From Betaproteobacteria bacterium (GTDB lineage Bacteria > Pseudomonadota > Gammaproteobacteria > Burkholderiales > Casimicrobiaceae), in contig VBCG01000150.1 in the NCBI GenBank assembly GCA_005881895.1, forward strand, positions 1 to 45,100: DNA of 45,100 nt. Direction: 5' to 3'. Position 1 is the stretch's first letter; the number at the start of each line of letters is the position of its first letter. The position numbers were made by a program, and so were the translations under genes. The notes under the pieces were generated by a model that worked only from the letters and a program-made list of their open reading frames with translations, was not told the origin of the DNA and did no database searches. Positions 1-45,100 of this stretch are shown here, in pieces.

Positions 1-1
1 G

Positions 2-67
2 ACGGACGACGTCACGATCGTCCCGGTCGACCGCGTCGACGCCGCGATCGAGTATTTGCGCAAATAA
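2..67 (+). CDS. C-terminal tail of an unidentified protein (partial)
   Basis: An open frame runs from the window edge to a TAA stop and ends in the residues VDAAIEYLRK. Only about 21 residues are visible, so the family cannot be named. The codon pattern is GC-rich and coding-like. The gene ends just before the degraded glycosyltransferase on the opposite strand, so the two would be convergent. Real coding is likely because the frame stays open to the edge and ends cleanly where the next gene's remains begin. The identity is unknown. Confidence 0.45.
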   Translation, partial: TDDVTIVPVDRVDAAIEYLRK

Positions 68-1145
68 CGCGTCCTAAGGCGCTGGCTGGGCGCGGAAAGG
101 TTCGCGTACGCGTCACAATATTGATCGGCCATCATCAGGTAGGCCGCTTCCAATGCCGCAGTCGTTCGCGCAGTGTCGAACAACGTGCTCGAGCGACCGG
201 GTCCGGCGAGAAAGTCGCGCAGGCGTCGCCGTTCATTGGAATTTCGCGCTAACGCAAGCGCTTTTTCCTCGTACGCCGCGACGCTGTCCGCAATGAGCTC
301 GGGCAACCCGATTGCCGTCAGCAAGCTCGCTGCCACGCGACCTGCAAATGTCTCGCCGCGCAAAGTCAGCGACGGGTAGCCGGCCCAGAGCGCATCGCTG
401 GCCGTCGTGTGGGGGTTATACGGCCACGTGTCGAGAAACAGATCGGCGTGTCGATAGAGGCCCAGTCGGGGGCGACCACGCGAACACGATGCGAGACGAA
501 TCGATACCACGCTTGTGCGCTTCGGCACGCAGATTCGCGATCGCCGGATAGCCGTCGTGACGTGCGAGCAGCCACAGCACCGAATCGGGCACCGCGGTCT
601 GATTCGGGCCCGCACGTCAAAGACTTGTGGATTCAACTTGTAGACATTGTTGAAGCAGCAAAAGACGATGCTCCCGGCGGGAAGTTGCAACGCCGGGCGT
701 TCCGATGGCTCGGCGATTGGACGTTTGCGATCATTGATCTGATAGCTGCCGGGGAGAAGGGCGAGCGTCTCCGCATACTCGGCCGCGTGTGCAATCGGCG
801 TGACGACATCATCGCCGATCAGATAATCGGCCAGCCCACTGCCCAGCGTCCCGGGATAGCCGCGGTAGTGCACTTGGATCGGCGCCGGACGAAGCGCCAG
901 CGCGCCGGGCGGCGCGCCCTCGGTCTGTCCTTTGAGGTCGATCAGAATATCGATGCCTTCGCGGCGAATGACTTCCACCAATCGCTGCGGGCCAACCCCT
1001 GCGAATGCCGGTTCGTCGGGAACGAAGCCCAATGCGTGCGTGGCGGCATCGAGCGCTTCGAGCACGCGTCCTTGCGCAGCGAGCGCGAGCGCTCGAACTC
1101 GGCGGAGACGGTCATCCTGCACGGTGCATGCGGAAAGGGGAAAGT
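68..1145 (-). pseudogene. Broken SPINDLY/OGT-like (GT41) glycosyltransferase catalytic domain
   Basis: Read on the minus strand, three frames join into the catalytic part of an O-GlcNAc-transferase-like protein. First comes a stretch with REGIDILIDLKGQTEG and APIQVHYRGYPGTLGSGLADY, then AVPDSVLWLLARHDGYPAIANLRAE, then LFLDTWPYNPHTTASDALWAGYPS with GETFAGRVAASLLTAIGLPEL. These are typical GT41 (UDP-GlcNAc-binding) segments. One frame change falls at about 590-615 and another in a G-run at 468-472. The usual N-terminal TPR region and the start of the catalytic domain are absent: the remnant stops at the promoter side of the aldolase. No in-frame stop is found before the neighbouring gene tail. 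Two frameshifts plus a missing 5' end argue for a pseudogene rather than sequencing error alone. The long ORFs on the plus strand here are shadows. Confidence 0.75.
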
Positions 1146-1210
1146 CTAGCGTACGATTTGAGGCGATTGCTCGCGCAGGGGTGCGGCGTATTACGGGGAC
1201 TCACGAGATC

Positions 1211-1918
1211 GTGGAAGCTGACAAGACGTTGCGGCGCGACGTCGCGCTCGCCAACCGGATCATCGAACGCTGCGGGCTCTCGAACGTGTTCGGTCACGCG
1301 AGCGCGCGCATACCGGGCACTGACACCTTCCTCTTTCCGCGGCGTCGCTCGCCCGGATTCGCGGAAGAGAATCATCTGCTGGTCATCGACACGGACGGCA
1401 ACGTGCGCACCGGGGTCGGCACGCCGAACAGCGAGTTGTGGATTCATGCCCGGATCTATGCGTCGCGACCCGACATCGGCGGAATCGTCCATGCGCATCC
1501 GATGGCGTGTATCTGCCTGTCGCAAATCGGCGAGCCCTTTCGTATTGTCCACAACCAGGGCGGCGCATTTGCCGCGGGCGTCGCGGAATACGAGCCGATT
1601 GGACTGATCCGCACGCGCGAGTTGGGGGATCAACTCGTGCGATGCCTCGGCAGCGCAGTAGGTGTCATCATGCGCGGCCATGGCATCACGACGGCGACGG
1701 CTGACATTCGCAGCGCGACCGTTGCGGCGTGCTTTCTGGAGGAGGGCGCCCGCTTGCAGTTGCAAATGCTTGCCGCTGCCGGCGGCGACCAGGGCCAAAT
1801 CCGCGCCTACACGCGCGAGGAGGCCGACCGTGTCAGCGACCAACTTTCGCCCGCCATCGTCGCACGCGCTTGGGAGTACTACGCGGCCGTCGCGGAGGTG
1901 CGCCCGCTCGGCGGATGA
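1211..1918 (+). CDS. Class II aldolase/adducin family protein
   Basis: A 235-residue protein of the class II aldolase/adducin fold (relatives are fuculose-1-phosphate aldolase and ribulose-5-phosphate 4-epimerase). These zinc enzymes cleave or epimerise sugar phosphates or related hydroxy acids. Visible signatures are NVFGHASARIPG near the N-terminus, SELWIHARIYASRPDIGGIVHAHP (the HAH zinc ligands) and RGHGITTAT (the third histidine). The divergent class found beside Bug receptors often acts on unknown hydroxy-acids, so no substrate is named. No ATG fits; the GTG at 1211 is chosen because conserved sequence starts just after it and a GGGG stretch lies upstream. GTG at 1181 is an alternative. 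It converges on the TctC-type receptor gene with a 6-nt gap. Confidence 0.82.
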   Translation: MEADKTLRRDVALANRIIERCGLSNVFGHASARIPGTDTFLFPRRRSPGFAEENHLLVIDTDGNVRTGVGTPNSELWIHARIYASRPDIGGIVHAHPMACICLSQIGEPFRIVHNQGGAFAAGVAEYEPIGLIRTRELGDQLVRCLGSAVGVIMRGHGITTATADIRSATVAACFLEEGARLQLQMLAAAGGDQGQIRAYTREEADRVSDQLSPAIVARAWEYYAAVAEVRPLGG

Positions 1919-1924
1919 CGATCA

Positions 1925-2902
1925 TTATTCCGCTGTCGCGCCGGTCCGCCGCACGATCTCGCCGTACTTTTTTGCCTCAACGCGGATCGTGTCGGCAAGT
2001 TGCTCGGGTGTGCCGGGCGTCGCTTCGAAGCCGAAGTTTTGGAGTTGAAGCTTCACGTCGGCGTCGGCAAGTTGCCGATTGACCTCGGCGTTGATCTGCC
2101 GAACGACTTCTGGCGGAGTGCCGCGCGGCGCGAGCAGCGCAAGCCACGAACCCACCTCGAATCCCGCAGGACCGCCGGCTTCTTCGACCGTCAGGACGTC
2201 GGGCAAGGTCTTGAGTCTCTCTTTCGACGCGATGGCGATCAATTTGATCTTGCCGGATTGGATCAACGGCAAGGCGGAACCGAGTGTCGAGAATGCCCAG
2301 CCGACGTCGCCGTTCGCGATCGACACGTACATCTGCGACTGATCCTTGAACGGCACGTGGATCATCTTCGTGCCGGTGAGGAACTCGAATTCGGCGCTTC
2401 CAAGATGTGAAGGGCTGCCGACATACGACGATCCATACGTGACGGCGCCCGGATTCGCTTTAGCGGCCGCAATCAGCGCGCGCACGTTTTGATACGGTCC
2501 CGCAGTCGCAACAATCAGAAAGAAAGGCGTGCGGTAGAACATCGCGACGGGCACAAAATCCTTGTCCGGGTCGTACGGCAGCTTCTTGTAGAGCGCCGGA
2601 TTGATCGCCACGTGGGCATTGCTGACGACCAGCAACTCGTGCCCGTCGGGTGCGGCATTCTTGACGGCCTCAATCGCGATGAAGCCGCTCGCGCCTGGAC
2701 GCGGATCGACCAGCACCTGCTGCGACCACGCGCGGGACAGTTTCTCGGCCAGTATGCGGGCGAATACGGCGGGACCGGCGCCTGCTGAATAAGGCGCCGT
2801 GATCTTGACGACCTTCGACGGATACGTTTGCGCAACGACTGGCACTGCGAAGAGCCACGCGGCAATGAAAACCGACAAGCGCGAAGGCGTCGTCTCCATC
2901 AT
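1925..2902 (-). CDS. Bug/TctC-family tripartite tricarboxylate transporter substrate-binding protein
   Basis: A 325-residue periplasmic solute receptor. It opens with a signal peptide (MMETTPSRLSVFIAAWLFAVPVVAQ, cleavage after AQ), followed by the family's mature start YPSKVVKITAPYSAG. Further Bug signatures are GHELLVVSNAHVAINPALYKKLPYDPDKDF, GSPSHLGSAEF and VPFKDQSQMYVSIANGDV. Bug proteins bind carboxylates and feed TctAB permeases, but many betaproteobacterial copies are orphans. No tctA or tctB is seen here, so this one is an orphan in the window. A perfect 8-bp inverted repeat lies about 75 bp upstream. Two adjacent ATGs are possible starts. The gene family is expanded in Burkholderiales. 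Confidence 0.9.
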   Translation of the reverse strand: MMETTPSRLSVFIAAWLFAVPVVAQTYPSKVVKITAPYSAGAGPAVFARILAEKLSRAWSQQVLVDPRPGASGFIAIEAVKNAAPDGHELLVVSNAHVAINPALYKKLPYDPDKDFVPVAMFYRTPFFLIVATAGPYQNVRALIAAAKANPGAVTYGSSYVGSPSHLGSAEFEFLTGTKMIHVPFKDQSQMYVSIANGDVGWAFSTLGSALPLIQSGKIKLIAIASKERLKTLPDVLTVEEAGGPAGFEVGSWLALLAPRGTPPEVVRQINAEVNRQLADADVKLQLQNFGFEATPGTPEQLADTIRVEAKKYGEIVRRTGATAE

Positions 2903-2978
2903 GTTTTGCTCCGAGCACGTGCACGAAAGGGATTAGCAGTCGAAAACGTAGCACGTTTGACAGTGGTGAGCAGGAATA

Positions 2979-2999
2979 GAGACTGTCGAGAACAGTCTC
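2979..2999. promoter_or_regulatory. Inverted repeat upstream of the TctC-type gene (possible operator)
   Basis: GAGACTGT, a 5-base gap, then ACAGTCTC form a perfect 8-bp inverted repeat centred about 87 bp upstream of the receptor start. It is not followed by a T-run, so it resembles an operator more than a terminator. The inner CTGT/ACAG halves are only 5 bp apart and do not fit the E. coli LexA spacing. No regulator is assigned. Confidence 0.3.
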
Positions 3000-3110
3000 G
3001 TAACCAATGGAAACTTATGTCTACCGAGCGCGTCGATCAGGCGCTGCAAATGCTGCGCACGTGACTTTGCACTACGGGGTTTCGTCTTGCCCCCCGAAGT
3101 ATTTACGCAC

Positions 3111-3560
3111 TCATTTCCCGTCGTAGGCAGCCTTGAGCTTGGCGGCGTCCAGCTTCTTCATCTGGAGCATCGCCTGCATTGCCCGCTGCGCGCCGGGAGA
3201 CGCGGCATCCTTGACAGGTCGGGCAGGAGACTCGGCACCACTGCCAGGACACGCCGAACTTGTCCTTGAGCCAGCCGCACTGCTAGGCGTTCGCGTCGCC
3301 GCCCGCCGTGAGCTTCTGCTAGCAATAGTCGATCTCGTCCTGCGTCTCGCAGCGGATGACCAATGAGATCGCATCGTTGAACTTTGAAGACCGGGCCGCC
3401 TTTAGCCGTGAAAGGCTGACACTCAAGCTCGAAGGTAACGGTCATCACGGAGCCGGGCGGGTTTCCCGCGGGAGCGGCAAAACAGCGGACGCTTTTCTCA
3501 GCGCGCAGCGAGCTTACGTCCGGCGACACTACCTTTGCACAGCGCCCGGTGCCTCCAGCT
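3111..3560 (-). pseudogene. Degraded VOC/PhnB-like (glyoxalase superfamily) protein gene
   Basis: Pieces of a PhnB/3-demethylubiquinone-methyltransferase-like VOC protein can be read in order on the minus strand: PPGSVMTVTFELECQPFTAKGGP, then IRCETQDEIDYC, then QCGWLKDKFGVSWQ, then RAMQAMLQMKKLDAAKLKAAYDGK at the C-terminus. The pieces lie in different frames and in-frame TAG codons interrupt the middle (after DEIDYC and before QCGW). The N-terminal metal-binding strand (about the first 40 residues) cannot be found. Several independent lesions make this a true pseudogene, not a sequencing artefact. It lies directly beside the dif-like site, in a decayed region. Confidence 0.85.
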
Positions 3561-3572
3561 CACCTACTGGTC

Positions 3573-3600
3573 GCGTCGCATAATTGATATTATGTCAAAT
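3573..3600 (+). other. dif: dif-like XerC/XerD recombination site
   Basis: A 28-bp site matches the E. coli dif sequence at 22 of 28 positions by direct comparison. The outer part of the XerC arm differs (GCGTCGCATAA here), the 6-bp centre is TTGATA instead of TGTATA, and the XerD arm is TTATGTCAAAT, one base from E. coli. The inner palindrome CATAAT/ATTATG is intact. dif is where XerCD resolves chromosome dimers, opposite the origin; mobile elements (IMEX) also use such sites. The location in an intergenic, decayed stretch supports a site rather than coding sequence. Whether it is the primary chromosomal dif cannot be decided from the window. Confidence 0.72.
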
Positions 3601-3875
3601 AACCGAAACAGGCATGGGGAAGCGAAAGACTTGCCATCTAGGCTCGGCATGAACCCGATGACCGCTCTGCTATTCGCTCTTTGGACCGAGGGGTACGCCC
3701 GCGAAGACGGCATCGGGCGCAATCGATCGATCCACGCGGCTTTCCTTCGGGATTTCTTACACTTCGTTGTGCGCTACTCGCGGTGAGCCACATGTATTTC
3801 CGCTAACCCGATGAAGCGATTGAAAAATAGGACATCAACTATTCCCGGCACGCTCATTGCTGACTGAAAATCAAC

Positions 3876-3937
3876 GGTCCGGGACGAGTTGCCGGCGAGA
3901 CGAAGAGGAAGCGTTTCGTATCCCGGACCTTTTTTTT
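3876..3937 (+). terminator. Rho-independent terminator with long loop
   Basis: GGTCCGGGA at 3876 pairs with TCCCGGACC at 3921, followed at once by eight Ts. The 36-nt loop contains a smaller ACGAA/TTCGT pairing, so the whole can fold as a long stem. The direction is plus. No intact gene lies just upstream on that strand, so it may end a small RNA, a lost gene, or the doubtful 3592 ORF. Confidence 0.65.
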
Positions 3938-4069
3938 CGACATTGCAGAAGGCGTAGCAATCCGTGGCGCAAGGTGCGAGATTCAACCCGCGCCCGGAGT
4001 TCGGGAGTGGCAAGGGGGAGCGACGCAGGAGGTCGGTTGACGTTTCGTGGGTGAACTGGCTGACCGGAG

Positions 4070-4101
4070 AAAAGGCCTCGTCTCAAGACGCGGCCTTTTT
4101 T
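4070..4101. terminator. Bidirectional intrinsic terminator downstream of cbiX
   Basis: AAGGCC-T-CGTCT pairs with AGACG-C-GGCCTT around a 2-nt loop, with one internal mismatch. Six Ts follow on the plus strand, and on the minus strand the stem is followed by TTTTCTCC. It lies 25 nt beyond the cbiX stop codon, so it probably ends the minus-strand cbiX transcript and blocks plus-strand read-through. Confidence 0.75.
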
Positions 4102-4125
4102 CTTGGCTGCTCCCCGATCACGCAT

Positions 4126-4506
4126 TCATTCCATGCCGGCGAGCGCGAAGTCCGCCAACACGTCAAGCACGTTGGGCGCCTCTCCCGCCGCCTCGACGAT
4201 TTCGAATTTGACCTGAGGCAGCGCGGCCTGAACGGCCTTCATCTGCCGCGGAAAATCCTCTCGCAGGTGTCCGCCACGACCGAAAAACAATGGCACGATT
4301 CGGATCGCACTTATTCCTTGTGCGGCAAGGGCTTGAGCTGCCGACTTGAGATCCGGCTGGAGGTAATCTAGATAGGCCAGGGCCGTGGGTAGTTCGGGCC
4401 GCTTCTCGCGGAGTCGCGCCAATAACCGCTCGAAAGGCTCCGCCCAACGAGGGTCGCGGGCTCCATGCGCATAAAGAATCAAGGCGCGTCGATCCATCGC
4501 CGTCAT
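4126..4506 (-). CDS. cbiX: Sirohydrochlorin chelatase, CbiX-like (single domain)
   Basis: A 126-residue protein of the short CbiX type. These small chelatases insert Fe2+ or Co2+ into sirohydrochlorin, working as dimers that mimic the two-domain enzymes. Signatures are ILYAHGARDPRW near the N-terminus, with the metal-binding histidine in AHG, and VPLFFGRGGHLREDFP with the second histidine. The length fits the small class (about 120-130). It is divergent from cysI with about 75 nt between the starts, and the siroheme made here is the cofactor of that enzyme. ATG at 4506 is used; a second ATG three codons later (MDRRALIL) is equally possible. Confidence 0.88.
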   Translation of the reverse strand: MTAMDRRALILYAHGARDPRWAEPFERLLARLREKRPELPTALAYLDYLQPDLKSAAQALAAQGISAIRIVPLFFGRGGHLREDFPRQMKAVQAALPQVKFEIVEAAGEAPNVLDVLADFALAGME

Positions 4507-4580
4507 GATATGTCTGGTGGAAATAACCGGATAGCCATTGATTCCTTTCCCTTATTTTCATGCTCTTCTATCGTAGCGTC

Positions 4581-6242
4581 ATGTATCGCTATGACAGCTT
4601 CGATCAGCGTCTTGTCGACGAGCGCGTCGCGCAATATCGCGACCAGACGCGGCGATACCTCGCCGGCGACCTCACGGAAGACGATTTCCGACCGCTCCGT
4701 CTGCAGAATGGCCTGTACATCCAGAAGTACGCGCCGATGCTGCGGATTTCGATTCCGTATGGGCTTTTGTCCACGCTGCAACTGCGCACGCTGGCGCGTA
4801 TCGGCCGCAAATACGATCGCAGCTACGGACACTTCACGACACGCCAGAACATTCAATTCAATTGGCCGAAGCTCGAGGACGTTCCCGATATTCTCGCCGA
4901 GCTCGCCGCGGTTGAGATGCATGCAATCCAGACGTCAGGCAACTGCATTCGCAACATTACCAGTGACCACTTTGCCGGAGTCGCGGGTGACGAAGTTGCC
5001 GACCCGCGGCCCTATTCCGAGCTCGTCCGCCAGTGGGCTGCATTGCATCCCGAGTTCGCGTATTTACCGCGCAAGTTCAAGATCGCGATCACCGCCGCGA
5101 CCACCGATCGCACCGCCCTCCTCGTCCATGACATCGGCTTGCAGATCGTGCGCAATGACGCAGGAGAGATCGGTTTTCGCGTCATCGTCGGCGGCGGTAT
5201 GGGTCGTACGCCGATCATCGGCCACGTGATCCGCGAATTTCTGCCCCGCGCCGAAATTCTCAACTATCTCGACGCGATCCTTCGCGTCTACAACCGCTAT
5301 GGCCGTCGCGACAACAAATACAAGGCGCGCGTCAAGATCCTCGTCAAGGACAGAACACCCGAAGTGTTCGCGCGGGATGTCGAAGAGGAGTGGTCGCATC
5401 AGCGCGGCGGACCGGCAACGGTGCCCGACGAAGAGATCGAGCGTCTTGCTGCGCATTTTCCGGCGCCATCGTACGACGTTCTGGCCGGCGACGATCCGAC
5501 GTATAAGTCCGAGCTCGCGGACAACCGAGCGTTCTCGAACTGGGCGAAGCGCAACGTTCATTCGCACAAGGTCGCCGGCTATGCAATCGTCACGCTGTCG
5601 TTGAAGAAGACCGGCGTGCCGCCGGGCGATGTCACGTCCGATCAAATGGACGCGATCGCGGATCTCGCCGACCATTACAGCTTCGGCGAGCTCCGTGTCT
5701 CGCATGAGCAAAACCTGATCTTTGCTGACGTGCGTCAGGCGGATCTCTTTGCGCTGTGGACCGAGCTCAAAGCGCTCGGCGTTGCGACACCGAATATCGG
5801 ATTGCTGACGAACATCGTCTGCTGCCCGGGCGGCGACTTCTGTTCGTTAGCGAACGCCAAATCGATCCCGATCGCCGAAGCGATCCAGCGTCGTTTCGAC
5901 GATCTCGATTATTTGCACGACATCGGCGAGCTCGACCTCAATATCTCGGGTTGCATGAACGCCTGCGGCCACCATCATGTGGGACATATCGGCATTCTCG
6001 GCGTCGACAAAAACGGCGCGGAGTGGTATCAAGTGTCGATCGGCGGCTCACAGGGCAATGACGCAGCGCTCGGCAAGGTGATCGGTCCTTCCTTCGCCGC
6101 GCACCAAATGCCCGACGTCATCTCGCGTTTGATCGATACATACATCGACAATCGGCACGAGGACGAGGCCTTTGTCGATACGGTTCACCGAATCGGCATC
6201 GAGCCTTTCAAGGAACGCGTCTATGCCGCAGCAGCTCATTAA
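4581..6242 (+). CDS. cysI: Siroheme-dependent sulfite (nitrite/sulfite) reductase hemoprotein
   Basis: A 553-residue enzyme that reduces sulfite to sulfide by six electrons in assimilation. The [4Fe-4S]-siroheme ligands are visible as CPGGDFC (C-x5-C) and, about 90 residues on, CMNAC (C-x3-C). Two ferredoxin-like half repeats are seen: YGHFTTRQNIQFNW in the first half and SFGELRVSHEQNLIFADV in the second. ATG at 4581 is preferred because MYRYDSFDQRLVDERVAQYRDQ matches the usual betaproteobacterial N-terminus; the ORF track's 4560 start adds seven atypical residues. The downstream DUF934 gene overlaps its 3' end. Nitrite reductases share the fold, but the context (DUF934, cobA, cbiX) fits sulfite. 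No cysH is in the window, which is unusual for this gene block. Confidence 0.93.
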   Translation: MYRYDSFDQRLVDERVAQYRDQTRRYLAGDLTEDDFRPLRLQNGLYIQKYAPMLRISIPYGLLSTLQLRTLARIGRKYDRSYGHFTTRQNIQFNWPKLEDVPDILAELAAVEMHAIQTSGNCIRNITSDHFAGVAGDEVADPRPYSELVRQWAALHPEFAYLPRKFKIAITAATTDRTALLVHDIGLQIVRNDAGEIGFRVIVGGGMGRTPIIGHVIREFLPRAEILNYLDAILRVYNRYGRRDNKYKARVKILVKDRTPEVFARDVEEEWSHQRGGPATVPDEEIERLAAHFPAPSYDVLAGDDPTYKSELADNRAFSNWAKRNVHSHKVAGYAIVTLSLKKTGVPPGDVTSDQMDAIADLADHYSFGELRVSHEQNLIFADVRQADLFALWTELKALGVATPNIGLLTNIVCCPGGDFCSLANAKSIPIAEAIQRRFDDLDYLHDIGELDLNISGCMNACGHHHVGHIGILGVDKNGAEWYQVSIGGSQGNDAALGKVIGPSFAAHQMPDVISRLIDTYIDNRHEDEAFVDTVHRIGIEPFKERVYAAAAH

Positions 6243-6735
6243 GGATCGCACCGTCGTCGACGACCGCTGGACGCTTCTGCGCGATGTGACTTCGGAGCCC
6301 ATTCCGCCGGGTCCCATCATTGTGTCGCTGCCGGTTTGGAAGGCTCGCCGTGACGAGCTCGCCGCGCGCGGCGATGTCGGCGTTTGGCTTGCGGCGGCCG
6401 ACGACCCTGCCGAGCTCGCCGCCGACACAGCGACATTGCCGCTGATCGCCGTCGATTTCCCGCAATTCACCGATGGGCGCGGCTACTCGATCGGCCGGCT
6501 CTTGCGCGAGCGCTACGGCTTTGCGGGAGAGCTCCGTGCGATCGGCGACGTGCAGCGTGACCAACTCTACTATCTCGCGCAATGCGGTTTCAACGCGTTC
6601 GCAATTCGCGCCGATCACAGCGCCGGTGACGCGCTCGCAGGTTTGGCGGCATTCAGCGACGGTTACCAACTGACGAACGCCCGCACGCCATGGTTCCGCC
6701 GTCGCGCGGAGCCTGGCGCGACCGACGTTCGATGA
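6223..6735 (+). CDS. DUF934 family protein (sulfite reductase-associated)
   Basis: A 170-residue protein of the DUF934 family, found almost only next to proteobacterial cysI and thought to be an accessory protein or small partner of sulfite reductase; its biochemistry is not settled. The family core is visible as LIAVDFPQFTDGRGYSIGRLLRERYGF followed by GDVQRDQLYYLAQCGFNAFAIR. The ATG at 6223 lies 20 nt inside the cysI end, giving translational coupling, and its stop overlaps the cobA start as ATGA. The arrangement is a tight operon of cysI, this gene and cobA. Confidence 0.9.
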   Translation: MPQQLIKDRTVVDDRWTLLRDVTSEPIPPGPIIVSLPVWKARRDELAARGDVGVWLAAADDPAELAADTATLPLIAVDFPQFTDGRGYSIGRLLRERYGFAGELRAIGDVQRDQLYYLAQCGFNAFAIRADHSAGDALAGLAAFSDGYQLTNARTPWFRRRAEPGATDVR

Positions 6736-7502
6736 GCGGCGTTGTCTATCTGATCGGCGCGGGTCCCGGCGCGGCCGACCTTCTCACACTGCGCGCAGCG
6801 CGGCTGCTCGAATCCGCCGACATCGTGTTTCACGACGCGCTCGTGCCGCGCGAGCTGTTGGCTTTTGCGCGGCGCGCAGAGCTCGTGGCCGTCGGCAAAC
6901 GCTGCGGTCGTCACAGCACCGCGCAAAGATTCATCAACAAACGTCTGATCGATGCCACTCGTCGTTTTGCGATCGTCGTGCGGCTCAAGGGCGGCGACCC
7001 GCTGTTATTCGGGCGAGCGCAAGAAGAGATCGCCGCGCTCGAGTCGGCTGGTATCGCCTATGAAATCGTACCCGGCATTACGGCAGCGCTCGCCGCGGCC
7101 GCGGCCGTGGGAACCTCCCTCTCGCAACGCGGTGCGGTCCGCAGCGTGGCATTTGCGACGCCGCGCGTCGGCAGCGGCGAAGACGTAAGCGATTGGCTGC
7201 GCGGATTCTGTGCGGCCGACGCAGGCGCGATCTACATGGGCATCGGCGAAGCGCCGGCGATCGCCGCAGCGTTGCTCGCCAAAGGCAAGCCACTGTCGCT
7301 ACCGGTCGCAGTCGTAGAAAATGCGTCGCTCCCCAGCGAGCGAATCATCCACACGACACTCGCGGCGCTTCCCGCGCTGGCCAAGCTCCAATTCACCGGC
7401 CCTACTCTACTGCTCGTCGGTCCGCAATTTGCTGCGCGCGTCACGGCAACGAATCGTGCCAAGAACGCGCTGGATACACCTGCCGCAGCGCGACGCGCCT
7501 AA
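6732..7502 (+). CDS. cobA: Uroporphyrinogen-III C-methyltransferase (SUMT)
   Basis: A 256-residue SAM-dependent enzyme that methylates uroporphyrinogen III at C2 and C7 to give precorrin-2, the first step to siroheme. Signatures are VYLIGAGPGAADLLTLRAARLL (the glycine-rich SAM loop) at the N-terminus, DIVFHDALV, VRLKGGDPLLFGRAQEE and YEIVPGITAALAAAAAVGTSL. No CysG dehydrogenase/ferrochelatase domain is fused, so oxidation and metal insertion need other enzymes; CbiX across the divergent promoter can do the chelation. ATG at 6732 overlaps the DUF934 stop (ATGA). The C-terminus is about 15 residues longer than typical, with a low-complexity tail. Confidence 0.92.
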   Translation: MSGVVYLIGAGPGAADLLTLRAARLLESADIVFHDALVPRELLAFARRAELVAVGKRCGRHSTAQRFINKRLIDATRRFAIVVRLKGGDPLLFGRAQEEIAALESAGIAYEIVPGITAALAAAAAVGTSLSQRGAVRSVAFATPRVGSGEDVSDWLRGFCAADAGAIYMGIGEAPAIAAALLAKGKPLSLPVAVVENASLPSERIIHTTLAALPALAKLQFTGPTLLLVGPQFAARVTATNRAKNALDTPAAARRA

Positions 7503-7599
7503 CCTCGCGGAGACACGCGGAGACGCACAGGCCGTTCTGACGCGGGCGCTATCATCGAGTCCATATAGCGCCAAGCCGGCGCTCCGCACTCGGATCGCC

Positions 7600-8229
7600 A
7601 TGCGTCTTCCATTGTTCGATCTTCCGCCTGCCGCTCAGCGTGCCTGGCTGATCGAGCGCTTGTCGCAACCAGCCCCGCCGAGCGCGCTCGGCTTGAGCGA
7701 CGGTTTCCGCCTGCCGGGCCGTGAAGGTGCACCGACGCCGGCCGCCGTGCTCGTGCCGCTCGTCAATCGCCCCGACGGATTGCACGTGCTGCTGACGCAA
7801 CGTAGCGCGCAACTCCCCGACCATGCGGGCCAGATCAGCTTTCCCGGCGGACGCGTTGAACCACAAGACCCCGATCACGCCGCCGCGGCATTGCGCGAAG
7901 CGACCGAAGAAATCGGCCTTGATCGCGAGCGCGTCGAAGTCTTAGGCGAGCTCGCGCACTATGAGACCGTGACGGGCTACCGCGTCGCGCCGATCGTCGG
8001 CTGGATCGAGCCGCCGCTCTCGCTCACGCCCGATCCACTCGAAGTGTCGGATGTGTTCGAAGTGCCACTCGTATTTCTCCTAGATCCGGCGCATCAGAAA
8101 CGCCACTTCCGGATGCTGGGCGCGCTGCGCCGCGATTACTGGGCGATTCCGTACGGTGACCGCTACATCTGGGGCGCGACCGCGGCAATGTTGCTCATCC
8201 TTGATCGCACGCTACGCGCGGATCGGTAA
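7600..8229 (+). CDS. NUDIX hydrolase, CoA pyrophosphatase type
   Basis: A 209-residue NUDIX protein. The box GGRVEPQDPDHAAAALREATEEIGL follows GX5EX7REUXEEXGU apart from a 2-residue longer first gap, as in the CoA-hydrolysing subgroup. The NuCoA signature LLTQRSAQLPDHAGQISFPGG directly precedes it. Such enzymes (NudL/YeaB, human NUDT7/8 relatives) cut CoA and acyl-CoA to 4'-phosphopantetheine and 3',5'-ADP. ATG at 7600 starts at MRLPLFD, just before conserved sequence; the ORF track's longer form runs through the end of cobA and is not plausible. The patatin gene begins 15 nt downstream, so they are probably cotranscribed. Confidence 0.88.
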   Translation: MRLPLFDLPPAAQRAWLIERLSQPAPPSALGLSDGFRLPGREGAPTPAAVLVPLVNRPDGLHVLLTQRSAQLPDHAGQISFPGGRVEPQDPDHAAAALREATEEIGLDRERVEVLGELAHYETVTGYRVAPIVGWIEPPLSLTPDPLEVSDVFEVPLVFLLDPAHQKRHFRMLGALRRDYWAIPYGDRYIWGATAAMLLILDRTLRADR

Positions 8230-8244
8230 GCAGGCCCAGCGTCG

Positions 8245-9428
8245 ATGAAATCCCGCTTGGACTCGGGGCTGGTGTTGTCCGGCGGCGGCGCGCGTGCGGC
8301 TTATCAGGCCGGTGCGCTGTGTGCGATCGCTGCGACCCTCGGCAAGCACCGACGACGTCCGTTTTCGGTGATCAGCGGCACATCGGCCGGCGCGATCAAC
8401 GCGGCCACGTTGGCGGTCCATGCCGACGACTTTGGACGCGGTGTCGCGCGCTTGATGCGCTGGTGGCGAAACGTCGACGTTGCCGACGTCTATCGCGCTG
8501 ACTTCGCAACGCTGTCGAGCCATGGCATGCGCTTCCTCGCAGCCATGGTCGGCGCCGGTCGTGCTCCCGAAGATGCTGCCTCGATGCTCGACAACACGCC
8601 GCTTGCTGCGCTGCTGGAGCGCGCGCTCGATGTGGAACGTATCGCCGAACATTGCGCCAGTGGCGCGTTGTCCGCGCTCGCGATCAACGCGACAAGCTAT
8701 GCGACCGGTCAGGCAGTGACGTTTTTCGAAGGGACGAACGGCCATGCAGCGTGGAAGCGCACGCGCCGCCGCGGCGAGAGCGCGCGAATCACGATCGCGC
8801 ATCTGATGGCGTCGACGGCGATTCCGTTCATTTTTCCTGCCGCGCGCATCGGCGATGATTTCTACATGGACGGCTCGGTTCGCCAGATCACACCGCTGTC
8901 GCCGGCGCTGCACCTCGGTGCGAGGCGTCTCGTCGTGATTGCAGTTGGACAATTCTTCGGCCAGCGTGCGGATGCGGTACCGATCGAGCCGCAATACCCG
9001 TCGTTTGCGCAAATCGCGGGCCATGCATTGTCGTCGATCTTCCTCGACAATCTGGGCGCGGATCTCGAGCGGCTCACGCAGATGAATCGCCTTCTTGCGC
9101 TGCTACCCGCCGCGCGGCTCGAGCGCAGCGGCCTCGTGCTCCGCCACGCCGTGCGATGGTGCTGGCGCCGTCGATCGATATCGGAACGCTGGCGCTCAAG
9201 TACGCGGATCGATTGCCTGCAGGCGTACGAACGCTGCTGCGCGGCTTCGGCAGCACACGCGGCACTGGCGCCAATCTGTTGTCGTATCTGTTGTTCGACC
9301 GCGACTTCTGCCGGGTGCTGCTGCGGCTCGGCTACCAGGACACGTTTCTGCGGCGCGATGAGGTTGCCGCATTTCTTGACACGCTTCGCACGAACTTCAT
9401 TCCGTTCGGGTGGCCCGAGTTCCGGTGA
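8245..9428 (+). pseudogene. Patatin-like phospholipase with an internal frameshift
   Basis: The N-terminal catalytic domain is complete: LVLSGGGARAAYQAGAL (oxyanion glycines), SGTSAGAINAATLA (GTSAG, catalytic serine) and DGSVRQITPLSPA (the catalytic aspartate in DGS, a DG[GA] variant). After LVLRHAV at about 9148-9155 the frame changes by one base and the protein continues as AMVLAPSIDIGTLALKYADRLPAG to FIPFGWPEFR and a TGA at 9426. Together that makes about 394 residues, the usual length of this bacterial family. In the first frame the ORF runs on meaninglessly across the next gene. The single lesion could be a real mutation or a one-base sequence error; the catalytic half would survive either way. 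Substrates are presumably membrane acyl lipids. Confidence 0.82.
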
Positions 9429-9463
9429 ATGTACGCTCTTGTTCGCGTACAATCCGCGCACCG

Positions 9464-10333
9464 ATGCTGACCCGAACCACTCCGCGCGAAAGCCACTTGC
9501 TCGGCCTGTCGCCGCATGGCTTCCACCGGGTCGTCTATTACGAATGGGGTGCGAGCGAAAACCCGAACGTAGTCGTATGCGTGCATGGCGTCGGCCGCAA
9601 CGCCCGCGACTTCGACGTGCTGGCCGAGACGCTCGCGCCCACACATCGCGTGCTTGCGGTCGACATGCCGGGCCGCGGCAACAGCGATTGGCTCGCCGAT
9701 CCCAACGATTATGTGTTTCCCGTTTATCTGTCGACATTGACGGCGCTCGTCGCGCGGAGCGGCGCCGAAACGGTTTCGTGGGTCGGAACGTCGATGGGCG
9801 GTTTGCTCGGGATCGTCATGGCGGCGCAGCCGCGCTCACCCGTCGCGCGACTCGTCGTCAACGATGTCGGTCCGGTGATCGAGCCTGTGGCGGTCGCGCG
9901 GATCGCCGACTACTTCGGCAAGGATCCCACCTTCGCGAGCTTTGCCGAGATCGAGCGCTACCTGCGCGAAATTTCGGCGCCCTTCGGTCCGCTCAGCGAC
10001 GCGCAATGGACCTATCTGACACAAACCAACGTGCGGCAGCGGGCGGATGGGCGCTGGGGGCTCGCATACGACCCCGGCATCGCGGTCCCGTTTCGGCAGC
10101 AGGCTGCGCCGCCGGCGTTATGGCAGGTGTGGGACGCGATCAAATGTCCGACGCTGGTTGTCCGAGGCGCGCAATCCGACATGCTGCTGCGCGCAACGGT
10201 TGACGAAATGGCGGCGCGCGGACCGCGACCGCGGGTGCTCGAGATCGAGGGTGTCGGTCACGCGCCGATGTTCCTGACGCCCGATCAGGTCGATCCGGTT
10301 GTGGCGTTTCTGCGCGAGAGCATGCTGTCTTAG
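9464..10333 (+). CDS. Alpha/beta hydrolase
   Basis: A 289-residue alpha/beta-hydrolase. The oxyanion segment is VVVCVHGVGRNARDFDVLAE, the nucleophile elbow is GTSMGG, the acid is likely the aspartate in VRGAQSDML, and the histidine is in GVGHAPMF. Proteins of this subgroup (MhpC/2-hydroxymuconate-semialdehyde-hydrolase-like or esterases) cleave ester or C-C bonds; the substrate cannot be told. ATG at 9464 (MLTRTTPRES) is preferred over the track start at 9410, which lies inside the end of the patatin gene. It follows the patatin gene by 35 nt on the same strand. Confidence 0.85.
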   Translation: MLTRTTPRESHLLGLSPHGFHRVVYYEWGASENPNVVVCVHGVGRNARDFDVLAETLAPTHRVLAVDMPGRGNSDWLADPNDYVFPVYLSTLTALVARSGAETVSWVGTSMGGLLGIVMAAQPRSPVARLVVNDVGPVIEPVAVARIADYFGKDPTFASFAEIERYLREISAPFGPLSDAQWTYLTQTNVRQRADGRWGLAYDPGIAVPFRQQAAPPALWQVWDAIKCPTLVVRGAQSDMLLRATVDEMAARGPRPRVLEIEGVGHAPMFLTPDQVDPVVAFLRESMLS

Positions 10334-10419
10334 AGAACGCGAAGCGTTTCGAGGGGCGCGATGACATACAATCGGGAGCGCCGCCACTGCAGTGCGTCGC
10401 ATCACCCGTTGCGTCCCCG

Positions 10420-11961
10420 ATGAAGCTTGGCCTGACCTTCCCATCGCTGGAAACCGATTACGATCGCAAGCCGGAAACGCGTCCCGCACGCGTGGCGACA
10501 TGGCTGGAACATGCCGGTAAGCGTGACGCCAGGACTGCGGCGCGATTGATCGGCGACGCGCTCGCCGCGATCAATCGCGTCTCGATCAGCAACTCGCGCC
10601 GCTTCGAGCTCGTCGCGCAATACTGGAAGGCGGCGCAAGCGTTGTGGTCGCCTCTCAGCCGCGAATTCATGCGTGCGCCGCAGCCGCTGCGGGACGATGC
10701 GCAAGATGCCGCTCGCGCCGGCATCACGCTTGCGTCCGAGCTGTCGAACGCCTACAAACGCATGCTCGAGGGCGAGGCGGAGAAACGCATCTCACTCGGC
10801 GGAGCGCGGCTGATGACCGCGCTCGTGCGGCGCTCGCTGCAATCGGGCGCGCGGGTGCTGATCAACAGTTATCAATCGTATTCGCCGGTGCCGCAACAGA
10901 CGTGGCAAGATCTGCACGCGATTTATGTGTTCGCGCGTTCGCGCAATCTGCATCAGGTGCCGCGCGGCTCCGATCCGGGCGACTCGACACCCGAGGATAT
11001 CTACATCCAGTCGCTACTGCTGGCGCTCGCGAATCCGTATGCATTTTTCCCGGGCCAGATCGACATCGTCATTCGTTATCTGGCCGAATACGCGCACACG
11101 GCGAAGCTGACGGACGTCGCGCCTGTCCATCGGATGGCGAAGGCCGTCGCGATCGTACCGGTCGGTCACGACTTTCCACCGTTTTCCGCGAACAAGGGCG
11201 GATCGATGAACGGATCCAAGCTTTTTCTGCTGACGTTCGATCTCGCGTTCACGCTTCAGGAACAGCTTCGCAGTCTCGACGCCGGCGGCGATGCGCCCGC
11301 AGGCCTTCGCAATGATGCTGCGCATCGCCCGCGCAACATCGCATTTTTGCGCCGGTTGCTGCGGCAATGGGCGATTCCGCCGGCGCGTCAGTTCAGCCGC
11401 CTGCCTTCACGGGGACGGGTCGTCGCACTCGCCGGATTCCTCAACGCATGGCACGGCAGCCGTACCGACGACACGCGGATGATTGCGGGGCATCCCGACC
11501 TGCCGCCGCCGACCACGTGCCAGATTCTCAATCAGACGCCGGGCGGTTACGCACTTCGACAGATCGCCGCGACGCCGTCATCCCTGCGGATCGGCGACCT
11601 GATCACGCTGCGGGTCGAGGGTAAGCCGGGGCTGCAAGTCGCGATCGTTCGCTGGTTTCGCAACGCCCCCACAGGAACCGCGTTGGAATTCGGCTGCGAG
11701 CTTGTGTCGGATTCGCCGCGCACCGCAACCGCTGCGGCGGAAGACGCAATGGACCACTCGCCCACACCCATCGTCGTTTTGCCGGGCGATCGAACGGGCA
11801 CCGAAGTGTCGCCCGATCAGGTAGTCGTCCCCATGGGCGCTTTCGGACTCGAGCACGCGATTGGCATGTGGCACGACAAGGGCAAGCACGTCGCCGTCTT
11901 GACGAAGCTCGTCGACCAAGGCCCCGACTTCGAAATCTACGAATTCGCCGCGGTCGGTTGA
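10420..11961 (+). CDS. Conserved hypothetical protein, PilZ-like C-terminal region
   Basis: A 513-residue soluble protein without signal peptide or membrane segments. It begins MKLGLTFPSLETDYDRKPET. The N-terminal two thirds are alpha-helical and resemble betaproteobacterial proteins annotated as hypothetical or molecular chaperone. Between about residues 380 and 430 is a PilZ-like beta stretch with SSLRIGDLITLRVEGKPGLQVAIVRWFRNAPTGTALEFGCEL. A canonical RxxxR...DxSxxG c-di-GMP motif is not obvious, so binding of c-di-GMP is uncertain. It converges on ispH, and a 92-bp hairpin repeat lies between the two. The function is not known. Confidence 0.75.
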   Translation: MKLGLTFPSLETDYDRKPETRPARVATWLEHAGKRDARTAARLIGDALAAINRVSISNSRRFELVAQYWKAAQALWSPLSREFMRAPQPLRDDAQDAARAGITLASELSNAYKRMLEGEAEKRISLGGARLMTALVRRSLQSGARVLINSYQSYSPVPQQTWQDLHAIYVFARSRNLHQVPRGSDPGDSTPEDIYIQSLLLALANPYAFFPGQIDIVIRYLAEYAHTAKLTDVAPVHRMAKAVAIVPVGHDFPPFSANKGGSMNGSKLFLLTFDLAFTLQEQLRSLDAGGDAPAGLRNDAAHRPRNIAFLRRLLRQWAIPPARQFSRLPSRGRVVALAGFLNAWHGSRTDDTRMIAGHPDLPPPTTCQILNQTPGGYALRQIAATPSSLRIGDLITLRVEGKPGLQVAIVRWFRNAPTGTALEFGCELVSDSPRTATAAAEDAMDHSPTPIVVLPGDRTGTEVSPDQVVVPMGAFGLEHAIGMWHDKGKHVAVLTKLVDQGPDFEIYEFAAVG

Positions 11962-11990
11962 GTGCGCGTCGCAGTGACGCTTGCGTGGAT

Positions 11991-12082
11991 GGCGGAAAAT
12001 AGGGTCAGACTCGACTTCTGTGATTCGCTGAACGGCAGCGTCGCGATTGCGCCAAAAGTCGAGTCTGACCCTATTTTCCGCC
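11991..12082. repeat. REP-like hairpin element, copy 1 (perfect 27-bp inverted arms)
   Basis: Arms at 11991-12017 and 12056-12082 are perfectly complementary over 27 bp around a 38-nt loop that itself holds a CGCTG/CAGCG hairpin. The core AATAGGGTCAGACTCGACTT is shared with the second copy at 25135. The outermost bases differ between copies but are mirrored within each copy. The right arm overlaps the ispH coding end and provides its last codons and TAG stop. Such dispersed palindromes resemble REP sequences mobilised by IS200-like (RAYT) transposases; no transposase is in this window. As the only structure between two convergent genes it may also act as a bidirectional terminator. Confidence 0.85.
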
Positions 12083-13000
12083 GGTCAATCCTTTTGGCAG
12101 CGGAAAGACGATTCGCTCGACGACGCCGGAAATCTCGCGTACGTCGCCCGCCCCCATTTCGCGCAATCGCTCGATGACCGCGCGGACCAGTACTTCGGGC
12201 GCGGACGCACCCGCGGTCAGTCCGATCCGGCGCTTGCCCATGATCCATTCTGCGCGCAATTCGTCGGCGCCATCGACCATGTACGCGGGCACTCCCCGGT
12301 GCGTCGCAACTTCGCGCAATCGATTCGAATTTGAGCTGTTCGGACTGCCGACGACGATCACCACGTCGACATCCGGCGCCAGAAACTTGACGGCGTCCTG
12401 GCGGTTTTGTGTCGCGTAGCAAATGTCGTCTTTTTTCGGGCCGACGATTTGGGGAAAGCGCGCCTTGAGCGCGGTGACGATCGCAGCCGCATCGTCGACC
12501 GAGAGCGTCGTCTGCGTGACATACGCGAGGCGGCCCGGGTCACGAACCTGCAATGTCGCGACGTCCGTCACGGATTCCACGAGATAGACGCCGCCGTCGC
12601 ACTGTCCCATCGTGCCTTCGACCTCGGGATGCCCACGATGCCCGATCATGACGATCTCGCGGCCGCGATCGCGCATCTTGGCGATTTCGACGTGCACTTT
12701 GGTGACCAAGGGACACGTCGCGTCGAATACGGTCAGACCGCGGGCTTGCGCTTCCGCGCGCACCGCCTTCGAGACGCCGTGCGCGCTGAAGACCACAGTT
12801 GAGCCGCGCGGAACGGCGTCAAGCTCTTCGACAAATACCGCGCCTTTGCGTTTCAGATCATCGACGACAAAGCGGTTGTGGACGACCTCGTGGCGCACAT
12901 AGATCGGCGCGCCGAACTGGGCGAGCGCATGCTCGACGATCGCGATTGCGCGGTCGACGCCGGCACAGAATCCACGCGGGTTGGCGAGCAGAATCTCCAT
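12071..13000 (-). CDS. ispH: 4-hydroxy-3-methylbut-2-enyl diphosphate reductase
   Basis: A 309-residue iron-sulfur enzyme, the last step of the MEP isoprenoid pathway, giving IPP and DMAPP from HMBPP. The three cluster cysteines are visible: C12 in [15 protein letters not shown]96 in [11 protein letters not shown] and C194 in [10 protein letters not shown]. Substrate-site histidines lie in RHEVVHN and [10 protein letters not shown]. The catalytic glutamate region [10 protein letters not shown] is intact. It follows lspA immediately (the TGA of lspA abuts this ATG) and belongs to the ribF-ileS-lspA-ispH run typical of proteobacteria. The last three residues (GGK) and the stop are encoded by the arm of the hairpin repeat, so the tail has been shaped by that element. 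Confidence 0.96.
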
Positions 13001-13513
13001 TCACGCGTCCTTGGCGGCGGGCTCGTCGCGGCGTTGGCGGAAGCTCTCGAGGATCAGCGCGGCTGCACCGACGGTGATCGCGCTGTCCGCCACATTGAAG
13101 GCCGGATAGTGCCAATCATGGTAGTGAAACAGCAGGAAATCGACGACGCGCCCGATGACGACGCGGTCGTAGAGATTGCCCAACGCTCCACCGATGATGA
13201 GAGCGATTGCCGCGCAAAAGAGTTTCGTCCCGCCACGTTTCAGTAGCCACAGCATGATCCCGCAGGCGATGAACGCGATTGCCATGAAGAGCCACCGTTG
13301 CCAGCCATCGGCGCCGGCGAGGAAGCTGAAGGCGGCACCCGCATTGAACGCCAGGACGAGACTGAAGAACGACGTCACCGGTAGCTCTTCGCCGGGCCTG
13401 AACGCTGCAAGGATCACATACTTCGTCAGCTGATCGAACGCGATCACCGCGGCGCTCAACCAGAGCCATCGTGTCCAGTCCACTCGCACATCGATCGACG
13501 CGGGAGAGCTCAC
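13001..13513 (-). CDS. lspA: Lipoprotein signal peptidase
   Basis: A 170-residue inner-membrane aspartyl protease (signal peptidase II) that cuts prolipoprotein signal peptides after lipid attachment. Four hydrophobic segments are visible, and the two catalytic aspartates lie in GNLYDRV and FNVADSAIT. The ORF track begins at 13627 inside ileS; the likely start is the GTG at 13513, which overlaps the ileS stop as GTGA and gives the normal length. It starts [19 protein letters not shown]. The stop abuts the ispH ATG. Confidence 0.95.
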
Positions 13514-16359
13514 GCAGCGCTCCTGGGCTCGCCGTCGCCGAACAGATTCGCCACGCAACGTCCACACAGCGCCGAATGATGCGGGTCCCTCCCGACATCG
13601 GCGCGCCAATGCCAGCAGCGCTCGCATTTGGGATTCGCGCTCGGCTTGACCACAATCGCTAGCGACTCGCCGGATCGCACTTTCGCCGCAGACGTGATCA
13701 ACACGAAGCGAAGGTCGTCGCCAAGCGATGCCAGCGCCTCGTAAGCGTCCGGCGGCGCGACGATTTCCACTTCGGCTTGCAGCGGCGAGCCGATGCCACC
13801 GTCCTGGCGCAATTCTTCAAGCTCTTTTTGCACCAGAGTGCGCACGGCGACGATGCGCTCCCATTTGGTGAACAGCGTCGCGGCATCGGGAATGTCGGGC
13901 AGCGACCGATCCCAAACGTGAACAAAGATCGTCGACTCGTGCGGATGGACGACCTTCCACGCTTCCTCGGCTGTGAATGACAGAATCGGCGCCATCAATT
14001 TCAGCAACGCATCGCGGATCAGCGCGAGCGCCGTCTGCGCCGAGCGACGCGGGCGGCTGTCTTTTGCACACGTGTAGAGCCGGTCTTTGAGAATGTCGAG
14101 ATAAAAGCCGCCCAGCTCTTCGGAGCAATACGTCTGCAGCCGTTGCACGACGAGATGGAAATCGTAATTCGCATAGTCGGCCGCAACACTTGCCGACAGC
14201 GCGCGCGCCTGCAATAGCGCGTAGCGATCGATCTCGATCAGCTCGCCGATCGGAACCGCATCCCGCACAGCGTTGAAGTCCGCGGTATTGGCGAGAAGAA
14301 AGCGCAGGGTGTTGCGGATCCGCCGATAGGCCTCGACGACGCGCTTCAATATCTCGTCGCCGATCGCCATATCGCCCGAGAAATCCGTCGCGCCCACCCA
14401 GAGCCGCAGGATCTCCGCGCCAAGACTGTCGGCGACTTTCTGCGGCGCGACCACGTTGCCTTTCGATTTCGACATCTTGCGGCCGTCACCGTCGACCACG
14501 AAGCCGTGCGTCAACAGGGCCTTGTACGGCGGCACACCGTTCAGCATGCACGATACGAGCAGCGACGAATGGAACCAGCCACGGTGCTGATCCGATCCCT
14601 CGAGGTAGAGGTCGGCGGGAAAGCCGGTATCGAGCGGCCGCGATCCGGCGCCGGTGCGCCGCCCGTCGGGACCGCCCATCACGGTTTGATGGGTGGAGCC
14701 TGAATCGAACCAGACGTCGAGCGTATCGGAGAGCTTGCGATATTTCGTCGCGTCGACGCCGAAGTCCTCGTGCGTCGCCTCGAACCAAGCCTCAATGCCG
14801 CCTTCCTGCACCTTGGCTGCGGCGAGCTCGAGCAACGCGGGTGTATCGGGATGCAGCTCTTCAGTTTCCTTGTCGACGAAGAACGGCAATGGCACGCCCC
14901 ACTGCCGTTGGCGCGACAGCGTCCAATCGGGCCGGTGCGCGATCATTCCATAGAGGCGCGACTTGCCCCAGCTCGGGAAAAATTCCGTCGCATCGATGCC
15001 GCGCAACGCGGTCTCCCGTAGCGTCTCCTTCGGCTTATGCCCGCGCCAGCCAGGAGCATCGTCCATGCCGGCGAACCATTGCGTCGTCGCGCGATAGATG
15101 ATCGGCGTCTTGTGGCGCCAGCAATGCATGTAGCTGTGCGGAAATTTTTCGGCGTGAAACAGCGCGCCGACGTCACGGATCTTGTCAACGATCTTCGGAT
15201 TGGCATCCCAGATCTTCATGCCGCCAAAAAATGGCAGGTCCGCCGCGAAACGTCCGTCGCCCTGCACCGGATTCAGGATGTCGTCGTCGTGCATGCCGTA
15301 GCGGCGGCACGACTCGAAGTCCTCGATGCCGTACGCGGGCGAGCTGTGCACGATACCGGTGCCGTGCTCGAGCGTGACGTAATCGCCGAGATAAACGGGC
15401 GATGTACGGTCGTAGAATGGATGCGAGAACACGATCCCTTCGAGCGCAGCTCCATTCGCCGTCGCTACGCTGGCGCCTTCCATCGCGTAGCGTTTCAGGC
15501 ACGCGTCCACCAGCTCTTCCGCGATGATCAGATGCCCGCGCGGCGTGCGCACCAATGCATAGGTGAATTCCGGGTGCACGTTCAACGCCTGGTTCGCCGG
15601 TATCGTCCACGCCGTGGTCGTCCAGATCACGGCGTAAAGCGGACCGTCCGGCGGCGTATCGAGCGCGAAGGCACGCGCGAGTTTTTCGCGCTCGCTTGTG
15701 AGCACCAGCGGGAATCCGACGTCGATCGCCGTGTCGACGCGATCTTCGTATTCGACTTCCGCTTCGGCGAGCGCACTGTGACAATCAAAGCACCAATTGA
15801 CCGGCTTCAGACCGCGATACAGATAACCGCGCTCGAGGAGCTTGCCGAGGGTGCGAATCTCGTCGGCCTCGCTCTTGTACTCCATCGTCGTGTACGGATG
15901 ATCCCAATCGCCGAGCACGCCGAGGCGCTGAAACTGCGTCCGCTGCCGCGCGATCTGCTCGGTCGCATACGCGCGGCAGAGCCGTTGCGTCTCCGCCGTC
16001 GACAGGTTCTTGCCGTACGTCTTTTCGATCTGCACTTCGATCGGCATGCCGTGACAGTCCCAACCCGGGACGTAGGGCGCATCGAAGCCCGCCATCGTTT
16101 TGCTCTTGACGACGAAGTCTTTCAGGATCTTGTTGAACGCCGTACCGATATGGATGTCGCTGTTCGCGTACGGCGGCCCGTCGTGCAGGACGAAACGCGG
16201 CCGGCCCTTCGACGCGGCGCGTACAGCCTCGTAGACGCGGTTGTCGTGCCACTCGCGTACCCACACGGCCTCGCGCTTCGCGAGATCGCCGCGCATCGGG
16301 AACGGCGTGTCCGGCAGGTTCACCGTGGACTTGTAGTCGCTTTTGGGATCGTCGGGCAT
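13510..16359 (-). CDS. ileS: Isoleucine-tRNA ligase
   Basis: A 949-residue class I aminoacyl-tRNA synthetase. The adenylate motif appears as [14 protein letters not shown] at residue 70, that is HIGT instead of the textbook [19 protein letters not shown] follows. KMSKS is intact in [12 protein letters not shown]. The editing CP1 domain carries [17 protein letters not shown]. The C-terminal zinc finger is CERCWHW plus CGRCVANL. The sequence style ([32 protein letters not shown]) matches Burkholderiales enzymes. The start at 16359 lies 40 nt inside the end of rib[13 protein letters not shown] 21 codons later is the next ATG. The stop overlaps the lspA GTG. Confidence 0.97.
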
Positions 16360-17279
16360 GCTTCTTCGTGGGCAAAGAACGCGCGCGCCTGCTCGGCGTC
16401 GGCGTGAATCTGGCGGGTCAGCGCGGACACGTCCGCGTAGCGTTCCTCGTCGCGGAGCTTGTGCAGAAACTCAACGGTGATGCGCTTGCCGTAGATCGCG
16501 TCGTCGAAATCGAAAATGAACACTTCGAGCAATGGCCGCGCATCCGCCTTGATCGTGGGCCGCACACCAAGGCTCGCAACGCCCGTGCGCGGCGTTGGCC
16601 CGAGCCCGTGAACGCGCACGGCGAATATGCCGGTCAGCGGCGGTTTGCGGCTGAGCGGAATGTTCGCCGTGGGAAAGCCCAGATGCCGGCCAAGCTTGTC
16701 GCCATGTGCAACGCGGCCCGACATCGCGAACGGCCGGCCGAGCAATGCGGCCGCGTGCGAAAGATCGCCGTAAGCCAGCGCGGCACGCACAACGGTGCTG
16801 GACGCGCGTTCCGATTCGATAGCCACCGTGCGCATCCCTTCGACGCTGAATTGCCGCGCCTTCGATCGCAACAGCGCAAGATCGCCACCGCGACCTTTGC
16901 CGAAGCGAAAATCATCGCCGACCAGGATCCAGCGCGCGTTCAAGCCCTTTTCGAGAACTTCGTGAATGAAGGATTCGGGCGATAGCGATGCGAGCTTCGC
17001 GTCGAAGCGCGCGACAATCGTCGTCGCGACGCCAAAGGCGCGGAACATTTCGAGCTTGCCGCGCAACGTCGATAAACGCGGCGGCGCGCTGTCGGGCGCA
17101 AAGAATTCCCGCGGATGCGGCTCGAACGTCAGCACGGCCGGCACGAGCCGCAAGTCTTCGGCGCCTTCGATCAGGCGCGTCAACATTGCCTGGTGCCCGC
17201 GATGGACACCATCGAAGTTGCCGATCGTCAGCGCAAGTGGAGCGTCGCTCGACTTCGGCAGGCCGCGAAAGACGCGCAC
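16320..17279 (-). CDS. ribF: Bifunctional riboflavin kinase/FAD synthetase
   Basis: A 319-residue enzyme that phosphorylates riboflavin to FMN and adenylates FMN to FAD. The N-terminal nucleotidyl-transferase domain shows [17 protein letters not shown] and [15 protein letters not shown]; the C-terminal kinase domain shows [20 protein letters not shown] and the catalytic region [20 protein letters not shown]. The track start (17336) adds 19 unusual residues. GTG at 17279 is preferred because VRVFRGLP is the normal N-terminus and AAAGG lies 6 nt before it. First gene of the ribF-ileS-lspA-ispH cluster; its end overlaps ileS by 40 nt. Confidence 0.93.
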
Positions 17280-17370
17280 GACTGCCTTTAATGATTCAAA
17301 ACATTGAATTTTAGCGGATTCGACCGCTTGACCCACCGTGCAGCTTGATTGGGAGACGGCGCCCTCGCTG

Positions 17371-19044
17371 TCAGCGCGTGCGAACGAAGCCCCCGGCGAG
17401 CCCGCGTGCGGGATCGCGAAGGCGTATGTCAGGCAGTGCGGAAAGGGGCGGGTTGCTGGCGCAGGGCTGCGGATGGTTCCAGCAGGTCATCTGCGGCGAC
17501 ACTGCATAGCCGAAATCGACGGCGCGGGCCGTTTCATAGCGGCCCTCGTACGCGATCCGGTTCGGGATCAACCACCACTGCAGATTGGGCGCGTCGATCG
17601 CGGTATCGCCGCGTTTGCGCTCGGCCCAGGAGTCGAAATGACGCGTCCGCAGCGACGAATAGATGAATTCCTTGTAGAGCGGCACGGCGATCGCGATCGC
17701 GAGGACGAGCGTGACACTCGCGCGGAACGTCGACAGTGTCCGCGGCGAAGCCCCGGCGGTGAAGCGAGTGTCGCCCGCGGCATGAGCGATTCCCAATGCG
17801 GGAAGGATGGTCAGATAACCGATCGCAAAGCGCGTCGTCGGAGCAACGAACGCGGTGAATGCGATACCCGCCAATGCGATTGTGACGGGTCCCCGGACTA
17901 CGCGATGCGGCAGTTCGCGACGCATCCACCACAGGTATGCCAGCGCAACGAGCGAAACGACGAGGCTAAACGTGATGTCGTTACGTGCCGTTGCGCCGAT
18001 GATCGCCGCATACTGTCGCACCGCGGCTGCGCCGATTGCCGATGGCCCGTCAACGCAACCCAGTGGCACCGGAAATAGCAGACATCCGGTCGACGTCCAG
18101 CTCGCAACGATGAGCGGCAACGCGATAACGCCCAACCGTGCCGTTCCGATGATTCGCGTCCGCAAGGTGACGTCGCACCGCATCCAAAACAGCGCAGCGC
18201 ACACGAGCGCAAGCGGAAGCGCGTTGAGCTTGATCGTCACCGCGACGATGGACAGCATCGCCACGGCCTCGATATTGGGTGCGGACGCGCGCTCCTCGCC
18301 GGCATCGGAAAGCATCTTCCAGCAGACGGCGACCGTCAGGAACAGCACGGGAATATCCGGCGACGGCGAAAGTCGCATTTCCCACTTGGCGATCAGCTGC
18401 AGCAAAAAGGCGAGCGCCGCGACGATGAAACGATCGGCGAATGTCGCGCAACCGCGGATCCAGCGCAGTGCGCATACCGTGGCAAACCAGAGACAACCCA
18501 AAAACACGAGCCCGTTTGCGACCGTTGCAACACGCGATTCGAGAATGCCGATGTCGAGCGACGCCGTCAGCGCGAGCCACGCCGAGTGCGTTGCGAGCCG
18601 CCACTGGAAGAGACCCAGGCCCACCGGAATGCCGTACGACTCGTACCATTGAATGATGCTCCAGTGGTAGCCGCCGGTGTCCTCGAGGTTGCCAACCGCG
18701 ACCGAACGCTCGGCGAGCAGCACTGCGAGGACGACAAAAAGGATCCACGCCGCTGGACGCAGTGCGCGCCACCTGTTCCGTGCATGCCAGAGGCTCCATA
18801 TGGCGACGACGCACGAAGCAACGGTCAACCATGGCATTGCGTCGCGTAGCGGCGTGACGTTGGCGAGTGCGAAGCTTGCCCATGCGAGCACGGCGACGCC
18901 CATCCACCATGCGAAGAAGAGCTCGTCAGCGATGCGATTGCACGCGGTAGCGGTGATGACGCGTAGCACCGCCGATCCGACGCCAATCGCAACGATGGAG
19001 ACCGCGATCCACAACGCCGCGAGCGTCAGCACGCGGCGTCCCAC
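17371..19044 (-). CDS. Polytopic membrane protein, possibly LIC_10190-like (unknown function)
   Basis: A 557-residue hydrophobic protein with roughly ten to twelve predicted membrane segments, beginning MGRRVLTLAALWIAVSIVAIGVG. Motifs in the soluble loops include EDTGGYHWSIIQWYESYGIPVGLG, then RLSPSPDIPVLFL, and SWTSTGCLLFPVPLGCVD. These resemble the LIC_10190 family of membrane proteins with a glycosyltransferase-like (GT-C) layout, but the assignment is tentative. The soluble C-terminus has DMT-like CWNHPQPC cysteines. ATG at 19044 overlaps the end of addA by 19 nt, so it is cotranscribed with the recombination genes without an obvious functional tie. Confidence 0.65.
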   Translation of the reverse strand: MGRRVLTLAALWIAVSIVAIGVGSAVLRVITATACNRIADELFFAWWMGVAVLAWASFALANVTPLRDAMPWLTVASCVVAIWSLWHARNRWRALRPAAWILFVVLAVLLAERSVAVGNLEDTGGYHWSIIQWYESYGIPVGLGLFQWRLATHSAWLALTASLDIGILESRVATVANGLVFLGCLWFATVCALRWIRGCATFADRFIVAALAFLLQLIAKWEMRLSPSPDIPVLFLTVAVCWKMLSDAGEERASAPNIEAVAMLSIVAVTIKLNALPLALVCAALFWMRCDVTLRTRIIGTARLGVIALPLIVASWTSTGCLLFPVPLGCVDGPSAIGAAAVRQYAAIIGATARNDITFSLVVSLVALAYLWWMRRELPHRVVRGPVTIALAGIAFTAFVAPTTRFAIGYLTILPALGIAHAAGDTRFTAGASPRTLSTFRASVTLVLAIAIAVPLYKEFIYSSLRTRHFDSWAERKRGDTAIDAPNLQWWLIPNRIAYEGRYETARAVDFGYAVSPQMTCWNHPQPCASNPPLSALPDIRLRDPARGLAGGFVRTR

Positions 19045-22000
19045 TCCCGCCAGCCGCCCTCCACCAACGGATAGTAAAGAGCAAGGCGCAGACGCGAACG
19101 GGCGTCGAGCCCTCGCGCGATGCGCGCGTAGCGCTCGAGTTGCGCGCCGTAACGTTCGACCTCGGTATCCATGAACCGCGCGACGTTGGCGCCTTCGTGG
19201 CGTCCGGTCTTGAAATCGACAATCCAGCGGACGCCGTTCGCGACAAAAGTACGGTCGAGCGTGACGTGGACAAGCGCACCGTCATCGTCGCCCGCGAGCG
19301 CGAGCTCGCTTTGCGCCTCTTCGTGCGCCGGCTCGAACAGCCAGCGTCCGCGCGCATCGTTTGTGACGCGTTCAATGACTTCGCATACGGCATCGATCGA
19401 GGAGGCCATCGCTTCGCGATCGACACCTGCGTTCGTGAGCTCGCGTTCGATTCGCGAACGCGCCGACCTTTGCCGATTCAGGTCCCAGGCTTTGATGCCT
19501 TCTCGACCGATTTGGGCCAGCACACGATGAGCAACTGTGCCGATCGCCGCCGCGGTCGCATGGGCCCAATCGAACTCGCGGGCGATAGGTTCATGCGAAG
19601 CGGTCGCAAAACCGAAAGGAATCGTTGCCGACGGTTCGGGTGGCCGGTAGCCGATCGGTAAGCGCCTGAGCAACAGCGGCGCGACGTTGACGATGGCTGC
19701 CTTTGCATCGACATCGACGGGTTCAGGCAACTGCGTACCGAGCACCGGCCATAGCTTCGCGAGCGCGGAACGCCGCTGCGGCGTTTCACATTCGAGCGCG
19801 CCTGTATCCGTTTGCCTGTGCCGCAGCGTTGCCGTCAGATGCAGTTGCGACTTCGCGCGCGTACATCCGACGTATAGCAGCCGCGCGAGTTCCGCCTCCT
19901 CCTCATCGTCGGCGAGATCGCCGACGTAGCGGTACACCGGATCGTCGCTGCCGCCGCGCGCCTTGCGTGGCGCGAGCAACAAGCCATGCGGGCGCATGCG
20001 CCAGCGCAACAGGCTCTCGCCATTGCGGGCAGGCACCCGATCGAGCGCGGGGAGGATCACCGTATCGAATTGCAATCCCTTCGCTTTATGCAGCGTCATG
20101 ACACTTACTTGCGCTTCGGCCGCGCCGTTGGGCGCCGCCATCAGATCTTCGAGCGTCGCGCAGAACACGTCGTAATCGCGGAGGTCGCCCGCGCTCTCGT
20201 GCACGCCCAGCAACGCGAAGAAGCGTTCGGCTGCATCGAGATCGAGCGGTTCTGCAATGCACGCCGGGCCGCCAAGCCCAAGCCATGCGCCGCGCACCCG
20301 GGCAACCAACGACGCGCGTCCACGCGACTCGAGCGCAGGGTTGATCACCGCGGCGAAACGCTCCAATCGCGCAGCACCTTCCGGCGATAACTGCGCACGG
20401 ACGGACGGCGCAGTCACTGCTTCGCACCAATCGCTTGTAGCGGCCGTCTGCGACAGCGTATACAGGTCGGGAAGCGTGACGCCGCACCACGGCGCGCGGA
20501 GGACAGCGAGCCATGCGAGCCGATCGGCGGGCTGCGTGAGCGCATGGGTCAGCGACAGCAGATCGAGGATTGCCTGACGTTGCGCAAGCGATTCGAGATC
20601 GACCGCCGCAAAGGCGATGCCGCCTCGACGCAACGCCGGAAGAATGGAGTTGAGATGGGGCCGCGCGCGCACCAGGATCGCGATGTGTTCGCTCTGCGCA
20701 GCCAGCGCAGCTTTCACGAGAGAGACGACACCCTCGGCTTCGGCTTCCGGATCCGCGTACACGTCGAGCGTCGGCGTGCGGGCGATTGCAGGACATGCCG
20801 CGACGCTTGGCGCGTAAGCGACGGCGCTACGCCAGGGATCGTCGCGCGCCGCGAAGACCGGTGGAAAAACATCATTCAGCCACTCGACGATCCGCGCCTG
20901 CGAACGGAAGTTGCGTGTCAGATCGATGAATGTCACCGGCACGGTGCCGATCCGCAACGTCCGCCGCGCCTCGAGAAACAGCCGCACTTCGGCCTCGCGG
21001 AAGCGATAGATCGACTGCATCGGGTCGCCGACGGCGAACACGGTTCGGCCGTCTCCGGATACCCACCCCGCGGTCAAGCGTTCGAGCAACGCAATCTGGG
21101 CGTCGGACGTATCCTGAAATTCGTCGATCAGCAGATGCGCGATGGAAAGATCGAGCCGCAATAGCAAGTCGCTCGGTGCATCGGGGTCGCCCAGCGCATC
21201 GATCGCCGTGAGCATCGCCTCCGGCGGGTCGATCACGCCCGCCTCGGCAAACGTCAACTTCAACTGCGCCGCGAGACGCGGCAAAAGCTCGAGCAGCGCG
21301 GCGATGACGTTCCAGCTCGCGTCGTCGTAGGTCGGAAAAGGAAGCCGGCGCGCGACGTCGAGCGTCTCGCGCAATCCAGGTACGGCGCTGCACGCGTCGA
21401 TGAACGCCGTCATGCGCGTCTTGAAGTGCTCGCGATCGCGACGGCCCGGTCCGTTGCCCTTCGGTGGAAACCCTTCTCGGGCGCCGAAGCCGAAGCGCCA
21501 TTTCCCTTTTTCCGTCAACATCCACCCGGCCAGCATTCGCCAATCGGCGAGCGCCCCGGCGTTCGCGCCGGGAAGCCCGCCGTTCGCGGCGCAGCGTTCC
21601 ATCCAATGGCGGCGTTCAGCGTGCGCGGGATGGTCGGCAAGATTCGTCGCCGCTTCGCGCAAAAACGACGCGAGCTCGGGCTCGAGGTCGGCGGGAAAGA
21701 GCTCAACAATGCGCGCCAACTCGCTTTCGATCTCGATGACGAGCGTGGCTTCCGCTGCAGCCCGGAGCGCGATCGGGTCGCGACCGACGAGATGCTTCAA
21801 CCATTGATCGCGTTTCGCGAGCATATCGGTCAATAGATCGATCACCGTCGATGTGTCATTGTCGACGTGGTCGAGCAACGCGCGCCAGCGGACGTCGGCT
21901 GGATCCGCGGCAACCAGCGCGCTGCGTGCTGCCTCGCGATGGAGCAACACGGTCTTGTCGTCGATGCGCGGCGGTGCTCCGAAGCGCGTCGCGATCGGCG

Positions 22001-22397
22001 CGCGGCGTGCGATCGAGGCGCAAAACGCGTCGATCGTATAGATGCGCAATTGCGCCGGATGGTCGACGAGATGCCATCCGAGCGTACGGTCGCGCTCGAG
22101 TGCTCGGCGGGCAAGCGCGCGCGTCTCAATCTCGAGCGCATCGTCGATCGGCTTGTTGGCCTCCGCCTCGGCGAGCGCCTTGGTCACGCGATCACGCATT
22201 TCCGCGGCGGCCTTCCGCGTGAACGTCATCGCCACGACGCGATCGGGCCGGTCGACATGTGGTAGCAACGCAAGAAAGCGTTGGATCAGGAGCTCTGTCT
22301 TGCCGGAACCTGCGGGCGCCTGAACGAGAAACGACCCGCCGACGTCGAGCGCGGCGGTGCGGTTCGCGGCATCGCGCGCCGTGAGTTTGTCATTCAT
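19026..22397 (-). CDS. addA: AddA-like UvrD-family helicase/nuclease (double-strand break repair)
   Basis: A 1123-residue SF1A helicase with a C-terminal nuclease domain, the RecB-like subunit that resects DNA double-strand breaks for RecA loading. Walker A is APAGSGKTELL at residues 28-35; motif Ia is VVAMTFTRKAAAEMRDRV; motif II is LIDEFQDTSDAQ; motif III is VFAVGDPMQSIYRFREAE; motif V is SVMTLHKAKGLQFDTVILP; motif VI is LLYVGCTRAKSQLHL. The nuclease motif is WIVDFKTGRHEG. The track start (22532) lies within addB; MNDKLTARDAANR at 22397 is the natural start and overlaps the addB stop by 8 nt. Gene order addB then addA is usual for this pair. Confidence 0.93.
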   Translation of the reverse strand: MNDKLTARDAANRTAALDVGGSFLVQAPAGSGKTELLIQRFLALLPHVDRPDRVVAMTFTRKAAAEMRDRVTKALAEAEANKPIDDALEIETRALARRALERDRTLGWHLVDHPAQLRIYTIDAFCASIARRAPIATRFGAPPRIDDKTVLLHREAARSALVAADPADVRWRALLDHVDNDTSTVIDLLTDMLAKRDQWLKHLVGRDPIALRAAAEATLVIEIESELARIVELFPADLEPELASFLREAATNLADHPAHAERRHWMERCAANGGLPGANAGALADWRMLAGWMLTEKGKWRFGFGAREGFPPKGNGPGRRDREHFKTRMTAFIDACSAVPGLRETLDVARRLPFPTYDDASWNVIAALLELLPRLAAQLKLTFAEAGVIDPPEAMLTAIDALGDPDAPSDLLLRLDLSIAHLLIDEFQDTSDAQIALLERLTAGWVSGDGRTVFAVGDPMQSIYRFREAEVRLFLEARRTLRIGTVPVTFIDLTRNFRSQARIVEWLNDVFPPVFAARDDPWRSAVAYAPSVAACPAIARTPTLDVYADPEAEAEGVVSLVKAALAAQSEHIAILVRARPHLNSILPALRRGGIAFAAVDLESLAQRQAILDLLSLTHALTQPADRLAWLAVLRAPWCGVTLPDLYTLSQTAATSDWCEAVTAPSVRAQLSPEGAARLERFAAVINPALESRGRASLVARVRGAWLGLGGPACIAEPLDLDAAERFFALLGVHESAGDLRDYDVFCATLEDLMAAPNGAAEAQVSVMTLHKAKGLQFDTVILPALDRVPARNGESLLRWRMRPHGLLLAPRKARGGSDDPVYRYVGDLADDEEEAELARLLYVGCTRAKSQLHLTATLRHRQTDTGALECETPQRRSALAKLWPVLGTQLPEPVDVDAKAAIVNVAPLLLRRLPIGYRPPEPSATIPFGFATASHEPIAREFDWAHATAAAIGTVAHRVLAQIGREGIKAWDLNRQRSARSRIERELTNAGVDREAMASSIDAVCEVIERVTNDARGRWLFEPAHEEAQSELALAGDDDGALVHVTLDRTFVANGVRWIVDFKTGRHEGANVARFMDTEVERYGAQLERYARIARGLDARSRLRLALYYPLVEGGWREWDAAC

Positions 22398-25092
22398 CGG
22401 CAATATCGTCGACTTCGAGGGCGACGCCGCCGACGCGGCATAGCGGTCCCAATCCGCAGATCCGACACGTCTTCGGGCCATCGCGTGGCGCGACATCCGC
22501 GACGCCCGAGCGCAATTCGTGGGCGAGCGCACCCAGATGCGCTTCCCACCACGCTTCGAGCGCGGGCCACGATCCGACCTTCGTGTCCTCCACCTGAACC
22601 AGCGCAGGCCACGAAACGACGTCCGCCGCGATCCCGTTGAGCTTCACTGCGCCCGGCTGCAGCTGGGCGTACGCGACTGCGCACGTGAGCGATTGCGGCG
22701 TCGCCTGGCGTCTTGCCAGTGCGTAGAGGCCGAGCTGAGGCGAGCGCGGTCGCGGATCGAACCACGCTTTCGGCGGCAGCGTGACGCCGGTCTTGTAGTC
22801 GATGATCGCGGCGCCGCCCGACACCCGATCGACGCGATCCAGCCGCAAGCGAAACGACACGCCCGCCAGTGTGAGCTCCGCTTGCACTTCGGTCGCCTCG
22901 ACGGCGAACGGAGGCCGTGTCCGTTCGTAAGCGGCGATCCAGTGGCGCAACAACGCCGCAAGTCGCGTCGTTTCTCCGGCCGCGATGACGGGTGGCACCC
23001 AACGCCAGCGCTCCTCCTTCAATGAACGTCGCGCCGACTCGGCCGCTGTTGCGATCCGCGCAGTCAATGCCGAATCGTCGAGACTTCCAAGCGTCGCGCT
23101 ATCCCGTACGTCGTTCCAGAACGCGGCGAGCGCCGCATGGACCAGTGTGCCGCGTTCGATCGCTGTGAGACCGGTTTTCGCTCGCGGCCATCGATCAACG
23201 TTGAACCGATGCAAGGCGACCGCCTGAAACGGACAATTGCCCTGCGCCTCGATCGCGTGCGCACCGCCGCGAACGCTCGCGCCTTCGGCGAGCGGCTGCA
23301 TGCGAAGATCGGCAATCGCTTCCAACGAAGGCGCCGAAGCGTAAAGCTGCGACGCGTACGATGCGTTGCAGGTTTCCGAATCGAGCGGAGCCAACGCCGG
23401 CAGGTCCAACTCTGCGATGAGCTGCGAGGCCCTACGCGGTTCGTCGTCGTCGACGCTGCGTGCATAGCTCGCGATCACCCGGGGGGCTCCGCGCAGCAGA
23501 AGCGTCGTCACTTTTCGCGCAAAGCGGAGCTCGCGCGCGGCGCTCGAGCGCGGCACGTCGTGATCGCGCTGCCAGGCGAGCGGCAGCAACGGATGCGGTT
23601 GCGGCGCGCGCGGCCAGCGATCGGCGGCAAGACCGGCGATCCACAAGCGATCGAACGGCAGACCGGCGGCTTCCAGCAAACCGACGATCTGGACCGGAAC
23701 GGGCGGCGATTCCGGTTGGAACACCGTATCGTCGCCGAGATCGCCCAATGCGCCGAGCGCGTCAAACATCCGCATCCGCTCGTCGACGACCGACATCGCG
23801 GCGAAATTCACCAGCAACTCGTCAAAGGCGTCGCGTGTTTGTTGCTCGGCGCTCGTCAGCGGACGATCGCCAGGCCAGCCGATAGCGGCGAGCCATCCGC
23901 GCCACAGATCGACCCACACCCGCGGCGACGCTTCGTTCGGAAATCGATAGGCCGCGAACGCGCGCCGCAGGCGCTCGCCCAACGCTTGATCGACGCGATC
24001 GAGTGCGTTGGCAGCGTCGCCATAGCTCACTTCGCGCCGCCCCGAGTCGAGCCACGTTTTCACCAGCGCTGCACGACGCGGCCATTGCGCTGTTGCATCG
24101 GGCAAATAGGGGGAGCGCAGCAGAACGACGGCTTGTGCGAGGGGCAGTGACCGAATTGAAAGCTCGATCCAGCCGAGGGCGGCAGCAACCAAGGGCGCAC
24201 TTGCCAGGCTCGAACCGAGCGAGACGTTGTACGGACGTGTCTCGCCTTCATGACCGGGAAGCTGCAGGGCCGGACACAACACGTCTTCGGCCAGTGCGAT
24301 CACTTCGTCGCGGCGCGACGCCAGGTCTTCCACCGCGATTCCGATCGTTGCGCCCGGATTGGCGAGTGCTTCGTTGCGTGCCCACGTCAACGCCAGCAGC
24401 ATCTCGTCGCGAGGCGATCCCGCGCTGGCGCGTGCAAGTTGCGTGGGTCGCGCGGCGATCGGTTCGCAGCGCGCGATGCGCGCGCCCCGCTCGGTGAGCG
24501 CGGTGATCAGGCGATCGTGCTGCGGTGTCGGCTCGATAAAGCCGGCCAGCACGATATCGAGATTGCGCCACGCGTCGACGCCGTCGATCGCCCGGATGAG
24601 CGCATCGGCAAGCGATGCGTCATCGACGGCGCGCATATGGCCGAGCGTCGCGTGAAACCGCTCCGCCCATCCCGCATACGTGGCGCAGTCATCGTCCTCG
24701 GCAAGCGCATCGTTACGCCATCCGCGCCAACTTTCTCCGCCGCCGCCCCATGCTTTTGTGATCGCCCAGGCGTCCGCCGCCAGAGCGGCCGCGCCACGCA
24801 CATCGGAAAGCGCCGCACTGTCGGCGGCGATGATCTGCCGCCAGCGCCAGCGCGCCTGTGGAGCGCGAAGCAAGCGGGTAACTGTTGGAAGCGCGTCGTG
24901 CGCGAGAACGTCGTTCCACAATTGCTCGAGCCATGCGGACCATGGCAATGCCCGCGCCGCCGGCCACGCGCGACGACCGGCCGAGCGCTGTGCGTTGTCG
25001 TACGTCGCGACGAGCGTACGCGCCAACCGTTTGTTGGGCGTAACGACGGTGGATCCTGCGGCGAGCGCCGCGAGCAGACGGGATTCGAACAT
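22390..25092 (-). CDS. addB: AddB-like PD-(D/E)XK nuclease (probable DNA repair protein)
   Basis: A 900-residue partner of the AddA-like helicase. The N-terminal half is an inactivated-helicase-like region (STVVTPNKRLARTLVATYD at the start; no clear Walker A). The C-terminal half is a RecB-type nuclease: GTLVHAALAAFW, then GGAAIIDYKTGVTLPPKAW (the D and K of the PD-(D/E)XK site) and QLGLYALARR. The iron-sulfur staple known from AddB is suggested by GNCPFQAVALHRF and the C-terminal CRICGLGPLC, four cysteines in the right order. It resembles the betaproteobacterial 'probable DNA repair protein' family. Its start lies 42 nt from a hairpin repeat, which could influence expression of the pair. Confidence 0.9.
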   Translation of the reverse strand: MFESRLLAALAAGSTVVTPNKRLARTLVATYDNAQRSAGRRAWPAARALPWSAWLEQLWNDVLAHDALPTVTRLLRAPQARWRWRQIIAADSAALSDVRGAAALAADAWAITKAWGGGGESWRGWRNDALAEDDDCATYAGWAERFHATLGHMRAVDDASLADALIRAIDGVDAWRNLDIVLAGFIEPTPQHDRLITALTERGARIARCEPIAARPTQLARASAGSPRDEMLLALTWARNEALANPGATIGIAVEDLASRRDEVIALAEDVLCPALQLPGHEGETRPYNVSLGSSLASAPLVAAALGWIELSIRSLPLAQAVVLLRSPYLPDATAQWPRRAALVKTWLDSGRREVSYGDAANALDRVDQALGERLRRAFAAYRFPNEASPRVWVDLWRGWLAAIGWPGDRPLTSAEQQTRDAFDELLVNFAAMSVVDERMRMFDALGALGDLGDDTVFQPESPPVPVQIVGLLEAAGLPFDRLWIAGLAADRWPRAPQPHPLLPLAWQRDHDVPRSSAARELRFARKVTTLLLRGAPRVIASYARSVDDDEPRRASQLIAELDLPALAPLDSETCNASYASQLYASAPSLEAIADLRMQPLAEGASVRGGAHAIEAQGNCPFQAVALHRFNVDRWPRAKTGLTAIERGTLVHAALAAFWNDVRDSATLGSLDDSALTARIATAAESARRSLKEERWRWVPPVIAAGETTRLAALLRHWIAAYERTRPPFAVEATEVQAELTLAGVSFRLRLDRVDRVSGGAAIIDYKTGVTLPPKAWFDPRPRSPQLGLYALARRQATPQSLTCAVAYAQLQPGAVKLNGIAADVVSWPALVQVEDTKVGSWPALEAWWEAHLGALAHELRSGVADVAPRDGPKTCRICGLGPLCRVGGVALEVDDIADE

Positions 25093-25134
25093 TCAGGCGA
25101 CGGTTTGCGCGGACCATCGATCCGCGCGCTGCCA

Positions 25135-25224
25135 CCGTAAATAGGGTCAGACTCGACTTTCCACGTTCGCCAGCGAGCGCTGCGCGTCCGACGTTCGGAA
25201 AGTCGAGTCTGACCCTAATTACGG
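25135..25224. repeat. REP-like hairpin element, copy 2 (28-bp inverted arms)
   Basis: Arms at 25135-25162 and 25197-25224 pair over 28 bp with one mismatch, around a 34-nt loop that holds a CAGCG/CGCTG hairpin. The AATAGGGTCAGACTCGACTT core is the same as in copy 1, and total length is similar (90 vs 92 bp). The outer CCGTA is mirrored as TACGG and differs from copy 1. It lies between the small cysteine-protein gene and addB, both on the minus strand, so its stem could stop or weaken read-through into addB. Confidence 0.85.
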
Positions 25225-25255
25225 TCGTTGCCGTGAATTTACCAGATACGGCGAA

Positions 25256-25588
25256 TTAATCGCCGTTGCTGTTCTGTCCGGGGTCGCGCGGCGTGTTGAT
25301 GGGAATGAACAACGGCTTGATCGACGCGTCGGAACCGAGTCCGGCCATGATCGGGTCGCTCATCAGCTCGGACAGTTGCGCGTCCAGCCGCTTCGCGAGT
25401 CCCTTGTACTCGCCGCACCAATCGTCGTCGCGCACATGCGGCCACACACCTTCGATCATGTGCGGCTTTTGGTTCAACGGGCTCAAGACCGGCGCTGCGC
25501 GGCGGCACTGACCCCATTGGGTCGCCTTTGATTCTTTGGCTGCCGCATTGTTACGATCGAAGAATTGGCAGCTCCGGCACTTTTCCAC
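25256..25588 (-). CDS. Small conserved cysteine protein, probable metal-binding
   Basis: A 110-residue hypothetical protein. It starts MEKCRSCQFF and has cysteines at 4, 7, 28 (QWGQCRRAAP) and 58 (DDWCGEYKG), a CxxC-C-C pattern that suggests a zinc or iron-sulfur site. Tryptophans in GVWPHVRDDDWCGE are characteristic of a widespread small family of proteobacterial hypothetical proteins. The last third is low in conserved features. No function can be named. It lies upstream of addB with a hairpin repeat between. Confidence 0.7.
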   Translation of the reverse strand: MEKCRSCQFFDRNNAAAKESKATQWGQCRRAAPVLSPLNQKPHMIEGVWPHVRDDDWCGEYKGLAKRLDAQLSELMSDPIMAGLGSDASIKPLFIPINTPRDPGQNSNGD

Positions 25589-25900
25589 GCTTTTTTCCTT
25601 GGTTGGTCAGTGGAGGACCGCTGCGACGAAGCCTATGGGAGACGGTGGTGCAATGTAAGGACGATTTCGCGGTGTCGCAAGTCGCGCATCGATGGAGAGC
25701 GTCCGCGCTCTTGCGAGCAGCGCACCGTTGGCAGATGCTTTTAACCCCCCGCGCACCACGCGGCGGCGAAAAGCTGCACACCGTCGCTTGTTGCGCCACC
25801 AGGTTTTCCGGGTGCTGGACAAAAGAACGGCCGCCGACCGCATCGCTGTTTGCAGTTTAAATAAAACCGGCGGCCGCAAACCGGATACGGATTAGTGAGC
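25589..25900. other. Intergenic stretch without a convincing gene
   Basis: About 310 bases between the cysteine protein and the J-like gene. A 90-codon minus-strand frame (25607-25879) is arginine-rich with no recognisable domain. The only structures seen are GC-rich palindromes near 25828-25876 (CGGCCGCC paired with GGCGGCCG). No RNA gene was recognised. Confidence 0.4.
25861..25885 (-). terminator. Weak terminator candidate after the J-like gene
   Basis: Reading the minus strand, CCGG-TTTGCGGCCG-CCGG is followed by TTTTATTT, 16 nt beyond the stop codon of the J-like gene. The stem is short, so this is only a candidate. Confidence 0.35.
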
Positions 25901-26236
25901 TCAGGCCGCGAGCTGCGTGATCGCCGCGATGCGCTCGCCTGGCGCTTCTTGTACATGGCGGAGCGAACGGCACGGTGACTGGTCGAGCATCGATTTGAGC
26001 TCGGAGTCGGCTTGCGCGGCCTCGTAGGCGAGCTTCGCATCGTAGGCTAGGCGCTGATCGGGATGCGACAAGACTTCGTACGCCGTGTGAATGCGCCGAA
26101 CAAGACCGGACAAATCCTGCCCTGCGTCGGATTCGCCGTATTGCAGCTTCTCAATCAGCGCAAGATAGGCTTTTTCGATGCGAATGGAATCGGCACCCGG
26201 CGCAATATCAAGATAATCATAGTGCGTATAGTTCAC
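25901..26236 (-). CDS. Small J-domain-like protein without the usual HPD loop
   Basis: A 111-residue protein. Its N-terminal 75 residues match the J-domain outline: HYDYLDIAPGADSIRIEKAYLALIEKL for helices I and II, then LVRRIHTAYEVLSHPDQRLAYDAKL for helices III and IV. The HPD tripeptide that stimulates DnaK belongs between helices II and III; here that loop reads QYGESDAGQDLSG and lacks it. The HPD in LSHPDQR lies at the end of helix III, where ordinary J-proteins have DP. It is therefore J-like but probably not a standard Hsp70 co-chaperone. GTG at 26236 is preferred since VNYTHYDYL starts the domain and GGGAGC lies 7 nt upstream; the track start at 26353 adds an atypical leader. Confidence 0.7.
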   Translation of the reverse strand: MNYTHYDYLDIAPGADSIRIEKAYLALIEKLQYGESDAGQDLSGLVRRIHTAYEVLSHPDQRLAYDAKLAYEAAQADSELKSMLDQSPCRSLRHVQEAPGERIAAITQLAA

Positions 26237-26444
26237 GAGTTGCTCCCTGTCTGAGTCGTATTGTCTGTTTGATCGAACGCCGACAATCGAGCAGCAACCG
26301 TGCCACGTGTGCGCGCCGCCGGTCGGCAACGCGCTAACTCGTTGAAGTGACAAGAAGCGGTCTTCGTAATCGTGGCGAGTTGTTCACCACGAATACGCAG
26401 CGAAACAAACTTGTAAGCTACTGCAAAAGCCGCAACGACGAATG

Positions 26445-27293
26445 TCAGATGACTGCGAGCGGCTTCGCGTGCGCAGGGGGCGGAAATGCGGCGCTGAGTG
26501 CGGTTTGAATATGTGCGGAGAGCGTGACGTCCGCCGCTTTGCGATTGTCGCGCACGTGTGACGCCGTCGACGCTTTAGGGATCGCGATCACGCGGCGCTT
26601 GATCAGCCACGCCAGTGCAAGTTGCGCCGGCGTTGCGCTCGCCTCGCGCGCGATCGCCTGAAGCTTGCGGCTGCGCAAGAGATCGCCCTGCCCGACCGGC
26701 GAGTACGCCATGAGCGCGATCCGATGCTCGCGGCAGAGCGCGGCAAGACGCCATTCGATCGCGCGTTCACCCAGGTGATAGAGAACCTGGTTCGCCGCGC
26801 ACTGCTTCCCCTCGGGAATGGCCATCAGCTCTTCGATGTCGTCGACGTCGAAGTTTGAAACGCCCCAGCGGACGATCTTGCCGTCGCGCCGCAGTCGCTC
26901 GAACGCGCCGACCGTTTCAGCCAACGGGATGCGACCGCGCCAGTGCAGCAGATACAGGTCGAGCCGGTCGGTAGCGAGGCGCTTGAGACTGCGCTCGCAG
27001 GCAGAGATCGCGCTTTTCGCGCCGGCGTTGTGGGGATAGACTTTGCTGACAAGAAAAACGCGATCACGCTGTCCGGCGATGACTTCACCTACGAGCTCTT
27101 CAGCGCCGCCGTCGCCGTACATCTCGGCCGTGTCGATAACGGTCATGCCAAGCTCGATGCCCAAACGCAGCGATGCGATCTCGGCATCGTGGTCACGTCC
27201 GCGCTCGCCCATTCGCCATGTGCCGAGTCCAAGCGCAGGAACACGAACGCCATCGGGCATCGATACTTTTGGAATCGACGAATGAGCGCTCAT
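26445..27293 (-). CDS. Aldo/keto reductase
   Basis: A 282-residue NADPH-dependent oxidoreductase of the AKR superfamily. The catalytic tetrad is visible: D and Y in VIDTAEMYGDG, K in VFLVSKVYPHN and H in LYLLHWRGRIPL. The cofactor region has MAYSPVGQGDLL and VIAIPKASTASHVRDN. These enzymes reduce aldehydes and ketones; the bacterial 2,5-diketogluconate-reductase-like subgroup is the closest by eye. It starts at ATG 27293, MSAHSSIPKV. It is divergent from the molybdopterin oxidoreductase gene, with a repeat-like intergenic region between. Confidence 0.9.
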   Translation of the reverse strand: MSAHSSIPKVSMPDGVRVPALGLGTWRMGERGRDHDAEIASLRLGIELGMTVIDTAEMYGDGGAEELVGEVIAGQRDRVFLVSKVYPHNAGAKSAISACERSLKRLATDRLDLYLLHWRGRIPLAETVGAFERLRRDGKIVRWGVSNFDVDDIEELMAIPEGKQCAANQVLYHLGERAIEWRLAALCREHRIALMAYSPVGQGDLLRSRKLQAIAREASATPAQLALAWLIKRRVIAIPKASTASHVRDNRKAADVTLSAHIQTALSAAFPPPAHAKPLAVI

Positions 27294-27329
27294 CGCCGCA
27301 GCCCACGAGTTAGCGCGTCAACCGGACAC

Positions 27330-27445
27330 CCGCGTACAATTGCGCCGCAGGGCCGCCCCAAGGCGCAATTGCTCCCCCTCTGAGGGCAGAGTGCACAGCG
27401 TAGCGGCCGAATTGGCCAATGAGGCCGCAAGCGTGGGGGTCCTGT
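27330..27445. repeat. Palindrome-rich intergenic repeat
   Basis: Nested palindromes fill the gap: CAATTGCGCC (27337) pairs with GGCGCAATTG (27362); GCGGCC and GGCCGC bracket ATTGGCCAAT; and GCTCCCCCTCTGAGGGC is followed 60 bases on by GCGTGGGGGTC. From memory this resembles a family of GC-rich intergenic repeats common in Burkholderiales genomes, here in a degenerate form. It lies in the promoter side of the molybdopterin oxidoreductase gene. Membership in the family is not proven. Confidence 0.45.
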
Positions 27446-27451
27446 TCTAGG

Positions 27452-29563
27452 ATGCCGCTCGATCCCATTCCCATCAATTCGACGCGCCGTGTCGTCCACG
27501 CCGCGTGCCCACATGATTGTCCCGACACGTGCGCAATGCTCGTGACGGTCGAGAACGGCAAGGCGGTGGAGATCCGCGGCGATCCGACGCATCCGACAAC
27601 GAGCGGCAAGCTGTGCACGAAAGTGGCGCGCTATCTCGATCGCACGTACTCTGCCGATCGCATCCTTCATCCGATGCGCCGGATCGGTCGTAAAGGCGCA
27701 GGCCGTTTCGCGCGCATCTCGTGGGACGAAGCGCTGCAAGAAATCGCCGAGCGCTTCGCAGCGATCGCGGCGTCGCACGATGGACCACAGTCGATCGTGC
27801 CGTACAGCTACTGCGGCACGATGGGTCTCATTCAAGGTTCCTCGATGGATCGCCGCTTCTTTCATCGGCTCGGCGCGTCGTTGCTCGACCGCACGATTTG
27901 CGCGACCGCCGGCAAAGCAGGCTGGGTTTCGGTGATCGGTGCGTCGGTCGGCATGGACCTCGAGCAATTCGAGAATAGCCGCTTGATCCTGATCTGGGGC
28001 AGCAATCCGATCACGTCGAATCTCCATTTGTGGACGCGCGTCCAGGAAGCGAAACGCCGCGGCGCACGACTCGTGGCTATCGATCCCTACCGCAGCGCGA
28101 CGGCCGAAAAGTGTCATGAGCACATCGCGCTTCTGCCGGGAACCGACGCCGCGCTCGCTTTTGGCGTGATGCATCTGCTGATCGCCGAAAATCGGTTGGA
28201 CCGCGATTACATCGATCGCTACACCGTTGGATTCGAAGCGCTGGCTGCGCGCGCCGCGGAATGGACGTCGGCGCGTGTCGCGGACACGTGCGGCATTCCG
28301 GTCGAACAAGTGCTGCGCCTTGCGCGCGATTACGGCACGATCAAGCCGGCCGCAATCCGGCTCAACTACGGGATGCAACGGGCTTACGGCGGGGGCAATG
28401 CGGTTCGCGCCGTCGCGTGCTTGCCGGCGCTCGTCGGTGCTTGGCGCGACCCCGCGGGCGGTGCATTGCTGTCGTCGTCGGGTACTTTTCCGATCGACCA
28501 TGTAGCGCTCGAGCGCCCCGACCTCATGCGCGGTGCGCCGCGGACGATCAACATGTCGGCGATCGGCGATGCGCTGCTGGACCCCGACGACCCGCCGATT
28601 CGCGCGATCTTCGTCTACAACTCGAATCCGCTCGCCGTCGCTCCCGATTCCGCGAAAGTGACGCAAGGTTTCGCGCGCGACGATTTGTTTTGCGTCGTCC
28701 ACGAGATCTTCCAGACCGACACCGCCGATTACGCCGATATCCTGCTGCCGGCGACGACGCAGCTCGAGCAAACCGACATTCATTCGAGTTACGGCCATCT
28801 CTACGCGCTCGCGAATAACCCCGCGATTGCGCCACTTGGCGAGGCATTGCCGAATACCGAAGTGTTCCGGCGTCTGGCAGCCAAGATGGGGTTCGATGAA
28901 CCGTGCTTTTCCGACAGCGATGAAGCGCTCGCGCAACAAGCGTACCGCTGGGCCGATCCGCGCGCGCAGGGACTTGATTGGGAAACGCTGAAGCGCGACG
29001 GCTGGCAACGATTGAATGTCCCGACGGCGTATGCGCCGTTTTCCCAGGGTAATTTCCCCACTTCGTCGCGCAAGTGCGAATTCTGGTCGGAAAAATTGCG
29101 CGCGCAAGGCCATGATCCGTTGCCCGAGGTGGTGTTGCCGCGCGAATCCGCAGCAACCAATACGGCGCTCGCTGCCCGATACCCGTTGGCGTTCATTTCG
29201 CCGCCGGCGCGCAATTTCTTGAATTCGTCGTTTGCGAATCTTCCGGGGTTCGTGGCCGAGGAGAAGACGCCGCGCCTCGAAATCCATCCCGATGATGCCC
29301 ATCAGCGTGGCATCACGACCGGTGACGTCGTGAGAATCTTCAACGATCGCGGATCGTTCACCGTTATCGCGCGGGTCACCAACCGGGCGCGTCGTGGCGT
29401 CGTCGTCGCGCCGTCGATCTGGTGGCGAAAGCTCGCGTTGGATGGCGAGAATGCGAATGCGGTGACAGGTCAGGCGCTGACCGATCTTGGTCGTGCCGCA
29501 ACGTTTTACGACTGCCTCGTTGAAGTCGCGTCGATTCACGCTAAGGACCGTCAGCCCTTATAG
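27452..29563 (+). CDS. Molybdopterin-dependent oxidoreductase (DMSO reductase superfamily)
   Basis: A 703-residue enzyme with bis-molybdopterin guanine dinucleotide and one [4Fe-4S] cluster. Cluster ligands are visible at the N-terminus as CPHDCPDTCAM with GKLCTKV. RISWDEALQEIAERF, LILIWGSNPITSN, ARLVAIDPYRSATAEK and FVYNSNPLAVAPDS follow the family order, and the C-terminal dinucleotide-binding domain has RLEIHPDDAHQRGITTGDVVRIFNDRG. No TAT signal precedes the cysteines, so it is probably cytoplasmic. The closest general type is the BisC/anaerobic-dehydrogenase group; the substrate is not known. ATG at 27452 (MPLDPIPIN) fits better than the track's 27419. It converges on the comA-like gene with 13 nt overlap. 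A 749-codon antisense frame here is a shadow. Confidence 0.88.
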   Translation: MPLDPIPINSTRRVVHAACPHDCPDTCAMLVTVENGKAVEIRGDPTHPTTSGKLCTKVARYLDRTYSADRILHPMRRIGRKGAGRFARISWDEALQEIAERFAAIAASHDGPQSIVPYSYCGTMGLIQGSSMDRRFFHRLGASLLDRTICATAGKAGWVSVIGASVGMDLEQFENSRLILIWGSNPITSNLHLWTRVQEAKRRGARLVAIDPYRSATAEKCHEHIALLPGTDAALAFGVMHLLIAENRLDRDYIDRYTVGFEALAARAAEWTSARVADTCGIPVEQVLRLARDYGTIKPAAIRLNYGMQRAYGGGNAVRAVACLPALVGAWRDPAGGALLSSSGTFPIDHVALERPDLMRGAPRTINMSAIGDALLDPDDPPIRAIFVYNSNPLAVAPDSAKVTQGFARDDLFCVVHEIFQTDTADYADILLPATTQLEQTDIHSSYGHLYALANNPAIAPLGEALPNTEVFRRLAAKMGFDEPCFSDSDEALAQQAYRWADPRAQGLDWETLKRDGWQRLNVPTAYAPFSQGNFPTSSRKCEFWSEKLRAQGHDPLPEVVLPRESAATNTALAARYPLAFISPPARNFLNSSFANLPGFVAEEKTPRLEIHPDDAHQRGITTGDVVRIFNDRGSFTVIARVTNRARRGVVVAPSIWWRKLALDGENANAVTGQALTDLGRAATFYDCLVEVASIHAKDRQPL

Positions 29564-30402
29564 GTCACGACGCGTCCCCACAAACTCTTGGTTCCCCAAA
29601 TGCCAGAGCGCAGGGATTCGAGCTGGACGATCTGGCTATGGTCGACGAAGAGATTGACTTCGGGGCCGTAATTCTTGATGTACCAGGCGAACACTTCCGG
29701 ATCGGCCGCTTCGAACATCACCTGATCGAGCCCAACGGCGTCGACGATCGCCGCAACCACATCGGTTCGCCACGTCTTGACGTTCTCGGTGATGCCTTCC
29801 GACTCGATCATGATCATGTACGCGCCCGCGTCCAGAAAGCGTTTGGCTTGCGTAATCGCACGCTTCGGATCACGCGTTCCCTCGGCCTCCAACTCGGCCA
29901 CCGCGGAAGCACCGCCTGCGCCAAACTGAATCCCGACCTCAGGCTTGGCTTTGAGATCGGCCTTGCGCACGTTCTCGACCAGCCGCAACCAATCGTCGTC
30001 CGGAATCGTGATGAAGCCGCTGGAGATTTCAACGATGTCGAATCCCAGGCTCTTGCATTCGTGGATGTAGCGATCGACGGCGTCGGGACCGAGTGTCAGC
30101 ACATGCTCGACGAAGCCGCCGGTCGATACCAGCACGTCATGGGCATGGCAGATGGCGATCAGTTGCTTGAGCGCCTGCCGCGGCATCAGACTGAACGAAC
30201 CGCCGGCAAATTTGAGCGCATCGACGTATGCGCCCATCGTTTCGAGGATGTCCTCGAGCTGGCGTGGGCCTAGCGGCGTGTAGTACGGTCCGCGTATTTC
30301 GGTAATGCCGCGCGTTCTGGGCTTTGGCTGATGCTCATTGATACGCAAGAAGGGAAAAGCTCTTTCGTTGGCGGATTGTCGAGCCGTATTTTCGCGATTC
30401 AC
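29551..30402 (-). CDS. comA: Phosphosulfolactate synthase (ComA/HSA32 family)
   Basis: A 283-residue TIM-barrel protein of the ComA family, which adds sulfite to phosphoenolpyruvate to give (2R)-phospho-3-sulfolactate, the first step of coenzyme M synthesis in methanogens and of sulfolactate synthesis in some bacteria; plant HSA32 is a relative. Signatures are GITEIRGPYYTPLG, DALKFAGGSFSLMP, VSTGGFVEHVL, GFDIVEISSGFITIP and MIMIESEGITEN. In bacteria outside spore formers the role is often unproven. The start is a GTG at 30402; no better start is seen upstream. It lies 36 nt after the LexA-family gene on the same strand, so it may share its transcript. Confidence 0.88.
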   Translation of the reverse strand: MNRENTARQSANERAFPFLRINEHQPKPRTRGITEIRGPYYTPLGPRQLEDILETMGAYVDALKFAGGSFSLMPRQALKQLIAICHAHDVLVSTGGFVEHVLTLGPDAVDRYIHECKSLGFDIVEISSGFITIPDDDWLRLVENVRKADLKAKPEVGIQFGAGGASAVAELEAEGTRDPKRAITQAKRFLDAGAYMIMIESEGITENVKTWRTDVVAAIVDAVGLDQVMFEAADPEVFAWYIKNYGPEVNLFVDHSQIVQLESLRSGIWGTKSLWGRVVTYKG

Positions 30403-30438
30403 CCATTTTGGAGGCTGGATGCGCGCACGAAGTTCAAG

Positions 30439-31014
30439 TCAGAGCTTGCGGACGAGCCCGATCATCACGCCGAAGATCTCGAGCGCGCCTTCCGGGCGTA
30501 TGACCGGATAAGCTTTGTTTTCGGGCCGCAACACGAACTGCCCGCCTTCGAGATCCAAGCGCTTCAAGGTGAATTGGTTGTCGACGATCGCGACGACGAT
30601 TTCGCCCTTCTCCGCGGAGACACGTTTTTCGACGACGACGAGGTCGCCATCGAGAATGCCGGCATCCTGCATCGAATCGCCCTTCACGCGGACGAGCACC
30701 GTCGAGGATGGGCGTTCGATCAGGTAATCATCGATCGTGACGGCATCCGCTTCGGCATCGTCGACCGGATCGGGCAGCCCGGCACGCACCGGCGTCGCGG
30801 CGAGCGGTCGGGCAAAGAACCGGCTGGTCGGGGCAAGGCGGCGATCGGGGGTCGATTCCAGATATCCGGCGAGCTTGAGCCGTGCGACAAGCGCCGCGAC
30901 GGACGATTTCGATCTAAGCCCCAGCAAGGTGCCGATGGATGCGTACGACGGTAGCGCCCGATGGCGGGCGTAATAGTCCTGGAGACTTGCCAGATAGGAA
31001 CGATCGTTCGCCAT
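30439..31014 (-). CDS. lexA: LexA-family autoproteolytic repressor (S24)
   Basis: A 191-residue protein. The N-terminal winged-helix region (1-65) has the LexA layout ALPSYASIGTLLGLRSKSSVAALVARLKLAGYL. The scissile Ala-Gly is A78-G79 in VRAGLPDP, the nucleophile is S114 in KGDSMQDAGILDGD, and the general base is K151 in FTLKRLD. It is therefore a complete RecA-stimulated self-cleaving repressor. The start ATG at 31014 is set by MANDRSYL; the longer track ORF is a shadow of the divergent gene. The promoter overlaps two CGAAC-N4-GTTC-type palindromes, so it probably represses itself. No Shine-Dalgarno is seen and the predicted transcript begins at the ATG. Known betaproteobacterial LexA uses CTGT-N8-ACAG, so this is likely a second, distinct LexA. 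Confidence 0.88.
   Translation of the reverse strand: MANDRSYLASLQDYYARHRALPSYASIGTLLGLRSKSSVAALVARLKLAGYLESTPDRRLAPTSRFFARPLAATPVRAGLPDPVDDAEADAVTIDDYLIERPSSTVLVRVKGDSMQDAGILDGDLVVVEKRVSAEKGEIVVAIVDNQFTLKRLDLEGGQFVLRPENKAYPVIRPEGALEIFGVMIGLVRKL
30998..31010. promoter_or_regulatory. LexA-box-like operator A inside the lexA 5' coding end
   Basis: GAACGATCGTTC is a perfect 12-bp palindrome of the form GAAC-N4-GTTC, covering codons 2-6 of the LexA-family gene. Its centre is 31 bp, about three helical turns, from operator B. A repressor bound here would block the predicted start of transcription. Confidence 0.6.
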
Positions 31015-31020
31015 GGCGGT

Positions 31021-31050
31021 AGAATAGCGAACGAACGTTCGGCGTGTCAA
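31021..31050 (-). promoter_or_regulatory. Sigma70 promoter of the LexA-family gene with operator B in its spacer
   Basis: On the minus strand TTGACA (31050-31045), an 18-bp spacer and TATTCT (31026-31021) form a good -35/-10 pair. The spacer contains CGAACGTTCGTTCG, whose complement CGAAC-GAAC-GTTCG (31028-31041) fits the Gram-positive LexA box CGAACRNRYGTTYG at every position. The start point, about 7 nt beyond the -10, falls on the ATG at 31014. The transcript would therefore be leaderless, in line with the absence of a ribosome binding site. Confidence 0.65.
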
Positions 31051-31057
31051 TACCGGC

Positions 31058-31069
31058 GTTCTGTAGAAC
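31058..31069. promoter_or_regulatory. Third palindrome in the lexA / nuclease divergent region
   Basis: GTTCT-GT-AGAAC is an inverted repeat with the half-sites in the opposite order to operators A and B. Its centre lies about 29 bp from operator B and 34 bp before the GTG of the nuclease gene. It may be part of the same control region or a chance palindrome. Confidence 0.3.
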
Positions 31070-31102
31070 TGCAGACTCCTCGGCGTTGCCCCGGGATGAC
31101 CA

Positions 31103-32659
31103 GTGCGCCTTTTCGCTCCTTCGCTTGCCTTCGTCGACCTCGAAACGACCGGCACGCGCGCAGCGCGCGATCGCATCACGGAGATCGGCATCGTTCGAGT
31201 AGACGCCGACACCGACGGTGGCGTTCCGCAGGTGACCGAATGGAGCTCGCTCGTCAATCCGGGCATCGGCGTTCCGGCGGCGATCGTCGCATTGACCGGC
31301 ATCACGGACGCTATGATTGCCGAAGCGCCATCGTTCGCCGCACTTGCGCGAGACATTGCGCATCTGTTGAGCGGCTGCGTCTTTGTTGCGCACAACGCCC
31401 GTTTTGACTACGGCTTCCTCAAGCACGAGTTCGCGCGTCTCGAGCGGAGCTTTACGGCGCGCGTGCTGTGTACGGTGAAGTTGTCGCGCCGATTGTTTCC
31501 CTATGTGCAAGGACACAACCTCGACGCCTTGATCGAACGCCACCACCTTCCAGTGACCGATCGCCATCGCGCGCTCGCCGACGCGCGGGCGATTTGGGAA
31601 TTTGTGCAAACGCTGTATCGCGACTTTCAGGCCGACGCGATTGAGATCGCCGCAAAGCAAGCGCTGCGCATCGCGAGCCTGCCGCCGCAATTGCCCGAAG
31701 ACACGCTCGATACGCTGCCGGAAACGCCCGGCGTCTACCTGTTTTACGGCGAGAACGCGTTGCCGCTCTATATCGGCAAGAGTATCAATGTGCGCGATCG
31801 CGTCGCGGCGCACTTTTCCAGTGACTGGCGCAGTGAAACCGATCTCCGCTTGTCGCAAGAGATTCGCCGCATCGAGTTCGAGCAGACAGCCGGAGAATTC
31901 GGCGCGCTGCTCCGCGAAGCCCAACTCGTCAAAGAGCGCATGCCGCACCACAATCGGCTGCTCCGACGCAAGACGGAAGCAGGCGTGCTGATGTACGCGA
32001 ACGATGGAACGCCGCTGTTCGTACGCGCGCACGCCGTCGAACCGCGCGAGCTCGCGGGCTCGTTCGGTCCGTTCTCGTCGCGATCGGTCGCGGGTGAGGC
32101 ATTGCGCTCAGTCGCTGCTGAGCATCGCTTGTGCTGGCGGCGACTCGGACTTGATCGGCGGCGCACCGGTCCGTGCTTCCAGCGTCAACTCAAGCGTTGC
32201 GCGGGATTCTGCGTGGGCGAAGAATCCATGGATTCGCATGACGCACGGCTCGCATTTGCGCTCAACCGATTCTCGATTCCCGCGTGGCCGTATGCCGGAC
32301 CGGCCCTTTTTCGCGAATGCGGCGCGCCGCTTTCCGAGCGGACGGAAGTCCACATGTTGCAGGACTGGTGCTGGCTGGGAACAGCGCGCGATGACGGCGA
32401 GCTCGGCGCATTGCTCGAATCACCGCCGCGGCCGCAGTTCGACATCGACGTCACGAAGCTGCTGCTCCGCCGTCACGCCGCCGGCGCGCTCCAGCTGATC
32501 TCGGTGGGACCACGCGCTGAGCTGGAATTGCCCTCTAGCGTCGCGACGCGTGCGCGGCAAGCACATCCGCCACACATGCAGTCAGTTTTTTCGCATAAGG
32601 AACATGCAGAAATTCGTTCGGGCCATGCGCGTTCGATTGCGGACCGAGCACGCCGGTAA
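31103..32659 (+). CDS. DnaQ-type 3'-5' exonuclease fused to a GIY-YIG (UvrC/Cho-like) nuclease
   Basis: A 518-residue two-domain protein. Residues 5-175 are a DEDDh exonuclease: FVDLETTG (D12, E14), FVAHNARFDYGFLKHEF and HRALADA (H155, D160). Residues 205-290 are a GIY-YIG endonuclease: GVYLFYGENALPLYIGKSINVRDRVAAHF, as in UvrC and the SOS-induced Cho. A cysteine-containing stretch CFQRQLKRCAGFC follows, like the UvrC region after GIY-YIG. The start is the GTG at 31103; no ATG fits. It is divergent from the LexA-family gene and shares its operator region. The C-terminus overlaps the M20 peptidase gene by 125 nt; a plus-one shift near 32520 would end it at the TAG at 32536, so a late frameshift is possible. 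Role inferred: repair incision and exonucleolytic trimming. Confidence 0.85.
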   Translation: MRLFAPSLAFVDLETTGTRAARDRITEIGIVRVDADTDGGVPQVTEWSSLVNPGIGVPAAIVALTGITDAMIAEAPSFAALARDIAHLLSGCVFVAHNARFDYGFLKHEFARLERSFTARVLCTVKLSRRLFPYVQGHNLDALIERHHLPVTDRHRALADARAIWEFVQTLYRDFQADAIEIAAKQALRIASLPPQLPEDTLDTLPETPGVYLFYGENALPLYIGKSINVRDRVAAHFSSDWRSETDLRLSQEIRRIEFEQTAGEFGALLREAQLVKERMPHHNRLLRRKTEAGVLMYANDGTPLFVRAHAVEPRELAGSFGPFSSRSVAGEALRSVAAEHRLCWRRLGLDRRRTGPCFQRQLKRCAGFCVGEESMDSHDARLAFALNRFSIPAWPYAGPALFRECGAPLSERTEVHMLQDWCWLGTARDDGELGALLESPPRPQFDIDVTKLLLRRHAAGALQLISVGPRAELELPSSVATRARQAHPPHMQSVFSHKEHAEIRSGHARSIADRARR

Positions 32660-33956
32660 TCAGAAATTGCGCCTCGGGAAACTGGCGTCCGAGCATCGCC
32701 ATGAACGGAATCGTGCCGCCCTCGCCCATCGCAGCGGCGGCTTTGCGATAGTGTGCCTGCGACGCGGCTTCGAGCGCTTGCGCCAGCCACGGGGCGGTCG
32801 GCGAGGCGTTCCACCCGCTCGCACCTTGATCAGGCTCGAAGCGAACCGTTGCACCATGCGGTGGATCGGCTTCGAGCAGTCCCTTCAAATCTTGCGTCGC
32901 GTGTTGCCCATCGACTGTCGGCGGTAAGCGGAGCGACAGCTTGAGTGACGTGCGCGGACGGAGCACGTTGCCCGCATTTGCGATCGAGGGCAAGCCGTCC
33001 GCGCCGACAACTGAAAGTGCCGGACGCCATGTGCGGTTGAGAACAGCCTCGGCGCGCTCGCCGATCATCGGCGTCGTCCCGCCCGCGAATGGATATTTGC
33101 GAAAAACGATGTCGCCCATGATCGCCGCTGCGGCGCCCGCCTGCTCCGCGCGCTCGACGGGGATCTGCGCGTGAAACGACGACGGCAGGATCCATCCGGT
33201 CGCCGATTCTTCGAGACGATCGAGCAAGTGACGCGCGATCCGAAACGATGACGGCACGATACCGCTCGCGTCGCCCGAGTGAACGCCCTCGTCCAACACC
33301 TCGACGGTCAACGTGCCCGCCGCCAGCCCGCGCAGCGATGTCGTGACCCACAGCCTCTCGTAGTCGCCGCAGCCGGAATCGAGTCCTACGACGAAATCGA
33401 CGCGGCCCAAACGTGGTGCGAGCATCTCAAGGTATGCCGGAAGATCATAGCTGCCGCTTTCCTCGCACGTTTCGATAATGCCGACACAGCGTGCGTGCGG
33501 CAGACCTTCGGCATCGAGCGCGCCAATGGCAGAGAGCGCCGCAAAGATCGCATAGCCGTCGTCGGCGCTGCCGCGTCCATACAGCTTGCCATCCTCGATC
33601 ACAGGGATCCACGGCCCGAAGCCTTCGCGCCAGCCCGTCATTTCCGGCTGCTTGTCGAGATGGCCGTAGAGCAGCACCGTGCCCGCATTTGCGATGGCTT
33701 GCGAGGCGGGAACTTCGAATACGAGCACCGGCGTTCGTCCCTGCAAGCGCACGATTTCGACGGCGAGCCCGCGAACCGGTTGCTTGCGCGCCCAGCGCTC
33801 GGTCAGCGCGATGACTTTTTCGATGTGGCCGTTGGCTTCCCACGCGGGATCGAAGTGCGGCGATTTGGCGGGAATGCGAACGTAATCGATGAGTTGTGGA
33901 ACGATCTCCGTGTCCCACTGTTTTCCGATGCGATCGACGGATGCGGCGCTGGTCAT
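32535..33956 (-). CDS. M20-family metallopeptidase (dipeptidase)
   Basis: A 473-residue zinc peptidase of the M20 family (carnosinase/DapE-like dipeptidases). Metal ligands and catalytic residues are visible in order: VLLYGHLDKQPEM (H, D), GRGSADDGYA (bridging D), ETCEESGSYDL (the glutamate pair), VGLDSGCGDYERLW and the C-terminal HGPNEFLHVPYAK (H). The lid domain carries LDEGVHSGDASGIVPSSF. No signal peptide is seen, so it is cytoplasmic. It starts at ATG 33956, MTSAASVDRIG, and is divergent from the srkA gene with about 105 nt between. The length is normal for the family. Confidence 0.93.
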   Translation of the reverse strand: MTSAASVDRIGKQWDTEIVPQLIDYVRIPAKSPHFDPAWEANGHIEKVIALTERWARKQPVRGLAVEIVRLQGRTPVLVFEVPASQAIANAGTVLLYGHLDKQPEMTGWREGFGPWIPVIEDGKLYGRGSADDGYAIFAALSAIGALDAEGLPHARCVGIIETCEESGSYDLPAYLEMLAPRLGRVDFVVGLDSGCGDYERLWVTTSLRGLAAGTLTVEVLDEGVHSGDASGIVPSSFRIARHLLDRLEESATGWILPSSFHAQIPVERAEQAGAAAAIMGDIVFRKYPFAGGTTPMIGERAEAVLNRTWRPALSVVGADGLPSIANAGNVLRPRTSLKLSLRLPPTVDGQHATQDLKGLLEADPPHGATVRFEPDQGASGWNASPTAPWLAQALEAASQAHYRKAAAAMGEGGTIPFMAMLGRQFPEAQFLITGVLGPQSNAHGPNEFLHVPYAKKLTACVADVLAAHASRR

Positions 33957-34061
33957 GACGGTCCTGAGTGCGATCGTGAACCGGAACGATAACAGGTGCG
34001 TGGACGAGCACCCGCGCGCCGCTCAACACGATTCGATGAAGCGCCACCGTAGAATGTCGCG

Positions 34062-35048
34062 ATGGCCGACTCCGACGCTGCGCCGTACGACGGTCTCTCG
34101 CCCGACCGCATTCTCGACGCGCTCGAAAGCGTCGGGATTCGCGGCGACGGCCGCCTGCTGGCGCTAAACAGTTACGAAAACCGCGTCTACCAGGTTTGGC
34201 TCGATGACGCGCCGCCGGTTATCGCTAAATTCTATCGGCCCGCACGGTGGACTGACGCGCAAATCCGCGAAGAGCACGCGTTTGTCGCCGAGTTGGTTGA
34301 ACGGGAGATTCCTGCCGTTCCCGCCTTGTCTTTGGCGAAGGCGACGCTCAACACGTTCGAAGGCTTTCGCTTCGCCGTCTACGCACGTTGCGGCGGACGC
34401 GCACCAGAGCTCGACCGCCGCGATACGCTGGTGCGCATCGGTCGTTACATCGCCCGCATTCATGCCGTCGGCGCAACGGCGCCGTTTGTTGCGCGGCCCG
34501 CGCTCACGGTCGACGAATTCGGCGTCGCGTCGCGCGATTACCTGTTAGCACACGATTTCTTGCCGCCCGATTTGCGCGCCGTGTGGCACGGCGTTGTCGA
34601 TCATGCGCTCGACAGCGTTCGGCGCGCGTTCGATCGTGCAGCGACGGTGTCATCGCTGCGCTTGCACGGCGATTGTCACGGTGGCAACGTGTTATGGACC
34701 GACGACGGCGCGCATTTCGTCGATTTCGACGACGCGCGCACGGGTCCCGCGGTTCAGGATCTGTGGATGCTAGTGTCCGGCGAGCGCGACGAAAGAGAGG
34801 CGCAACTCGTTGCGTTGCTGGAAGGTTACGAGGACTTCAACGATTTTGATCGCCGTGAGCTCATGCTGGTGGAAGCGCTCCGCACGCTTCGTCTCACTCA
34901 CTATTGCGCGTGGATCGCGCAGCGCTGGAACGATCCGGCGTTTCCGCTCGCGTTTCCATGGTTCAACACGCAACGCTACTGGCAGGATCGGATCCTTGAG
35001 CTTCGCGAGCAGATTGCTGCGATGGATGAGCCGCCCCTCCAGGCTTGA
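34062..35048 (+). CDS. srkA: Stress response kinase A (YihE/SrkA-type Ser/Thr kinase)
   Basis: A 328-residue RdoA/MazF-fold kinase in the aminoglycoside phosphotransferase superfamily. SrkA of E. coli protects against stress-induced death and limits MazEF activity. Seen here are ALNSYENRVYQV (nucleotide loop), VIAKFYRPARWTDAQIREEHAFVAEL (catalytic lysine and glutamate), LRLHGDCHGGNVLW (HxD catalytic loop) and HFVDFDDARTGPAVQDLWML (the metal-binding D). The C-terminal WFNTQRYWQDRILELREQ is typical. ATG at 34062 starts MADSDAAPYDGLSPD. The length fits the family. Confidence 0.93.
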   Translation: MADSDAAPYDGLSPDRILDALESVGIRGDGRLLALNSYENRVYQVWLDDAPPVIAKFYRPARWTDAQIREEHAFVAELVEREIPAVPALSLAKATLNTFEGFRFAVYARCGGRAPELDRRDTLVRIGRYIARIHAVGATAPFVARPALTVDEFGVASRDYLLAHDFLPPDLRAVWHGVVDHALDSVRRAFDRAATVSSLRLHGDCHGGNVLWTDDGAHFVDFDDARTGPAVQDLWMLVSGERDEREAQLVALLEGYEDFNDFDRRELMLVEALRTLRLTHYCAWIAQRWNDPAFPLAFPWFNTQRYWQDRILELREQIAAMDEPPLQA

Positions 35049-35126
35049 CATTCTCCACACTGTGAAATCTTCGCCGCTGCGCCGTTAGGCCTTGCGCTTT
35101 TTGGCATGCCGCGTACCATCGCCGTA

Positions 35127-36665
35127 ATGACGATGTCATACGCGCCGATCGTCTCAATTGCGCTTCTGTTCGCCGCCGCGTCGTCGTCGTGGGCCGATGG
35201 CTTCGCCGGCGGATTTCGCGACGCGCTCGGAGCGCGCTTCGACGCCGTCGCGAGTGTGCGCATAGCGCCAACGCCTCGTCCCAACGCGTTGCCTTTCGAC
35301 GCCGGCGGGACACTCCGTTACTGGAATCAGGTCGCGATCAATGCCAGCGGTCTTGATCACACGCCCGTTGCCGCCGGCGAAACGCGAGTCTTCGGCGAGC
35401 AGTTCGGTCCGGGACGTTCGAGCCGTGCGATGGCGATCGTCCATATCGCGATCTTCGACGCAGTCAACGCGATTGCCGGCGGCTACACGAGTTACTCGAA
35501 CGTTGCGCATGTCACGCCGGACGTCGCGATGAACGCGGCCATTGCCCAAGCCGCGCACGATACGTTGGCTGCATTGTATCCATCGCAGAGACCATCGTTC
35601 GACGCGATTCTCGCCGATGATTTGCGCTTAATGCTTCCGCGCGGACGACCGCACGCCGACGGCATCGTGCTCGGCGCGCGTGCCGCGGCTGCCATTCTGG
35701 AACTGCGCGCCAACGACGGCTCTGACCACGCCGAAGGCCGCATGGGCGACACGTACTCCCCAGGGTCGGATCCGGGTGACTGGCGGCAGGACCCGATCGG
35801 TCTATCGCCGCTCGCGTTGGGCTATCACTGGGGCGCCGTGAAACCGTTCGTGTTGCAATCCGGCGATCAATTTCGCGTCCCGCCGCCGGCGATGAGCAGC
35901 GTTGAATATACGAACGCATATGTCGAAGTAAAAAATGTCGGCGGAGATGGAATCGTCACGCCGACGGCGCGGACGGCGGAGCAAACGGTGATCGGAATTT
36001 ACTGGGCCTACGACGGCACGCCGAGCCTGTGCGCGCCGCCGCGTCTCTACAATCAGATCGCGACAACCATCGCCGGGCAGATGCGCACGAACGTCGTCGA
36101 CCTCGCCCGACTTCTCGCGCTCGTCAATGTCGCGATGGCCGATGCCGGAACGGCGATCTGGGACTCGAAGTACTGGTACGAGTTCTGGCGGCCCGTCACC
36201 GGCATTCGCGAATCCGATCCCGGCACCGGGCCGAGCGGCGCGGGGGACGGCAATGGCGAGACCGTCGGCGATACGTTGTTTACCCCGCTGGGCGCGCCTG
36301 CTTCCAATTTGCAGGGGCCCAATTTCACGCCGCCGTTCCCAGCGTATCCGTCGGGGCATGCCGGCTTTGGCGGGGCGCTGTTCCAGACGCTGCGGAATTT
36401 TTATCGGACCGATGCGATTGCCTTCACGTTCGTATCCGACGAATTCAACGGCACGACGCTCGATCACGAGGGCAACGTCAGGCCGCTCGTCGCGCGCAGC
36501 TTCAGTTCGCTATCGCAGGCAGAAGAAGAGAATGGCCAGAGTCGAATCTATCTCGGGATTCATTGGTCGTTCGACAAGACGCAGGGAATCGCGCAAGGTC
36601 GCAAGGTGGCCGACTATGTGTTCGCGAATGCATTCGTTCCCCAAACGACGCACCGAACACCGTAG
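35127..36665 (+). CDS. Secreted vanadium-haloperoxidase-like PAP2 superfamily protein
   Basis: A 512-residue exported protein. MTMSYAPIVSIALLFAAASSSWA is a signal peptide, so ATG at 35127 is preferred to 35106 seven codons earlier. The vanadate or phosphate site of the PAP2/chloroperoxidase fold is seen in KYWYEFWRPVTGIR, FPAYPSGHAGFGG (SGH) and RIYLGIHWSFDKTQGIAQGRKVAD (R and H). Bacterial members of this subgroup are mostly uncharacterised; they may oxidise halides with peroxide or act as phosphatases. Which applies here cannot be told from sequence. It follows srkA on the same strand and converges on the thioredoxin gene. Confidence 0.85.
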   Translation: MTMSYAPIVSIALLFAAASSSWADGFAGGFRDALGARFDAVASVRIAPTPRPNALPFDAGGTLRYWNQVAINASGLDHTPVAAGETRVFGEQFGPGRSSRAMAIVHIAIFDAVNAIAGGYTSYSNVAHVTPDVAMNAAIAQAAHDTLAALYPSQRPSFDAILADDLRLMLPRGRPHADGIVLGARAAAAILELRANDGSDHAEGRMGDTYSPGSDPGDWRQDPIGLSPLALGYHWGAVKPFVLQSGDQFRVPPPAMSSVEYTNAYVEVKNVGGDGIVTPTARTAEQTVIGIYWAYDGTPSLCAPPRLYNQIATTIAGQMRTNVVDLARLLALVNVAMADAGTAIWDSKYWYEFWRPVTGIRESDPGTGPSGAGDGNGETVGDTLFTPLGAPASNLQGPNFTPPFPAYPSGHAGFGGALFQTLRNFYRTDAIAFTFVSDEFNGTTLDHEGNVRPLVARSFSSLSQAEEENGQSRIYLGIHWSFDKTQGIAQGRKVADYVFANAFVPQTTHRTP

Positions 36666-36673
36666 CGCCCGCA

Positions 36674-37081
36674 TCAGTTCGCTTGCGCTCGGTTTTTCAG
36701 CAGCGCCGGTAATTCTCGAACTTCTTCGGGCGCACTGCTGACGGCGGTCGTCCGCTCCGCCATCTCGTCGACCAGCCGCGCGACGGTTCCTTCCTGCGGC
36801 AGCGACACGCCAAAATGCATCACGCTGTCGCCGCGATAGATTGCCAGCGTCGGAAAGTTCTCGACGTCGATATCGCCCGCAACGGCGCTATCGTCCTCGA
36901 TGTCGAGCCAGACAAAGGTGATGTTCGGCCTGGCGTTCGCGATCGCTTCAAATGCGCCGCGGAATTCCTTGCACGTGTCGCACCAATCTGCGCAGAGTGA
37001 GACGACGACCAGCCGCCCTTGATCCGCAAAGGCTGTTGCGACAGCGCCGCGCTCGGATTCTATAGTCGTGAGGACCGGCAT
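36674..37081 (-). CDS. Thioredoxin-family protein
   Basis: A 135-residue thioredoxin-fold protein. The active site is SLCADWCDTCKEFRGAF, a WCDTC variant of WCGPC, preceded by LVVVSLCADW. The cis-proline region is DVENFPTLAIYRG. A C-terminal tail of about 30 residues extends beyond the fold. The track start at 37144 runs into the TauD-type gene; MPVLTTIESERG at 37081 is preferred. It begins 7 nt after the dioxygenase stop, so the two are cotranscribed. The unusual DT dipeptide suggests a redox potential unlike that of TrxA, with an unknown client. Confidence 0.85.
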   Translation of the reverse strand: MPVLTTIESERGAVATAFADQGRLVVVSLCADWCDTCKEFRGAFEAIANARPNITFVWLDIEDDSAVAGDIDVENFPTLAIYRGDSVMHFGVSLPQEGTVARLVDEMAERTTAVSSAPEEVRELPALLKNRAQAN

Positions 37082-37088
37082 CGCGCTA

Positions 37089-37973
37089 TCAGGCCGCCCT
37101 CGTCCGGGCCGGCACTTCGCCCAGCACGGTGCAACGACGGACAACGCGGCGCTCGGTGAACGGGTCGTAGGGCGTCGCGCGATGCAACACGCAACGGTTG
37201 TCCCAAACGATCAGCTCACCAGGCTTCCAGCGATGCTCGTAAGTCAGGTCCGGATGAATGGCGAGCGCGTTCAACTGCTCGATCAGCGCCCTGCCCTCGG
37301 CGTACGGCATGCCGACGATGTATTCCGCATGATCGCCGAGATAGAGACAATCGCGACCCGTTTCGGGATGCGTTCGAACCACCGGATGGTCGACCGGCGG
37401 GATTTCGGCCCGCTGCGCGTCCGACAACGGATCTTCGCCGTGACGCCGGCTGCGCGAAAAATCGAGATTGTGCACGGCGCGCAGGTCGTCGATACGTGCT
37501 TTCCATCCGGCATCGAGGCGCTCATACGCGCCGTACATGTCGCAGAAATGCGTCTCGCCACCCTGCGCCGGCACCATCTCGCCATAGATGATCGTCGCCT
37601 GTCCGGTGACGCGCTGCCACGACCCGTCCGTATGCCAATGCAGCGTTCCCCTGTCCGGATGGCGGCCGTTGGGCTTGCCGTCTTCATCGAGATTCGAGAG
37701 TCGATAGAGCTCGGGAAAGCCGTCAGCGTGATATTGGCTCATGACGTGAATCTGCACGTCACCGAACCGTCGCGCGAACAAGACCTGACGCCCGGAAGGA
37801 AGGTCGTGCGGGCCGAACAGCAACACTTGATAACGCAAAAACGCCTCGTAGATCGCGCGAAACAATTCGTCGCCGATGTCGTCCGCGAGATTCACGCCGA
37901 TGATCTCGGCCCCGAGATTCGCTGTCAGCGGCCGAACTTCGAACGGCCAATCGAACGCATGTGCGGATGTCAT
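37089..37973 (-). CDS. TauD/TfdA-family Fe(II)/2-oxoglutarate dioxygenase
   Basis: A 294-residue non-heme iron oxygenase. The facial triad is seen as H and D in LHWHTDGSWQRV and the distal H in CVLHRATPYDPF; the 2-oxoglutarate arginine is in RRVVRRCTVLGE. The start is MTSAHAFDWPFEVRPL at 37973; the track start 38090 adds an atypical leader. TauD releases sulfite from taurine and TfdA removes glyoxylate from aryloxyacetates; relatives act on many substrates. The substrate here is open, though the window also has sulfite reductase and a ComA-type enzyme. It is divergent from the amidohydrolase gene (76 nt gap) and upstream of the thioredoxin gene. Confidence 0.9.
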   Translation of the reverse strand: MTSAHAFDWPFEVRPLTANLGAEIIGVNLADDIGDELFRAIYEAFLRYQVLLFGPHDLPSGRQVLFARRFGDVQIHVMSQYHADGFPELYRLSNLDEDGKPNGRHPDRGTLHWHTDGSWQRVTGQATIIYGEMVPAQGGETHFCDMYGAYERLDAGWKARIDDLRAVHNLDFSRSRRHGEDPLSDAQRAEIPPVDHPVVRTHPETGRDCLYLGDHAEYIVGMPYAEGRALIEQLNALAIHPDLTYEHRWKPGELIVWDNRCVLHRATPYDPFTERRVVRRCTVLGEVPARTRAA

Positions 37974-38049
37974 CGTGTCGGGCCTCTTCGCGTGCTTTGA
38001 TCGCAGATGGGCATAATCGATTGTCGGATCATCACCGAGGAACTTTGCC

Positions 38050-38868
38050 ATGGGCAATGGGATTGACTCGCACTGCCACGTTTTCGACACGGCCGGGTTT
38101 CCGTATTCGCCCGACGCCGTCTATCAACCGCCACCGCACGAGGCCGGCACGGCATCCGAGCTTGCCGCGGTACTCGACGCTCATGATCTCTCGCATGCGC
38201 TGCTGGTCAATCCGACGAGCGGCTACCGTTACGACAATCGTTGCATGATAGCGGCAATCCGCGGCTCGAACGGGCGTTTCAAAGGGATCGCGCGCGTGCC
38301 GCCCGACGCCGATGAACACACGCTCAACGACTTGGACAATGCCGGCGTGATCGGTATCCGCCTCGATCTACTCGCCGACGGCGTCGACGTCTTGCAGCAT
38401 CCCGCCATGCCGCGGCTTCTCGCGCAGGTTCGGGAGAGGCGCTGGCAGTTGCACGTCCAATGTGAACGCGACCAGTTGCACGACGCCGTCGGGACGCTCC
38501 GCGCAGCGAACATTCCGCTGGTCATCGATCACTGCGGTCGCCCTGAGCCCGCGAACGGGGTGACGCAGCCGGGATTCAAAGCGCTGCTCGAGCTCGGTCG
38601 CGACGGACATTTCGTCAAGTTGTCCGGACCGTTTCGCTTCTCGCGGCAGCCGGTCCCTTATGCCGACGCCGAGCCGTTTGTCGCCGCGTTGATCGACGCA
38701 TTTACCGTCAAACGTTGCGTGTGGGGCTCGGATTGGCCCTTTCTGCGTCTTGGCCAACGGATGGATTACGGTCCAGTGCTGGCACAGCTTGCACGGTGGC
38801 TACCTGGCGAGCGCGATCGTCGGCGCGTGTTGTGGGATACCCCGGCGCGGCTGTTTGGCTTTGCTTGA
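38050..38868 (+). CDS. Amidohydrolase 2 family (2-pyrone-4,6-dicarboxylate hydrolase-like)
   Basis: A 272-residue TIM-barrel metal hydrolase. DSHCHVFD near the start gives the HxH metal pair, IPLVIDHCGRPEP carries another histidine and VWGSDWPFLRL the C-terminal aspartate. The length and motifs fit the LigI-like group that opens lactone rings such as 2-pyrone-4,6-dicarboxylate in aromatic breakdown. Many relatives have other substrates. ATG at 38050 (MGNGIDSHCH) has GAGGAA about 9 nt upstream. It converges on the dctM-like gene with a 7-nt gap and may serve the same catabolic route as the transporter. Confidence 0.87.
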   Translation: MGNGIDSHCHVFDTAGFPYSPDAVYQPPPHEAGTASELAAVLDAHDLSHALLVNPTSGYRYDNRCMIAAIRGSNGRFKGIARVPPDADEHTLNDLDNAGVIGIRLDLLADGVDVLQHPAMPRLLAQVRERRWQLHVQCERDQLHDAVGTLRAANIPLVIDHCGRPEPANGVTQPGFKALLELGRDGHFVKLSGPFRFSRQPVPYADAEPFVAALIDAFTVKRCVWGSDWPFLRLGQRMDYGPVLAQLARWLPGERDRRRVLWDTPARLFGFA

Positions 38869-38875
38869 TCACCGA

Positions 38876-40216
38876 TCACGGCGGACAGATGTAGCCTGTT
38901 CCGCCCGGTGCCTTGAAGCAGCCGACGGACTCAGGCAGCAGCTGCTTCGGCAACCACAACACCACTTTGGGGAACAAGACGGTGAAGGTAATCGTCAGGA
39001 AAAATACGATGTAGAGCGGCAGCGAGCGCACGACTGCCTTCCCGAAGCCAACGCCGACGTATTTCGACGCGACCAGCAGCGACAGCCCGTACGGCGGCGT
39101 GATCAGGCCGAAGACGAGCGTCGTGATGATCACCACGCCCAAATGCAATGGGTTGATGTTGCCGACCTCACCCAGCTTGCGAATGATCGGCATGAAGATG
39201 ATGATCGCCGGGACGGCGTCGATGAAGTCGCCGACGATCACGAACAACGCGACCAGCAGGAACATGATCGTCGCGCCGTCGGTGCCCGCAAATGCGGTTA
39301 TGTAGCCAGCGACGATGTCGGGACCGCGCAGGAACGCGACCATCCACCCGAACGCCGAGGCGCCGGCGACGGCCCCAAGTGGCAGCGAATAAAGCAAGCC
39401 AGCGTACATGAAGTCGCGCGGCAGCTCGCGGATGTGCCCGCGATTCAATGCCGGGATCAGCACGACCAGGATGTAAACGGCGGCGATCATGCCCGCCTCG
39501 GTTGGCGTGAACCAGCCGCTCAGGATGCCGCCCATGATGATCACCGGAATGACCAGCGGCAGCGCAGAGCCCCTCGCCGCAATCACGACTTCGGTAAACG
39601 GTGCGCGCTTTTTCATCACACCGACCGGCCCGAAGAAGTAGCTGTACACCATGAGGCCAATGCCGATCAGCACGCCGGGGACGACGCCCGCCAGAAACAG
39701 GCCGCCGATCGATACGTCACCGGTCGCGCCGTAGACGACGGCCATGATGCTGGGCGGAATCAAGTTCGCCATCGTCGACGCAGAGGCGATGAGCGCGGCG
39801 GTGAACGCGCGGTCGTAGCCCTCCTTCGCCATGTCGTGCGCGATCGTGCGGCTCAGCACGGCGACGTCGGCGACCGAAGAGCCCGAGATGCCGGCGAAAA
39901 ACATGCTGAACAGCGTCACCACCTGGGCGAGCCCGCCGCGCAGATGTCCGACGAGGGTCTGTGACAGGCGGATCATGCGGGTCGCCACATCGGACGAAGC
40001 CATCAGCTCGCCGACCAGCAGAAAGAACGGCACCGCGAGCAGCGTCTCGGAATCGATGCCGTGAAAGAGCTGCCCGATCATCGACTGCATGCTGATCGGG
40101 GTGAAGACCGTTGCGACCAGTACGCCGGCGATGAGCGCGAAGGTCACCGGCACTCCCATGTATCCGAACGTGAGGAACAGCACGGTCATGAGGAGCAGGA
40201 CTGCCGACGCGCTCAT
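38876..40216 (-). CDS. dctM: TRAP transporter large permease (DctM)
   Basis: A 446-residue membrane protein of the TRAP DctM family with about twelve membrane segments. Typical stretches are AVPFFLLVGELMASSDVATRM, FAGISGSSVADVAVL (the re-entrant hairpin motif), IPPSIMAVVYG and FTPTEAGMIAAVYIL, with GLITPPYGLSLL near the C-terminus. It uses the sodium gradient to import the ligand delivered by the DctP-type receptor. The start at 40216 (MSASAVLLLM) overlaps the dctQ stop by 4 nt (ATGA). The C-terminal extension FKAPGGTGYICPP is slightly longer than usual. Confidence 0.95.
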   Translation of the reverse strand: MSASAVLLLMTVLFLTFGYMGVPVTFALIAGVLVATVFTPISMQSMIGQLFHGIDSETLLAVPFFLLVGELMASSDVATRMIRLSQTLVGHLRGGLAQVVTLFSMFFAGISGSSVADVAVLSRTIAHDMAKEGYDRAFTAALIASASTMANLIPPSIMAVVYGATGDVSIGGLFLAGVVPGVLIGIGLMVYSYFFGPVGVMKKRAPFTEVVIAARGSALPLVIPVIIMGGILSGWFTPTEAGMIAAVYILVVLIPALNRGHIRELPRDFMYAGLLYSLPLGAVAGASAFGWMVAFLRGPDIVAGYITAFAGTDGATIMFLLVALFVIVGDFIDAVPAIIIFMPIIRKLGEVGNINPLHLGVVIITTLVFGLITPPYGLSLLVASKYVGVGFGKAVVRSLPLYIVFFLTITFTVLFPKVVLWLPKQLLPESVGCFKAPGGTGYICPP

Positions 40217-40764
40217 AACACCGGCTCCCGCGTATCGTCCCGGTCTTCGGGGCCCTCGAATCCGTGCTTCCAGCCGTTGACGAGCTGCTCGATGGTAAAG
40301 AGCGCGATGAGCACGCCGGCCACGGGCACGATCGCCGTGTAGACGGTGAGCGGGACCAGCGATGGCATCCGATAGCTGCCGAGATCGAGGAGCGCATTCT
40401 TCCAGCCGAACCAAACGAGCAGGACGGCAACGATCAGCACGATCACGCGGTTAGTGATCTCGATTGTCGTGCGCGGCGCGCCGGTCATGCGCTTGGTAAT
40501 CTCGGTCAGATAGAAATGATCGTTGCGTCGCGTGGCGGCGGCCATGCCGATAAACACACCCCAGGCGAAGAACGCCGTCGTAACCTGTTGCAGCCACAGC
40601 CACGGCGCGCCGATCGTCCGCGTGACAACGTCGCAGAACACCGCCAGCGTGAACATGGTGATGCATACGCCGCACAGGATCATCAGCAGCGCTTCCAGCG
40701 GATCGAACAGCTTCCATTTGAGTTGCCGGTGACGCTGCAGGATCAACGCACGGAAATCGGCCAT
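40213..40764 (-). CDS. dctQ: TRAP transporter small permease (DctQ)
   Basis: A 183-residue protein with four membrane segments, the small subunit that scaffolds the DctM permease. Visible family features are LEALLMILCGVCITMFTLAVFCDVVTRTIG, WLQQVTTAFFAWGVFIGMAAATRRNDHFYL and LVPLTVYTAIVPVAGVLIALF. The track start 40839 precedes the family start; ATG at 40764 (MADFRALILQRH) is chosen. A hairpin with a T-rich tail separates it from the upstream dctP gene, so receptor mRNA may be more abundant than that of the permease. Confidence 0.93.
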   Translation of the reverse strand: MADFRALILQRHRQLKWKLFDPLEALLMILCGVCITMFTLAVFCDVVTRTIGAPWLWLQQVTTAFFAWGVFIGMAAATRRNDHFYLTEITKRMTGAPRTTIEITNRVIVLIVAVLLVWFGWKNALLDLGSYRMPSLVPLTVYTAIVPVAGVLIALFTIEQLVNGWKHGFEGPEDRDDTREPVL

Positions 40765-40794
40765 ATCAGTGTCGATGTAGACGAGTGAAGGACA

Positions 40795-40831
40795 TAAAAC
40801 CGGCCTGAGACGCGAGTCGCGCCGCAGGCCG
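40795..40831 (-). terminator. Hairpin between dctP and dctQ (attenuator or partial terminator)
   Basis: On the minus strand CGGCCTG pairs with CAGGCCG around an inner CGCG-ACT-CGCG hairpin, and GTTTTAT follows. It begins about 15 nt after the dctP stop. Such a structure between receptor and permease genes commonly lowers permease expression; here that role is inferred. Confidence 0.6.
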
Positions 40832-40845
40832 TAACGCAAAGCGAA

Positions 40846-41853
40846 TTACTTGACGTCGCGAACGAGCTTCAGGAGCTTCACCGCGTGCGGGCCGAGCTCT
40901 TGCGCGAGCTGGTCCTGGATCGGTTGCGCCGCCTTGATGAAGCCGGCTTTGTCGACACCCTCGACAACCTTCACGCCGATCGTCTTCAGTTTGTCGGCCG
41001 AATCCTTCTCCAACTGCAGCGCCATCGCCGGCTCCTTTTTGCTGACTTCGTCAGCGGCGGCCTGAACCCACTTCTGCTGCTCGGGCGTCAGACTGTTCCA
41101 GGTTTTTTCGCTCACCCAGATGCAGTTGTTGTTGGCCTCGTGCTCCGTCATCGACAGAATCGGCGCCACTTCGTAGTGCTTGTTGGCGAGATAAACATTG
41201 ACCCCGTTCTCGGAAACAATGACCACGCCGGTTTGCAGCGACGTGTAGACCTCGCCGAACGGCATATGTACGGTCTGCGCGCCATAGGCGGGGAAGAGCG
41301 TGTCCTCGGTCTTGGTCGCCTGGACACGGACCTTCTGACCTTTGATGTCGTCGATCGATTTCACCTCCTTCTTGCTGTACATGTTACGCATGCCCATCGT
41401 CAGCAGCCCGAGCACTTGCGCGCCCTGGACCTGATCTTTGATCATTGCGCGAAATTCCTCTGCGATCGCCGGATCGGCGAGCGCTTTAGCCAAATGCTGC
41501 TGATCGCGGAAGATGAAGTGCAGCGAGAACACGCCGGCCTGCGGTGCCAACGTCGAAGCGTTCGCCGTCGACGTAATGACGAAATCGATGTCGCCCGCGC
41601 GCATCTTCTGCAGCATCTGCGGTTCCTGGCCGAGCTGTGCGCCCGGGAACTGATTGATGCTGAACTTTCCACCGCTTAGCTCTTTCAGCTTCGCGTCGAA
41701 GATGTTCGCGGCGATGCCGTACGCCGTCGTCGTCGGCTGGTCATACGCGAAGCTGAACTGACGCGCCGCCTGCGCCTGCGCGTCGGACAGGGCGAGCGAC
41801 GCGATGCAAAAAACGGTGACTCCCAATGTCTTTAGACTGATGTAACCACTCAT
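40846..41853 (-). CDS. dctP: TRAP transporter substrate-binding protein (DctP)
   Basis: A 335-residue periplasmic receptor. The signal peptide MSGYISLKTLGVTVFCIASLALSDAQAQA is followed by FSFAYDQPTTTAYGIAANIF. The DctP family core is seen in LSGGKFSINQFPGAQLGQEPQMLQKMRAGDIDF, IDDIKGQKVRVQATKTEDTLFPAYGAQTV (carboxylate-binding arginine) and PFGEVYTSLQTGVV. The ligand is an organic acid not predictable by eye. ATG at 41853 has a strong GGAGG ribosome binding site 8 nt upstream, which rejects the longer track start at 42000. It is the first gene of the dctP-dctQ-dctM run. Confidence 0.95.
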   Translation of the reverse strand: MSGYISLKTLGVTVFCIASLALSDAQAQAARQFSFAYDQPTTTAYGIAANIFDAKLKELSGGKFSINQFPGAQLGQEPQMLQKMRAGDIDFVITSTANASTLAPQAGVFSLHFIFRDQQHLAKALADPAIAEEFRAMIKDQVQGAQVLGLLTMGMRNMYSKKEVKSIDDIKGQKVRVQATKTEDTLFPAYGAQTVHMPFGEVYTSLQTGVVIVSENGVNVYLANKHYEVAPILSMTEHEANNNCIWVSEKTWNSLTPEQQKWVQAAADEVSKKEPAMALQLEKDSADKLKTIGVKVVEGVDKAGFIKAAQPIQDQLAQELGPHAVKLLKLVRDVK

Positions 41854-41945
41854 TGATATTTCCTCCGGTTGTGCAGCGCAAAACCCGTCAAACGCTGACC
41901 GCCGCGAAGTATGGCTGATCGCGGCCGGCGTGTGAAACAAAATGA

Positions 41946-41969
41946 AAACGGCGGCCGAGGCCGCCGTTT
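41946..41969 (-). terminator. Intrinsic terminator of the beta-propeller gene
   Basis: On the minus strand AAACGGCGGC-CTCG-GCCGCCGTTT is a perfect 10-bp stem with a 4-nt loop, followed by TTCATTTTG. It starts about 27 nt beyond the stop codon of the beta-propeller gene and ends before the dctP ribosome binding site. Confidence 0.85.
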
Positions 41970-41996
41970 CGTTGAGAAAAACGTTACCTTGACCGC

Positions 41997-43268
41997 TCAA
42001 TCGTCGTCATGGGACTCGCCCGGAGCCCCGAAGACAGCGATGCATCCATTGAGGCAGTTTGGGAAAACATTGTTCGCAGGCAACGGCACGAACGCATGAT
42101 TGTTGCGAGGATTGACGGCCACCGAATGCGCGGTTCCCGCCGGATGCACGCCCGCCACCGCGGCAACGTTGAACGTCGGCACAACTTGGACGAGTGCTTG
42201 ACTCACTGCGTCGATGACGCCAAGGACCGGGCCCGAAGGGTTGTTGCGGGATGCCGTGTAGTAGCGCCCGTCGCCTTCGTTGAACCAGACTTCGTCCGAT
42301 CCGCCGACGCCCGCAACCATTTTCAGTACATTGCCTGTCTTTGCGTCCATAACGACTTGGATCGGCGCGGCCGTCTTCGGATCCGCGGGGGTCCACGGCA
42401 GGCCGGCCGTGTCAAAAATCACGCTACAGCCGACAAGCAAATTCTGATGCGGTCCAAGCGTGAGGCCCGCGGGTTGACAGACATCCACCTGATACAGCTT
42501 CTCTACTGTGCCGTTCGGATTGATTCGGGCCACTGCGCCGTGTGGACCGCTGCCGCCGTTGCCGTTCAACTCCGGTATCGATAGATAGAACCGGCCGGTT
42601 CCGGCATCCCACACCGGCTGCTCGGCGCCATTCGTGGCGTCGGTGAACGTGATCCTGCAGGGCGGCGTGCCGCAAGCCTTCGTGTCGGCCGTCAGTTTTC
42701 CGGTCTGCTTGTTGACCTTGATCAAGCTCGCAAACGGCGGACTGTCGGCGTTATTGACGACCAGCAGCAGCCCGTCCGCGGGATCGTAGGCCAATTCATC
42801 GGCGCGAAGTCCCGTGTCGCCGCCCGTCGAAGCCGTGTCGAGAATCGCGTCGGTATTGAGATCGATCGTGACCACTCTGCTGGGAGCGTCGGTGACGAAG
42901 AGAATGTGCCCGGCGACCGCGACGCCGTTCGGACCCGACGTGTCGTTGCTACCCGTGAAGCCTTTGAAGCCTCCCTTGATCTGCCTTACGAACGTCCCTT
43001 TTTTGGCATCGATCACATCGACAACAGCGTTGGAGCGATCGGCGAGATAGTAGAGCTGCGTGTTGGCGTCGACCCAGCTGATATCGAACACATACATCTT
43101 GCCGGACGCATTCGTTGTGGTCCCGGGGACGGCAACGGAGCCGAGAAACCGAACGGCGCCGGCGCCGTCCTCCTCATCATCGGCGAGTGCGACCTGCGCG
43201 CTGAAGGCGAGGATGGAAACCGTTGCGACGATCGGCAACAAAAAGGCACGTGAGTGTTGGCGAAACAT
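41997..43268 (-). CDS. Secreted beta-propeller protein of unknown function
   Basis: A 423-residue protein exported by the signal peptide MFRQHSRAFLLPIVATVSILAFSAQVALA. The mature part is a run of beta-propeller-like blades (for example YYLADRSNAVVDVIDAKKGTFVRQIKGGFKGF, LFVTDAPSRVVTIDLNTDAILD and LLLVVNNADSPPFASLIKVNK), as in NHL/YVTN or lactonase-type propellers. Two cysteine pairs (KACGTPPCRI, NCLNGCIAVF) may form disulfides. The extreme C-terminus is acidic (ESHDDD). No catalytic motif is evident. The start has a strong GGAGG site 7 nt upstream. It is isolated by its own terminator. Function unknown. Confidence 0.8.
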   Translation of the reverse strand: MFRQHSRAFLLPIVATVSILAFSAQVALADDEEDGAGAVRFLGSVAVPGTTTNASGKMYVFDISWVDANTQLYYLADRSNAVVDVIDAKKGTFVRQIKGGFKGFTGSNDTSGPNGVAVAGHILFVTDAPSRVVTIDLNTDAILDTASTGGDTGLRADELAYDPADGLLLVVNNADSPPFASLIKVNKQTGKLTADTKACGTPPCRITFTDATNGAEQPVWDAGTGRFYLSIPELNGNGGSGPHGAVARINPNGTVEKLYQVDVCQPAGLTLGPHQNLLVGCSVIFDTAGLPWTPADPKTAAPIQVVMDAKTGNVLKMVAGVGGSDEVWFNEGDGRYYTASRNNPSGPVLGVIDAVSQALVQVVPTFNVAAVAGVHPAGTAHSVAVNPRNNHAFVPLPANNVFPNCLNGCIAVFGAPGESHDDD

Positions 43269-43369
43269 TTGCGACCTCCTTTTTTGCGAGCCACGACATG
43301 CCGCTGCGTGTCAGCGGCGCTCTGAGTGATCGACTTGCCGCTCCCGGAGCCGCCGACCATTGTCGTTTT

Positions 43370-44009
43370 TCAAAATGATTTGTGGAGTCCGATCGTCACC
43401 CCCTTCGGAAGAAGCTCAACGAACACCGGTTGCTCGCGTGTCGTCGCGTAGTACCCGAACGCGCTTCCGATGGCCCCAGCCCGCGATGACGTCGGTCTGC
43501 CAATGGCTCTGGGTCTTCATGCGGGCGACTCCGTCGTACAGCGGAATGATCTCCAACGCCCACACCCACGGATGCGCTGCGGCGTAATTGGCGATGAACG
43601 GCGTGACGAAGCTCGCCTGCAGCGCTACTTCGCCGCTGGGAAAGCTATGGCAGCAACTGCCTTTGAACCATTGGTTGGGGTCGTCGGTCTGGCTTGGACG
43701 CGCGCGACCGAAAATGTATTTCGCGCCTTGCGCCGTCACGCTGCTGAAGATCGAGGCGTCGATCGTTTGCCAGAACGTCCGCCCCAGCGGATCCTCGCTG
43801 CCGAGCCACAGCGCGCCGCCCAATTCGACCGCGATCGTCGTGTATTGCAACGCCTGCTGATTGTGCCGCGCCCAGATGCCCGAGTCATCGAACGAAAGCC
43901 GGTGATCGAATCCCGCCGCGGCTGCCGCGGACGTCCAGAAACCCAGCGCCGCGGTCCAAGCGAGAAAAAGCCGCAGCGCGCCGCGACATGTTTGCGGTGT
44001 CATCGCCAT
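43370..44009 (-). pseudogene. PAP2-superfamily phosphatase with a one-base frameshift
   Basis: The protein starts MAMTPQTCRGALRLFLAWTAALGFW, a signal or anchor segment ending in SAAAAAGFDH (44009; an ATG at 44042 is an alternative). The phosphatase motifs are KYIFGRARP, CHSFPSGEVALQ and ARMKTQSHWQTDVIAGW; the usual SGH is SGE, and the serine of SRx5H is alanine. After AGW the frame shifts at a GGGG run (about 43475). The other frame continues AIGSAFGYYATTREQPVFVELLPKGVTIGLHKSF and stops at 43370, as intact relatives end. One extra G explains it, so it is either a real mutation or an assembly error. Confidence 0.8.
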
Positions 44010-44164
44010 CTTGACTGCGGCGAGTCGATGCGCCGCGGACATGTGAGCGATCGTACCCGCGCGAACTGGCAACACACTGCAGAATTGCTGGCAATATGCT
44101 GACAACTGCGTTCTTGCTGATCGCGCTCAGCGGATAATGGTCGCGGCGCCTCCTGCGAACGATC

Positions 44165-44833
44165 ATGCGCATCCTCGTCGTCGAAGACGATTTGTTGCTC
44201 TCCGAAGGGCTGAAGCGCGTATTGGCTAGCGCGGGTCACGCAGTCGATCACGTCGCGACCGGCATGCAGGCCGACAATGCGTTGCGCAACATGGATTACG
44301 AGTTGGCCGTCGTCGACATCGGCCTGCCGGATATCGACGGCTTCGAAGTGATCCGCCGCCTTCGTCTGCGTCGATCGCGCGCCAACGTGCTCGTTCTGAC
44401 CGCGCGCAACGGCGTCGAGGACCGCGTGCGCGGTCTCGATCTGGGCGCCGACGATTATCTGACCAAGCCGTTCTCGTTGATGGAGCTGGAGGCGCGCGTC
44501 CGCGCGCTGCTGCGGCGCACGTCACTCCCGACCGGGCCGGTCACCGTCGGCGGTATGAGCGTCGACGTGCGCGCCAAGCGGTTGAAGATCGGCGCCTCGG
44601 TCGTCGAGCTGACCGTGCGCGAATGGGCGTTGCTCGAGCTCTTCCTCGCGCATCCCGGATGGGTGCTGAGCAAGGACCAGATCGCCCAGCAGCTCGTCAA
44701 CCACGACGAACCGCTGAACCCTAATACCGTCGAGTCGTACGTGTCCCGGCTCCGCGCAAAGATCGAAGCGGCGAACGTGCGCATTCGCACGGTCCGTGGC
44801 TTTGGTTATCTCTGGGAAACCGAGAATGGCTGA
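44165..44833 (+). CDS. OmpR/PhoB-family response regulator (TctD/QseB-like)
   Basis: A 222-residue transcription factor. The receiver domain shows ILVVEDD at the start (acidic pair), VVDIGLPDIDGFE with the phospho-acceptor aspartate, VLTARN and DYLTKPFSLMELEARVRALLRR (conserved lysine). The winged-helix output domain has LTVREWALLELFLAHPGWVLSKDQI and NTVESYVSRLRAKIEAANVRIRTVRGFGYLW. The style matches the betaproteobacterial QseB/TctD group. The stop overlaps the following kinase gene, whose ATG at 44826 lies 8 nt inside. It is divergent from the PAP2 gene. Targets are unknown. Confidence 0.94.
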   Translation: MRILVVEDDLLLSEGLKRVLASAGHAVDHVATGMQADNALRNMDYELAVVDIGLPDIDGFEVIRRLRLRRSRANVLVLTARNGVEDRVRGLDLGADDYLTKPFSLMELEARVRALLRRTSLPTGPVTVGGMSVDVRAKRLKIGASVVELTVREWALLELFLAHPGWVLSKDQIAQQLVNHDEPLNPNTVESYVSRLRAKIEAANVRIRTVRGFGYLWETENG

Positions 44834-45100
44834 TGGAATTGCAGCGCAAGCCAGCATTCAACGTCGCCTGCTGCGCTTGCTTATCGTCGTCATGCTCATC
44901 GTCGTCGCATGTGCCGCCGCCGTTTCGTATTTACTGGCATTGAGCGTCGCGCAGTCGGCGTACGACCGCTCGCTGCCGGATCCCGCGTTCGATATCGCCG
45001 CCAACATCCGGGTCGGTCCGAGCGGTGCCGAGCTGGACTTGCTCGCGCAGGCGCAGGAAGCGCTTCTTTACGACCGGGAGGATACGGTTGTGGCGACTAC
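44826..45100 (+). CDS. Sensor histidine kinase, N-terminal part (cut by the window edge)
   Basis: The first 91 residues are seen. MADGIAAQASIQRRLLRLLIVVMLIVVACAAAVSYLLALSVAQSAYDRSLPDPAFDIAAN contains one membrane segment and then the start of a periplasmic domain like 2CSK_N of TctE/QseC kinases (AYDRSL...DIAANIRV, LYDREDTVV). It overlaps the response regulator gene and pairs with it. The catalytic region is outside the window, so the kinase assignment rests on this N-terminus and the neighbour. Confidence 0.85.
   Translation, partial: MADGIAAQASIQRRLLRLLIVVMLIVVACAAAVSYLLALSVAQSAYDRSLPDPAFDIAANIRVGPSGAELDLLAQAQEALLYDREDTVVAT

Follow-up and report, generated by a model that had tools for sequence, protein, structure and literature searches.

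A noncanonical LexA with a predicted operator in its own codons is the probable master repressor of the SOS response in an uncultured soil betaproteobacterium that also carries a classical LexA

The window analysed here, by which we mean the whole stretch of 45,100 nucleotides, comes from the genome of an uncultured soil betaproteobacterium (4.29 Mb in 260 contigs) and contains a lexA gene whose product very probably serves this organism as its master repressor of the SOS response, as a LexA of the Sideroxydans/Gallionella type predicted to act via GAACGNNCGTTC. The initial annotation had described an autoregulated LexA with GAAC-N4-GTTC boxes at its own gene in a betaproteobacterium, and had supposed that there were two LexA proteins with different operators. 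Both of these points stand, but the window LexA had been taken as the extra one of the pair, and since the box is found at recA, at a helicase gene and at some uvrB genes, and a classical LexA is found with imuA and without CTGT-N8-ACAG, this hierarchy is reversed and it is the classical protein that looks like a mutagenesis-cassette LexA.

The lexA gene is located on the minus strand at 30439–31014 with an ATG start at 31014, and encodes a protein of 191 amino acids with a LexA-like winged-helix N-terminus and an S24 protease domain. The protein scores 20.3 bits against the LexA winged-helix domain PF01726 (E 0.00047; curated cut-off 23.7) and misses the curated cut-off of the lexA equivalog TIGR00498 (104.2 bits compared with 110.95 bits), with the window-type LexA of one congener scoring 111.4 bits. 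Taken alone, the S24 domain matches the UmuD model with 109.4 bits and the LexA model with 89.1 bits, and among solved structures E. coli UmuD is nearest to it. When aligned to UmuD, the cleavage site A78–G79 and the catalytic residues S114 and K151 are all present, as had been claimed, and RecA-triggered self-cleavage of the protein is predicted.

Both of the GAAC-N4-GTTC palindromes reported earlier at the start region of lexA were confirmed. Predicted operator 1 (GAACGAACGTTC, 31029–31040, no strand) is found in the lexA promoter, within the spacer that separates the −35 and −10 hexamers, while predicted operator 2 (GAACGATCGTTC, 30998–31009, no strand) covers lexA codons 2–6; as had been described, the two centres are 31 bp apart (approximately three helical turns), and both sites fit in 43 bp. 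The promoter itself (31021–31050, minus strand) was recovered in a consensus scan which agrees with the earlier reading of TTGACA-N18-TATTCT, with the −35 hexamer TTGACA at 31050–31045, an 18-bp spacer and the −10 hexamer TATTCT at 31026–31021. It has 10/12 consensus matches (shuffles average 0.0) and is the sole promoter-like site of the region, and lexA orthologs have comparable promoter hexamers. It should be noted that the number of sites in the window is not significant by itself, as the window has no GAAC-N4-GTTC sites besides these two, approximately 1.0 is expected, and two or more were found in 24 of 100 shuffles, and that box matches with two mismatches occur in the window at chance level. 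Their clustering is significant, with a chance of two such sites in 56 bp of roughly 8e-7 by a Poisson estimate.

Conservation provides a stronger proof that the boxes are real than this site count. A scan of genome contigs for homologs of the window LexA returned 78 loci, and of the closest 62 in which upstream boxes were scored, 58 have GAAC-N4-GTTC no more than 100 bp upstream of lexA in the position corresponding to operator 1. Within the close clade, which comprises 20 loci and the window, the operator 2 core is identical at the DNA level in 21/21 orthologs, and codons 2–6 are synonymously invariant throughout, whereas synonymous invariance is seen at 3/54 of the codons at positions 7–60. 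Operator 2 also uses rare codons, with GAT, CGT and TCC accounting for only 33%, 15% and 24%, respectively, of the codon usage for the corresponding amino acids in this set of genes. Invariance which is maintained through rare codons and is so infrequent elsewhere indicates that selection acts on the DNA and not on the protein alone.

We made further observations at individual homologous loci. Two homologs (L058 and L059) are located some 594 bp before imuA and have other palindromes upstream, GTGTACGTTCGTACAC and TTGTACTTAAGTACAA, and these suggest a possible operator shift inside the window-LexA family. A second window-LexA paralog with its own GAACGATCGTTC box is found in one congener (L183, G014:C7:307195) where it adjoins a divergent gene that is possibly part of a mobile region. 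At three loci (L054, L055 and L062) a umuD gene is found directly 3' of the window-type lexA, and in another family of the order a window-type lexA and a UvrD-like helicase are divergent neighbours (L322, G023:C5:188179 and 188959) with GAATGTTTGTTC and GAACTCTTGTTC in the intergenic region between them.

The placement of the box across the genome and genus points to a wider role of the window LexA. Six GAACGNNCGTTC sites are found in the genome, two of them intragenic, and this loose motif is not enriched genome-wide (6 vs 10 for the reversed control); the loose GAACRNNYGTTC motif is likewise uninformative (20 vs 26 in the control). Only the tight core GAACG[AT][AT]CGTTC combined with gene context is informative, and this occurs four times in the genome, twice at lexA, once at recA and once at a UvrD/Rep-like helicase. 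The helicase box is found approximately 43 bp upstream of the gene (C168:16995), and GAAC-N4-GTTC is present upstream of 8/8 helicase orthologs found in the genus, with our own genome included in this number. The recA gene is split over two contigs in the source genome, with the box at C259:185, read on the opposite strand, preceding the RecA N-terminus at the contig end and the remainder beginning contig C42. This site had also been considered as the promoter of a WYL/YafY-like regulator, which was dropped because the opposite strand reads recA. In the same genus the box is found at recA in all 13 genomes with an anchorable recA start, and uvrB carries the box in G001 (two copies), G002, G014 and G015, with no box at uvrB of the source genome. 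The site of typical beta- and gammaproteobacterial LexA proteins is CTGT-N8-ACAG; this is not enriched in the genome (10 sites vs 35 for the reversed control), and is absent from both lexA genes and from recA in the genus.

The genome encodes only two S24 proteins, the window LexA and the classical LexA (lexA2), which scores 223 bits to TIGR00498 and sits in a cluster with imuA. The initial annotation had raised the possibility of a second, canonical lexA, and while this has been found as a classical protein, there is no CTGT-N8-ACAG site at the gene. Instead, the lexA2 promoter and those of genus orthologs (L099–L123) have a palindrome, TACCG-N10-CGGTA, with some variation, which in the source genome is TACCGcatatccataCGGTA (G000:C51:8423–8440; L001, L117). 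The same palindrome is found just upstream of dnaE2, which we identified by eye from its N-terminus (G000:C82:33581–33598; L279), and also in G006. Of the genes before which the initial annotation thought the GAAC box might recur, the tight core is found at recA, and at the helicase as well, but lexA2 and dnaE2 carry TACCG-N10-CGGTA. This motif appears to be a candidate operator of the classical LexA, with lexA2 and dnaE2 as its putative targets, and we found no description of it as a LexA operator in the literature searched, the coverage of which excludes most subscription journals. Window-type LexA proteins are found in 16 of 18 same-genus genomes, and 14 of these also have a classical LexA above the cut-off. 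Further afield, both types occur together in at least ~11 of 150 sampled genomes of the order, by a hand count among the matches listed.

We also note that uvrB and a radical-SAM gene (SplB/PA0069-like, identified by eye) have the GAAC box in some congeners and TACCG-N10-CGGT-like sequences in others, as if the regulator had been swapped. The G012 uvrB promoter (L207) has ACCGTTAATCTATACGGT in place of the GAAC box, and the radical-SAM gene has GAACGAGCGTTC in G015 (L187, G015:C11:66539) and ACCGTATATCCGAACGGT in G006 (L261, G006:C49:1587).

Divergent from lexA in the window is a gene on the plus strand (31103–32659) identified by family matches as a fusion of a DEDD exonuclease and a GIY-YIG (Cho/UvrC-like) nuclease. 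This exonuclease-Cho gene is the divergent neighbour of lexA in 14 of 20 close loci, and in Nitrosovibrio it is found directly upstream of lexA on the same strand, with no box in the stretch of DNA examined there. No plus-strand promoter was found for the gene in the window by consensus scan, and at three loci (L012, L016 and L064) it is gone and the lexA boxes are kept. From its position, co-regulation of the exonuclease-Cho gene with lexA is plausible.

The initial annotation had described the boxes as Gram-positive in type, and this holds for the operator and not for the protein. CGAAC-N4-GTTCG is the operator of the Gram-positive LexA/DinR, and the 14-mer around operator 1 (CGAACGAACGTTCG, 31028–31041) is a full match to the Gram-positive CGAACRNRYGTTYG operator. 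However, the protease domain of the window LexA does not group with those of the tested Firmicute and actinobacterial LexA proteins. In both of the trees we constructed, the window-type sequences cluster together with UmuD on their side of the tree, apart from classical LexA proteins (support of 100/100 and 98/87), and in the second tree their separation from the LexA proteins of Megasphaera, an actinobacterium and proteobacteria is supported at 100/97. The classical side of these trees includes E. coli LexA, and the second tree adds Megasphaera, an actinobacterium and Elusimicrobia but is without B. subtilis LexA. As the trees are rooted only at the midpoint and rest on a short alignment, the domain can safely be called UmuD-related but not derived from UmuD. 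The Gram-positive likeness, as judged from these trees, is confined to the operator, and since such a box is found here with a UmuD-related protease domain, it probably arose by convergence. Outside the group, the S24 tree places a LexA-like gene from Paceibacterota (L069) closest; this gene has GAACGTTCGTTC upstream, which is a hint of a possible transfer between distant phyla.

An exception to the canonical LexA box in the betaproteobacteria was already published in 2015 (Sanchez-Alberola et al., J Bacteriol 197:2622, as cited in PMC8565304). That study reportedly described a noncanonical type of repressor in iron-oxidising betaproteobacteria which has SOS genes as its targets, with the LexA proteins of Sideroxydans lithotrophicus and Gallionella said to recognise GAACGaaCGTTC and to be unrelated to the standard betaproteobacterial LexA. 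This operator is exactly matched at 31029–31040, at the window lexA itself, and homologs with 60–66% identity to the window LexA are found in Gallionellaceae, Hydrogenophilales, Thiobacillaceae and Nitrosovibrio (the 66% homolog, L035, is from a Gallionellaceae MAG). We therefore place the window LexA with the Sideroxydans-type noncanonical LexA proteins, an assignment judged by the reported motif and by the Gallionellaceae homologs. The window LexA and the type reported in 2015 appear alike in motif, in standing apart from the standard LexA, and in having SOS genes as targets, with boxes found here at recA and other SOS genes; they appear to differ in that here a classical LexA of the imuA cluster coexists and a second predicted operator is found in codons 2–6.

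The presence of two LexA proteins is also known from other bacteria. General and imu-specific LexA proteins are separate in P. putida (PMC3901139), and Xanthomonas has two lexA regulons (PMC9578287). The system described here is like these LexA1/LexA2 pairs in having two LexA proteins with distinct sites, one of which is linked to the imuA–imuB–dnaE2 cassette (PMC9578287, PMC3901139), but differs from them in that a noncanonical LexA with GAAC boxes takes the general role and TACCG-N10-CGGTA is the candidate operator of LexA2. The window LexA can also be compared with UmuDAb of the Moraxellaceae, another UmuD-related S24 protein which acts as a DNA-damage regulator (PMC8565304). The UmuDAb regulon is reported to be minimal and to include mainly error-prone polymerases (PMC8565304), whereas here recA and a helicase gene carry the box.

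In the mechanism we propose, a LexA dimer would bind GAACGNNCGTTC, and at its own gene would occupy one site between the −35 and −10 hexamers and another some three turns downstream in codons 2–6. Occupancy of both sites, perhaps with cooperation between them, would shut off lexA transcription, and through the same box recA and the UvrD/Rep-like helicase would be silenced here, as would uvrB in those congeners that carry it. After DNA damage, RecA filaments would stimulate self-cleavage of LexA at A78–G79 via Ser114 and Lys151, releasing these genes. The separate classical LexA of the imuA cluster would control lexA2 and dnaE2 through TACCG-N10-CGGTA. We consider it reasonably likely that the SOS response is split in this manner between two unrelated LexA proteins, with a repressor that has a UmuD-related protease domain and an operator in its own codons running the general response via GAACGNNCGTTC, and the classical LexA having shifted to TACCG-N10-CGGTA and keeping the mutagenesis genes lexA2 and dnaE2.

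Other explanations need to be weighed against the window LexA as master repressor. It might be a second, local regulator of itself and perhaps of the exonuclease-Cho gene, leaving the classical LexA to run the SOS response, and the far higher score of the latter as a LexA (223 bits) and the frequent adjacency of the nuclease gene would fit with this. We regard such an arrangement as very improbable given that recA and the helicase carry the box both here and genus-wide, the absence of CTGT-N8-ACAG at lexA2 and recA in the genus, and the three loci which retain the lexA boxes with no nuclease neighbour. Somewhat less improbable, though still unlikely, are overlapping regulons that trade targets between species so that neither LexA is strictly the master. 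The replacement of the GAAC box by ACCGTTAATCTATACGGT at the G012 uvrB and the different sites at the radical-SAM gene in G015 and G006 are in keeping with this, but lexA, recA and the helicase show the GAAC box only, and lexA2 the other motif only.

That the window gene encodes a true Gram-positive-type LexA, laterally acquired from a Firmicute or actinobacterium, is suggested by the full CGAACRNRYGTTYG match of operator 1, but we give this little credence as the S24 domain groups with UmuD, is split from the Megasphaera, actinobacterial and proteobacterial LexA proteins with strong support (100/97), and has E. coli UmuD as its best solved relatives. Least credible of all is that the palindromes are due to chance or are a by-product of coding: although their number in the window is not unusual by shuffling, the box is kept by nearly all of the homologs scored (58/62), codons 2–6 are synonymously invariant, and the box is found again at recA and the helicase.

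Taken as a master repressor, the window LexA shows that the noncanonical SOS system published for betaproteobacteria in 2015 reaches into a soil clade without cultured members, in which the operator is now cleanly placed genome-wide. It also provides a natural example of two LexA regulons with distinct motifs cohabiting in one organism, and in codons 2–6, where the operator is kept despite codon bias, a regulatory site and coding sequence clearly overlap.
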